NCBI GenBank assembly: GCA_949775045.1
Contig: OX459104.1
Coordinates: 10,463,655-10,527,654, forward strand
Origin: Metridium senile
Taxonomy: Eukaryota > Cnidaria > Anthozoa > Actiniaria > Metridiidae
DNA length: 64,000 nucleotides
Reading direction: 5' to 3'
A program made the translations under genes and the position numbers. Under the pieces are notes generated by a model. The model was not told where the DNA came from. It ran no database searches and was given only the letters and a program-made list of their open reading frames with translations. This document shows, piece by piece, positions 1 to 64,000 of the stretch (position 1 is its first letter; every line of letters begins with the position of its first letter).

Positions 1-454
1 GTCTGCAAAAAATAAATAGAGTAATCTGACTTCTATTAAAAGCTTAGTCCGCAGCAAATTTACAATCCGAGACGTTTTTCAGCAGGGCACGAGTCCACCC
101 TGCCATCAGGGTCTAGTTTGCATTAAAAAAGTCGCTGGTCCCTCATTATAACAATCGTCGAGACCATTCCTGGATTGCTTCAACCCAGCTGGAAATTATT
201 TAAACAAAGGACCCTGTACTACCCACAAGTCTATACTCTAATTCTTTTGGGAGCCATTAAGTAACTATGCGCATGCGTTGACTACATTGAAGTATTGTAC
301 GTGTTTATGAAAACAAATATAATTCCTTAAAGTATGGCGAAAATCAACAGCTTTATAATTTGTAAAAGTTTATAATTTATGCTTCTATAAAAACTAACAT
401 ATATTTCCTAACAGTAATTTTATATTCGTCGGTAATCATAATATCACAATCTAA

Positions 455-605
455 TACCATGTCACTCGGGAAATTAGTGATCAAATTTCTCCGAATACCT
501 CGGGGGAAATTGGGAAAGTCCTAAAGACTGCACCCTTGGGACTTCCATAAAATTTACCTTGGTATTCGGATAAATTAAATCACTAATGTCCCTCGTGCCA
601 TGCTA
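455..605. repeat. Fold-back (snap-back) repeat, about 150 bp
   Basis: The left arm, from ACCATGTCACTCGGG onward, is matched in inverted orientation by the right arm ending at CCCTCGTGCCATG. Pairing runs about 65 bases per arm with scattered mismatches around a short centre. It codes for nothing visible and lies just upstream of an exon, so it sits in an intron. Such structures usually come from short non-autonomous DNA elements. No target duplication was resolved. Confidence 0.65.
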
Positions 606-633
606 TTACTTATAATTAACTTTTGATTTTCAG

Positions 634-1857
634 CTCATGTACCCGATAAAGAACTCATGAAAGAGTTGTCAGCAGTTGGTAAGCACAAACACTATATTAA
701 ATTTTAGCAAAAACTCCTAAGAGGTGGAAACATACAATTACACATATTACATATATAACAAAAGTTTTATGTGATAAAGCTTAAAGAGAAAAAAACATAT
801 TTTCCCGCTGAAAAAAATATGAATGCATTGGAAACAAATGTTTTAAATTCCCTGTCAAATTATATATGTTAGCTAATGAGGATATTTCCCTTCATGGTAA
901 GAACAACCTACAGCAATTATTTCCCGGAAACTTAATATAATATCAAATTTCCTTTACGAGATATTTGTATTTTGCTGAATACGAAAGTGACCGATTATAA
1001 GCACTTATTGGATGAGGTTTTTGTGATATCCGAAATAACCAAGGACGAGGCAAGTGTAATCAGTCGAGGCCGGAGATATCACAAAAACCGAATTCAATAA
1101 TTGTTTTATAATACATTGTTTTGAATTGTTTGTAACAAAAGACTAATCAAAGAAAAGATTGCAAACTAAAACTTTATTGCGTTACAAAATTTACGCTGTT
1201 TGCCACGAGCGGTCTTTGTTTTTGGCGCCTTTTGTCAACAATGCATTGCGGGCGCAACCTACAGATTAGTGAATAGGTTTTTGGCTAGCTAATAACCTAT
1301 TCAATAATCTGTAGTTAACTTGATTTCTAAAATAAAATGTATGCTATCGACCAATCAGAGCAAAGATTGTTAGTACAATGTATTATAATAATCATTCACT
1401 CATTCGTTCATTAATTTATCAATTACTCATTATTCTATTTATGCATTACTTAATCATTTATTCCATCATTCGTTCACCTATTGGTTCAATTATAAATAAT
1501 TACTATATTCATATTTGGACTGAGCTATCCCATATTTCATAAAATAATCAATTGAATTCCATTCATATCATATTCCCATATTTTATTGTACTTTTCTTAG
1601 AAACTGATCAAGTCGAAGAATGCGCTGTGACCATCATCAAAGACTGTGTTACAGCATTCGCGACAAATTTTCGCCAGAATTTGAAAGACAAATCCTGCGT
1701 TTCGGATAGTATGAACGCATTCTTGAAATGTTATGAGATTGGTCAAATGAGTTGTAGATCCAAACTCCTGCTAGATACTCTCCATGTGTTTGAAAAGTAT
1801 TCACGACTAGTGATGGATTCGGAAATATTAGCTAATTGTAAATCCAAAGAGAAGTAG
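634..1857 (+). CDS. Last two exons of a small six-cysteine, probably secreted protein
   Basis: Exon 634-678 is flanked by cag and gtaagc. Exon 1,601-1,857 follows a pyrimidine-rich tract ending in ttag and closes with TAG. Both junctions fall in phase 1, so GTT-G joins AA-ACT as Val-Glu and the frame stays open. The visible 100 residues are helical-looking with six cysteines (motifs EECAV, KDCVT, KSCVS, LKCYE, MSCRS, ANCKS), as in small disulfide-bonded extracellular proteins. A signal peptide would have to lie upstream of position 1. The preceding exon must end in phase 1. I do not recognise the family. The internal fold-back repeats at 1,005-1,390 lie in the intron between the two exons. 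A chance ORF is possible, but the matching splice phases argue against it. Confidence 0.5.
1005..1390. repeat. Palindrome-rich intronic repeat, probable MITE
   Basis: Three nested inverted repeats occur here: 26-base arms at 1,005-1,030 and 1,075-1,100 (core GTTTTTGTGATATC), 21-base arms at 1,259-1,279 and 1,294-1,314 (CTACAGATTA), and outer 13-base arms at 1,107-1,119 and 1,375-1,387. No coding content. The pattern suggests one or two overlapping miniature inverted-repeat elements in the intron of the six-cysteine gene. Confidence 0.5.
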
Positions 1858-1881
1858 ACATCAGATGCAGTTGCACCTGAA

Positions 1882-2278
1882 GCGTTCCTATCGAGGTTGG
1901 AAGGCTCGATTTATTCTTCCAAACTTGATTTTATATATATTTGTTTTGAAATTTGCATAAATGAATCGAGTCTTGTAAGTTTTAAAATGCAGACTTCAAC
2001 CGTCAATCGATAATGGTCCCGAAATTACAATCTGTGGTCAATAACTGATAATGCTATTGTAATAAAATACTTTAGTAAGTATTTATAACAATAGTTCTGT
2101 AAGCAAACTAGGTTTAGCAAGTTTCCGTTGTCCAAAAAAAAACCATTGAAAGTAATGTTTTGATTTGAGGCGGTTTTGGAAACTTACAAGGTTCGATTCA
2201 TTTATGCAAATTTCAAAACAAATTTAAAATCAAGTTTGGAAGAATAAATCGAGCATTCCAACCTCGAAAGTCCTGAAC
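1882..2278. repeat. Fold-back repeat with ~105-bp arms just 3' of the six-cysteine gene
   Basis: Left arm 1,882-1,990 and right arm about 2,170-2,278 are inverted copies that share blocks such as AAATCGAGCATTCCAACC and its complement. The spacer is about 190 bp. The repeat starts only ~25 bp after the stop codon, so a transcript reading through would carry a long hairpin in its 3' UTR. Confidence 0.65.
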
Positions 2279-3181
2279 GCTGCAGTAGGTTTAGCTGTAA
2301 GGTTATGTTTAACACATGTAAAACGTAATTTGGTTAAATAAAAAGTTGAGGAATTTGGAATTATCAAAAATAAATAAAGATACCAAATATAAACCACTGT
2401 ATACAAGCTTAGGTTGTTGAACGTGCCCTATACTACCATATTTATGCCACATCATGCAAAATACAGCCAATCACATTGCTTGAAAGCCGTTGTATATTCA
2501 GCGGTATTCAACTGCCCCTTCCCATAAGACATTGCAGGTTCTTTTTTTTTACATGTTGTTGGATAAAATAGTAATACAATGTTTTGTCGTGGCATACTGT
2601 GAATATCTTACTCGTCACTTGTATTTTCTTTGCATGTACACTCGCTTAAACGCTCATGTGTATAATACAAAATACAAGTGATTTGTGGGTTATTCCACTG
2701 TGTGTCACTATTGTATAAAACATGGAATATTTATTTACAAATAGGATTTTTATGTATCTTCCCGGATGGTCATTTATAGCCCAAGCTCACTGTTAGTGTT
2801 GATTTACTAAAAGATATAGGGTACTTTTGAAACTTCGATTTGCCTTCAAATTTAGTAAAATTCAATATAACTCTTCCAATGTCTTCTTGTTGATCTCTTT
2901 AATCCTCTGAGTTAATTGCAGCCGATTTCGTTCAGGTGTAGTTAGTTTCTCCCTGCCTTACATGGGCTACCTGTGTCAAAACATGGTGCGAAGACCCAAT
3001 AAAAGCGAGGAACGAAACCATCTAAAATAAAACTACAACTCCCAATATAAAGGTCGAAAAACCAAAACAGCTCACAGATAGCGGGATAATTAATACGAAT
3101 GACAAAGGTGTTAATCATAAAAGTTAGAATGAGCGTGACTTCGTAAAATAATCAGTAAATACAGTAAACAATTTCTTAATA
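2279..3181. other. No gene seen; holds one copy of a ~57-bp duplicated segment
   Basis: I see no supportable gene. Positions 2,722-2,778 (beginning ATGGAATATTT) recur almost exactly at 6,027-6,083. Both copies could encode a short YLPGWSF peptide, and only the second continues into a membrane-like hydrophobic run, so this may be a duplicated exon scrap. Confidence 0.4.
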
Positions 3182-3695
3182 CTACTTGCCTGTTGTAACA
3201 TAATAAGAATGGCTTTGGTATGACAGAATAGAACAAAAGGGGCCATAAAAACCTCTATGAGGCCAGCAAAAAAACATTCGGGATAGGGTATAAAAGTGAA
3301 ACGACCTTATCATTGAAATCACAAGCCGAACGACGTGGTCTGACAAAACGAACACAGATCGCTTTAACTGAAAACCTATCGTGTTGAAAACGCACAAGCA
3401 CTTCCAGAGACGAAAATACAACGACTGGATCTTCCGTAGAAAGGTCATTAGTGCCGATTTCTAAAATAACTATGGGGGAAGAACCAGAAATAAAGTGCAA
3501 GTTGTATTTCCAAAAATTCAGGACAGTTCTCCCTCCACGCCACATGCTGACTCGAGCTAGGTTTTTAAGGCCAAATTCAGGGTAAGCCCGTTGGTTAAAA
3601 CCAGGTTTAATGTCAAAATAGAGACGTTTGAAAAATGAATGCCCAAATATTAAAACTTTTAGGAGATTAGACGACATTTTATTAGTAAAACTCAC
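3182..3695 (-). pseudogene. SGNH/GDSL-hydrolase-like fragment
   Basis: The minus strand reads VLIFGHSFFKRL near the start, then GGRTV, then IVILEIGTNDLS and later a W-P-H-R-G-F stretch after a frame change. These resemble blocks of SGNH hydrolase folds: the nucleophile-Ser block (GHS here in place of GDS) and the GxND block. Similar orphan domains are common next to retroelements in invertebrate genomes. The reading frame breaks near 3,270, where the C-terminal block continues in another frame, so this copy is probably dead. No transmembrane or signal segment is evident. The match is by motif only. Confidence 0.45.
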
Positions 3696-3897
3696 CTCGA
3701 TGTCGCAAATGACTCTGTAATATTGAAAACATTATCATATTTCTCTATCAACATGTAATTGAAGGGTTGTCTGACATGGACAGCAACCTGAATTCATATT
3801 GCTTAGTAAACGTTTATATATTTATCTATGTATATGTTATTGAAAGATTGTCTGACATGGGCAGCAGCCTGAATTCTTATTGTTTAGTAAACGTTTT

Positions 3898-5324
3898 CTA
3901 TGGAGGGGGATTAAGGACATAAATGCAATTTGATCGTAACTCATCTGTAGTTTGATCGTATCTCATGCAATTTGATCGTAACTCATCTGCAATTTGATCG
4001 TATCTCATGCAATTTGATCGTAACTCATCTGCAATTTGATCGTATCTCATGCAATTTGATGGTAACTCATCTGCAATTTGATCGTATATCATGCACTTTG
4101 ATCGTAACTCATTGCAGTTTGATCGTATCTCATGCACTTTGATCGTAACTGCGTTCCATTCGATCATATCTTGCATTGCATCGAAGCGTACCTCTGATGG
4201 AACAACATTCAATTGGATCGTAACCTTCATTCCATTTGATCGTAAATTGCATGTCATTGGATCGCGAGTCTGCGGTAACTTGTGGCTATCAGTCTGCGGT
4301 TATTGCCGCAAATTAGCTTGGTACTTCATATCATTGAGTCATTTGTGTCCTGTGTTGGGCTACCTGTGCTGAAGTTCGTACCCAGGGCCATCTCGGCCGA
4401 CTCCCTCGCCACGTTGTTGTAGAGTTGGTTTTAATATGGATAATCTTCAAAGAGAATTGCAAAGAACGTCGACAGTTCTGAGAACTGCTCTGCATACATT
4501 AATATCCAATACGGCTGCTTCCAATACGGCTGCTTCCAATACGGCTGCTTCCAATACGGCTGCTTCCAATACGGCTGCTTCCAATACGGCTGCTTCCAAT
4601 ACGGCTGCTTCCAATACGGCTGCTTCAAATACGACTACTTTGAATACGGCTGCTTTAAATACTACCAGCAGTAGTGCTGCAGAAGATTTTCGGTAAGTTT
4701 AGTTCTGAACATCGTCTAAACTTAATTATTTTCATTGAATTTCTTGTTCTATTTGACAAACTTGTAAAAATCAAAATTTTAAAATCGTTATTTATAAGCA
4801 TACTTTTAATACGCACTTCGTGTCGCGCGATTTCACCAAGCTGAAGATAGCAGCCTGTTCGACAGCCTGTTCAGCCGCCTGTTCGCGGTTTTAGCAGCCC
4901 GTTCGACTTTCTTTAATAACTTTAAAACGAAATATAGATTTGTTATTATAAGGTTATTAACTAATAGTTTATTACCTGAGGATATCATCTCACAACAATA
5001 GATCCAATTGAATGTTGTTCCCTCAGAGGGTACGCTTCGATGCAATGCAAGATACGATCGAATGGAACGCAGTTACGATCAAAGTGCATGAGATACGATC
5101 AAATTGCAGATGAGTTACGATCAAATTGCATGAGATACGATCAAATTGCAGATGAGCCACGATCAAATTGCATGAGATACGATCAAATTGCAGATGAGCT
5201 ACGATCAAATTGCATGAGATACGATCAAATTGCAGATGAGTTACGATCAAATTGCATGAGATACGATCAAACTACAGATGAGTTACGATCAAATTGCATT
5301 TATGTCCTTAATCCCCCTCCATAG
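3898..5324. mobile_element. DNA element with ~325-bp inverted ends made of 21-bp tandem repeats
   Basis: The ends are CTATGGAGGGGGATTAAGG and its reverse complement, and TTTT lies on both sides as a likely 4-bp target duplication. Each arm (3,898-4,220 and 4,998-5,324) consists mainly of alternating units such as AATTTGATCGTAACTCATC and AATTTGATCGTATCTCATG. The insertion sits inside a tandem array, so the empty site is known from neighbouring monomers. The interior holds one exon-like ORF (4,436-4,692) and a repeat at 4,845-4,907 with units of GCAGCCTGTTCGAC type. I do not recognise a superfamily. No transposase is present, so it is non-autonomous. Confidence 0.75.
4436..4692 (+). CDS. Exon-like ORF with a 15-bp coding minisatellite, inside the inverted-repeat element
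   Basis: ATG at 4,436 opens a frame that ends at a good donor (CG before gtaagt at 4,693). It encodes a short polar start (MDNLQRELQRTSTVLRTAL) followed by about nine repeats of Asn-Thr-Ala-Ala-Ser from a 15-bp unit at 4,506-4,627, then degenerate repeats. No downstream exon is recognisable. It may be the first exon of a lost protein kept in a non-autonomous derivative. The repeat is also open on the other strand, so frame alone is weak evidence. Confidence 0.35.
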
Positions 5325-5815
5325 TTTTCATATTTCTCTATCAATATGTTATTGTAGAATTATCTGACATGGGCAGCAACCTGAACTCCTATTGTTTAGT
5401 AAACGTTTTCATATTTCTCTATCAATATGTTATTGTAGGATTATCTGACATGGGCAGCAACCTGAATTCCTATTTTGTAGTAAACGTCTTCATATTTCTC
5501 TATCTATATCTTATTTTTAAATAACCCTTAAAAGGGTTGTCTGACATGGGCAGCAACCTGAATTCCTATTCTTAATAGAGTAAACGTTTTCATATTTCTT
5601 TATGAATGTGTTATATTGATGGTTGTCTGACATGGGCAGCAACCGTCACTTAAAAGTTAATGTTTTGGTACTGCATTTTCTGAGGTAGGGCAGCCTCATT
5701 GCCTTGCCAATGATGTTTTTGGCGTTTTTTTTACTCTGTAATATTGAAAACATTATCATATTTCTCTATCAACATGTTATTGAAGGGTTGTCTGACATGG
5801 ACAAAACATGAATTG

Positions 5816-6681
5816 CTGGGCAGAACAATATATTATATTATAGTTTCGAATATTTTAATTGCAATTATCAATTGGATTTAGTTATTATCCAAATTTGTTA
5901 AAGCGGCTATGGGATTTACCCATAGCCATATTTACCCAGTCATGTCTCAAATTTCATTGCCCAGTAAACCTATTTCAGCAAATGCAGTATCATTATTTGT
6001 TTAGTTTTACAGATGGAGAGGCATAAATGGAATATTTGTTTACAAATAAGATTTTTTATGTATCTTCCCGGATGGTCATTTATAATAATTCTAATATGTA
6101 CAATGCTTCTATTTTGTAATTGGATTGGATATCCATACACAGCATTTATACCGGAAGGGCAGGTTAATGGGAGGGGTGTCATTAAGCTGACCCCCCTCTA
6201 GACACTTTTAGAGAGGTCACACGGTTGACACGTTAACCAAGTCATTCTGCCGGGTTTAAACGAAGGACGATTGACGATTTTACCCTGCTCCTCCCCTTAT
6301 CCTGTCCACCAGCCCTGTTTATATTTGGAAGGGCGTTTTTCACGTGCTTGATTCTGGAATATTACCATATTATGAAAAACAAAAGGAGTAGATCAGAGCT
6401 TATGCAACCCGATCCTGAAACGTCAAATGTGAGTAAGGCCAACCCAGAGCCAATGAATCGCCCTGTCTTGCGGCATTTTAAGCAACGAAACAGAACGCGT
6501 ATGGTTTGATTTTCTTCCTCTTCCGTTGTCCTCTGAGTTGCATTTTTTTTCTCACCCTCATCACCTTCAACATCATCATCATCATGATCCTTGATTTCCC
6601 GCTTTTTCGTCTTACTCGTTCTTTTCCTCTTTTTGCTGTGCCTCCTCTCAGTTCTATTTATTTCTCAACCTCATCACCCTC

Positions 6682-6682
<1 letters not shown>
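5816..6682. other. No gene seen; pyrimidine-rich stretch and a short hydrophobic ORF
   Basis: A 62-codon plus-strand ORF at 6,013-6,201 contains a membrane-like run (WSFIIILICTMLLFC) but has no other support. From about 6,500 the sequence is strongly C/T-rich. Nothing else was identified. Confidence 0.3.

Positions 6683-6742
<60 letters not shown>
6683..6742. repeat. (CAT)n microsatellite
   Basis: An uninterrupted run of about 20 CAT units, embedded in a longer C/T-rich region. Confidence 0.95.
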
Positions 6743-7078
6743 ACCTTGTCCTCCCGCTTCTTCGTCTTTATCCATATCCTTTTTTTTTTCTTTGCCTTCT
6801 CTCAGTTCTATTTTCTTCTCACCCTCTAACTCACCCTCTTCTCCTTCAACATCATCATGATCATGATCCCTTTCTTCCTAGTGTTTCTCTTCTTCCTCTC
6901 ATTGAATCCTTCTCAACATTATCCCATATTTATCAGCCAAGTACCATTACTTGACGGTGATTATTGGCTGTCGCAGTTCAAATATACTTTCTTACTCTGA
7001 CTAGCTTCTTATCATATGCTGACCTGCCATAAGCGCTAACATCGTTGTAGGTTTTTGGAGGAAGCATTTCATATTGTT

Positions 7079-8290
7079 TCATATATTACATAAGCGGCAT
7101 ACAAACATACTGTCAAGTGTCTTATACTTGGTCTTCCTCTTGAAATATTCATTGTATGCTGTATCGTTTTTATCTAAGTACTTTATATAATTAGCAAGAG
7201 TTTCAATTGATGGCAAATCAAATAAATTGAGATCGAGGAATTGCAAGTTTTCTGTAGTAAGTTTGGGGACCATATACTATGGAGACCATACCGTTATCTA
7301 GAGGTGTCCTATTTTATACACCTTTTCAACAATCGTTGTCGCAATCAAAGCTGCAGTCTACACTGCGAAGCTTGCAAAGGATGTCGGTATTTCTGTTCAT
7401 ATGCATTTTATCGATCTATTCATAGGATATTTTGGCTGTACGTGTTTGTGTTATATGACCATAGCAAGTTGTTGCAGCGGTAGATGATAAAACAAATATT
7501 TCTTTAATAAATTTGAAACAAAAATTCATATTGTCGACAACCTTTGCAGGTTTCAGAGTGTGGACTGTAGCTTCGGCTGCGACAACAATTTTTGAAATAG
7601 ATGTATAATCCTTACACACACCGTTTTCGAGCGACAAGTAGAACTTGATAGAATTATACAAACAAAGGCAACCAGGATCACCATTACTTTGACCACAAGA
7701 TGTTATGTTATTTGGTTTTGGAAACAAACCTGCGCATCGATCTTCCGTTGATGACAATTGGTAACAAATGTGTAAGCCTTAGGACTATCTGATCACGCAG
7801 ACCTTCAGAGTTACAATGTCACACAGACCACGTTGCAAGATCTTTTCTCCGGCATAATTAATGTTTTGTGGGTCCTTAGGGATTCCATGTTGTCGAAGTC
7901 GACGATATTTATGGTATGGACGGTAAATGTCTGAAAATGTTCGGAAAGTAAAGGTCCAGTTGAAAATCCCATTCGTGGTCATGATTGTCGAAGTCGACGA
8001 TATTTATGGTATGGACGGTAAATGTCTGAAAATGTTCGGAAAGTAAAGGTCCAGTTGAAAATCCCATTCGTGGTCATGATTGTCGAAGTTGACGATATTC
8101 ATGGTATGGACGGTAAATGTCTGAACATGTTCAGAAAGTTAAGGTCCAGCTATCTCATTCATGTTCATGATATTTTGATGTCCTGCGTTGTACGGATTCT
8201 CTTGAGTTTGGTAAATCCATCTTTGTGTTTCCAGGCATATCACGATCACGACTATGAAATAACATGCAATAGCAAGAAGCATGAAATAAA
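7079..8290 (-). pseudogene. Alpha-1,3-fucosyltransferase (GT10) pseudogene
   Basis: Read on the minus strand from high to low coordinates, the order of GT10 motifs is preserved but in shifting frames. They are WIYQTQENPYN (about 8,220), FNWTFTFRTFSDIYRPY (about 7,950), KFYLSLENGVCKDY (about 7,630), EKVY then VSIVYGPQTYYRKLAIP (about 7,250), and finally YLDKNDTAYNEYF followed by CRLC before a stop at 7,079. GT10 enzymes are Golgi type II membrane proteins that transfer fucose from GDP-fucose to N-acetylglucosamine on glycans. The FNWT...DSD-like block and the FEN..CKDYVTEK-like block are family hallmarks. Here the conserved Asp-Ser-Asp is FSD, the TEK is lost, and a 95-bp segment over the FNWT block is present about three times. 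At least two more frameshifts occur. A hydrophobic stretch at about 8,290-8,240 may be the remnant of the membrane anchor. Confidence 0.75.
7890..8165. repeat. 95-bp tandem triplication inside the fucosyltransferase relic
   Basis: Copies begin at 7,890, 7,985 and 8,080 with TTGTCGAAGTCGACGATAT. The first two are almost identical and the third is more diverged. The unit covers the coding segment of the conserved FNWT block. As 95 is not a multiple of three, each added copy breaks the frame. Confidence 0.9.
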
Positions 8291-8487
8291 AACAAAATAG
8301 TGACTAAATAGCTAATAGTTTTTATTTAGTGACTAAACCCTCATTTAGAAACATCAAATACAAAAGGTATCAATATTTCATTACAACTTTGCTTGTCATT
8401 GACAGTGAATAATAGTTACATACTATTGTACATATCAGTTCTTTTTTTATAGACCGAATACCATTTAAATTTCAAAAATAGAAACGT

Positions 8488-8640
8488 ACCTTATTAATGC
8501 TGTAGTGTTTCTTGACCTTAAAAAAGCATTTGACATGTACAGTCGAGTACAGTATTTTGTTGTCAAAGTTATATGCTTATGGAATACAAGGCAATGGCTT
8601 ACAATATCTATCTGCATAACTAATCATCCCTTTTCACGGT
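8488..8640 (+). pseudogene. Scrap of a non-LTR reverse transcriptase
   Basis: The plus strand encodes VVFLDLKKAFD at about 8,500, the motif that holds the first catalytic aspartate of non-LTR reverse transcriptases, followed after a break by AYGIQGNGLQYL. Nothing of the enzyme is recognisable on either side. The motif closely resembles that of the longer retrotransposon at 13.5 kb. Confidence 0.6.
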
Positions 8641-9059
8641 ATTAAACGTCTTATTAAACCTGAAAACTATACATGAATAGTACAAATACACATTAAAAGT
8701 TAACGTTTTTAGAAAGATATGAAGTAGCAGCCAAAATATAAACCCTTCGATCGTTCAAAGCTGGCCATTCTTTCGAGTTCTCGAAATTACAGGCGTCCGC
8801 CATTTTGAATTTTGGATTAACGCATGGACTGTGCATGCCGTTACGGACCGACAGACATTCTACACGATAACAAAGTGGTTCTCCGTCTTACGACAGGAGT
8901 AACCACAAAAATAAACGTTCTTGCTTGTTTGGGGAGAACATTTTCCACTACTCGCTCAAAACTGCTCCAAATAGCCTGAAACTTCACAGGACGTCAAAGT
9001 AAAACACAAGAAACAAGTAAGAACGTATATTTTTATTTTTTATACACATTTTGTTTATT

Positions 9060-9245
9060 TTAAAAATCGCCGTATATTCTCAGGTATAGAGGCGATTGAT
9101 CATTGAGAGCTTTGAATGTTAGATTAAGAATTCGCATTCGTATGACATCACTGATAGGGATGAAGTTCAGTTTTTTGAAGAGATCAATTGGTCTGCTATA
9201 TCTACTAGATCCAAGGAGGAGTCTTGCAGCCCTTTTCTGTGCCAT
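9060..9245 (-). pseudogene. 3' relic of a non-LTR retrotransposon ORF2 (block A copy)
   Basis: The minus strand encodes QKRAARLLLGSSRYSRPID, then PISDVIRMRILNLTFKALND. This is typical of the region downstream of the reverse transcriptase in L2/CR1-like ORF2 proteins. The same relic, longer, lies in block B at 30,233-31,735, so it predates the duplication of the locus. Confidence 0.65.
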
Positions 9246-9371
9246 TTTAAAGATTATATGTAAGTATTATGAAACTATGAACCAAACTATTTTCAGCAAT
9301 TGCTTTTATTTGTAACTTTTATTCAATTCTATTATTTTTGGATCGACACATGATAATTCTACTTTATTCTA

Positions 9372-9816
9372 TCAAGGTTTTATCAAGACAAAGGGAGGAT
9401 AAGATGCATCGCCTGGGAAATTATAAGGTGCCCTTATTGAGGGATCTTTACACTTAAAGCAAAAAGTTACTTCCTGTGCCCCACCATTCGACAGCCTTAC
9501 AGTCAACGGTACATGCATCCATACACTGTTGTTTGGTTTTAGGCTTTCCAATAAGGACACGATTAGCACTTGTGCACCAGTATGGAGTGTATTCTTTCCA
9601 AACTAAAATAATAAAGTAATATGCTCCAATTACAAATGGTTATCTTTATCAGTATCACTATCGGTACCATCACCATCACCATCACCATCACCATCACCAT
9701 CACCATCACCATCACCATCACCATCACCATCACCATCACCATCACCATCACCATCACCATCACCATCACTATGGTGGCCTTCTTCTTTTGCTTTGGCAGC
9801 ACATCGACAGGCTAGT
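9372..9816 (-). pseudogene. Block A copy of the cysteine-rich gene: broken last two exons
   Basis: Exon 9,372-9,602 matches the last exon of the block B gene (31,858-32,087) from its acceptor (ttttag) to its stop, but is one base longer. The frame breaks after VEWWGTG, although the SIRAPYNF tail is still readable in another frame. The upstream exon keeps only its first ~50 bp (about 9,768-9,816, encoding [13 protein letters not shown]). It then runs directly into a microsatellite where B has ~170 more coding bases. Together these make the A copy unable to encode the C-terminal half. The 5' exons of this copy lie at 21.9-22.8 kb. Confidence 0.8.
9668..9767. repeat. (CACCAT)n microsatellite, block A copy
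   Basis: A near-perfect six-base repeat that replaces the intron and most of an exon of the adjacent gene. The same microsatellite in block B (32,150-32,588) is longer and sits wholly inside the intron. Confidence 0.95.
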
Positions 9817-10158
9817 CTGTTAAAAAATGAAAGTATCTCTGATCCCTGCTATTCACAATTCAACATACTCTCCAGCAGAATATGCCCCCCCCCCCCACCT
9901 AATACATTTATTGCCGAACCTTGTTCTATTTGTGCATGTATATTTGTAACAGTGCGGACACACTAAGTGGGCCCACCTGAACAAAACTGTCCAATCGCAA
10001 CCGACCTAAAGACAATCGATTCCCGATAAAAGCCAACTAAACCAATCATCGTTAAGAATTCGGATGATAATTTGTACAAAGTTTTGGCGCTAACAGGAGT
10101 CAACGGTTGTCGTTACAATCGAGTAAAAGTTAGTATATTGAGTATTTTTGTACGTCAA

Positions 10159-11224
10159 TGCTACCAATAATAAAGCTCCAAGTAAATAGAAATGGCGGTC
10201 TGTATAGGCAAGGTCAAAAGTTACCGATCATGTTTCGAGAAAGAGTTTTAGATTTGCATCACGCCAACATGTCACAACGTCAGATTGCAAATTTGACTCA
10301 AACAACTTTGTAAGTAAAGTTTTACGCGACTACAACGAAACCAACTCATCCCTACAGCCTCCAAAATCAAAACAGCCTCGATGGAAAATGACTGACGATG
10401 TTGTTGAATTTATAGAAAACGAAAAGCTGATAAAACCTAGTACATACATCGCTGAAATACAACAGAGATTAGTTCTCGATGGCGTTGTAAACCCTATAGA
10501 TGTACCGAGCACATCCGCAATAAAAAAATGCATAAGATCAGACTTGCTAATGTCTCATAAAAAAACCTTTAAAAGCGCGTTACGCCGCTGGAATCGACTT
10601 CAGCAAATAACGTTAATCTCGTGAACAACTACCTTGATCAGGTAAACAACATGAACCCAGCAATTCTGCATTTTTTTCGACGAAAGTAGTGTTAACAAAA
10701 CAAGTGGGAATAGAAAATATGGAAGCAGCTACGTTGGAGAGAAAGCTTTTGAGGTACAAAGATACGCCTCAAATGCTACATTCACTAAAAATCTACTTCA
10801 CTCATTGCAAGGTGTGGACTATATGAATGTCTTGAACGGTGCTTCAAATGGGAACGAGATGCTGTTTTTTGTTTTTTGTTTTTTTGAAGAAGCCGTTGAA
10901 CTAGTCAACAGAAATGATGGATCTACTGTTCTAGAAAGAGGAGACACAATAATAATGGACAATTGTGGATTTCATCACGGCCATTTTATTGAGCCTCTCG
11001 TTACAAATATGTTGGCAGACTATGGCGTTCGCCTTCTATTTCAACCACCGTATTCTCCCCACCTAAACACCTGCGAGTATTGCTTCAATCAAATAAAGTG
11101 CTACTTAAAGCGTAACCAGCTTCTTGCAGAACAACAAACAGAGGTTGCCATATACAATGCCTGCTTGGAAATAACAACAGGAAACTCCTCAGCGCACTTC
11201 AGACACTGTGGATATTTATTGTAA
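10159..11224 (+). pseudogene. IS630/Tc1-mariner-family transposase, frameshifted
   Basis: ATG at 10,159 begins a helix-turn-helix region (FRERVLDLHHANMSQRQIA, then VSKVLRDYNETNSS after a frameshift near 10,313). The catalytic core shows FDESS at about 10,683, IIMDNCGFHH at about 10,955, and PPYSPHLNTCEY at about 11,050-11,080. That is an Asp, an Asp and a Glu, with 38 residues between the last two. The xDN and PPYSPxLNPxE blocks are diagnostic of the IS630/Tc1/mariner group. These enzymes cut out the element at its inverted repeats and insert it elsewhere. At least three frameshifts (near 10,313, 10,600 and 10,680) make it inactive. The 38-residue spacing differs from the 34 of classical Tc1. 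Confidence 0.8.
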
Positions 11225-11709
11225 ATACCATGTATTTTCATTGTAATCTCTCCAGGCATTTGCATAATTTACTAACTCATTATCTTGTAATATTATCAGA
11301 GTATACGTAATTAACTTACTGTTACAATAAAATAACTTCCTCTTTATATATATATAAAAATATTGTCGATTGTTCTCCATTTCAATGACATGAGATAAAA
11401 TTGATTGTTGTAACACAAATAAAACTCAATCATAATTGATTGGAAATCAACATGAAATATAAAACCCCATTTACATTTCTTTATTTTTACTCACATCTTG
11501 AAGTTAAGGCGCACGAATAAAACAGTTTTGTCGATGACTTTTGTATTGCGGTAAAAACGATGTAAAACGCAGCAAAAAATGCAATCGATTTCTATTTGAT
11601 TTAATTACCAATAGATCCGTGACTTTTACCGTGAGAACGGTAAAATCAGCTCAATCTATTTCACGTGCGGTATTTCTGGCTGTCATTTCGCTTCTAAAGC
11701 GTGGCAAAC

Positions 11710-12669
11710 ATGGAGGGTGAAGTTGTACGCTGGCTATCGTCCACTTCTGTGGCTTAGATCTAAAACCTCTTGCAAACGAATTCGAGGAGAGGGGATTCAC
11801 AACTAAGGAAACTTTGAAGTACATTGACAGCTCGGACCTGGACATTTTTTTTTTCCCATCACCGGCTGAACTATGCTATGCCGAGAAGAAAATTCTTCTG
11901 AAAGAGATTGAAAAGTTATCGGCACAACCACAAGCATCCACAAGCACAGTAATACCATCGTCTTGTAATGCTAATGAAGCGTCCGCTAAAGTAACTACCA
12001 TGGCCAGTACTTGTACTCAGCCGGCTCAAGCGCCGCTTGATTCCTCTAAGAGCTTCTTCGCAAAGAAACAAATATATGAACATTAACGATGATATTCAGT
12101 TTGTTCAAACACGGATCTCAAGTGCCAAAGAAGAATACACGCGATTGCTTCATCAAGCTGATGACTAGGACAGAAAAGCTCCTAAAAGAGCAAAACTCTG
12201 CTCAAATTGCCACCAACCTGGTCATCAAAAGAGGCTCTGCACAAAAATGGAATGCCCCGGGATCCGTGATTGCAACATGCAAAGCAAACATCCAGAATTA
12301 CGAAATTCGGAGATAAAAGAGCTACAAAGTCTCATAAAAGAGTTTGAAAATAAGTCCACTAAAGCAAAGGACGAGCTTATGGACTTCAAAGCTACAAGAG
12401 AGAAGGCAAGTAACAGCTTCTTTGCAATAATGAGACCGTGTTCTTAGAAAAGTAACCAGATGAAATATGCCGGTACGGATCGACTTCACTTGGATCGCGA
12501 TCTACCTATTCTAAAGAGAGCACTGAATAATATAGTTCCTCTAGACGAAAACAGTGATTGGAAATTGCCATTACTGATTGAGGAATTCAACAGAAGAAGT
12601 GTTGCGCCATTTCAGGTAGGCAATGTTTATGGCAGACCATCGACAAGCCGAGGACTTTCCTTTGAATAG
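11710..12669 (+). pseudogene. Second ORF of the transposon: SAM-like plus CCHC-like protein, frameshifted
   Basis: ATG at 11,710 gives MEGEVVRWLSSTSV. After a one-base shift it continues LKPLANEFEERGFTTKETL and YIDSSDLDIFFPSP, a pattern like the five-helix SAM fold used for protein-protein contacts. A low-complexity Ser/Thr/Ala linker follows, then a zinc-knuckle-like CSNCHQPGHQKRLC at about 12,210-12,250, a coiled-coil segment (EIKELQSLIKEFENKSTKA) and a C-terminal tail ending at 12,669. Several frameshifts and one stop disrupt it. It lies fully between the inverted repeats, downstream of the transposase with ~480 bp between them. The role is unknown; a transposition accessory protein is an inference. 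Confidence 0.6.
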
Positions 12670-13517
12670 ACACAAAAGAACTGAACTTGAATTGAACTTG
12701 AATCGAACAACGTACAAAGTCATGTTTTAAGTTGAGTTTTGTGAAGCTTATGTTCTAGTTTATATCCGGCGTTATGATCATGTAAACTTTATATAATAAA
12801 CTTGGTTATTTCATTTTGAAATAAAATCAGAATTACTAGTTCGTTTTACAAGTTGTACTTATACAATATCTTGCACAATATCTTCACATTTATATAGTAT
12901 AATAAATTTTGTATTTTTTTGTATTTTGTGACAACCGTTATCAAAACTACGAACACTTGATTTATTAAAAAGCTCCAAAACGTTTACAAATTATCATCCG
13001 AGTTGTTAACGTTGATTGGTTTAGTCGGGTTTTATCGGGAATCGATTGTCTGTAGGTCGATTGTGATTGGACAGTTTTGTTCAGGTGGGCCCACTTAGTG
13101 TGTCCGCACTGTAAGACCAGTCTAGATAACATATAATTATAATTGTAACAATAATATGACATCAGACGTCATCCCATTAATAATGAACTAGACGGCTTCA
13201 TTACGATTATGTAACTATTTTCTCGGATTAGCTTGAGATGATTTGAAGCGAAAAATATGTTATTTTTTTGGCCGTCCTCCTTTTTCCCTTAGGTCCGTCG
13301 TTCCGTCAGTCCGTGATCCGCTTGTCTGTCACGCTTTTACCTGGATCGATCGATCTTCGGTTCACATGCGAGTTCAAAGAGTTTCTAAGAAAGAGTGTTA
13401 TTAAGTTGTTCTTGCAAAATAAACGCCAGAAAAAGCAAGATAGATAGTCACTGAAGCTATTGGTGTTATATTTGAGGCGATTTAGGCTGTTGGGTGTAGT
13501 TTTCAGAGAGGCCGTTC

Positions 13518-15488
13518 AAAAATGTGGCGTGCCATTAAGTCTGTTCTTCCTGTAAACAAAACCTCAGACGTCTATGCTTTACTTAAAAATGGTGAATTGT
13601 GTAAAGACAATAAGACAATTGCTGGAATCTTCAATGACTTTTTTTCGTCCATAGGAAAGCGATTGTCAAATGCATTTGATAAACATTTTCGAGGTGGTAT
13701 GAATGATTTTAATGATACTCACAGTTTTAAATTTTGTGCCGTTGATGAGAAGTTTGTCCAAGAAAATCTTAAAAACTTGAAAACAAACAAAGCATGTGGC
13801 CTTGATAAAATAAGCGCCCGCTTATTAAAAGATGCTGCTGAAGTCATATCACATTCATTGACTCTACTGATAAATAAATCACTTGCAGAAGGTTGTTTTC
13901 CCGCGACATGGAAATCAGCAAAAGTTACAGCTTTGTTCAAAGGGGGTGACAAGTCCTCCAAGGACAATTATAGACCAATATCCATCTTGCCTACCATAAG
14001 TAAAATAATTGAAAAAGCTGCCCATATTCAACTTTACGGCTACTTAGAGGAAAACAATTTATTATCAAATGCACAGTATGGTTTTCGTCACAAGCGCTCA
14101 ACAACATCAGCATTAATTAAGTTTACTGACAACCTTCTCGATAACATGGATAAAGGACAAACGACAGGAGTAGTATTTTTGGATACGAAGAAGGCGTTTG
14201 ATACGGTGAACCATGTTATTCTGATCAAGAAATTGAAATCACTAGGTGTATATGGAAAAACTCTCCAATGGTTTAATTCTTATCTTAGTGGAAGGACCCA
14301 GAGGACAGTTTGTGGCAATGAAATGTGTTGTTCCGCTAAAGTGTCTATTGGTGTCCCGCAAGGTTCCATTCTTTGACCTTTGCTGTTTCTGGTTTATATT
14401 AATGGCATTCGTGAGGTAACTAGACATACAACTATGACGATGTTTGCTGATGACATGGCTATTTCCTATTCCTCAAAATGTTCAAGTGATCTTCAAAATA
14501 AATTGAATATTGATCTTGGAAGCATCGCAGCATGGTTAAATGAAAAACTGACACTTAATGTTGAGAAATCTAGACACCAGGTCAGCTGAAGAAGATAGAG
14601 AATATTCAACTTTCTGTGAACTGTAAGTACTTTGAAAGAGTCAAATCTTTCAAGTACTTAGGAGTCATTGTGAATCAAAACATGACGTGGAGTGAACATA
14701 TTGAATACATCCGAAGTAAAGTTACACAGCGACTTGGTATTCTCAAACGTTTAAAACATCTATTACCCATGGACACTAGAATAATTTATGTTAACACTAT
14801 GGTGCTTCCTATTATTGAGTATGCATGTCTAGTATGGGGAGATAAGAACAACAAAGTGCTGATGAATTAATTGCAGATCCTCCAAAATAAGGCTGCGAGA
14901 CTTGTCCTCAATTTACCATCATTTGTCTCTGGATCAGAGGCGTTGAAGATGCTTAAATGGCAAAACCTGCATACAAGAAGATCAGTCCAAAGATTCATAT
15001 GTATTAACTTGTTCACGATCAGGATACTTGTAATGTCAGAACTGGTTCTAATATCCATTCTTACAACACAAGAAACAAAGATATGCTACGAACTGAGAAG
15101 TCTAACTTAAATAAAGGTTTACAAAAATCATACAATAGCTTCCTGGGAGAATGGAACGCTTTACCCACAGAGGTAAAATACTTACCAACAAAGAAACATT
15201 TTATAAAAGCAATTTTGAATAGATTTAATGATTAGTCGTTTGGACAAACTTTATATGTTGAAGAATTTTATCATTGACATTTATATCTTACCTAGTTTTT
15301 AATTTTTACCTACAGACACTTGAAGAATTTCATCATTGACTTTTAAATCTTATCTATTTTTATAATTTGTATATATCTTTCTTATTTAGTTAATTATTTA
15401 TAATTTTATTTATGTATTCTTTGTTTTATACAGAGCCCTACTGAAAAGCATTTTTAAATGATGTAGGCCATCTGTTTTAAAAATTGTA

Positions 15489-15580
<92 letters not shown>
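13518..15580 (+). mobile_element. 5'-truncated CR1/L2-like non-LTR retrotransposon
   Basis: The reverse transcriptase is readable over 13,522-14,870: [54 protein letters not shown] and MFADDMA. An in-frame TGA follows GVPQGSIL (about 14,374) and further frameshifts occur near 14,580 and 14,870. The 3' part continues with QNKAARLVLNLPS to about 15,238. The element ends in an (ATT)n tract, as usual for this group. The paralogous block B site (about 33,705-33,715) lacks the insertion, so the element landed after the A/B duplication. It has no endonuclease domain and cannot move on its own. Confidence 0.85.
15488..15580. repeat. (ATT)n 3' tail of the retrotransposon
   Basis: About 30 perfect ATT units, immediately followed by the restored flanking sequence CAGCTGTTTATTTG that is shared with block B. 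Confidence 0.95.
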
Positions 15581-15776
15581 CAGCTGTTTATTTGTTGTTG
15601 TCGAGCTCGACCTGGAGGTTTAAAACCGGTCACGTTATCTGACATATTGTAAAGAAAGAAATGTTACTTTCATCGTACATCTACATATACATAGATCGCT
15701 AAGTGGAACTGCTAGATAATAGGTTGAAGCGATTTAAGTTTTGCGAATAAGTTTGTTGTTCTGTGCAAGAAGCTAA

Positions 15777-16014
15777 TGCACCAGTCAAAATCAAATCGTG
15801 TCCTCGGGACACAGGTGGGGATTGGTATTGAACAGTGAGGGAAATGTAATAAATGCCCCACCATATGGGGACAAATTTTTGGGAGAATAGGGGAAAATGC
15901 CCCACTTCCTGTGGCAACTAAGGCCCTAATTAATACACCAAAAGCCATGAAGCAAATCAGTCGATGGGCTCATTTGAATAAGAAAGGAAAGTTTTTGCGT
16001 ACGCGTTCAATCAT
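15777..16014. other. No gene seen; junction between block A and a retrotransposon fragment
   Basis: Similarity to block B stops at about 15,776. The following ~240 bp contain a short ambiguous ORF only. Confidence 0.3.
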
Positions 16015-16818
16015 TCGTTATTTCACGGACGCCTTCCCTCTGAGTGGAAAGCCGCCGACGTCACACCGATACTCAAAAAAGACTCTAAGAAACTAGCTGA
16101 GAACTATAGACCGATCTCTCTCCTTCCAATTATTGGCAAAGTTTTGGAACGTTGTGTTTGTAAAAGGCTTTATGATCACGTAGATCATCTCATCTCTCCT
16201 TTACTACATGGATTTCTAAGGAATCGCTCGTGTACCACTCAATTAGTGCAAGTCCTTCACAGCATTGGACAAAACCTCGATAAGAATATACAGACTGATA
16301 TCATTTATCTGGATTTCTCAAAGGCAATTGACAGTGTCGACCACAAACTTGTCTTATCAAAACTAAAGTCGTATGGGGTTAGGGGGCGCTGTCTAGACTG
16401 GTTTAGTGATTATCTTACTGATCGAACCCAGTGAGTGGTTATGGAGGGTGCGGCATCCAACTGATCACGTGTTACGTCTGGTGTGCCTCAGGGAAGCATA
16501 TTAGGCCCTATGCTCTTTGTTTTATTCATTAACGATTTGCCAGACATTATACCTACTGGTATAAAGGTCACCTTATACGCCGACGACACAAAAGCGTACA
16601 ATACTATCAAATCTGATGTCGACACCCAGCAACTACAACAAGCCCTCTGCTGTCTGGACAACTGGAGTACTCGCAACAATCTTAAATTTAATGAATCCAA
16701 ATGTAAAGTGCTAACGATAACCCGGAAGAAACTGCCTCTTCTCTTTGACTACAAACTTGGCCCGACCGTTCTGCCTACAGTGAAAGACGAGAAAGATCTT
16801 GGTGTAACCGTCACTAAT
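16015..16818 (+). mobile_element. Second non-LTR reverse transcriptase fragment (Jockey/CR1 group)
   Basis: Readable motifs include [61 protein letters not shown] and TLYADDTKAYN, covering fingers and palm with the catalytic YADD. A stop at about 16,432 and a frameshift at about 16,030 disrupt the frame. The 3' end is cut exactly where the X repeat begins (16,819). It is clearly a different family from the copies at 13.5 and 39.5 kb. Confidence 0.8.
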
Positions 16819-18757
16819 AGCGGAGCTCCGCTTGGGCCGAAGGCCCGCGCAAGCGGAGCACCATACTTTAGAAAAATCGGTAACCCATCTAGTTGATTTT
16901 TCGTCGACCGACACAGGTAGCCCTATTCTGTCCGTCCGTCCGTTCGTGTAAATCGCGATTCTGATTGGCTACTTATTTATGGCGGGAATTGAAGAGGGTG
17001 CGCGCGTCAAAATATCCTTCCCTGAGAAAACGCTTTTTCTCGCTTTTCTCGACGTTTTATCAACTTTTTTATAGCTTTTACTAAGCTTTCTTCAATTTAA
17101 AAAAATGCCAAAAGAAAAAGAAAACAAAATTTATTAGGGAAAAAGACAGTTAACAGAAGAGGAAAAGACAAGAAGACAAGAAAGAGAAAGAGAACGGCGA
17201 AGGAGTTTCAATGAAGAACAGCGCAGGCTTGAAAGAGAAAGAAAACGAGATTGTAGACGAAACTTGTCAGACGAAAAACAGAGAAAATGAACGCCAAAGA
17301 AAACGGGTTTCGAGAACGAACGTTTCGGAGGAAAACAGAATGTTGATATTTTGTATTAATGAAAATTAATACAAAATATCAACGGAGAAAGATGAATTTC
17401 GAGGAACATAAAGATAGTTTTGACCGAAAAAGAACATAAACTTGAAGGACACAAAAACGAAGAAATCGTAAGATCAAGAAAACGTATTTCTAGATACCTC
17501 CGTGGAAGAATATTAAAAGACTACAGCAATTAAAAAAAAACAAAAATGATAAAGAAGCGACTTTGTTTGATATGAAAACTGTCTTAGCACAGTTTATTGA
17601 AGGATTTTCAAGCTTGGCAGTTAAACTATGAACAATGGTTAATCAATCAAAATTCAAGTACATACATTTATTCGTCAAAATATGATCAATGTCGACGTCA
17701 TTGAAGAGTAGAAAACCTCAGGAAAATACAATCACCGATAAAGTAAGTTCAAGTTTAATTTTTGTTTCAAGTTTTTGAGAGACAGTAGGCTTATTTTAAT
17801 ACTGAAAAACTGTTTGATATAAAGAGCGTGGAAAAAAAAAAAAAAAAAAAAAACCACCTAAAAACTTAATTAATATAATTAAGGTTCAAAAAGGAAAAAT
17901 CCGTTCTCTGTTCTATTATAGAAACAAAAGAGAAAAGGTTTAAAATCTTTTATGCATGTGTAAATTGTACTTTTCGTAGCCTTTTTTTGATTGAAAAAGT
18001 TGTTTATTTATGTACTTTAACCTCATCAACGGAAAACATCAAAGATGAATCGAAATACAAACATAATTTAAAATTGGTTGAAAACTTCTTTTTATTTAGC
18101 AATATTGACTATTTTATGCTTACGAAACGAGATTTTTTAGTAGTTTTTACTTCAAAGTCGTTAAAGTTTTTATTTTACAGAACAAAATGATGTTTTACAC
18201 AAAGTTTTTCATAATAAAATACCTTGTTTTAAAATCCTTGTCTTTTCAAATCGATCAGTTGTGTTGGTAGAACTTAATATAATTCTTGAGGCTATTAATT
18301 CCATTTCAAAATAACTTTTTGTTTTGTTTTGAAGATTTGCCATGACTACTTTTTAGTAAATCTAATACGATGAAAAGGTTTAACCTTTTCTATCCGGAAT
18401 CCTAACTAGCTATGGAAAATAAAAGAAGGTACAAAGCGGCATTAAAACGACTGTTCAACCACAGCACTTTTTCAAGACGTTATCAAAAGCAAAATATGCT
18501 TAATGACTTAAAAATAAAAGGGATAATAATAAAGCTATTCACACTATCGTTTTGGAATGGTATATTGCTGAACACTTTTTTGTCTGAACAAAACTATTGA
18601 CTGAAGTGACAGTTGAAAATTTGAGAACAAGATGAAAAAGTGCATAGAATGAAAACGATAACCAACCTAAGAAAAGGCAGTGGAATTTAAAAACTTATAT
18701 TTTTCGATTAAAGATGATATAGAAATTACAATAAACAGTGAGTTGTATAATAAATCC

Positions 18758-18865
18758 CTTATTAGATATTTTCTTGGGTATTACGGGCTGACATTTTACT
18801 CATTGCTTGTAAATACGCAACTCGTAAAATATCAGCACGTAATACCCAAGAAAATATCTAATAAG
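18758..18865. repeat. Near-perfect 42-bp-arm palindrome
   Basis: CTTATTAGATATTTTCTTGG starts the left arm and its complement ends the right arm, with only two mismatches over 42 bases and a 24-base loop. It lies just upstream of the element at 18,889 and is absent from the matching part of X copy 3. Confidence 0.85.
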
Positions 18866-18888
18866 TGGTATTTACATGCACATATTGA

Positions 18889-20057
18889 CAGTCCGGATTA
18901 TAGCCCCATTTGGCGATATATGTGACGTCACATTCTATTGTCTTTGAATAAACACCGAAACATATGCAAAAATATTCGTATCTTTTTTTCAAGTCAATGC
19001 CGCAGTGTCTCACGGACTGTTTATCCGTGACATTTACCATCAGTTAGAAGCACATAATATTCAAGCTAGTGTGTGAATTCGAAGATTTTAGTTGATTTTA
19101 AAGCGAAATATTTGACTTTTTCCCGAGCGTGGTGAACGTCTTATGACTGTCGTCTGAAAGTAAGATCTACTGATTGATAATTTTTATTGATGTTGTGTAA
19201 TTTTCATGAGGTTGTGTATAATTTTCCTGTGTTGTACGATAAATAATCTTGGTCTGTGACAAGTCTCTATATGGTAGAGTCTCTAGTTCGCCGGTAGAGT
19301 TTTTTCAAAGTTTGATAAACGGAGGTCATACTTGACGGCATGTCACGGACTTCAGTAATATTGGCATTTAACCTTTTGCTCGAGGTCTTGTCTTTGTTCT
19401 TTTCAAGTTAAGAGGAAAACAACGGCTTTATACAAGCTTACTTTTAATGGCACAATTCATGACTCGTTTGTGATCTGTTAAACAACGAGAAATTTCAATA
19501 TTTGTCGTATGAATATCAATTTTATAAAGTTGAAGTCAGCGCGCTCAATGACTCGTCTTTTCTTTGTGATCCACTGGCTCGAAAGTCGATTGCTATCTCG
19601 GGCCATGCATTTATTATGTATTCCTATAAACAAGTATAAGATAAGCTTGCTCCCCATTGGCATAGGGAGCACAATAATACAACTTTAAGAACATTTTGTG
19701 TATCGAAATGCAAAGACTATGTTTACATGCACTTAGCTTCAGTTATTGCTTTTCGTTTGACAATCACATTGTAGTAAAAGTTTAATTACATGTAAGTGTT
19801 ATGTTAAACTTTGCCTTGTATATTGTTCGTAGATTCACGGAGAAACATTTAGAGATTCTCAAGCAGTTATGTCGACTCTGTGGCAATCAAATCAAAGATT
19901 CAGGCCGAGGTCATGTTTACATAGCTTGATAGCTTTTTTGAATGTTTTGATTCTGTTCGGACTGGTGACGTATTCGTGACGTATGGCGAAATCCAAGTAC
20001 GTGATTGGTCCAATCACTAATTAGAAATATCGCCAAATGGGGCTATAATCCGGACTG
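18889..20057. mobile_element. Non-autonomous DNA transposon with 31-bp inverted ends and a 5-bp target duplication
   Basis: Ends are CAGTCCGGATTATAGCCCCA and its complement, perfect over 31 bases. ATTGA occurs on both sides (18,884-18,888 and 20,058-20,062). The empty site is visible in X copy 3 at about 42,757 (CATATTGATGTTG). The interior has no transposase-like ORF. A 5-bp duplication is found in few superfamilies. I cannot assign this one. Confidence 0.85.
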
Positions 20058-20096
20058 ATTGATGTTGTAAGAAAAAATTAAACTGGGAGCTCCGCT

Positions 20097-21931
20097 ATTA
20101 GGTATTACCTAATTTGTATATTACAAATACATCGATATATATCTTATGAGATGAAAAACCTAAAACACTTCTTTACTCAGGTGTTCCTTGCATACAATTT
20201 TTACTAAGAGATACTTGTAATCCTTTTAAACTCACGCAGGGATACCAACAAGTTGTATTTTGGACAATTTGAGCTCATATTTCAAAATTGCTTTTCATTA
20301 GATATTTAAGCAATAGTAGCCAGTTCCTATGACTCTACCGGTGAAATAGAGCACGCGGGATGTTGGGAGAAACAGAGAAAAGTTATAAAATCACGAGCTG
20401 AAAGCGAGTGATTTTATAACTTTTTCGAGTGTTTCTAACAACATCCCAAGTGCTCTATTTCACTGGTAGAGTCATAGGGACTGGCTTCTATTGCTTTTAT
20501 AATATAGCAATACAGGTTTTCCCGTAAAAACGTAGTTTTATTTGCTGATTAAAATTGTAATTCTCAAACCTAACACCAGTGCCGAATGAACCAATCACAA
20601 TCAGTGTACTATTGAGCAATCTTGACCAAAAGGGACCAAGGTGCTGTTCACTTTCTTCCCGAGTTTTTTTTCTAGCTAAAAAGAAGGAATTTTACTCAAA
20701 AAACCGTTAAAATATAGCTTTGGCTGACTTCTGTGCCTAAAAACAAAAACCTTTAGCTGAACTCGTTCATGAGACTGACATATATACAGCAATTCAAGCG
20801 AATTTGAACTTTATTTGAGTGGTGAAAGCCGAGCCGACTGACAGCAATTAATTCAATGAGAGTACTGAGGAAAAAAAAAACAGTTTGAACAAGACAAGCT
20901 TGTTGTGTACAACGTTTTCAAGTTAAAAAGAACAAAGACCACATCTACAAGATTGCGTAGGCTGCTGAAAGTATGTATTTATTTACTTTTAATCAAACGT
21001 TTGCAGGTTTAAAGTTGATCAGTTTCTGTTTTCGTTTTGACGAGACAATTGAAAAATAATTGTAAATCTGCCTTTTTGTCTTTGTTCACATTGCGTGTTT
21101 TCAAACGTGGTTTTTTTTATAAGAATAAAAAACAAGAAAACACATTTATAATTCTGTACTTGATTGTGTATTTGTTTGTTTTTATAAAACAAAATATAAT
21201 ATTTTGCCGTCGATAAATTCAACATGTATTTGTTCAAGATTTATCAAGTTCAATTGCAAAAAAATCTCACTTCTTCACTATAAAATTATCTTAAAAATTA
21301 TCTTCATATCTCAAGGATAAACTGAAGTAAAAATTATTGCCACTTTGAAACGCTGTTTTCCTTTTTTTTTTTGCTTTGATCAAATTCAACTTCTGACTTC
21401 CAACTTTACAGTTTGTCTAAATAATAAAAGGCGGCGTATTTTCAAAACCATGTCTATGATTTTTGTCGCGTTTGCATGTCATTGCACCGTAGGCTTTAGG
21501 GTTTTATAGGTTAACAGAAAGGTCATAGATCAAGATGGAAAGTCTTTTTACATTTTGATAACCGTTTTTAGTAAATGCAGTAGCTTACAGAAATAGTCTT
21601 ATTAAAATTGTGAGCTGTCAATCAAAAACCATGTCTCTACCGGTGAAATAGAGCATAGCTTTTTTGAGTGAATCAACCAGTCAGAGCTTACGTACTATCT
21701 AAGCTATATTATAAAACTTATTTCATTTATAATGATTCAAGTGGCCAAGTGTAAATTACCTACTACCTAGTAATATTTGCAATTGTATGTTTTTATAAAA
21801 GAACATAATAAAGCTGTTTTGATTATGTTATGATTTTCATATGTAAGATGATCTGCAATACACGAGAACATTCTAGATTTCATGTCATCTTTTTCTGTTA
21901 CATCAATTACTTATTTATCAAGCAAGCTTAC
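20097..21931. other. Block A segment with a ~1.68-kb insertion; no gene
   Basis: Block B runs directly from TTGTATATTA to AAGCTGTTTTG at about 42,825. In A these are separated by 20,125-21,807. Part of that insert (20,125-20,260) recurs at 38,800-38,935. No ORF with recognisable motifs was found. It contains the 20,311-20,493 fold-back repeat. Confidence 0.6.
20311..20493. repeat. Large fold-back palindrome, ~84-bp arms
   Basis: The left arm starts CAATAGTAGCCAGTTCCTAT and the right arm is its inverted copy ending CTTCTATTG. The loop is only ~13 bases. A short piece of the arm (ACCGGTGAAATAGAGC) recurs at about 21,639-21,655. Probably a small fold-back transposable element. Confidence 0.8.
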
Positions 21932-22762
21932 CCAGAAATGGATCCTGTGAAATTGTTCCAGTCGATTCGGTGGCCGTCATAAGTAGGATTTGTTATGTCC
22001 CTTTCATTGAGAAGCTCTGAAGGTAATGCTCTGTCATCCTGAACATCTTTATAGCAACCAACCTTTTCGTAGCCCATGTCACATTTGTCATATTGTTCCC
22101 AGGCTGAAAAACAAAGTACATTTAACAATTATTGTCTGAACTAAATATATACCGACAAAAAAATAAATAAAGAGGGGCTAGAATTGATTGGGTGGAGGAT
22201 GGGGTCAGTAATCTTTACTTAGCAATTCACCGTAAGTAAAGACAGAGTTTTTAATGCATAAACTCCTTACCACTTACAGTCGTTATAAACAGGCAGCATT
22301 TACTCACTGTATTGTCCTCTTCACAGTTCCATGTGCCATCTAGAACCAAGCCGCACCTTTGCATTGAAGGGAGACGAACAAAGGCCCGGCTACCTTTCAA
22401 GATGGAAACTGTAAAGGTGACTATTAACTATGATTTATATGACATGAAAGAAATATGTCATGTGAAAGGATACTTATGAAATAATCATTTTTAAAGTCCC
22501 ATGCTCACCTACTGGCGCCACGCACCGCGCTGAAAAAATTCAAACGCAAAATTTGAACGCGTTTAGATATAAACTAAGTCATTCTTATTTAAAATCATCA
22601 TTAGATTATGGATTTGTGTTTTTTTTTTTAATTCAAATTCTTGGGAAACGGCACAAAAGACATGATGGCACTCAATGCTAACCTTTTGCGTGTTGATGTA
22701 AAAGGACAATCTTTATGAATGTCTCCATATTGACCTGTCACCACTGACGTTGTCGAAGCCTT
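21932..22762 (-). pseudogene. Block A copy of the cysteine-rich gene: upstream exons
   Basis: Exon 21,932-22,103 (172 nt) has a good acceptor (ctgaaaaac on the plus strand) and donor. It encodes [19 protein letters not shown] and on to [12 protein letters not shown], matching the block B exon 42,937-43,108 residue for residue apart from a few changes. Two further candidate exons lie upstream on the minus strand: 22,308-22,408 (contains LDGTWNCEEDN) and 22,683-22,762 (contains VVTGQYGDIHKDCPF). Both have consensus AG/GT borders, but their phases do not join simply to the next exon. One-base differences from B change which frame is open. The matching 3' exons of this copy at 9.4-9.8 kb are broken, so the gene as a whole is probably dead. 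Confidence 0.65.
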
Positions 22763-24439
22763 CTATAAAAAATACCAACAGTTACTTAGCCAGTGCCATT
22801 TGATTAACAAGACTCTCTCAGTCGTGATTAATATTTATATAACTAAAACTTGAGGGACTAAATTGGCCTAAAAGTAAAAGTAACCACATTTAAAACGTTC
22901 GCTAGCTATTAAATTGTATTTATCTGACATTTTTAAAAATGTTAACATGAAATATCTTTAAATCAGGATCGATAATTCAAATACACATGAAAACAGTTTA
23001 TATATAATTAACTCATGAGAAAGCCCAACCACTAACGTTATCTTAAATATCTGATATGATAGTGACTGCACACACCCCGTTGAGTATATATATACTTAAT
23101 TTATGAACGTCTTTTTCACACCTTGTGATATCTTCCCCATCGCAAAACACGTATAAATATTTGATCAGCTATATTATTTCACGCTTCACAGCGTCCATAC
23201 AAACAGGCAGAAATATAATAATTGCAAAACGCAATATTTTCGTTTATTTTTGATTGATTAGACAAAAATGAGAATACTTTGTACCTTTTTAAAATGATAT
23301 ACATCATTTTAATCGAGGGAGCATTTAAATTGTAAATAGAGATATAACTAGTTATACACACATTATTGAAGGAAAACCTACCTTAGGATTATAGAGGTGC
23401 TTTTCTTGTTACCTGTCGGGCAATTATTGATTTTGTATAGGAGAAGTATTCTTTTATAAAAGCCATTATCAAAAGAATGATTTGCAAAGTTTTTTAAATT
23501 TGTATTTGATTAAATTTGTTTTTATATTAAAGTCTGAAAGGAACAATCGATAGTCGGGGCGTATATTTTAGTGAAACGATATCCACTCATAAGAAATATA
23601 AGTGGCCAAGGCTAATAAAAGAATCAGAGTCTCTACCGATAAAAAAAATATATATATTTTCCAATCTATCTGTAAAAAAAATTGGTGTTTTTACCAATTC
23701 CAAAATTTCCCTGAATGTTTTAAATCGTTTTTGAGCCGACATACGACATATTTGTGCATGAGATGTACATTTTCAAATATTGTTTTCTGTGCCAGAGCAT
23801 AAAGATGTAATATTCCGGAAAACATTGTAACACGCTACAAAAAAAAGGAAAACGAAACGATTTTCTTTATTTTTTTTTTAATATTGTTAGTCAATAGGGA
23901 CTCGGAATATCGAATCGTACGTGCTGCACAATCAAAATACATACACAAAGACGAATTTGATATAAGATATCAAATCGTATATTATCCATGAGTATAGCTC
24001 GTTTTCATGGTTTAAAGGAATTATGAAAATCAAAGTAAAGATTTCAATATATAGTTTTGCAAAAGTAATTATTTTACACATTGTTTTGTTACATAGGAAA
24101 CCGTAAATTCTTATTCCTAAAATAAAAATCTACTTGGGAAAGCTTTTCTTTTTATTTTGCAAAACATAAACATCTGGAATTTTTTCCAGATTACATTAGG
24201 TAATGCCTTATATTTTCTCACTAAACCAATGACATTTCTCAGCTAGTTACCACATTTGAGAAATAAGGATTTCTAAATGTGATATTTCTGGAAACTCCTG
24301 CCGGCAACAGTCGCCTAACCAATAACATTTTAGTGGCTCAATTATTTTAAGTTATTATCACTTCTAGAAAATAAATTTTAAGAAATATAAAGGTATAGTC
24401 AGTGAAAAGTGAGCAACGGTGTTTTGTTTGGTGAAAATG
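22763..24439. other. No gene seen; end of block A and a dispersed repeat
   Basis: Positions 23,370-23,420 match block B 52,525-52,580 and may hold a 5' non-coding exon border. Around 23,625-23,720 lies a member of the dispersed family also seen at 26,745-26,845 and 62.3-64 kb (shared block TTTCAAAATTTCCCTG or close variants). Confidence 0.4.
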
Positions 24440-24856
24440 TCAAAGCTCTAGTGTAGATTTGACGACTCCTGGAGATTTGCCAGAATTGGCGCCAAAACCA
24501 CTCTCCAATACAAATCTATTTAAATAATCAGGCAAACCAGCAAAACCAGAAGGGAATAAAGAGTCTCTCTGTTTAACAATACCAATTAACAATCCAAATA
24601 TTGTACAAACATAGACTTGTGATACAGAGGGCTGCGTGTGCAGTCCAAAGGCAGCCCTCTGAACCGGCGAGCCATCAATGGTGGTCAATGTCGTAATATC
24701 AACAGCATTTACCTCGCCTAAGTATGGTTTAGAATGAAATACTTGTTGCTTTATGAATCTAGATGGAACTAATCCACATATAGCTCCATTTAGAGAGTAC
24801 CACGGCTTACCGATATCCAAAGACGGACCAAAAGCACGATAGAAAGTCATCAGCAT
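24440..24856 (-). CDS. Unrecognised 138-residue ORF
   Basis: An uninterrupted minus-strand ORF in otherwise stop-rich DNA, from ATG at 24,856 to TAG at 24,440, immediately preceded by an in-frame stop. Composition is protein-like: mixed, with aromatic and glycine-rich stretches such as SLDIGKPWYSLNGAICGL and FGANSGKSPGVVK. I recognise no family, signal peptide or membrane segment. About 220 bp upstream (25,080-25,142, same strand) a short exon-like segment ends in YFRSNYV before a stop. Whether the two are related is unknown. Base composition seems less AT-rich than its surroundings, which may point to an insertion or a captured gene fragment. Confidence 0.4.
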   Translation of the reverse strand: MLMTFYRAFGPSLDIGKPWYSLNGAICGLVPSRFIKQQVFHSKPYLGEVNAVDITTLTTIDGSPVQRAAFGLHTQPSVSQVYVCTIFGLLIGIVKQRDSLFPSGFAGLPDYLNRFVLESGFGANSGKSPGVVKSTLEL

Positions 24857-25249
24857 TTACGAGCAAAGCCGAAACCGCGCCAAAACACTTAAAGTAAATA
24901 TAAGTATATTATATATAGAAGTATATATAATACGCGCTTTTGATTGCGTTACACATATCGCTAACATGAGATTGGCTCGATTGCATATTGCTGATAGCTG
25001 TTATCAAGAAGCAGGATTAACTTAGTTACCACAAGAATTTATAATCCTAGAAACCGTCATTCAAACATAATTGGATCGAAAATATGTGCGGCTTCTCCTT
25101 TTGCCAGCTCCAGCACCACCATTGCTCGGAAGTAATCCATATGATTCTGCAAAGTAAGGATTCGAAAAATGTTAATTAACATCATACAGTTTTTTATTTG
25201 TTCGTATTGGTTTAAATGAAGGAAGGAAGTGAACAGAAGAAAAAATAAA

Positions 25250-25345
25250 ACTTTTACGCCGCCGAAGGGCTAAAGCTCGAAACGCCTGCAGTAAAGCTAA
25301 GGCAACATTTTTTACGGTGTTAGAAATTATTCACCCCTTAGTGTA
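25250..25345 (+). repeat. Penelope-like-element terminal remnant with degenerate hammerhead ribozyme core
   Basis: The segment GCCGAAGGGCTAAAGCTCGA followed by AAC resembles the hammerhead core found in Penelope-like elements: CUGANGA, a short stem II AGGGC/GCUC with loop UAAA, then GAAAC. Here the first box is changed from CTGACGA to CGCCGA, so self-cleavage is unlikely. No Penelope reverse transcriptase or GIY-YIG domain was found nearby. Confidence 0.45.
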
Positions 25346-25764
25346 ATGATAGCTATAGAGGTTTATGTTTCATTTTAGTCGAATAGTTAGCGACTGTTTA
25401 AAAAATAAATACAATTAGATTCCCGGGATTAGATTAAATTAGTGTAAAATTATTACGCACTTGATCAAAGTCGATGGTCTTTGTCAGTGCCCGGTATTTA
25501 ATTGTGCAAACTGCAATGTATAGAAAATAAAATACGTCAGCAATGACAATTAAAAACTTTTATCATACTAAAAAAAGCCCTATCCGAAAATCAGGTTACC
25601 TAATACCAACCTTGCACAAAAACACGCCGCAGTCGTTAAGGTTCTTTTGCAGAAGAATGCTCTAGAAGAAGTCATGGAAATCAGTAAAACCGTCGTTTCC
25701 TTTGCATTTCTCCGTGGGAGGGGTAAAGACAAGGAGGGAAACGGTGAAGGGGTTACGTCTTTTA

Positions 25765-26265
25765 AGTTGATAGACTTGGATATATATATTTGAATCTAAG
25801 GCTGTTGTAATTTTTAATCTAAGGCTGTTATTTTTGAGTCTAAGGCCATAGATATTTGAATCTAAGGCTGAGTTTTGAATCTAAGGCTGTAGATATTTGA
25901 ACAGGCTAAGGCTGGAGTTTTGAATCTAAGGCCGTAGATATTTGAATCTAAGGCTGGAGTTTTGAATCCGGCTAAGGCCGTAGATAATTGAATCTAAGGC
26001 TGAATTTTTGAATCTAAGGCTGTTGTAATTTTTAATCTAAGGCTGTTATTTTTGAATCTAAGGCCGTAGATATTTGAATCTAATAAGGCTGGAGTTTTTA
26101 ATCTAAGGCTGTTGTAATTTTTAATCTAAGGCTGGAGTTTTGAATCTGAGGCCGTAGATATTTGAATCTAAGGCTGGAGTTTTGAATCTAAGGCTGTTGT
26201 TAATATTGAATCTAAGGCTAGAGATTTGAATCTAAAAGGCTGTAGCTTTGAATCTCAGACGGGAG
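25765..26265. repeat. Degenerate minisatellite, unit GAATCTAAGGCTGTAGATAT
   Basis: About 25 variants of a 13-23 bp unit with constant core AATCTAAGGC, alternating between a TTTTGAATC-type and an ATATTTGAATC-type spacer. Unit length varies and no reading frame persists. Confidence 0.9.
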
Positions 26266-26487
26266 TGAAGTGTAAAATGTAACTTTGTGTATAATAAGTT
26301 TTATATATCGTCCCTAAATTGATTTAATATATTGAGCCCAAGTAATAACTACATAACTTATCAGTTGTGTTGTTGTAATAAAGCTTTTACAAACTGACCT
26401 TCTTGACCTCCCCCCGGAAATGAATGTTAATCTGAGGCAATGTGAATCTCAGGCTACCAATCTCAGGCCAGGTTCACTTTGGGAGTT
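26266..26487. other. No gene seen between minisatellite and integrase relic
   Basis: Only a few additional weak copies of the minisatellite core are visible around 26,420-26,460. Confidence 0.3.
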
Positions 26488-26735
26488 CAAGGCAGTATGT
26501 TTCTAGTAGTTGTTGACGCGTACAGTAAGTAACCTGAAGTTGTTTACATGCCATCTATCTTGTCAGCACCATGCAGCTACTATCAAGGAATTACGTGAAA
26601 TATTCAGTCGACAAGATTTACCTGAAGTCATTGTTTCATTGTTTCATTGACAATCATGGGACCTCAGTTTATATCTAAAGAGTTCAATACCTTTTGCAAA
26701 AATAATGGTATAACTTATAGAAGAGAAACTGAAAG
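26488..26735 (+). pseudogene. Ty3/gypsy-type integrase core fragment
   Basis: Plus-strand translation across frames gives FLVVVDAYSK, EVVYMPS, AATIKELREIFSRQDLPEVI and then GPQFISKEFNTFCKNNGI. These are the first Asp block (VDxYSK) and the residues after the second Asp block (normally SDNGPQF) of a retroviral-type integrase core. A short duplication (GTTTCATTGTTTCATTG) and two other indels disrupt it. No LTRs, protease or reverse transcriptase nearby. Confidence 0.75.
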
Positions 26736-27183
26736 CTCGATAATAAAATATTATTTTCACCAATAAAAAATATCAGAGTCTCCGATGCACACATATAGAA
26801 ATATCGGTGTTTTTATCAATTTCAAAATTTCCCTGTGTTAACAAAGTTATTGAGCCTGTCACAAATCATCTAGAGCTTTTGTCATTTTAGCCATATATAA
26901 ATTCCAATCGTACACGATATATTTGTGCATGCATGTTTACATTTGTGAACATGAACTGCACTTTTTGCAAAATGCCAACTTGAATTTGAATTGTAAATAT
27001 CGATGTTCCCTATGGTATTAAAAGGTTTGAAAAGCTATATATTTGGAACCAACTGTATGATTATTTGGGGGAGCATAATATTTTGACTAAATTTCAATAG
27101 CGCAGCGAGGAAACTACCTCACAGAAATTTGACCCCCTAGCGTGATTCGGACAAACATTGAGGTCAATACAGAGAGAATAAGT

Positions 27184-27313
27184 GACACTAAAAGTGTGCA
27201 CCATAAATACCACTAAATACTGCTAAATTATGCAAATTTTTTTGTTCTCTATTGTTTAATCAACACTATAATTTAGTGGTAAATAGTACAAAGTATTGCA
27301 CACTTTTAGTGTT
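27184..27313. repeat. Small fold-back repeat, 130 bp
   Basis: Arms start ACACTAAAAGTGTGCACCAT and end with an imperfect complement. No coding content. Confidence 0.65.
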
Positions 27314-27424
27314 TGTACTCTATATGTTAAGATATGTACAAGGAAAAAAAATACTTTAATACGGCATATTTAAAGCATTTACCGATGACGGAATAAAAGT
27401 GTTATTGAATCTGCAAGTTTCAAT

Positions 27425-30000
27425 AGCGGAGCTCAGCGCGGGCCGAAGGCCCGCGCCAGCGGAGCACCATACTTTAGAAAAAATGGTAACCCATCTAGTT
27501 GATTTTTCGTCCACCGACACAGGAATCCCTATTCTGTCCGTCCGTCCGTCCGTGTACATCGCGATTCTGATTGGCTACTTATTTATGGCGGGAATTGAAG
27601 AGGGCGCGCGCGTCAAAATATCATATATATATGAGAAAACATTTTTTCTTGCTTTTCTCGACGTTTTATCACTTTTTTAACGCTTTTACTTAAAGGGATC
27701 CTCCACCAAAAATGAACTTGAACTTATATGGTGATAAAAATTATGCTGATTTCAAATATATATCAAAAATTGTCATCAGACGATTTTTGGCGCGGAAAAA
27801 ACGGTTTAAAATGTGAGAAAAAATATTTTTGGGATCCCTGTGGCACCTTCTGATGACGTCATGTTGTTCCCAACGATGGGAAATATATATGAATATAACT
27901 ATAAGTATCGTGCGAAAATGGTTCTGCCTAATCCTTTTGTGCAAGAATTCCCCAAAGAATGAATATAGGTTCTTGAAAAAAATACCTTTCGAAGTATTCC
28001 GAAGTAGATGCTTTTTTTATCCACTTTTTGAGATAAAATGATTAAATGACAAATGAAAATTACTCCAAACTTTTTTCTTTCAATCGGTTTGAAATTTCTT
28101 TGTCCGAAAGTCTGGAGACTTTGCAAAGTTGAGCAAAGAACAAAAGTTTTCATTTCATTTTCTATTTTTACAGCGAAAAGAAAGCTTTCTTTTTGGATCG
28201 TTGTGAGCAACATGACGTCATCAGAAGGTGCCACAGGGATCCCAAAAAATATTTGTTCTCACATTTTATGCAGTTTTTGCCGCGCGAAAAATCGTCTGAT
28301 GAAAGTTTTTCATATATATTTGAAATCAGCATAATTTCTATCACCATATAAGTTCAAGTTCATTTTTGGTGGAGGATCCCTTTAAGCTTTCTTCAATTTA
28401 AAAAAAGTGCCAAAAGAAAAAGAAAACGAAATTAATAAGGGAAAAAGACAGTTAACAGCAGAGGAAAAGAGAAGAAGACAAGAAAGAGAAAGAGAACGGC
28501 GAAGGAGTTTCAATGAAGAACAGCGCAGGCTTGAAAGAGAAAGAAAACGAGATTGTAGACGAAACATGTCAGAAGAAAAACAGAGAAATTAAAATGAACG
28601 CCAAAGAAAAAGGGTTTCGAAAGAGAACTTTTCGGAGGAAAACAGAGAAAAGGAACGCCAAAGAAAAAGGGTTTCGAGAGAAAACTTTTCCGAGGGAAAC
28701 AGAGCTTTCATTAATACTAAATATTTTATCAACGGAGAAAGATGAATTTCGAGGAACATAAAAAGAGTTTTGACCGAAGAAGAACATAAACTTCATGAAG
28801 GACACAAAAACGAAGAAGAAAAAAGTTGATAAAGAATCTACTGTGTTTGTTATGAAAACTGTCTTGAATTCGCTTCTCTCAGCACAGTTTATTGAAGGAT
28901 TTTCAAGCTTGGCAGTTGTACTATGAACAATGTTTAATCAATCAAAATTCAAAAATCCGTTCTCTGTTTTATTATAGAAACAAAAGAGAAAAGGTTTAAA
29001 ATCCTTTGTGCATGTGTATATTGTACTTTTCGTGACCTTTTTTTCGATTGAAAAAGTTGTTTATTTAATTTGTGTACTTTTTAAACCTCATCAACGGAAA
29101 ACATCAGATGAATCGAAATACAAACATTATTTAAAATTGGTTGAAAAACAAGCTTTTTTAGTAGTTTTTTACTGCAAAGTCGTTAAAGTTTTTTTTTACA
29201 GAACAAAATGATGTTTTACACAATTTTTTTCATAATAAAATACCTTAAGTTTTTCATAATAAAATACCTTGTTTTAAAATCCTTGTCTTTTCAAATCGAT
29301 CTTGTGTTGGTAGAACTTAAAATAAATTCTTGAGGCTTTTAATTCCATTTCAAAAGAACTTTTTGTTTTGTTTTGAAGAATTGCCATGACTACTTTTTAG
29401 TACATCTAATACGATGAAAAGGTTTAACCTTTTCTATCCGGAATCCTAACTCACTTTGGAAAATAGAAAAAGGTTAAAAGCGGCCGTATTAAAAACGACT
29501 GTTCATCCACAGCACTTTTTCAAGGCGTTATCAAAAGCAAAATAAGCTTAATGACTTAAAAATAAAAGGGATAATAATAAGGCTAGTCACACTATCGTTT
29601 GGGAATGGTATTTTCCATCAAAAACATTTCTGAACACTTTTTTGTCTGAACAACACTATTGACTGAAGTGACAGTTGAAAATTTGAGAAAAAGATGAAAA
29701 AGTGCATAGAATGAAAACGATAACCAACCTAAGAAAAGGCAACGGAATTTATTACAATTTTTTACTTACATTAAATCAATTTCTATTCATGAATTGTCCA
29801 TTAACATGCTTTTATCGGTATTTTTTCAATGAAAAATCTTCGACCCTCGACAAACTTTCCTTTCATGCGTTGCGTTACATGATGGCGTCATCTACATCGG
29901 TAGCCAATGAGGTTTTTGACATTATGTCAATCAAAAAGAGAGCGAGAAATATTGTACATTTTACTGGCTTTTCAAAGGCTTTGTTTATAATAAACAGTTA
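27425..30000. mobile_element. Repeat X, copy 2 (left part)
   Basis: It matches X copy 1 from AGCGGAGCTC onward, with the same GC hairpin, the CTGTCCGTCCGTCC run and the conserved leader. The leader ORF is open over 28,407-28,592 (begins MPKEKENEINKGKRQLTAEE) and continues in a shifted frame with repeats of ENFSEENRE type. It is interrupted by a TTAA element at 27,694-28,381. The copy ends about 30,000, where the older block B sequence resumes. The right end is missing. Confidence 0.6.
27694..28381. mobile_element. TTAA-flanked MITE with ~190-bp inverted repeats
   Basis: It begins AGGGATCCTCCACCAAAAAT, ends with the complement, and has TTAA on both sides (27,690-27,693 and 28,382-28,385). X copy 1 lacks it: the matching site at about 17,083 reads CTTTTACTAAGCTTTC. 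No ORF of interest. TTAA duplications are made by piggyBac and Kolobok transposases. The AGGG start resembles the ends of the Kolobok-type element at 54.4 kb. Confidence 0.85.
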
Positions 30001-30561
30001 ACAGTTAACAGTTTTTTTTATATATTTTATTGATTTTTTTGATAGTTTTTTACACTTACATAAACACAATTACAAAAGACTGAAAAAGTATAACGATATA
30101 CAACACTATACTAATAATACATAAATTAAATATAACGTTTTTTGGCTAATTCGTTATTAAATTATATTGACTATATTATGAATTAAGCTTTGGATTTTCT
30201 CATATTTTTTCAAATGAGTGTATAGCTTGTTGTTATAGCAAGTTGTAGCAAGTTGTAGCAAGTTCGCTAGCATTATGAAGTTTTCTTTGATAAAGAGAAC
30301 AACATTGATTTATGAATGATTGATAGGATTCCGTTTTGTGAATATCATCGGGAAGAGTGTTCCATATAGAATGGGCAGTAAATGCAAAACGTCTCTTCCC
30401 AGCATTTGTTCTTGCTTTGGTTAACACTAATTGGTCTTTGCCCTTGTACCGTAGCGATGTCTCGGCTTTGTTATAAGGTTAGCAATTCCTGGGGGCGATT
30501 GATCATTGAGAGCTTTGAATGTAGATTAAGAATTCGCATTGGTATGACATCACTGATAGGG

Positions 30562-31636
30562 TAGCCTGCGTTACAGACCCTTGTAAGCGCTCGAAACGTC
30601 TCCCGCCAACATGCGTCTGCGCGCCGAGAGCAAAAATTCCATACTGATGACGTTGGAATGCAGTCACGCATTACACGAGTTAGCAGCAGTAACGCCGACA
30701 AACATGATAAACTAGGAATGGCGATGCCGTTCGTGAAGTTTCTTCTATATTCTGGATTAATTCACTCACTGAAAGCCAGTTAAATGCTTTATCTAGCTTT
30801 TCTAATGGAAAATATGCATTCGTTAGCCTTGCACAGACAATTCAATTATTTTTCAGGTTGTTCCTCTCATCGAAATAGATGGCTTCGAACTTCTCGAGCA
30901 ATTTGTGGAAGGAAAATGCGATTATTATCGTCGTTTCTCCGCTGCCATCATGAAAGACCAAAGGAATTATCTTCGGAGCATATATCGGAGACGAATACAA
31001 GCACATTAGTCTGTGATAAAAGCAAAACTATGACAACAGTGACTTATCGAACCGCCAGCGAAAGTTCACACGCCGTGTGAATATCTTAATTTAATGCATC
31101 AGATGCATGAGCCCTTCTCAAATCTCGCCATTAGATTGTAATAATTCGCTTTAATGTCTGATTAATGTCACAAATGTGCTCCATGAAATCATTATTTTTG
31201 AATGAATATAACTGTAGAAGTGTTGTTTGAGTTTATTGAAGATTTTATTGCAAATACCGAAGAACTCTTGTCCCGGGTCTTGTGTATTAAATTAAGTCGG
31301 CAAAAGTTCACGGCGTTGAAATCCTTCTCAAATCTCGACATGAGATTTTGATAATTCGCTGCAATGTATCATTCTTGTCTTTAATATGCTCTATGAAACC
31401 ATTATTTTGAATAAATATAACTGTAGAAGTGTTGTTTGAGTTAAGATTTCAGTCAAAGAAGCGAAACCACTCTTGATTTGCATATGAGGTGTCAATTAAA
31501 CAAAATTGTCCAATCAGAGCTTTTGACCCGATCTGGGTCAAAGAACGTCATCAGTATGGAATTGTTGCTCTCGGCGCGCAGACGCTTGTTGGCGGGAGAC
31601 GTTTCGAGCGCTTACAAGGGTCTGTAACGCAGGCTA
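30562..31636. mobile_element. Mutator-like non-autonomous element with 9-bp target duplication
   Basis: Inverted repeats of ~95 bp begin TAGCCTGCGTTACAGACCCT. CTGATAGGG lies on both sides (30,553-30,561 and 31,637-31,645), and block A at about 9,150 shows the uninterrupted site with a single CTGATAGGG. A 9-bp duplication with long inverted repeats is characteristic of Mutator-like elements. No transposase. A splice-acceptor-flanked ORF lies inside (30,857-31,009). Confidence 0.85.
30857..31009 (+). other. Exon-like ORF carried inside the Mutator-like element
   Basis: A pyrimidine-rich tract ending TTTTTCAG is followed by 50 open codons (VVPLIEIDGFELLEQFVEGK, then CDYYRRFSAAIMKDQRNYLR) and TAG. 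The composition and acceptor look like the last exon of a real gene. I do not recognise the protein. Mutator-like elements often carry captured host gene pieces, so this may be one. Upstream, at about 30,718, ATG opens a short hydrophobic stretch (MAMPFVKFLLYSGLIHSLKA) without a clear donor. Confidence 0.4.
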
Positions 31637-31857
31637 CTGATAGGGATGAAGTTCAGTTTTTTTAAGAGATCAATTGATCTGCTATATCTACTAGATCCAA
31701 TGAGGAGTCTTGCAGCCCTTTTCTGTGCCATTTTAAAGATTATATGTAAGTATTATGAAACTATGAACCAAACGATTTTGAGCAATTGCTTTTATTTGTA
31801 ACTTTTATTCAATTCTATTATTTTTGAATCGACACATGATAATTCCACTTTATTCTA

Positions 31858-34800
31858 TCAAGGTTTTATCAAGACATAGGGAGGATAAGATGCATCGCCT
31901 CGGAAATTATAAGGTGCCCTTATTGAGGGATCTTTACATTTAAAGCAACTTTTCATTCCTTTGCTCCACCATTCGACAGCCTTACAGTCAACGGTACATG
32001 CATCCATACACTGTTGTTTGGTTTTAGGATTTCCAATAGGGACACGATTAGCAATTGTGCACCAGTATGGAGTGTATTCTTTCCAAACTAAAATAATAAA
32101 GTAACATGCACCAATTACAAATGGTTATCTTTATCAGTATCACTATCGGTATCATCACCATCACCATCACCATCACCACCACTACCACTATCACCATCAC
32201 CATCACCACCACCATCACCATCACCACCACCACCACCACCACCACCACCATCACCATCACCATCACCATCACCATCACCATCACCATCACCATCACCATC
32301 ACCATCACCATCACCATCACCATCACCATCACCATCACCATCACCATCACCATCACCATCACCATCACCATCACCATCACCATCACCATCACCATCACCA
32401 TCACCATCACCATCACCATCATCATCACCAACACCATCACCATCACCATCACCATCACCATCACCATCACCATCACCATCACCATCACCATCACCATCAC
32501 CATCACCATCACCATCACCATCACCATCACCATCACCATCACCATCACCATCACCATCACCATCACCATCACCATCACCATCACTATCAATATTCCGTAA
32601 ATTCTGTGGAATATTATATCAGTTAAATATACCATGTTAATTTTTGTATTTTGCTATTGTATATTTAGTATTTATTCAAATAAATACTTACCCTTTTTCA
32701 GCTTGTACACATAGTTAGTGTTCGCTACACCAACACATACAGCATCGTTGTCATCTACACACTGATTGACATAATCTGGTATACACTTGCTTGGATCTGC
32801 ATTCCCGTGCTTATTGTAGTCATTTCCACTCCAACATTCACCATACTTCTGAAGACCAAAGTATTGGTGCCCTTCTTCTTTTGCTTTGGCAGCACATCGA
32901 CAGGCTAGTCTGTTAACAAATAAAAGTATCTCTGATCTCTGATCTCTGCTATTCACAGCTCAACATACTCTCCAGCAAAATATGCCTCCCCCTAATACAT
33001 TGATTGTATTAACCTTAACCTTAATTGTATTAACCTTAACCTTAATTAACCTTATTCTATTTGTGCATGTATATTTGTTAAGACCAGTCTTGATAACATA
33101 TAATTATAATTGTAACAATAATATGACATCAGAGGCCTGTTATGGGCCCAATACCCGCCTAATCCTGCAGCAAGATTAGGCGGGATTAAGCGAGATTAGG
33201 GGAGATTAGGACATTTTGGGATTTTCAACCTTGCGGGGACAGGCAAGGTTAGGCGGGGTCTGGCGAGATTAGGCGAGATTTGACATTTTAGGACTTTTTT
33301 GCTAGCTGGGTTAGGCGGGGCTAGGCGAGATTAGGTGAGATTAGGACCAAATAACAGGCATATCAGACCTCCCATTAATAATGAACAAGACGCATAACTG
33401 CTTGAACTCTGGCTACATTACGATTATGTAAATATTTTCTCGGATTAGCTTGAGATGATTTGAAGCAAAAAATTTGTTATTTTTTTGGTCGTCCTCCTTT
33501 TCCCTTAGATCCGTCGTTCCGACAGTCCGTGATCCGTTTGTTTGTCCTGCTTTTATGCGGATCGATCGATCTTCGGTTCACATGCGAGTTCAAAGAGTTT
33601 CTAAGAAACAGTGTTATTAAGAAAAAGCAAGATAGATAGTCACTAAGCAATTGGTGTTATGTTTGAGGCGATTTAGGCTGTTGGGTGTAGTTTTCAGAGA
33701 GGCTAGGCCGTTTCAGCTGTTTATTTGTTGTTGTCGAGCTCGACCTGGAGGTTTAAAACTTGTCACGTAATCTGACATATTGTAAAGAAAGAAATGTTAC
33801 TTTCATCGCACATTTACATCTACATGTACATAGATCGCTAAGTGGAACTGCTAGATAAAAGGTTGAAGCGATTTTTAAATCGCAAAACTTAAAAGTTTTG
33901 CGAATAAGTTTGTTGTTTTGTGCAAGAAGCTAAGAGCTCGGCAATCGCCAGTTTCAATCGCAGATCTGAAGATAAAATTAAACTATTGACAGATAAACTC
34001 GTTATTTTAATCAAAATTATTAAGAAATAATTACAAGAAGCAATATATTTACCCTAAACATCACTAAAGTATTATTCTGTTGTTGTCTTCACTTCTAGTG
34101 CGCTGTATCGTACTCTCTAAGAATGCTTAGTAACAGCTTCGTCCTTTGTAACTGGTTGTGAATCCATTCCATAGCATTATGAAGGGATGGATAAAAAGTA
34201 GCTTCTGTTTATAGCAGGGAAGATTTTCCAATAAATTTCATCATAATAAGTTGGTTCTCTTAGCTATAGTTCCATTGTAAATTGCATGATCTTTAGTAAA
34301 AATCACAGTGGCCCTTTCCGAAAACATTCGACATAAACTTAAGCGTAATTCTACTGCGAATCATGTGGTGTGAACGTATAAAATATGAGAGTATTTGCGA
34401 TTAGTTCCGCCGAGAAATCATTCCTTCGACGAATCAAATATCCATGTGCTCGTATGTGCCAGTTTACGCATGCACTGTGATGACGGCGTTTTGCGACCGA
34501 AGACGACGAAGAAAAATAACACGAAAGCCCATTTTAAGACTCGGGCTTCGTTTGGAAATCCCGAGTAATTATAACGACATAAAGATTTTGTATATAACTC
34601 ACTGATTTCCTTGGTTGAAATTAAAGGTACAACGAAATATTCCTGGTAAAATTATTTTTCCTGTAATAGTCCATTGAATCCTTGAATTAAGGCCTGCCTC
34701 CGGACCTTAAATCGCGCTAAATCGCACTAAATCGCCTTAAAACACGCTAAATCGCCTTAAAACGCGCTAAATCGCCTTAAAACGCGCTAAATCGCATTAA

Positions 34801-37800
34801 AACGCCTAAAATCACTTAAAAACATTGCGACCCATTTTCATTATATTGATATATATATATATACTTGATTGCAGTATATGCACACCTTGTAGTAACTAAG
34901 GCTAATTATCTAAAAAGATGCAAACTAAAAACACTGCAATAAATTATGAGAGTAGGTTTGAGGCCATGTACTACTGTATTTATTTATTTGGGTCTTGAGC
35001 TTTTGTTGGACGCCGACATCATCAGAAGATAGATCCAAATAAATAAATACAGTATAGTACATGGCCTCAAACCTACTCTCATAATACCTTCCAAAATGCT
35101 ACTGAAGGACAACTTAATATTCTGCAATGAATGTTCTTATCCTTTTAAACACACGTAAATATAAAAAAAATCATAAAAACATACACCGAATAATAAGGTA
35201 TTGGGATAATTATATATGTACATGTACATGTACATAAACCACAACCTTTCTGAAATTGAGAATATGTAGTATAAAAGTAATTATACATGCATACCTTCAA
35301 GTACAGAATGATTGTGGTACACATTTATATATACCGTCAAATATACAAATATAAATGAGATGCAAAACTCAAAATACTAGTTTATCTGGATGTTAATTAA
35401 ATTAGATTGTTTGTATAAATATGTGCTCAAATCCTTCTGCAATAGGATGTAATCATACATATATATACGGTATATACAATATATAACTATTCCAGAAAGA
35501 GTTTGACTTATGAATACTGAATAGTACATTCCATGCAAGACCAAAATGCATTGTGCAGTTTATGCCATTATGTCAGTACAGTGTATTAGAGTTATGTTTT
35601 GTATATTAGCTTCATATGAAATGCAAATCAATCTATATTTGCTACCTTTGAAACCAACAATGTATTTCAGTCTTGGAATGCACAATTCAACATTTTTTGT
35701 GAATTTTCTACATGCAAATATACATAAAAGCACATTAAAAGTACTTAACAAAACTGCAAGAACATATTATTTATTTATAACATTTTAGAATATTTTTTGT
35801 TGGTCATTCTATAACAAATATTTATCATCAATCTAGCGAAATATAAAAGAAAATTGAAAAGAAATTAATTAACATTTTATGTGGTTTTCACCGAACTATC
35901 TCGAAAACTTTACTAGTAAATAATCTTATTGTACAAATCGAATCAAGTGAATTCTACTTACGTGAGCAGCATGCATGCAGTCACACAATAATATGGTCAG
36001 TCACACAGTAAAAGGTCACCATTAAGCCATTGTAAGTTAATATCATTTGTTCAGCTTTACTTGTGCAAATAGGTTGTCTGCGTATTTTACATAAACGAGT
36101 GGAAAACACATGCAAATATAAATCACTTCAACTATCTTGCTGTTCGCCATTTTAAATTGGTTTTGTGAGCCTGTGATAACACCGCACAGGTGTTTCTCCG
36201 TTGGGATGGGGGAGTGGATGGAGGAGTGTTCAATTACTGGTCAATTTCATGAGACTTTCTGTCAAATCTGAACGGTAATATACATCGACTCACTGAGTGA
36301 ACTCTTGATTTGTAATACGAAGCTCAGAAATGGCCAACGAGGCTAATCGGTATCGGCTAATCGATACTTCGTCAAAGGGTTGAAAAAATTGTTTTACTCG
36401 ATCGTCAAAGAAAAAGTTCTCATTGAGGGAGTCATAGCCGATAATATAGCCTGCGTGGCAGGCTCTTGGGGAATTGGGGATGAGGAGGGGAGGGGAAGGG
36501 GTGGAGGAGGAGGAAGGAAAGGGAAAGGAGAGCCTGCTAGCAAACCCCACTTTTTCGTGTACCTGCGGCCGCCAGAGGCCGCACGCTCCTATTGGTCAAA
36601 ATGAAGCATGACGCTGTCAATCATAGTATTTGTAATTCGACGCAATGTTACTAACTTAGCGTCTTCGCGTGCTTGTTCAACTAAGACTTCTTCGGAGACT
36701 TGAAAACATACTACAAAAAAAAAGCTACTGACGATTTACTCGAAGGTAAAGATGTTTTGGCTTTGTTTCCCACTACGCTCATGGTAATGAAAGTCGTATA
36801 TATTTTTAATTATTTTAAAAGTATTTGAAGCTTTTTTCAAAGGTCAAAGATCAAGAAGAAAATTGAGCTGTTGTTTTGGTTGCCGCAAAAGCTGAAAGAT
36901 CAATGCGATAGAATGAGTTCAGATAGTTTCTAACACAACGTAAACTGCAGGGTTTGAGGCATTGTATAACATAGTTTTATTTCAAATGATATAGGTATTA
37001 AAATAATAAAAGATTTGATAATATGAAGTCGCTGGCTCTTGTTTACAAACTCAACGGTCGACACGTAAAAGTGACAACTTCCAGATCACTTCCTGTAAAC
37101 TCTGTTGTATGCTCTGATTGGCTGAAAAATTTGATGTTTTGAAGTGTCTTGAAGTAGGCGGGTACACGAAAAAGTGGGGTTTGCTAGCAGGCTCTCCTTT
37201 CCCTTTCCTTACTCCTCCACCCCCTCCCCTCCCCTCCTCGTCCCCAACCCCCCAAGAGCCGCCACGCAGGCTAATAATATTATGACAGCACAGTAACACA
37301 TGTCAGATAGGTCACATGTCAGGACTTAGCGTGAGAGACTGGTACAAATCAAAATGGCGGAATACTCGAACATAGTTTTATTTTGAGCTTCTGTCATCTC
37401 CTGTAAAGGTACTTACAAGAGATCATCTTGTAAATAAGATCAAAACCAGGAAACAAGAAGGAAAAAAGACTTGCCACCTGCCACAGACATCACCTTCGAA
37501 TAGTGAAACGTCCAAGTATGCATCAAGTAAAGAAGTGGTTATTGCTGTAATTAATATCAGCCAGAAGAAGTATTTGAAGTGAGCATAAGAAAAAACACTT
37601 GCTCTTGGATCAAGGTATGGTTTGGTGGTATTTTGCTGTCTATACGATCTGGAGAACGTCAAATAGGATGGGTTCCTGAGAAAGATCCGAAAATGCACGC
37701 TGAGATTATTTATACATAAAAGATATAATTTATGTATCAAAAACCAAGTTTTTCTGTAAGGATCATCAATGCGACAGGAAAAACAGTTTCAGAAACATTT

Positions 37801-40800
37801 ACACTAACCAACATCAAGATAAGATGCGAATTGGACTTTAAATCTTCATCAGTGGTATGTAGAAATATTAGCTTTAATAATTTCGTTACTGTTCAGTCCC
37901 TGGTTTCAGAAACGTTTGTTTAATCTGGAAAAATATCTACTACAATAAAGATTAGATTCTTATTGTTGGAGGTTAGCAATATTATACAAATTCAAACAAA
38001 TGTTTCTTAGAAAATAGCCAGCAATCCTTAATGAAAGCACCCAGAACGTATATAATTATTTAATTTATATGTATATACAGAAAGATGTACAAAGGAAGTG
38101 TTGTTTAAAAGTTTTGATGATAAAAATATTCAAAATAAAAAAGATATAAAAATGTTGTTTTGCAACTGGTTTCATAGTATTAAACTATGTTAAAATAATT
38201 GATAATCATTGTTTAAAAGTGCTTTAATTGTTACGCTATTTGCACTCTATTCTATTGTTTTAACAAGCATCATGTTGTACTATTTTGTATTTCATGGATA
38301 TAATATTTGCACTCTAAATCAATTATGTAAATGAATCACAGGCATTCCTTATATTAATATAAAACTGACCTTTATTGAATACAATTTTTGATGTGAAGTT
38401 TAAACTGGCCTTTGCTTACTAGAAGTATTATATTTATATGATATTTTGAACAATGATACCTTTATTTTCAAATTTCATTAAATGAACTTAAAATGTTGTT
38501 CATTTTTACAAAAAAGAATTACTTAAACCACCAGAAAATGCATCTTCTTCACCATATATTTTCTTAAACATCCCTAAATCGCTGTAAATTGCTTAAAATT
38601 GCCTTATGGCGCCTCTGATTTTCTTATATTTTTTCTTAAATCGCCTTAAATCGCCTTAAACCGCACTAAGACGCCTTAAAACTTCACTCGAAGTTTGGCC
38701 ATATTTTCTTAAATCGCATTAAATCGCCTTAAAACGCTTTAAACCGCATTAAATTACGGCGATTTAAGGTCCAGGGGCAGGCCTGAATTACGATTGCGTT
38801 TATACAAATACATCGATATATATCTTATGAGAAAAGAAACCTAAAACACTTCTTTATTCAGGTGTTCCTTGCATACAATTTTTACTAAGATATACTTGTA
38901 TTCCTTCTAAACTCTCGCAGGGATACCAACAAATTGTTAGTAATTGTTAGATACCAACAAAAAGTTTTGGCCGAAGAAGAAAATAGACTTGGACCGAATA
39001 CAAAAATGAAGAAATTTAACAGTAGAAAAGGAAAAGACTGAGAGGCCAAGAAAGTATGTCTGTAGATAAAATCTCGTAGAAGTATAAAGACTACAGCAAT
39101 GTAAAAGAATTGAAAAAGAAGCGACTTTATTCGTTAATTATGAAAACTGTCTTCAAAATGCTTCCTTCAGTACAGTTTATTTATGGATTTTCAAGCTTGG
39201 CAGTTTAACTATGACCCATGTTTAATTCATCGAAACTGATTGAAGTACATACATGTATTCGTCAAAATATTATCGATGTCATTGAAAAGAAGAAAACCTC
39301 AGGAAAATAATCTCCGATAAAGTAAGTTCAACGGATTATTTATTTGAAGTTTTTTGAGAAAAAACTGTTTGATAACGAGCGTGAAAAAACACGGCCTAAA
39401 AACTTGAAATAATTAAGCTTCAAAAAGAAGAATCTGTTCTCTGATTTATTATAGAAAGAAAAAAGAAAACGTTTATCTCCGTTTGATTTATATGGATTTA
39501 TATGTCATATAATGATACTCTTAAATCTATATATGACACAATTGCTCCTGTACAGACCAGATGCATAAGACACCGTATCTGGGCCCCTTGGTACTCTGAT
39601 GATCTTCGATGAGCTAAACAACTTAAACGACAAATAGAACGGAAATTCAGATTAAAGTCCAACCTTACAGTCGATAAAGAATTACTCTTGGAATCCTTTA
39701 AGAAGTACAACTCTCTACTAGAATCCTCAAAAACATCTTACTACAAGAACAAGATTGACCAAATTGACTGCAAGAGCCTGTTCAAAACAATTGACGCCAT
39801 GTTCTATCATAGACAGACAACTTTACCATCAAAAGAGTCTAGAGAAGTATTAGTTGAACAGTTTAATGACTTTTTCACCCAGAAGATTTCCACAATTAGA
39901 GATTTACTCCATAAATCTTGTGACAAACAAACCACCTGTACTGTAAACACACAGTCGTCTCAAGCTCGCTCAAGACCTAAATGAATTCCATCTTCCTGAT
40001 GATCTGTCAGTGCAGTCCACGATCAAGTATTTGTCATCAAAGTCGTGTCCTTTGGACCCACTTCCTACTCACCTTGTTAAGAACTGCCTGCCGTCTCTGC
40101 TGTCCTTCATAACCATGATTGTTAAAGAATCGCTATCAAATGGGGAGTTTCCATCAGCCCTCAAGTTGTCCTATGTTCGTCCTTATCTCAAAAAGCCAGA
40201 CCTTGATAAAGAAGCCTATGCAAACTACAGACCAGTTGCAAATATCCCGTTTCTGAGTAAGATCATTGAAAAGGTTGTATCAACTCAAGTTTACACATAT
40301 CTACTTGAGAATAACCTTATTCCATCATTTCAGTCTGCCTTCCGCCGACATCATTCCACAGAAACTGCGTTGGTTCGAGTGACTAATGATATCCTGATGA
40401 GTCTTGATAATAAACAACAAGTGGCACTTATTCTATTAGACCTGTCCGCCGCCTTTGACACTTTAGATCATGACATTCTAATTGACAGATTTAAGAACTA
40501 CTTTAACATCTCTTGGAGGGTACTGGAATGGTTTCAATCGTATTTACAAGGACGAACTCAATCAGTTATTATTGGTGAAACAATATCATCCCCAGGTGAT
40601 CAACAATATGGTGTACCTCAAGGCTCGATCCTTGGCCCCTTACTCTTCATCATGTACATAGCTCCTGTTCAAGACGTCATTCTCAAACACAATTTAAGCT
40701 GCATGTTCTATGCAGATGATACACAGTTGTATATCACTATCGACCCTACCAATTCAACTTGCGCAACTGACCAGCTTCGATCCTGCGTAGAGAGTGTCAT

Positions 40801-43108
40801 GCATTGGAACGCAAATAATATGTTGATGTGTAATCCAGAAAAAAACAGAAGTAATTATGTTCTCGTCTCGATATAACAAAGACCTAACTATAACACCGAC
40901 TTTCACTTTTGGTGACACCACGATTCATACCACTAAGAGTGTAAAAAACCTGGGAGTACTGCTTGATAATCAACTTAATTTTAACAACCAAGTAAACTTG
41001 ATGTGTAAGAAAGCTATGTTAGCAATTAGATCTATTGGTCGTATAAAGAAGTATCTCACACGTGACAACCTAGCTAAATTGGTAAACTCTTTTGTGACAC
41101 CTCACCTTGACTACTGCAACAGCATATTATACGGTCTACCCAAATCGGAAATGTGACGCCGGTGTTAAAAGATCTACACTGGTTGCCAGTGGAATTCAGA
41201 GTGCAATATAAGATCCTACTACTTGTGTATAAAACTCTTCATGGTCTTGCACCAGCATACTTTGACAGCATTATCACAAAACACCAACCTGGCCGACAAC
41301 TTCGCTCATCCAACAAGTCACTATTTAACGTCCCCGCCATGAAGACAAGTACATACGGCAAAAGATCCTTCTCCCACGCTGCAGCAAGTCTTTGGAACAA
41401 ACTTCCTGAACAAATGAAATTAGCTGAATCGCTGTCGACATTTAAATCGAAATTGAAAACACACTTATTCAGAAAAGCTTACTTCAGTGACTTTATGAAC
41501 ACCCAACTTTGATTAACTATTCAATATTAAATAATTTATTATTATATATATAAAAACAAACATTTTAACATAGTCATATTGTAAATATATATTAATTAGC
41601 ATATAATTAGAAACATTTTTTTAATTTTTTTTTTGTAACCGCATTGAGCATTGTAAATGCGGAGAAAAGAACGTCATATTATTATTATTTACTTTTTGAG
41701 ATACAAACCGTACATAACACGATGTTTACAAGTGTGTAAATTGTACTTTTTGTGGTATTTGGTCGATTCAAAAAGGGATTTATTTATGTGCTTTTCACAA
41801 ACTCATTAACGGAAAACATTAAAGATGAATTAGAATACAAACATAATTCAAAACTGGTTGAATAACTTCTGTTTATTTAGCAATATTGACTATTTTATGT
41901 TTACTAAACGAACATTTTTATTATAGTTTCTATTTCAAAGTTGTTAAAGTTTTTTTACAGAACAAAATGATGTTTTACACAAAATAAAATACCTTGTTTT
42001 AACATCCTTGTCTTTTCAAATCGATCCTGTGTTGGTAGAACTGATACTTGAGGTCTTTAATTCCACTTCAAAAGAATTTTCAGGTCGTTTTTGTTTTGTT
42101 TGAATTTTGAAGATTTGCCATGACTCCTATTTTTTTTTTGAATAGTAAATCTAATTCGATGAAAAGGTTTTTTTTTATAAAGAAATGTTCTAGAATTCCC
42201 TTTTTTCCTTTAAATACATAGTTACCATCCTATTAAGTACTTGTTCAAGTAATTTTTTTGTCAATTTGAAGCTCAAAATCTTGATTTTTCTCAGCGTTTT
42301 GTCAATGGGACTTTATCATGCACGCTGTGTCGTGCGTGACACAAGTCACGCTGTCACAAATTTTTGTACGATTTGACCTCAAAAAGTAAAATCTAAAAAT
42401 TCATATCTTTTTCAAAAACGCGTGGATACCCCTCATTTTGTTTCTCTAGAAACGTTATAGTGATATCGAAGAAAAATGGGTTGGGTTGGATTTTTTAGTT
42501 AATAATTCATTATGCACACAAAATACCTTTTTCATAATTTGAGCATAAAATTATTGAAAAATATAGTATGTTGTACGCGTGATAAATAAGATTTTTGACT
42601 TTTAATCGAAAAAATATATATCGCAGATAATTATTTGCTCATAAAGTAGACAGTTAAAAGTCCGTTCCACCTATATCTAGAATTTCGTTACATAACTAAA
42701 ATAATTACAGTTTAGATTGCGCATGGCCCGTGCACAAAAACTATTTACATGCACATATTGATGTTGTAAGAACAATTTAAACTGGGAGCTCCGCTTTTAG
42801 GTATTACCTAATTTGTATATTAAAGCTGTTTTGATTATGTTATGATTTTCATATGTAAGATGATGTGCAATACACGAGAACATTCTAGACATGTCATCTT
42901 TTTCTATGGCTGTAATTGTTTGTATGTTAAGCTTACCCACTAATGGATCCTGTGAAATTGTTCCAGTCGATTCGGTGGCCGTCATAAGTAGGATTGGCAT
43001 TGTCCCTTTCATTGAGAAGCTCTGAAGCTAATGCTCTGTCATCCTGAACATCTTTATAGCAACCAACCTTTTCGTAGCCCATGTCACATTTGTCATATTG
43101 TTCCCAGG
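31858..43108 (-). CDS. Secreted cysteine-rich protein gene (block B), three frame-consistent exons
   Basis: Exons, 5' to 3': 42,937-43,108; 32,692-32,909; 31,858-32,087 (stop TGA). All have AG/GT borders and the phases fit: GG joins A (Gly), and G joins TT (Val). The product runs [20 protein letters not shown], then [42 protein letters not shown], then [22 protein letters not shown], ending in LIKP. The GCYKD...ALPSELL and FGLQxYGECWSG blocks are familiar from cnidarian extracellular proteins of unknown function. Candidate upstream exons lie at about 43,306-43,395 (FLDGAWNCERDN) and about 51,360-51,450 (GQYGDIYKG), but their phases are unresolved, so start and signal peptide are missing. The ~10-kb first intron is filled by X copy 3, an L2, element W and smaller insertions. 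Confidence 0.7.
32150..32588. repeat. (CACCAT)n microsatellite, ~440 bp, in the last intron
   Basis: Near-perfect six-base repeat with a few CAC-only variants near its start and one CATCATCACCAAC interruption at about 32,417. It is open in four frames, so the long ORFs it yields are artefacts. Confidence 0.95.
33134..33359. mobile_element. Small hAT-like MITE with internal GATTAGGCGA repeats
   Basis: Ends GGCCTGTTATGG and CCAAATAACAGGC are inverted. Flanks ACATCAGA and ATATCAGA are an 8-bp duplication with one mismatch. Block A lacks the insertion at about 13,155. The interior is a run of AGATTAGGCGAGATTAGG variants. An 8-bp duplication suggests hAT, without other proof. Confidence 0.7.
33932..34689. 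other. No gene seen; end of block B 3' part
   Basis: Similarity to block A ends at about 33,931. A segment at about 34,480-34,570 (CGACGAAGAAAAATAACACG, then CGGGCTTCGTTTGG and ATCCCGAGT) resembles, inverted, the insert at 43,906-44,530. Confidence 0.35.
34943..35085. repeat. Long hairpin, ~52-bp arms, with hammerhead-like sequence in the loop
   Basis: Arms start ATTATGAGAGTAGGTTTGAG and are almost perfectly complementary up to GGGTC/GATCC. On the minus strand the loop region reads CTGATGATGTCGGCGTCC, which begins with a hammerhead-type CUGAUGA box and a possible stem II, but the second box is AAAA rather than GAAA. This may be a Penelope-like terminal structure in inverted arrangement. Confidence 0.5.
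35086..36446. other. No gene seen; interior of element W
   Basis: AT-rich, only short ORFs without motifs. Simple CATGTA repeats at about 35,215-35,235. Confidence 0.35.
36447..37273. mobile_element. Second TAGCCTGCG-ended element (Mutator-like), 827 bp
   Basis: Inverted repeats of ~135 bp begin TAGCCTGCGTGGCAGGCTCT and include a purine-rich stretch (GGGGAGGGGAAGGGG type). ATAATA flanks both sides, which is shorter than the 9 bp seen for the related element at 30,562. The shared first nine bases suggest the same transposase family. The interior (about 36,600-37,120) has no clear ORF. Confidence 0.65.
38965..42793. mobile_element. Repeat X, copy 3 (right part), split by an L2 retrotransposon
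   Basis: It matches X copy 1 from about 17,405 to the terminal GGGAGCTCCGCT. Shared landmarks include GGATTTTCAAGCTTGGCAGT and GTACATACAT...TTCGTCAAAAT. The left X end is missing and is replaced by a repeat shared with 20,125-20,260. Its uninterrupted sequence near 42,757 provides the empty site for the element at 18,889. Confidence 0.55.
39485..41695 (+). mobile_element. L2-type non-LTR retrotransposon, 5'-truncated, nearly intact reverse transcriptase
   Basis: After a short linker region (APWYSDDLR, stop, [13 protein letters not shown]), ORF 40,010-40,876 covers the reverse transcriptase: [66 protein letters not shown] and [11 protein letters not shown] one-base shift near 40,860 leads to [15 protein letters not shown] stop at 41,153 after YGLPKSEM lies where about 40 residues are normally found, and then [20 protein letters not shown] to a stop at 41,510. 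Motifs and the HTEXA/LHWLPV tail are typical of the L2 clade. The 3' end is a short (ATT)n. The endonuclease domain is absent, so this copy is dead. Confidence 0.85.
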
Positions 43109-43905
43109 CTGTAAAGAAAGGAAATTTAACAATTATTGTCGACTGAAACAAATATGTACCGACACGATAAAAGTGGGGTTGGAATGGATGAATTAGAGAA
43201 AGGGGTATTCTTTATGCAGTAATTGACCGAAAGTGAAGAGAAAGTTGTTTATAGCATATACTCCATACAACTTACAGTCGTTATAAACAAGAAACGTTTG
43301 CTCACTAAATTGTCCCTTTCACAGTTCCATGCGCCATCTAAAAAGGTAGCTGGGCCTTTGCATCGAAAGTAGACGAACGAAGGCACAGATACTTTTCAAG
43401 ATGGCGCAGGGAAATGTGAAGGCGACCATTAACTATGATTTATCAAGGTAATGAATAATTAATGAGCATATTATCCAATGACATGAAGGAAAACTGTCAC
43501 GTGAATTGATCTTTATACCATAGTAATACATTCTTAAGAGTGGATGTCAGCAAGCATCAGACAAAATCGAAATTTCTTGGCAACACTTGAAAAATAGATT
43601 TTGCTCATACTTTGATATTTTGTAGCCTATTATGTCCCAATAATCGTGGTATAGTTTGTTTCTCAAAATAAGGTTTAGATCCTGAGATATTTGGATTTTA
43701 GTCGGAATGGGTAAAAATGCTAATTAAGCAGTGAAAATATTCATCAGATAAAGTCACGTACCTCGTGTAACGAATCTATTTAACCTTTGGTCTTTATAAT
43801 ATCATAATTATTTTACTTGTTATATAGACTTCATTCACTGATATTTGTGGAGGTTTTGGGTTATTTCTGAATATGTTGTGGATTTTTATATTTGACATAC
43901 TTTTT

Positions 43906-44530
43906 ACTCGGGATTCCTGTGGAATCACCGAGTTTAAAATTCGGCTTTGTTTTTCGTCGTCGTCGCCAAAATGCCGCGCACGCGCAGTATGGTCGAAGTT
44001 CTGAGTTACGTCATTCACGTGATCAGAACTCGTGGCGAGGCGTCCATTTTGCTTCTCGCTAGTGACAGTGGAGTGTTTACTTTTCAAGGTATGGATTCAA
44101 CGTCTTTAAATACGCTCAAATCGCTTACAAATCCACACACCGTTCGCGGTATAGCCACACTAAAAGATGTCGAGCGTACCAACACGATTAATAGGGCGTT
44201 TTTAAACGCCTAAAAACACCAAAAGTAGAAAGCTTAGACGGGTTGTTTATCATAGTTGTTTATCAAAGTAGGCACAACATCGTTTTGGGATACCTGTGGT
44301 ACTCGTTTTAGGCCACGCACGGCCATATTAGCGACACAGCTATCCCAAACTACAATTTTCTACCTTCCCTGAAAAGAAACTCTTTATCTTGAATTTATAT
44401 ATTACTATTAAAAATGAGCCTGAACTATATTTATTGTTATCAAATCGGAAAATAATGACATTTTTCAATCTGAACGTATTAATATAAGTACATCAAACAG
44501 AATCCCGAGTTCACGCAGTCAGGCGTCTAG
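43906..44530. mobile_element. Insertion in the left arm of Y, ends ACTCGGGATTC / GAATCCCGAGT
   Basis: The right arm of Y reads continuously where this ~625-bp segment interrupts the left arm (GACATACTTTTT joined to CTTATTAAAAAAG). Inverted ends ACTCGGGATTC at 43,906 and GAATCCCGAGT at about 44,500-44,510 define most of it. About 20 further bases on the right remain unexplained. An 88-codon ORF inside (43,947-44,213) has no recognisable domain. Confidence 0.65.
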
Positions 44531-44939
44531 TTCTTATTAAAAAAGTAGCCTCAAAATACTGGTCATTTAAACTATGTGCGATATAATGAAATCAAACAAG
44601 TTTTTGGATTTTAAAAGTCGAAGTGATGGCCAGTCTTTGGATGTAAAAATTTTCTTGTGTATTTTGTTTTTTATATCCGAGAAATGATGTTAAAGTTACG
44701 TAAAACTCAGTTATTTACGGTAGTGAAATCGACATGGGCGCCTAATTACCCATGGAATATTCATGATAACTGTAGAATAATATCTATAAAAAATCGATCA
44801 TTGATTCTGACTTTGTCTAAGTTGTTGAAATGAATAGATAAACGGCTGTTTAATCGATTATTTTCCAGGTTAAAGGTCCGTAATGTTGTGTGGCGTGACA
44901 GACTTATTTTGAAAATGCACGTTTGGTTCGGACGCTCCT

Positions 44940-46640
44940 GGATTGTCTGATGTTTTACATGGATCTTCGCTGTTCAGTATCTTTTAACTGAGAATCCTTA
45001 TAACCTTATTTTCTCATATTAATTATGTTTCCCGATAAACGCTTGGTGTGTTGTAGTTTTTCATTTATGGCTGTGCAGGACTTTTTTCGCTTTGCACAAT
45101 ATCATTTTCTTTTTGTTTTGTTTATGTGCATAATAATTTTCATGTCAAGGTCAAGGCTATACTCTTAACTCAATTTGAATTTGTAATTACCTAAAACAAC
45201 CCCCCCCCCCCCCCCCCAAAATCTAATCGGCCAAGTGATCCAAACACAATATTTTCGTATCATAGCTATATGTTTCTATAGAAGTTTACTGAACACGGCA
45301 AAACTCCCGAAAAGATAATTCTCTGTCTATTCTGTTATTGGATATAACACAACATTATTAACACGGTTTATGCATCAGGCAAATATAATAGTAGTGGCAA
45401 ACTAGGAATTTATTGTGCCTTCGCTTTTGGGTAGGGCGGGAAACAAGGTTGCACATTTATTTGTCAAATTTGTAATTCTCTTCGCTTACAAAGTTGTAGT
45501 GTTTTCATTTCATTTCTCGTCATAAAGTGATGATATACATAAAGTGATGATATACACTATTTAATGGCAAAGCATAGTGAATGGGTTAGTAGGTTGCTAT
45601 TGTATTCGGACATGGAGGGTTCTTTGTGTAAGTGGTATTAGAGATCGGCGATCGACCCCTAAAAGGTTCTACAGATTAAAAGAGCTGTTAAAGCTATGTT
45701 GACATCAACAACTCCACCCCCCCCCCCCCCTCCTTCGTCAGTGAGAATGGTTGTGATAGGTAGCGAAGCAATTGGCATCAAGATTAAACAACCAAATGAA
45801 GATTAACATTACATTTTAAAAAAAACGCTGACTCATGCTGAGTAACTGCGGTAGGGTTGGCCGATATTGGTCAAACAGCCATTTATATCTGTAAAATAGG
45901 AGTTTGCGAAAGAAAAGAGCAGTTGTACCGTTTAGTTATGTATTCGTTCATACTAACTTTAGCTTATTTCTAATTAAATGCGTGAACGAATGAATGAATA
46001 AATGAATGAATGAATGAATGAATGAATGAAAGGAGAAATACATGAATAAAAAAAGCAAAAATACAAAAAAAAAAGAAGAAGAAACACACGTATATAAAAA
46101 ACCGCGATAAAACAATTTGTTGCCCTAAAAAAGAATATTACTTCACATCTTTTTCAATTCATAGTGTTTCAAAGTTATCTCAGGACCATAGATACCCTGG
46201 ATGAGGTATTATTTTATGCGGTCTTCGGTACAGGCAGCCCAGGCTCTTGACCGTTAACTTTAATAAAAAAGCGACTTTAAAAAAAAATCAATTAATTAGC
46301 GACTTTTCGCCTAATATATAACCAAACTCTACACATACATTGATATGTTGATGTCGAAGTGATTTGTGCAGTAATTTCCCATTTTTAAAATACCCCATCC
46401 CCCCTACATAAAGTTTGGTCTGTCTGTGGAGATCTAGACAATGTTTTGTCACACTCAGTATTAGATGTCAGCTGTGGGAATTCGCTACAATTCTTTTAAT
46501 TTCGACAAGATTTAGACTCATAGTTTGCACGCTCTAGGTTTTGGCATATACATGGGGCACAAACATCAAATGATAAATTAATGTTTTAAGATTATGAAAA
46601 CCAAAGACGTTTTTGTGTCCGTGTAAATCAGTCGGGAACC
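44940..46640. other. Central spacer of element Y, no gene seen
   Basis: Contains C homopolymers at about 45,200-45,217 and 45,717-45,730, a short direct repeat at 45,523-45,556, and a (GAAT)n run at about 45,988-46,030. No ORF with a recognisable motif. Confidence 0.5.
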
Positions 46641-48433
46641 GAACATTTTCAAAATTAGTCTGTCACGCCACACGAGATCGATTACGGACCTTTAACCTGG
46701 AAAATAATCAAATAAACAGCCGTTTATCTATTCATTTCAATAACTTAGACAAGGTCAGAATCAATGATCGAGTTTTTTAGATATTATTCTACAGTTATCA
46801 TGAATATTCCCTGAATAATTAGGCGCCCATGTCGATTTCACTACCGTAAATAACTGAGTTTTACGTAATTTTAACATCATTTCTCGGATATAAAAAACAA
46901 AATACACAAGAAAATTTTTACATCCGAAGACTGGCCATCACTTCGACTTTTAAAATCCAAAAACTTGTTTGATTTCATTGTATCGCACATAGTTTAAATG
47001 ACCAGTATTTTGAGGCTACTTTTTTAATAAGAAAAAGTATGTCAAATATAAAAATCCACAACATATTCAGAAATAACCCAAAACCTCCACAAATAACAGT
47101 GAATGAAGTCTATATAACAAGTTAAATAATTATGATATTATAAAGACCAAAGGTTAAATAGATTCGTTACACGAGGTGACTTTATCTAATGAATATTTTC
47201 ACTGCATAATTAGCATTTTTACCCATTCCGACTAAAATCTAAATATCTCAGGATCTAAACCTTATTTTGAGAAACAAACTATACCACGATTATTGGGACA
47301 TAGTAGGCTACAAAATATCAAAGTATGAGCAAAATCTATTTTTCAAGTGTTGCCGCTGAATGTTTGATGCCTGCTGACATTCACTCTTAAGAGGCTGTCT
47401 CGCTAAAAACCACCCACTCGTTTTTGCTTCAAAAATGGATTTGCCTGAAACTCTGTCGACTGAAAGGGTTTACTAAGACTAAAACAAGAATGCATTTAGT
47501 TTGGTAAGAAATGATTTCGTTGTTGAGCTAGAAGCCGTTAAACATTTTTGCCCATCGGGTGCAGTCGCAACGTTTTGAAAACTGAAAATAAGCCATTTTT
47601 CGTAGCGCCGTATAATACTTGATTCGCAGTATAAACCAATAAATTTTATATCAAAGTCTTTTTAAATAACTCATCTTTACAGCTAAGGGGTTATTGTGTG
47701 TCTAAATTTATTTTTAAACGAGTTATCAAGATTATAATGACCCCTATTTATCGCTTATTCAAATAGACTCAAAATGGCCTTATTTCAATGTCTGATTTCT
47801 AAATTTCGGGACTTAGTTAAAAGTTTCAACCAATGCAGGTCAAAAGTATGGTATTTCATTTGCACAAATTGTGAAAATCAGATGTACGAGTTTTGATTTT
47901 CCAAAGTTATGACCGTTTGAAGTAGCACATGTTCGACTAATTGCGATTTTCTGTCTATTGTATAAGACCACTATGGTTGAGCGTTTTTATCGCAAATACA
48001 ACTTACATGCTCCAAAAGTAACGCTTATTTCCATTGTAAAGACATTTGCCAGTGCCTTAGACTGCTGAATGCTACCAGTAATCCAGCAAGTAGGTCTGTA
48101 GATAGTTAGGTCGAGTTGCTTGTTTGCGAGTTAGATTCGATCTCACAGGTGTTTCTACTTTTAACGCTGAATTATACTGTTCAAACATCGTTCTAGAATC
48201 ACTTTCCTCGAGAATCGGTTCAAGGTATTTCAAAGCTTCTTATTTTGGAAGAGAATCTGACTGGTTTTTGTTTTTAGAGCAAAATGTCATGCCATATCAA
48301 TCGTGCATGATTAGTCGAGTACATTGTTGTTGCTTTCGTAGAGGTTCGCATATGTGTGAAAACGCTAAATAGTTTTATCGCTGACAACAATTAGTACAAG
48401 TTTCACATAGTTTTAAAGACAAAGAAAGCGTAG

Positions 48434-48726
48434 TACCCCAGGGGATGTACTTGGGGGTAATGTGACGGGGAGGTCTGAAGTATTTTTTTGGGTCAAGAGA
48501 CCTGCCAAGTATTTTTTTAGGTCTTAAAATGAAACCCGAATTTTTTGGGATGCCCACAACTCCGAATTCAATTTTTGTTTCGATCCGTGTATCAGAAAAT
48601 TATTCGTTTAAAATTTGTTTTCAGCAAGGCGTGAGTTCCGTAATTAAAGAAATATTGCATTGCATGCCATGTATTATTTTGGGTGTAATGTCATGTTACC
48701 CCCCGAGTACATTCCCTGGGTTTAGT
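48434..48726. repeat. Inverted repeat in the Z spacer, ~35-bp arms
   Basis: GGGATGTACTTGGGGGTAAT near 48,440 is matched by GTTACCCCCCGAGTACATTC near 48,695. Downstream, AACCCTAAAAGGTAC is repeated twice (48,750-48,800). Confidence 0.6.
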
Positions 48727-48910
48727 ACAAACTAGCTGCTTTTAAGCCAGAACCCTAAAAGGTACGCACAAAAAATATTTACAACCCTAAAAGGTACCCC
48801 GATCACCCCTACCACTTGGACAAAGGGAGTACCCCAACCCCCTTCCTTATCCCCCTCCCCCCCAACCCCCCTTCTTCTCCCCCCGAGCTTGCCATTAGAT
48901 ATGTCTTTTA

Positions 48911-49042
48911 GGGGCTGTTTATATGAAGGCGAGTTGTCCCTACTAGTCGGGATAACTCTTTTGTTTTATATTCCCCTGGGGACACAAAACAATAGAGTTA
49001 TCCCGGCTAGCAGGGACAACTCGCCTTCATATATACAGCCCC
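48911..49042. mobile_element. 132-bp MITE with TTA duplication (PIF/Harbinger-like)
   Basis: GGGGCTGTTTATATGAAGGC and its complement form ~60-bp arms, flanked by TTA on both sides (48,908-48,910 and 49,043-49,045). TTA or TWA duplications are typical of PIF/Harbinger elements. Nested inside element Z. Confidence 0.75.
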
Positions 49043-51629
49043 TTAGTCAGTTGGAGCAGCGTGTACCGATATGAGTATGATTAACATGAATGTCTGTTAT
49101 GCAAACACTTTTTTTTGTAATTTACATTGAAAAAAAGATGACGGAATTGAATTTGAGTGAGTGGAATGAATAAATGAATGAATGAAATTAGTCAGTATAT
49201 TGACAATATACTTGTTGCAGTTCATCACTGTTTCCATTGCCACGCGCTGATGAGATGACAATTCCAATAAAGAAAAAAAGGGAGAAGAAATTATGTTTTT
49301 GTCCGTTTTTTTTTAATTTGATTTTGGTAATGTTGGGCCTTACATGTTGTTTCCCACCCACTTGAATATTTAATGTCGCAGAGGTGGGTCGGTCGACGGT
49401 CGGAAAAAATAACAAATTACAAAAATAAAAACAGATACAAATGTTACAAATAACGTTATGCTCATTAATTGACTTATTATATACTGAAATAATATTGTGT
49501 TAACGATATCGTGATATTAATATTTATATTTATTAGTAAAAAAGAGAACTGATTAGCCAAATAGAAGAAAATGTGATTATTAAGTTGTGTAAAAAGCGCA
49601 TAAAAATTATAAGGAATATTTTTTATTTTTTTTATTTTTTTTATTTCCAAGTTTTATAAAATTAGGGTCGGGCGGGCCGGCGATGGGAAACAAAATTAAA
49701 TATGAGGATGGCCTGACTTGTTCTTTTTGTAGCAAAAAAGTCTAGACAAGTTGTTTTTAAGCCACGCACATGTACAATGTAAATTCCAGCTAGGATGGAA
49801 AGTATCAATGCTAAAAAAAACAAGAACATTTAATTTAATTTATTTGTGATCACAACTTGAAACTGTTACTAGTAACCGTGCGCGAGCGAAATACCTAGCG
49901 GTTTCACACATATGCGAACCTCTACGAAAGCAACAACAATGTACTCGACTAATCATGCTCGATTGATATGGCATGACATTTTGCTCTAAAAACAAAAACC
50001 AGTCAGATTCTCTTCCAAAATAAGAAGCTTTGAAATATCTTGAACCGATTCTCGAGGAAAGTGATTCTAGAACGATGTTTGAACAGTATAATTCAGCGTT
50101 AAAAGTAGAAACACCTGTGAGATCGAATCTAACTCGCAAACAAGCAACTCGACCTAACTATCTACAGACCTACTTGCTGGATTACTGGTAGCATTCAGCA
50201 GTCTAAGGCACTGGCAAATGTCTTTACAATGGAAATAAGCGTTACTTTTGGAGCATGTAAGTTGTATTTGCGATAAAAACGCTCAACCATAGTGGTCTTA
50301 TACAATAGACAGAAAATCGCAATTAGTCGAACATGTGCTACTTCAAACGGTCATAACTTTGGAAAATCAAAACTCGTACATCTGATTTTCACAATTTGTG
50401 CAAATGAAATACCATACTTTTGACCTGCATTGGTTGAAACTTTTAACTAAGTCCCGAAATTTAGAAATCAGACATTGAAATAAGGCCATTTTGAGTCTAT
50501 TTGAATAAGCGATAAATAGGGGTCATTATAATCTTGATAACTCGTTTAAAAATAAATTTAGACACACAATAACCCCTTAGCTGTAAAGATGAGTTATTTA
50601 AAAAGACTTTGATATAAAATTTATTGGTTTATACTGCGAATCAAGTATTATACGGCGCTACGAAAAATGGCTTATTTTCAGTTTTCAAAACGTTGCGACT
50701 GCACCCGATGGGCAAAAATGTTTAACGGCTTCTAGCTCAACAACGAAATCATTTCTTACCAAACTAAATGCATTCTTGTTTTAGTCTTAGTAAACCCTTT
50801 CAGTCGACAGAGTTTCAGGCAAATCCATTTTTGAAGCAAAAACGAGTGGGTGGTTTTTAGCGAGACAGCCTCTTAAATATCTACTTTCACTTTCCAGCAT
50901 GCACTGCGCGGAATACTGAATTTCGTGGTCCATGATAATTGCTAATCAGAAATTTTGATATATTTTGCGATGTGTGAGGGCATTTACGCTTTTACTAGAT
51001 AGTTTAGCTTTGTATGTATTTTTTCTGTAATAGTACGACTGACTTCGAATAAATTATAACACTCAAATCGAAATAAACGGCGCAAAGCATGCCGGTAAGT
51101 GGCCATGGATCTTTAAAGTACAGGGTCGGATTTCATTTCGGTCCAAGGAGAAAATTGGATTAAATGAGTAAGCTCTTTGATACTTTTGCCGCGTATATTT
51201 ATCGCACTTTAGAGTTACAAATTGGAATGCTTTAAGATCTAAACTAAGTCATTCTCTTTACAAGTTCAAAATTAGAGTATTTTGTTTTTGCTGAATTACA
51301 ACTATTTGGAAACGACACAAAAGACTGGATGGTACTCAATGCTAACCTGTTGCGTGTTGATGTAAAAGGACAATAGTCAAAACCAAAGCCTTTATAAATG
51401 TCTCCATACTGACCTGTCACCACTGAGCGTTGGCGAAACCTTCTATAAATACCAACTGTTAGTTAGAATACATGTTAGTCACTGCCAATTGATTGACAAG
51501 AACATACTCAGAAATCATTGATATTGGTATAACTAAAACTGGAGGGACCTTGTTTTATTAACAAGAGTGTGTTTTTCACCTTTTGCAACCTTCCGTATAG
51601 CTTGCAGTTGAAATTGTATTATTATGGGG

Positions 51630-51800
51630 GCACGAGTTACCTAGCGGTGATAGTATTGGCTTTTCACCACAGTAACCTGCATGGGTTCGATTCCCGGCTC
51701 GTGCGACAAGTGAATGGAGTCTGTTTGATATGTTGTTCTCTCTCATGCCACAAGGGTTTTTCTACGGGTTATCTGGTTTACTTTCCTCCGCAAAAAATCA
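51630..51800 (+). mobile_element. tRNA-derived SINE
   Basis: A tRNA-like head at 51,630-51,704 has a perfect 7-bp acceptor stem (GCACGAG/CTCGTGC), an A-box-like TAGCGGTGATAGTATTGG and a consensus B box GGTTCGATTCC. The anticodon arm does not pair well, although its loop resembles a Glu-type TTTTCACC, so it is not a functional tRNA gene. Downstream, CTCATGCCACAAGGGTTTTT and GGTTTACTTTCCTCCGCAAA resemble the central domain shared by several eumetazoan SINE families. Transcription by RNA polymerase III from the A and B boxes would be expected. Confidence 0.65.
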
Positions 51801-52689
51801 ACATGTGAGGAGATTTGTGTGTTGTAAATATGCTGCATCGATTTTTATAAAATGCATCACAAAACATCCTCGATCGATAAAAAATCTGTAAAGTCTATAA
51901 AGCAGGCTAAAGAAAGTGGTTATTCTCAATTTTTTGTACAAACATGTGCGCGTTGCAAAACCGAGGAATCACTTTAAGTTTCTAAAGCAGCATATTAATA
52001 ATCAAGAAAAACAGAAAGCCAAATTAACAAATTCAATCAAAATCAAAGACTTTGTACAGGAAATAACAGAACAACTAAAACAACAACAAAAATGCTCAGA
52101 ACTGACACAAATTAGGGAGGAGGATCGTCAGTTTTCTTGTATTTTTACACTTCTTTAATTTCTATTACACTTTTATCTTTGTTTTGCATAGAAAGTTTTT
52201 TATTAAATCATTCCGATTATGTTATTTAATTTCTGAAATTTTACTTTACTTTCTATGAAGATCGAATGCCTAATTTATTGAAATCAGGAAAAGGATTTAA
52301 AACTCCAATCGAAATAGATGAAAGCAAACTAGGGTAATTTAAACTTGCATTGATATAGTTTTAATAATTTTTTGCTTGAGAATTTAAAAAAGGTCAGACT
52401 ATTATATATGGTTTAGTTTTTATATGACCAAACATGATAATTTATATGTGCTTTCTTAAAATGATATACTTTTGATTCGAGGGAGAATATTATTATACAA
52501 AAAGGTAGAACTAGTTCTATATACATTATTAAAAGTAAACCAACCTTAGGATTATAGAGGTGATTTTCTTGTTACTTGTTTGAAGTCAGACAAATGATGA
52601 TTTTGTAGAAGATCAGTGTTCTTATATAGGTGTCATTACCAAAAGAACAATTGGCTTACTTATAGATTTGATCTATAATTATTCTACAT
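51801..52689. other. No recognised gene; end of block B
   Basis: An 80-codon ORF at 51,916-52,158 (contains IKDFVQEITEQLKQQQK, coiled-coil-like) has no other support. Positions 52,525-52,580 match block A 23,370-23,420. Confidence 0.35.
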
Positions 52690-54223
52690 TGAAGTGTTTA
52701 TTTTTGAATCCACACGTGTCCACCCATAAAAAAATATAGTGTCCACCCATTAATTAATTATAAACAATATCAGAGTGTCCACCCATAAAAAAATATCCGA
52801 GCGTACACGCAAAAAAAATATATATTTGGCTAAATTTCAATCGGTATCGTGCTTTAGACCACTAGTTTATTCAACGTACCATTTAATGTTTTTACTTCTT
52901 CACGTTTTGCGGGACAGGTCTTTCATATTTTCAAAAGTATTTAATTGTTATTGTTTAAACTGAACTTTTGTGTTTTACGTTGTGGAGTTACACAGCGCTC
53001 ATTTTTAGGCACTTTAATTTCCCTACAGTATAATTGATACAAAACCAAATTGTATGAAGAGAATACCAATTTGTTGTATGGTGCGAGGGAACCAGGGGAT
53101 TCATTGTCTTTAGCGAATCATGACTTCCTAGAATTATACAATGGCTTGAAATGATGCGAACAAAATAAGTCTTGATTATACAATGGCTTGAAATGATGCG
53201 AACAAAATAAGTCTTGATGTCTTGAAAACTAAATTATTTATAAAAATATATAAGTTGTTGTCATATCAATAATTTTCCAAAATTAATTTATCGTTCATGG
53301 GCTCTTCCTTATATAGTATAGTCATACATACTTCTAATTAAAATACAAAGAAACTCGCACATATGTGAATATCTCGACTAAAATTTATCTTTATTATTAC
53401 TTGAACTATTAGATGCAGATGGCAAGATGCCTCTCATTTTGAAAATTTATTATACTTTTATCATTTCAAATAAAAGGGGATTATTTGACGCTTTCTTTTG
53501 GAATATATTATTTTACATTACGCTTTCTTTTTTAATAGCAACATGCATTGTCCTAGAAAACAAGCACATAGGCGCTAAGCGAGAGAATAAATACATACCA
53601 TTGTTTCCCTCGTCTAGAGTACTATAGCTGAACTAATTGGATTAAAAAACGGACACGTCTCGAACGGGTAGTACAATAGATAATATCACAAATAATCGAT
53701 ATGAAGGTTTTGACTGAAAATGAAAACAAAAAATTGTTATCATTCCTACTTTTCTTCACTGCTTAACAAAAATTACACAAAGAATGGGACAAACTCAAAT
53801 AATTTTAGCTTTTAAGACAGGCAGTCCGTAAATATCACCAGAGTGTGCAATAGGCGAAAACTCCAAAATGCTCATATATATACATCATTTCAAATGAGAG
53901 TGGAATGCATTGAGCTTTCTTTGGGAATATATTATTTTAAATTACGCTTTCTTTTTTCGTTTAGAATCATGTATGGTCCTAGAAAAACAAGCACATAGGC
54001 GCTAGCGAGAGAATAAATAAATATAATATTTTCCCTCGTCTAGAATACTATACATGAACAAATTGGAATAGAAAACGCACAAGTCTCGAACGTGCTTTAG
54101 CTTATTAAGTGATTTTAAAGGTTTGTAGTAGCATGATAGATAATATAACAAATAATTTATAAAGACTTCAGGACTGGAAATCAAAACAAAGAAATTGTTG
54201 TCATTCTTACTTGTCTTCACTGC
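52690..54223. repeat. Dispersed repeat family, left flank copies
   Basis: Shares long stretches with 62,128-64,000: a GTCCACCCATAAAAAAATAT simple-repeat region, TTTCTTTTGGAATATATTAT, a CTAGAAAA-CAAGCACATAGG(G)CGCTA segment, and a 3' TCTTCACTGCTTAA. At least two tandem partial copies are present (around 53,427-53,780 and 53,865-54,223). Non-coding. Confidence 0.65.
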
Positions 54224-54704
54224 TTAAGGTTACGGTCCACGTTCGCGGTGTTCTTTCACATGCTCTCAGTTAAAAGTGTGTTTACCGCGTCATGTTACAA
54301 TAATAATAAACATATTATATATCATTTTAAAGCTTATATAACAGAGAATAAGACTCTGTATGTTTTGTTACATACAACAATTTTCTGTAAGATATGCTCT
54401 TCGAAAAACCTCAAAATTAACCGTCTTCAATGCGAGTTATTTAAAGGGGGACTAGCACAAGAATACTACGAAAGTGAACTGCAATTTAACATAACCTTTT
54501 TAGCTTTAAATGATGAAAAATAAGTAATTCCTTCTTATTTTGCCAAAAAAAATGGTGTTTTAATGCATTTACCTAACAAAAATTGTCATTAAACCTACTT
54601 TGAACACCTATTCGCCATCGCTGGACTGTCGCCTACTTGGCCCGCATTTTTTTGTACAGCGGTCTGCGCGTGATGTCAGTTACTTGATAGACTTGGCATA
54701 CAAC

Positions 54705-57080
54705 ATGGCTTCTGATTCAGAAAGTACTGACTATTCGAGCGATTCAGAAAGCGTTACTATGAACCCAGGTGAAAACATTCTCTCTCAGGACGATGAGGAC
54801 ATAGAGCCGATCGCTACTGAAGAGGAGAACGAGTTATATAGACAAACTTTAGCCGCCGAAGAAGAGGAAGAAGCGATGCTAAAGAGACGTTATGAAGAGC
54901 AAGACGTTCATTCGTGGTATGTTTATAATACTTACCATCGATTTCTTACCTTAAAATGAATGGTTTTGTGTATTTTTTTTGATAATTATTTACAGCAATT
55001 TTACTGTTTCACAGGTGCAAGTGTACACACTGCTCTTTGGAGTTGATAACAAAGCCGGAGGAATGCTTTTGTTGTTGCGACATCGATCGGTGTCAAGAAA
55101 GGCTAGCAGAGCTCGTCGAAGAACCGCCAGCATGTATAACAGATCACCCTGGCTTCTCATCTGGCTGTCTAGATGAGTGGGTACTCCAGATAGCCGCCAT
55201 CGGATTGAAAACGCGGAAAAACAAGCGCTATACTGTTATGTACGAGGAAAATCGCGTTGACAAACACAAGTAAGATATATTTGACTTTAAGGCCCGGGCA
55301 AACGGTTTCAACATTTGCTTCAACATTCGTTCAATTTTGTTGATTTAAACTCTTTCAACATTGTCGAAACGTGTTGGATCAGTGTTGAATCAAAATCGAA
55401 AGGATGTTGAAGCAAATGTTGAAACCGTCGGGCCTTTTAGCTTTTAGATATTTGATAAATTTTTTTCGTATTTGTATACTATACCTAATATATAGATTAT
55501 TCATTATAACTTCATTGTAACTATTAATTTCAGATTGTAATTGCCATTGTTTCTGTGACCTGTAAATTTTACTGTTTTGTATTTAGAGTAAGGGTGTTTG
55601 ATACTAGTGTTAACCACTTTCCTATATTATCTTAATTTCTTGTTTGTAAATTTATTGTGTGGAAAATAAAACCATGAACCAACTTTAGAGTTTTTGTCGA
55701 ATTTCACATTTCTCTCTCGTGTATTCAAGAGCAGACACAATAAATTATTTAGGGATTTTGAATTGTTTGAACAATAAATTGATTGTGATCGAGGTCTCTA
55801 CTGTATTTATTACTTACTTTTTATTATTTATTTGTTGTTCATTTGTCAAGAAAAATAATTTATTGTATTTATATAGTGCTTATACACACAACTTGAGATG
55901 CCAGTTTCATCTACATGAACATGTCCATTATTTTTTTATTTCTTTTTAGTGTGGTCACACTTTATAATCAACCATTTACATTTCTAGGTTCTTACGATCA
56001 GTAGCTTACCGCCAGTTTATAAGACTGGTATGGGAGTATATTGGCAAATCAAGAAGGCTTCCTTTACCTTGCTGTGCCTATGATAAGATCAGAAAACAGT
56101 TCCCATCTGAAGATGGACAATACAAGGGCTTCGAGGAGGAAGATGATGAAGAACAGAATGACTCAGAGGTAAACATTCATATATTTGATTATAGCTGATA
56201 TGATATAGTGATGGTGTTGATGAACAGAAAAAACAAAAACATTTAAAACAACTATTATTCGGTCACAATATCAACAAATCCTCACTGAATAGATATTTCA
56301 AAAATTTCAAAAATCAATTTCAAGTTATCAATAATTTTTTTTAAACTAATTCCTTGTATTTGTCCCCATGTTATGATTATTATGTCTGTTGCTGACACTG
56401 GCTTCTGTTGTGCCCTTTCATTGGCTGTCCACATTTTTTGCATGAAGGTGCCTTTCTTTGTTTTGGTCCAATAGTCGTCCATTGTCGAAGTTGTTCATCT
56501 ACAAAATTAATACACATGAAAAATGTTTATTGTGGTTATCTATGTATTTTATATATTACATACCTGTACATGTTGGTGGGACTATTGTTGTTGCTTTTGC
56601 TTTTCTTTGCCTGTATTTAGCCATGGCATCTAGTTTGGAATCTTTATCTAATCCAAAGCACATTGGCCCAGGAACACTGTTGTCTAGTTCAATTTCCATC
56701 TCTTTTAACTTGTCTCTTGGTGTTGTGATCAATGTCATATAAATCTCATCAACATAACCTGTCAATGAATATCAGATATAATTGTAGTACTACCAGCAAG
56801 TATTTTTTTAAATGATATTTTTTTTTTTAAAGTAAATTTACCAAATTTTTGTGGTATTTTTTCTTCCTTGACTGTTGCTTCTCCATACTTGTATTTTGGA
56901 TAGTGTACTCTGAGGTTGGCTTCACCATGATCATTTACTACTGACTCTCTTTTCACATTATAATTAAAATGCAGTGCTGCCAGATATGATCTAAAATAAA
57001 CGAATCATATCAATGGATTGGAATCAATTATCTTTTTTGTTATTCAACAGGATTTGGATGAGGAAGATGATGAACAATAG
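54705..57080 (+). CDS. P2X7 cytoplasmic-tail (ballast) domain protein encoded by the transposon
   Basis: Four exons: 54,705-54,916, 55,015-55,269, 55,988-56,168 and 57,051-57,080. All have GT-AG borders and phases that join cleanly, giving 225 residues. Residues 1-70 are acidic and Ser-rich (MASDSESTDYSSDSES). From 71 the cysteine-rich domain reads WCKCTHC, EECFCCCDIDRCQERL, CITDHPGFSSGCLDEWVL, VAYRQFIRLVWEYIGK, LPCCAYDKIRKQFPSEDGQY and KGF, the same order as the C-terminal ballast of vertebrate P2X7 receptors, which binds zinc and guanine nucleotide. No transmembrane segments, so this is not a channel. The tail is a run of Glu/Asp. An upstream in-frame ATG at 54,600 would add 35 residues. 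I prefer 54,705 because the extension is unlike the rest. Its role in the transposon is unknown. Confidence 0.85.
55290..55435. mobile_element. 146-bp MITE in intron 2 of the ballast-domain gene
   Basis: Inverted arms begin AGGCCCGGGCAAACGGTTTC and TTTA lies on both sides (55,286-55,289 and 55,436-55,439). Loop ~50 bases. Lying inside the intron, it should not affect the spliced protein. Confidence 0.7.
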
Positions 57081-60000
57081 AAGATCTGGGTGTTATTATT
57101 ACTGACAGGTAAGTAGTTAGTTGTTTATACATTGTATAGTCTAGTACCTGCTTAGCATTCCAAGATAAGAGTACGCCAACATTTTAGGGGCAAATTGATT
57201 TATTACCGAGTGGTACCCTTCTAAATAACTTGTCTGACCATTTGAAGAGGCCTTTTTTATTGCTGTTGTAATATTGGTTGTACTTAGGGCATCAACAAGT
57301 TTTCCATATGCTTCTGATCCTGCAATTAATTTGAACAAACAAACTTCTAATTCTGCCAAAAATGCATTGTAGCTGATACAAATGCATTTTAATATTACCT
57401 TTTGTCATCCAGACCCTTTCTTTGGTAAGAGGATCATGAGCACAAGCATTAAATATGCGATTTGGCAATTCTTTGTGGACATTTATCACATGTGAGAAAA
57501 AACTTTGAAATTTTGCTAGTTTAACCTCGCCCAGAAGTTCCTTGGTTGTTGTTACTGACCAATAAAAGTGTCTGACACACTTTTTTCTCCACCGCCCAAT
57601 TAGTTCACATGATTTCTCTTTACTTAATTTGATAAGTATCTTCTGGATTTCTTATAATAGAAACAAATATATAAGTTTACAATTTTATCTGCGGTATGCA
57701 GACATGTAATACGTTAGGGCATATATGTTACACAATGCAAAAATGAATTTGAGCTATCAGGAGGTTGACAAGATCCTTTTTGAAAATTACATCACTGTGA
57801 TTTATTTGAAACTTTGTTGTTTCTCTGGCCTACTATGGGTGTAAATGTAGGTGTGGCATAACTACTTACTTTTTGCAACATGCCAAAGGTCATAGAAATG
57901 ATGTACTACAGGCTTCCCAAGTTCTTTACACATTTTGGGACATTCTACACGCATCCATTTTCCAATAGACTTATGTCGATCAGAAATGAATGACTTAATT
58001 ATCATTCCAGTAGTGAACAAGTAGGCAAATGCCCTTTGGTGCCCTAAAAATTCCATAGCAGTACTGCTACCAGCTTCATTAGCCTGAAAATAAAATCACT
58101 TAATAACTTATTTATTCTTAATTCTATATTTTTTGTTAGGTGATCAGTGAACCATGAATCCAACATCCTTTGTACAACCCAAGAAATGAATCACAGTGAC
58201 AGTCTTCAGCCACACATAACTACTGGTACTTTAAAGTGTTGGAGACACACAGGAAGGCCATAGTTTATACTGTTGTATAATTAGTTCACTTTAAACATGA
58301 CTTTAAAAATCAATGTTAAAATACCTGAATTAAAAGAACATCAATAATAAGGCCAATAGTGCAGCATAAGATTGAGTATGTACAGTATTTTGCAGAATGC
58401 CCCATGGAATCATGCCTCCCATCACCAGCCAGGTCTACTTCTTTTCCATCTATACTGTCAATCAATTTTTGCTTGTACGAACGCCAAAATGTAACAACAC
58501 TTGGTATAAGTAAATGGCGCTGATGGTAGTAATATGTTGTTTCATGATAAACTAACAGATTCATGTGCTTGAGTACAAGCAAAACTTTTCTTATGGATGC
58601 TCCTGCACACAAAACTGCAAAACTCAGCAGTAAGTTGCCAGCAGGAATCCTTCCAAGTATTTTGGGCTGACTTTCCCAGATATAAACCTTCTCACATTTC
58701 TGACATTTGGAAGTTATTACAATGTATGTTCCACTTTGCTTGATGTCGATATCAGGTTTTGGACAGAAGCAGTACCGACAGAACTGGAAAAGAACTAGTA
58801 GCTTAGATAGGAAAACAATTGCTTTTGGTTCGTTGCGGGCATCCTTTTCTTCTGTGTCCAATCTAAAGATGAAAAGAAAATAGCAGACTACATTGTATTA
58901 ATTAAATAGAAATGTAACTTTAATTGTAGCATGTAAAAGTATTTTATTGCATATCTTAATGCAAGTATTAGATTGCAAACATTAAATGTGGGGAATACTT
59001 TGCACTATTCACTACTACATAGTACTGTATAAACAATAGAAAACAATAGAATTAGCATAATATAGTACTATTTTCTACAATTTATATTGTAGACATTTAG
59101 TGTTTGCACTATATATATGTATACTGCTATAAAGCTAGGGGTTAAACACTGGAACACACAATCATTAATTCTTAATAAATAATCTTGTTTTTAATTTGAA
59201 TAAATAGCAAACCTGGTGTTACATGTGACTTTTTGAGCTATAGTTTCATCGTCGTCTCCATAATCTATATACTGTTGGTCATTATCCTCCGGTATTTCTT
59301 CTGGCTCTTCTTCAAGGGTATGTTGCCCTTCCATGTCGAGCAATTCCACGGGACATTCATTGTCACTGGGAACCCATTCTTCATCAGATGTTTGCCTCTT
59401 GTTTTCCTTTTCAGGAAAATCATATGGATAAGTCTGAGTAGCTAGAAAAAGAAATACATTTATTATCATTATTGTCATCATTAATTATATTTTTTCTTGC
59501 TGTCATCATAATTATTATAATCCATTTTATTTTTTTTATCAGTTATTTTTATATCTATTGTCATTATCAATTATGTACTTTGTGTACATTGTTTTCTTAC
59601 TTTTTGTTGAGACCACTGGGGCTTTTTTTGTGTTGGTAGCCAATGCACTCAGCAAATCTGATTCACTTTTTTTCATTCTGCGGATTTTGGTTTGCAGGTT
59701 TTTTACTTTTGTCTTAAGATCATGCTGATTGTTATCTACAGGACTGCTGGCACTGCTACATGTAGGACTAGGATTTAGGTTTGATACCTACATGATTAAT
59801 CAAAGAAATATGTGAGTTTTATGAAAGTACTAACTGCATGGTCCAAAATTAATTATTCAATATAAAAGAACTATTTTGTGCTATGTAGTTACTGAGTTGT
59901 TTCATAGCACCACATAACTTTTAAACAACTGAGCAAATTAAGACTAAAAAGTAAAGTTTTGTCAGTTATATGTGTCTGAATTGTCAACTTACTGACTGTG

Positions 60001-61311
60001 TATTAATAGAAACTTGTGGGAGCTCCAACTCTACTGTTGATGTAGGACTAGGATTTAGGTTTGATATCTACAGGATTAATCAAAGGAATATTTGAGTTTT
60101 ATGACTGTCACAGTGTTATGTTATAAGACTCTATAGCTACAAAGTAAAGTTTGGTCAGTTACTCATGTATGTCTGAATTGTCAACTTACTGACTGTGCAA
60201 TAGAATTTTGTTGGTGCTCCAACTCTAGATCTACTGTTGTTGTTGTTTTTGTTAATTCTACAGCTATTGGTTCTTGTGGTGAGGCTATTTGGTCTTGGAC
60301 TTGGTTTTCTTCTGGAGAGGCCACCTTGGGTACTTCCACTGTAGGTCTTCGATCAATTCCCATGTCTTTAAGCATCTAATTGTAAGGAAATTTTTCATCG
60401 AAGCAAAACAAAACAACTACTAACTTAGACTCGTCAGATTTCAAACATCGCCGTATCAGTGCTAAGTACAAAATATAAGTCGTGAATTACAAAAATCATA
60501 CTTTTCAACTTGATTTTGTATTTTGTTTATTTCATTTGTTTATTCATTTACGTGTATTTTCCATGTAGTAAGGTTAAATACAACGCAGTACGTGTCTATA
60601 TGTCCGGGTGCGTGACAGAATATTGTCAGGGAGTCGAATTATTTTTACGCCTGGAAATCTCGACTTAATACGGTGAAAAGAATGATTTGGTAGAGCTAAA
60701 CAAAGTAAAGTATGTTTTACTAAACTAGTATGCTATTCTGCAGTGATTTTTTAAAAATTAACATGTAGTTATTCGTGACCTAGTGTCAGGCACGCGAACA
60801 TATACATACACTGACACTGCGTAAATACAACATCGATCACAAAACAGCTAGCTTAGCTAGCTCAGAATTAAAGTTTTACAAACGACATGAATAAGTTTTC
60901 TATAAATTTCTGCTCGAAAAACTGTTAAAATTCAGGAGAAGGACTTTAGCTTATAATATTTATAATATTTACACAGTCAGCAAAACCTACCTTGCGGCGT
61001 GTCCTGTCACTGAACTTGTTATCATTTGGACCTTCGTCGCCGGCTGGAAACCAGATTGTGGGTACAGACCCTTTGATTAAGAATCTCTTGATTCCTTGTA
61101 CGTTCATTACTCGCTCAAAACAGCTTCCTTCGAAATGCTTTGAGCACACAACAAATCGATTTTGCGGCTCAAAGTTCGCACTGTGAATGTCAACAAAGCG
61201 CTTCCATTTGGCACATTCGGTCTTGTCAGTAGGCGAGAGATGCAACGAAATGCCATTTTTTGGATCGGATTGGTTGCTACAGCCCTGCACAACACATCTA
61301 TTTGATGGCAT
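56380..61311 (-). CDS. Kolobok-type transposase: THAP domain, DDE core, C-terminal CCHC zinc knuckle
   Basis: Twelve exons, 5' to 3': 60,991-61,311; 60,190-60,375; 59,993-60,067; 59,601-59,787; 59,213-59,441; 58,325-58,862; 57,870-58,083; 57,399-57,650; 57,148-57,319; 56,842-56,990; 56,564-56,758; 56,380-56,498. Lengths sum to 2,637 nt, 878 residues plus stop. Every junction has GT-AG and keeps frame. THAP (DNA-binding zinc finger, C2CH): Cys6, Cys11, Cys56, His59 and SVPTIWFP. Exons 2-5 are a linker rich in Ser/Thr/Glu with a coiled coil (LKTKVKNLQTKIRRMKKS). The core has GDGRHDSMGHSAKYCTYS (Asp480), IKSFISDRHKSIGKWM (Asp547) and SYLEGYHSVINQFAPKM (Glu701), the likely catalytic triad. The C-terminus is CKKCGQPMKGHNRSQC (CX2CX6HX4C). 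The donor of exon 5 (GTTTGC) is weak. It should cut and paste the surrounding element. Confidence 0.88.
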
Positions 61312-62123
61312 GCTGAAAAAACTATGTTTGTCTGCTTTTATCAGTTATGAAATTATCGCGTGTTTTGCTTCTCACCTACAGATTCTCTCAGGTTGGTTTA
61401 TTTCTATCAAGTAACTGACGTCACAGATCTCGGCCCAGGCTCTTTACCGAGTTAATGATCAAGCGACATCTGAAAAATGGCGGGTCAAAAAACACCCGTT
61501 GAAATGAAGGTCTTACGCTTAGATTTAGCAAAAGAAAATCATGTGGCTTTTTAATGATATTATAAAGATTATAACAATCGAGTTTTTAAGCATTTTGAAT
61601 TAATTTTGAATTTTTGGCCCATTTTCGTGCTAGTCCCCCTTTAAAAAAGTATAAGTCAAAAAGTTCATACTGCTTTGCCGTCATTTCTTCGTTATGTCAA
61701 TCAACACATATAGGTCTTCAAAATATTGTCCATTTGTTTTGATAACATGCTTAGTTTTAGAGTTATGGCCCAATTTGTTATTTAACTGGAAGTTTTAACA
61801 ATGAGTCGACTTTGAAAAACATCTATTTCAAGAACGAAGCATTTTATCGGTTAAATGACACATGTATGTGCTGATTGACATAATGCAGAAATGACGGCGA
61901 AGTAGTAGGAAGTTTTGGACTTATACTTTTTTTAATGAAAGCGCTCGATTTTGAGGTTTTACGTGAAGCATTGGTTAAAGCTATTATTTTTCTTAAAAAA
62001 ACTTACATAGTCTTATTCTGTTATATAAGCTTTAAAATGACATATACTTTGTCTATCTTTATTGTTAAGTGACGCGCTAAACAATTTTTAACTGAGAGCA
62101 CCCAGCGAACGTGGAACGTAACC

Positions 62124-64000
62124 TTAAGAACAATAAAAGACAGAAACAAACTCATATATTTTTTGCTTTTAATAATGCTAACAACTGGTGTTTACAATAG
62201 AAATGATCAAACACACCAAATGGTTCGATTACGCATTCGCACGAAGCAAGAAGTTATAAAAGTATGACTTGCAAATCTCATCTTTCTAAGTTGAACAGAA
62301 ACTTAAAGTTCGATGATGAAATATTATTTCCAGCCATAAAAAATATCAGAGTCTCCACCCATGAAAAAGTATTGTTCTCTTATACACCCAAATTTCCCTG
62401 TGATTACAAATATATATTTCGAGACATAGATTTGATGATTCTATATAATGTTTATGTTTGAATCTATACGTGGTAGTCCACCCATAAAAAATAATAGAGA
62501 GTCCACCCATGAAAATATATCAGTGTCTACTCATAAAAAAGTATTGATCTCCAAACAATCCATATAGATATATCGGTTTTTATCAATTTCAAAATTTCCC
62601 TGTGATTACAAATTATACATATCGGGACATATAGAAATCTTTTGAAATTCTTGCTTTTTGCTAACAAATATGGATCATTATACTGTGTATAAGTAATAGA
62701 GCACGCGAACTACAATTTTTGTCCAAGATAAAATGGACGAAGACAACTTCGCAACATAGCAAACAATTTCAAAAACACCGTATTACAATGTGTTTCACCG
62801 AACACTACCAACACCACAACTTTAAAATTCACAGCACATCGCAGCTTTGGAAAATATCAAACACATCACACTGAAGTTATTTACTTCACCGTGCCACCGC
62901 ACTGACAATGTTTTCACCGCGCAATACCTGAAAAAGTATTCATCAACACCGCAATCCCCCATGTCCCCCTTAAACAGATATGGAAAACGAAAATTCTGAT
63001 ACATTGCACTTTCTCTTTTATTAAAGACAAAATCGCGTAACAACCAAGGTCGTTTCACCTGATCATAATTTATTTACCAAACAAAATGTAAAGAATGTTT
63101 AGGAAGTTTGTGTAATGATTACAATAAAATTGATCTATATAATTATTCCTCGAGCTATGAGACGCAGATGGTGAGATGCCTCGTATTTGGAATATGCATT
63201 ATAATTCATCATTTCATTGCTTTGGGAATATATTATTTTAAATTACGCTTTCTTTTTTCATTTAGAATCATGTATGGTCCTAGAAAAACAAGCACATGGG
63301 CGCTAAGCGAGAGAATAAATAATTATAATTTTCTCCCCTCGTCTAGAATACTATACACGAACAAATTGGAATAAAAAACGCACACGTTTCGGACGTGCTT
63401 TAGCTTATTAAATTGATTTTAAAGGTTTGTAGTAGCATGATATATAATATAACAAGTAATTGATTAAGACTTTGACTGGAAATCAAAAGAAAGAAATTGT
63501 TGTCATTCTTACTTTTCTCCACTGCTTAAGAAAAATAAAAAAATGAGACAAACTCATATATTTTTTGCTTTTAATAATGCTAACAACTGGTGTTTACAAT
63601 AGAAATGGTCAAACACACCAAATGGTTCTGTTACGCATTCGCACGAAGCAAGCAGTTATAAAAGTATGACACGCAATTCCCATCTATCTAAGTTGAACAG
63701 AAACTTAAAGTTCGATGATGAAATATTATTTCCAGCCATAAAAAATATCGGAGAGTCTCCACCCATGAAAAAGTATTGGTCTCCGATACACCGATATAGA
63801 AATATCGTTTTTTATCAACTCCAAAATTTCCCTGAGATTACAAAGTATATATGTCGAGACATAGATTATATTTATTCTATATTAAAGTGTTTATGTTTGA
63901 ATCTACACGTGGTAGTCCACCCATAAAAAATAATAGAGTGTCCACCCATGAAAAAATTACAGTGTCCACTCATAAAAAAGTATTGATCTCCAAACAATCC
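62124..64000. repeat. Dispersed repeat family, right flank copies
   Basis: 62,128-62,640 and 63,540-64,000 are two copies of one unit (shared CTCATATATTTTTTGCTTTT, GCTAACAACTGGTGTTTACA, TCCAGCCATAAAAAATATC and TCTCCACCCATGAAAAAGTA). 63,108-63,520 repeats the left-flank unit. The uninterrupted junction at about 63,513 is the empty site for the outer TTAA element. A stretch around 62,700-63,060 is unique here, with CACCGC/ACACCG-rich sequence and no supported gene. Confidence 0.7.

Follow-up and report, generated by a model that had tools for sequence, protein, structure and literature searches.

Does a cnidarian transposon carry a soluble relative of the cytoplasmic ballast domain of the P2X7 ion channel as a lasting partner of its transposase, and if so, what might that partner do? 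The question is raised by an element in the 64,000-nucleotide stretch of Metridium senile DNA that we analyzed (the window), in which a transposase gene and a gene for a ballast-type protein lie between the same two ends. The preliminary description of this DNA knew of no transposon described as carrier of a ballast domain, but one was described in 2022: Kol0 families of the Kolobok superfamily encode KolX, which has the ballast fold, and they occur in vertebrates, annelids, cnidarians, and sponges (Kojima and Bao, 2022; PMC9587614). The same article derives P2X7 from a fusion of a P2X4-like gene with KolX and regards Nanor as a likely domesticated KolX copy. The link between KolX and P2X7 is thus real but has been in print since 2022, and the element is a good new example, not a discovery; what is new here is this copy and its details, the kind of system having already been explained (PMC9587614). 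As the evolutionary link is already in print, the locus is of value as a candidate working copy and for the specific predictions it allows about KolX, which concern a zinc core, a partial guanine site, acidic tails, and a shared promoter motif.

Ends and insertion history of the element

The element and its surroundings comprise the following features.

54445-61640, no strand: Kolobok (Kol0-type) transposon, 7,196 bp, with exact 14 bp terminal inverted repeats, flanked by TTAA at either end
54441-54444, no strand: left TTAA target-site duplication, directly outside the left end
61641-61644, no strand: right TTAA target-site duplication, directly outside the right end
54445-54458, + strand: left terminal inverted repeat AGGGGGACTAGCAC, exact match
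61627-61640, - strand: right terminal inverted repeat AGGGGGACTAGCAC, exact match
54228-62123, no strand: palindromic, TTAA-flanked MITE into which the Kolobok element is inserted, 696 bp without the insert

When up to two mismatches were allowed, AGGGGGACTAGCAC had just two matches in the window, which are the two ends of the element (chance expectation 0.02). The 14 bases inside each end are identical, and beyond them similarity fades. The termini (AG...CT) follow the Kolobok rule of 5'-RR...YY-3', and the TTAA duplications at 54441-54444 and 61641-61644 are those expected of the superfamily. The earlier reading of the locus as a TTAA-flanked Kolobok-type element of 7.2 kb is borne out.

The sequences that flank the element are the two parts of one palindromic, TTAA-bounded MITE, which itself occupies a TTAA of a surrounding repeat. 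A copy of this repeat without the MITE lies at 63301-63702; on the two sides, 210/232 and 164/178 columns are identical between the copies, which join at a single CTTAAG, and this is a precise empty site for the MITE. We also joined the two Kolobok flanks and aligned them across the junction to the mirror arm of this MITE; 376 of 530 columns are identical, with 58 gaps and TTAA in both. Because a 10-base gap directly adjoins the Kolobok junction, this second comparison does not prove base-precise insertion of the Kolobok element, and its TTAA duplication rests more on the end sequence than on the mirror arm.

The element was studied here as one copy. A hairpin repeat within KolX intron 2 (55302-55428) and a tandemly duplicated mini-exon in the transposase linker suggest that this copy is not brand new. 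We are highly confident that the element belongs to the Kol0 type of the Kolobok superfamily, as a cut-and-paste DNA transposon that is autonomous or was so until recently; this confidence applies to the identification of the element and not to the role of KolX.

The two genes and their products

Both gene models are predictions from sequence, made without RNA support. The transposase gene, recognized by its homologs, its THAP domain, and its catalytic residues, is arranged as follows.

56380-61311, - strand: transposase gene, 12 exons, 878 aa
61311-60991, 60375-60190, 60067-59993, 59787-59601, - strand: exons 1-4
59441-59213, 58862-58325, 58083-57870, 57650-57399, - strand: exons 5-8
57319-57148, 56990-56842, 56758-56564, 56498-56380, - strand: exons 9-12

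The reading frame contains a terminal stop and no internal one. Exons 1 and 6-12 are backed by homologs, and the placement of exons 2-5, which would encode a variable linker, follows mainly from frame and splice signals; the duplicated mini-exon is counted among the 12. Pfam identified a THAP domain (PF05485, E = 1.1e-12), which is usual in Kolobok transposases (PMC6004289). An HN match (E = 0.015, under the cut-off) was taken as a chance match in the linker. Among 43 homologs, proteins of stony corals and octocorals ranked highest, with up to 67% identity (P0022), and those of a jellyfish, a flatfish, frogs (including Xenopus), and aphids ranked lower.

An alignment of 18 rows combined the window protein with 17 homologs from this set, some of them partial. 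The catalytic residues D480 and E701 are each present in 17/18 rows, and D547 is present in 13/18 (three rows have E and two have gaps). Between the second D and E lies D577-x2-H580, each residue of which is kept in 14/18 rows, so that the pattern as a whole fits the published Kolobok signature with its C/DxxH (PMC9587614). Between DxxH and E there are zinc-finger-like residues (C653 in 17/18 rows, H637 and H655 in 18/18); we follow PMC9587614 in reading them as a finger with putative metal binding. A C-terminal CCHC knuckle (C859-C862-H869-C874) is found in 5/18 rows, those of the window, three stony corals, and one octocoral, some of the other 13 being partial. The THAP-DDE-CCHC protein of 878 residues and 12 exons that had been proposed from inspection thus holds up.

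In the predicted model of a Montipora homolog (P0021, 47% identical to the window transposase, mean pLDDT 71.5), the RNase-H core matches the ISCth4, Hermes, and P-element transposases, and helices come after the second catalytic D. A THAP domain, an RNase-H core, and internal inverted repeats are also features of the P-element and THAP9 transposases (PMC7776569).

The second gene lies on the opposite strand, between 54705 and 57080, with four exons, GT-AG junctions, and a product of 225 aa.

54705-54916, + strand: KolX exon 1, acidic N-terminal tail
55015-55269, + strand: KolX exon 2, cysteines C72, C74, C77, C90, C91, and C111
55988-56168, + strand: KolX exon 3, RSVAYRQ and LPCC..IR..FP motifs and C185
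57051-57080, + strand: KolX exon 4, acidic C-terminal tail, placed by frame and splice signals only

Exons 1-3 are backed by homologs. Exon 4 (9 codons and the stop) is the least certain, its assignment coming mainly from frame and splice signals. A Pfam search, proposed earlier as the check on whether this 225-residue product is of the P2X7 ballast type, matched it to P2RX7_C (PF20478, E = 9.6e-11) at 42.4 bits against a gathering cut-off of 23.5, and found no other Pfam domain in the window KolX.

The two genes converge, each starting just inside its own end of the element, and their 3' ends are interleaved: transposase exons 10-12 lie inside KolX intron 3, and KolX exon 4 sits in the intron that separates transposase exons 9 and 10. 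If both predicted gene models hold, the transcripts would overlap in antisense. With KolX encoded by its second gene (PF20478 match, and a ballast fold in the model of a homolog), with its TTAA duplications and 5'-RR/YY-3' termini, and with its DDE transposase, the element resembles Kol0 of the Kolobok-1_XT type (PMC9587614). Features of this copy that may set it apart from published Kol0 elements are the 12-exon transposase, the 4-exon KolX, the interleaved 3' ends, the C-terminal CCHC knuckle, and a 22 bp subterminal inverted repeat.

KolX and the P2X7 ballast domain

The P2X7 numbering of KolX positions was read off a KolX-P2X7 profile alignment and the motifs published by Rump et al. (PMC7016195). 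All seven zinc-coordinating cysteine positions are present in the window KolX (C72, C74, C77, C90, C91, C111, and C185). They are nearly invariant in an alignment of 81 of 122 KolX proteins, which was hand-picked, many short or similar proteins being omitted without a fixed rule: C477 is kept in 68/68 rows and C479 and C482 in 67/68 each (13 rows do not have this region), C498 and C572 in 80/81 each, and C499 and C506 in 81/81 each. The window KolX would be expected to bind zinc. KolX also has an eighth cysteine, conserved in 79 of 80 rows, whose position is occupied by V in the three P2X7 sequences of the profile alignment.

A search of PDB sequences with the single KolX sequence gave no match, and a search with the KolX profile found P2X7. 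When the predicted model of a KolX homolog was used as a Foldseek query, 14 P2X7 entries ranked at the top, with E values from 3.1e-3 to 2.9e-2 and none below 0.001; VIA-align clearly separated P2X7 for this model and placed the fold over P2X7 residues of about 412-595. The profile match and the predicted fold of the homolog together show that KolX and P2X7 are homologous. KolX shares with the P2X7 cytoplasmic ballast (PF20478) the seven zinc-cysteine positions, the RxxAYR and LPxC...IR..FP motifs, and the fold, but it has no channel, carries acidic tails and an extra nearly invariant cysteine, and lacks counterparts of R574 and K583. On the profile and the modeled fold, KolX corresponds to the zinc-bound ballast domain of P2X7 in soluble form. 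A soluble, apparently intact transposon-borne relative lets the domain be tested apart from the channel.

It had been suggested that the P2X7 tail descends from, or shares ancestry with, a transposon protein. Profile and fold bear out the shared ancestry. P2X7 may descend from KolX, but a tree built from the window KolX, two P2X7 segments, and 38 KolX proteins chosen from the 122 speaks neither for nor against this: P2X7 forms one clade at the midpoint root, and its branch (3.36 changes per column) is too long for the tree to tell P2X7-from-KolX from the reverse or to place P2X7 among the KolX lineages.

The KolX part of the tree is scattered with respect to host. We tested whether groups form single clades using the 39 rows without P2X7, the groups being defined by taxon once the first tree had been seen. 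A single clade was rejected for fish (6 rows, p = 9.4e-7) and for Ptychodera (3 rows, p = 7.5e-4); it was not rejected for cnidarians (15 rows including the window, p = 0.094), though starred branches split them. Supported clades number two in cnidarians, at least two in fish, and two in Ptychodera, and KolX forms more than one cluster in several species. Such scattering is expected from co-existing transposon lineages, and host duplication and loss could give part of it.

Many ballast proteins of about 130 aa from metagenomes were considered as microbial sequences. In several of them the sequence starts suddenly close to the CC motif, or unrelated letters stand ahead of CxCxxC, as happens when a gene finder reads a single exon of an animal gene, and we therefore dropped the microbial reading and treated them as probable animal KolX exons. 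Weak profile scans for viral or prokaryotic relatives, each relying on one short pattern, gave 17 pattern matches for KolX and 4 for the transposase in viral contigs and 11 for KolX in genome contigs, none of which was confirmed. Three of the metagenome relatives were compared with PHROGs, and none had a family there. In Montipora foliosa (43,476,796) and M. capricornis (74,745,055), the longest contig is of equal length for a KolX and a transposase cluster; we gave this no weight, because these contigs are probably whole chromosomes.

Possible roles of KolX

The two genes share a sequence upstream of their start codons.

54670-54691, + strand: left copy of the 22 bp subterminal repeat, TGATGTCA, 13 bp upstream of the KolX ATG and 225 bp in from the left end
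61403-61424, - strand: right copy, containing TGACGTCA, 91 bp upstream of the transposase ATG and 216 bp in from the right end

The copies are in opposite orientation with 1 mismatch in 22, and no pair of this kind more than 1 kb apart arose when the element was shuffled 200 times under a first-order Markov model. The repeat is a candidate promoter element, THAP site, or KolX site. Internal inverted repeats in addition to the terminal ones are also found in P elements (PMC7776569).

In the mechanism that we favor, the THAP domain of the transposase would bind the element ends, and the RNase-H DDE center would cut, with insertion into TTAA. KolX and the transposase would be made together from two inward-facing promoters that have the 22 bp motif in common. 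KolX would most likely serve in the nucleus as an accessory subunit on which efficient transposition depends, its zinc-stabilized helical core and acidic tails contacting the transposase or chromatin. We consider it slightly more probable than not that KolX helps transposition, and we infer that it would act in the nucleus. Harbinger transposons likewise have a two-gene design, with a transposase and a Myb-like accessory protein, but their accessory domain and transposase family are unrelated to those of Kolobok and KolX.

KolX might instead be a regulator or host-interaction factor (a repressor, an anti-silencing factor, or a membrane-linked protein) that is dispensable for the chemistry of transposition, which we regard as the most serious competitor and rate at perhaps a quarter of our belief. 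In its favor, hosts retain ballast domains in Nanor and in P2X7 (PMC9587614; PMC7016195), and other Kolobok lineages have other accessory proteins or the transposase alone (PMC9587614). Against it, KolX is published as being retained beside the transposase in animals from cnidarians to vertebrates, which points to a direct service, and P2RX7_C is the only domain that Pfam finds in the window KolX.

A rather unlikely alternative is that KolX binds guanine nucleotides and, as a cofactor, enables the transposase to pair its ends, supplying in trans the function of the GTP-binding insertion domain of the P-element transposase, with the GDP site of P2X7 as a relic. The P-element transposase depends on GTP for end pairing, for cleavage, and for strand transfer (PMC7776569). 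The P2X7 ballast has GTP/GDP and zinc sites whose functions are described as unknown (PMC9859053). In the 81-row alignment, counterparts of rat R546, H547, and R578 are kept in 79, 60, and 78 rows, but R574 is kept in 0/81 and K583 in 0/80. The window KolX has S at 547 and keeps two of these five contacts (R159 and R191), falling short of a set that defines the mammalian site and is not a Pfam criterion. The retained arginines may serve the fold, and partial loss of the contacts was already noted by Rump et al., who found only R546 and R578 outside deuterostomes (PMC7016195); in our alignment, of the 29 non-deuterostome rows that are named, 12 retain H547 (nemerteans 6/6, cnidarians 6/18, molluscs 0/5). 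Less likely still is a wider version, in which KolX would be a guanine-nucleotide-gated cofactor of Kolobok end pairing, the GDP/GTP and zinc sites of P2X7 would be leftovers of a transposon assembly switch, and the 22 bp repeats would be docking sites for KolX or THAP.

Capture of a host ballast gene by one transposon copy, or its mere presence inside it, with no lasting partnership, could draw on the single copy seen here and on the ancestral synteny of ballast genes with two markers across invertebrates (PMC7016195), but is very improbable given two convergent genes that start just inside the ends behind a common motif, the same two-protein make-up published for Kol0 families (PMC9587614), KolX lineages that cut across host phyla with more than one cluster in several species, and an Ixodes protein in which a THAP domain (printed TAHP) is joined to a ballast domain (PMC7016195). 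Rump et al. also report few ballast genes per species, which together with the ancestral linkage fits a host gene better than a transposon in some lineages (PMC7016195). Rump et al. described the ballast domain across animals, the sections concerned making no mention of transposons (PMC7016195). Among the literature matches listed for KolX and Kolobok, the word KolX occurs only in PMC9587614; one review names both Kolobok and P2X7 once.

The eighth cysteine of KolX

Among relatives of KolX, the ballast-domain protein encoded by the Kolobok transposon, an eighth cysteine is almost always kept (79 of 80 rows in alignment A3, which comprises hand-picked KolX proteins), and the same position is occupied by valine in the three P2X7 sequences compared. 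This cysteine may have served in metal binding or redox chemistry and been lost on capture.

Structure of the KolX and transposase genes

Within the transposase gene, a linker mini-exon has been tandemly duplicated together with its splice sites, and the predicted gene model keeps its reading frame through both copies. KolX intron 2 contains a hairpin, which is possibly a small MITE that arrived later than Kolobok.

59760-59824 and 60040-60104: mini-exon duplication, repeat pair 1 (94% identity)
59944-60033 and 60137-60227: mini-exon duplication, repeat pair 2 (84% identity)
55302-55428: hairpin repeat in KolX intron 2 (38-bp arms, 92% complementary)

Because the 3′ ends of the two predicted genes are interleaved on opposite strands (56169-57147), their transcripts may pair as double-stranded RNA.

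The MITE around Kolobok and other elements

Kolobok lies inside a second element.

54228-62123: palindromic TTAA MITE hosting Kolobok (ends GGTTACG...CGTAACC)

The GG...CC ends and TTAA suggest that this MITE represents a Kolobok-type non-autonomous family. A copy of its surrounding repeat that lacks the MITE is found 1.2 kb downstream in the window (63301-63702).

Elsewhere, paired-box-like and DDE_3 ORFs occur together at 10208-11221, as they do in Tc1/IS630-like transposons, and reverse transcriptase ORFs (RVT_1) are located at 13486-14373, 15982-16431, and 39947-40873. The ORFs at 32048-32653 were rejected as genes, as they fall in a long simple repeat that leaves several frames open, on both strands.
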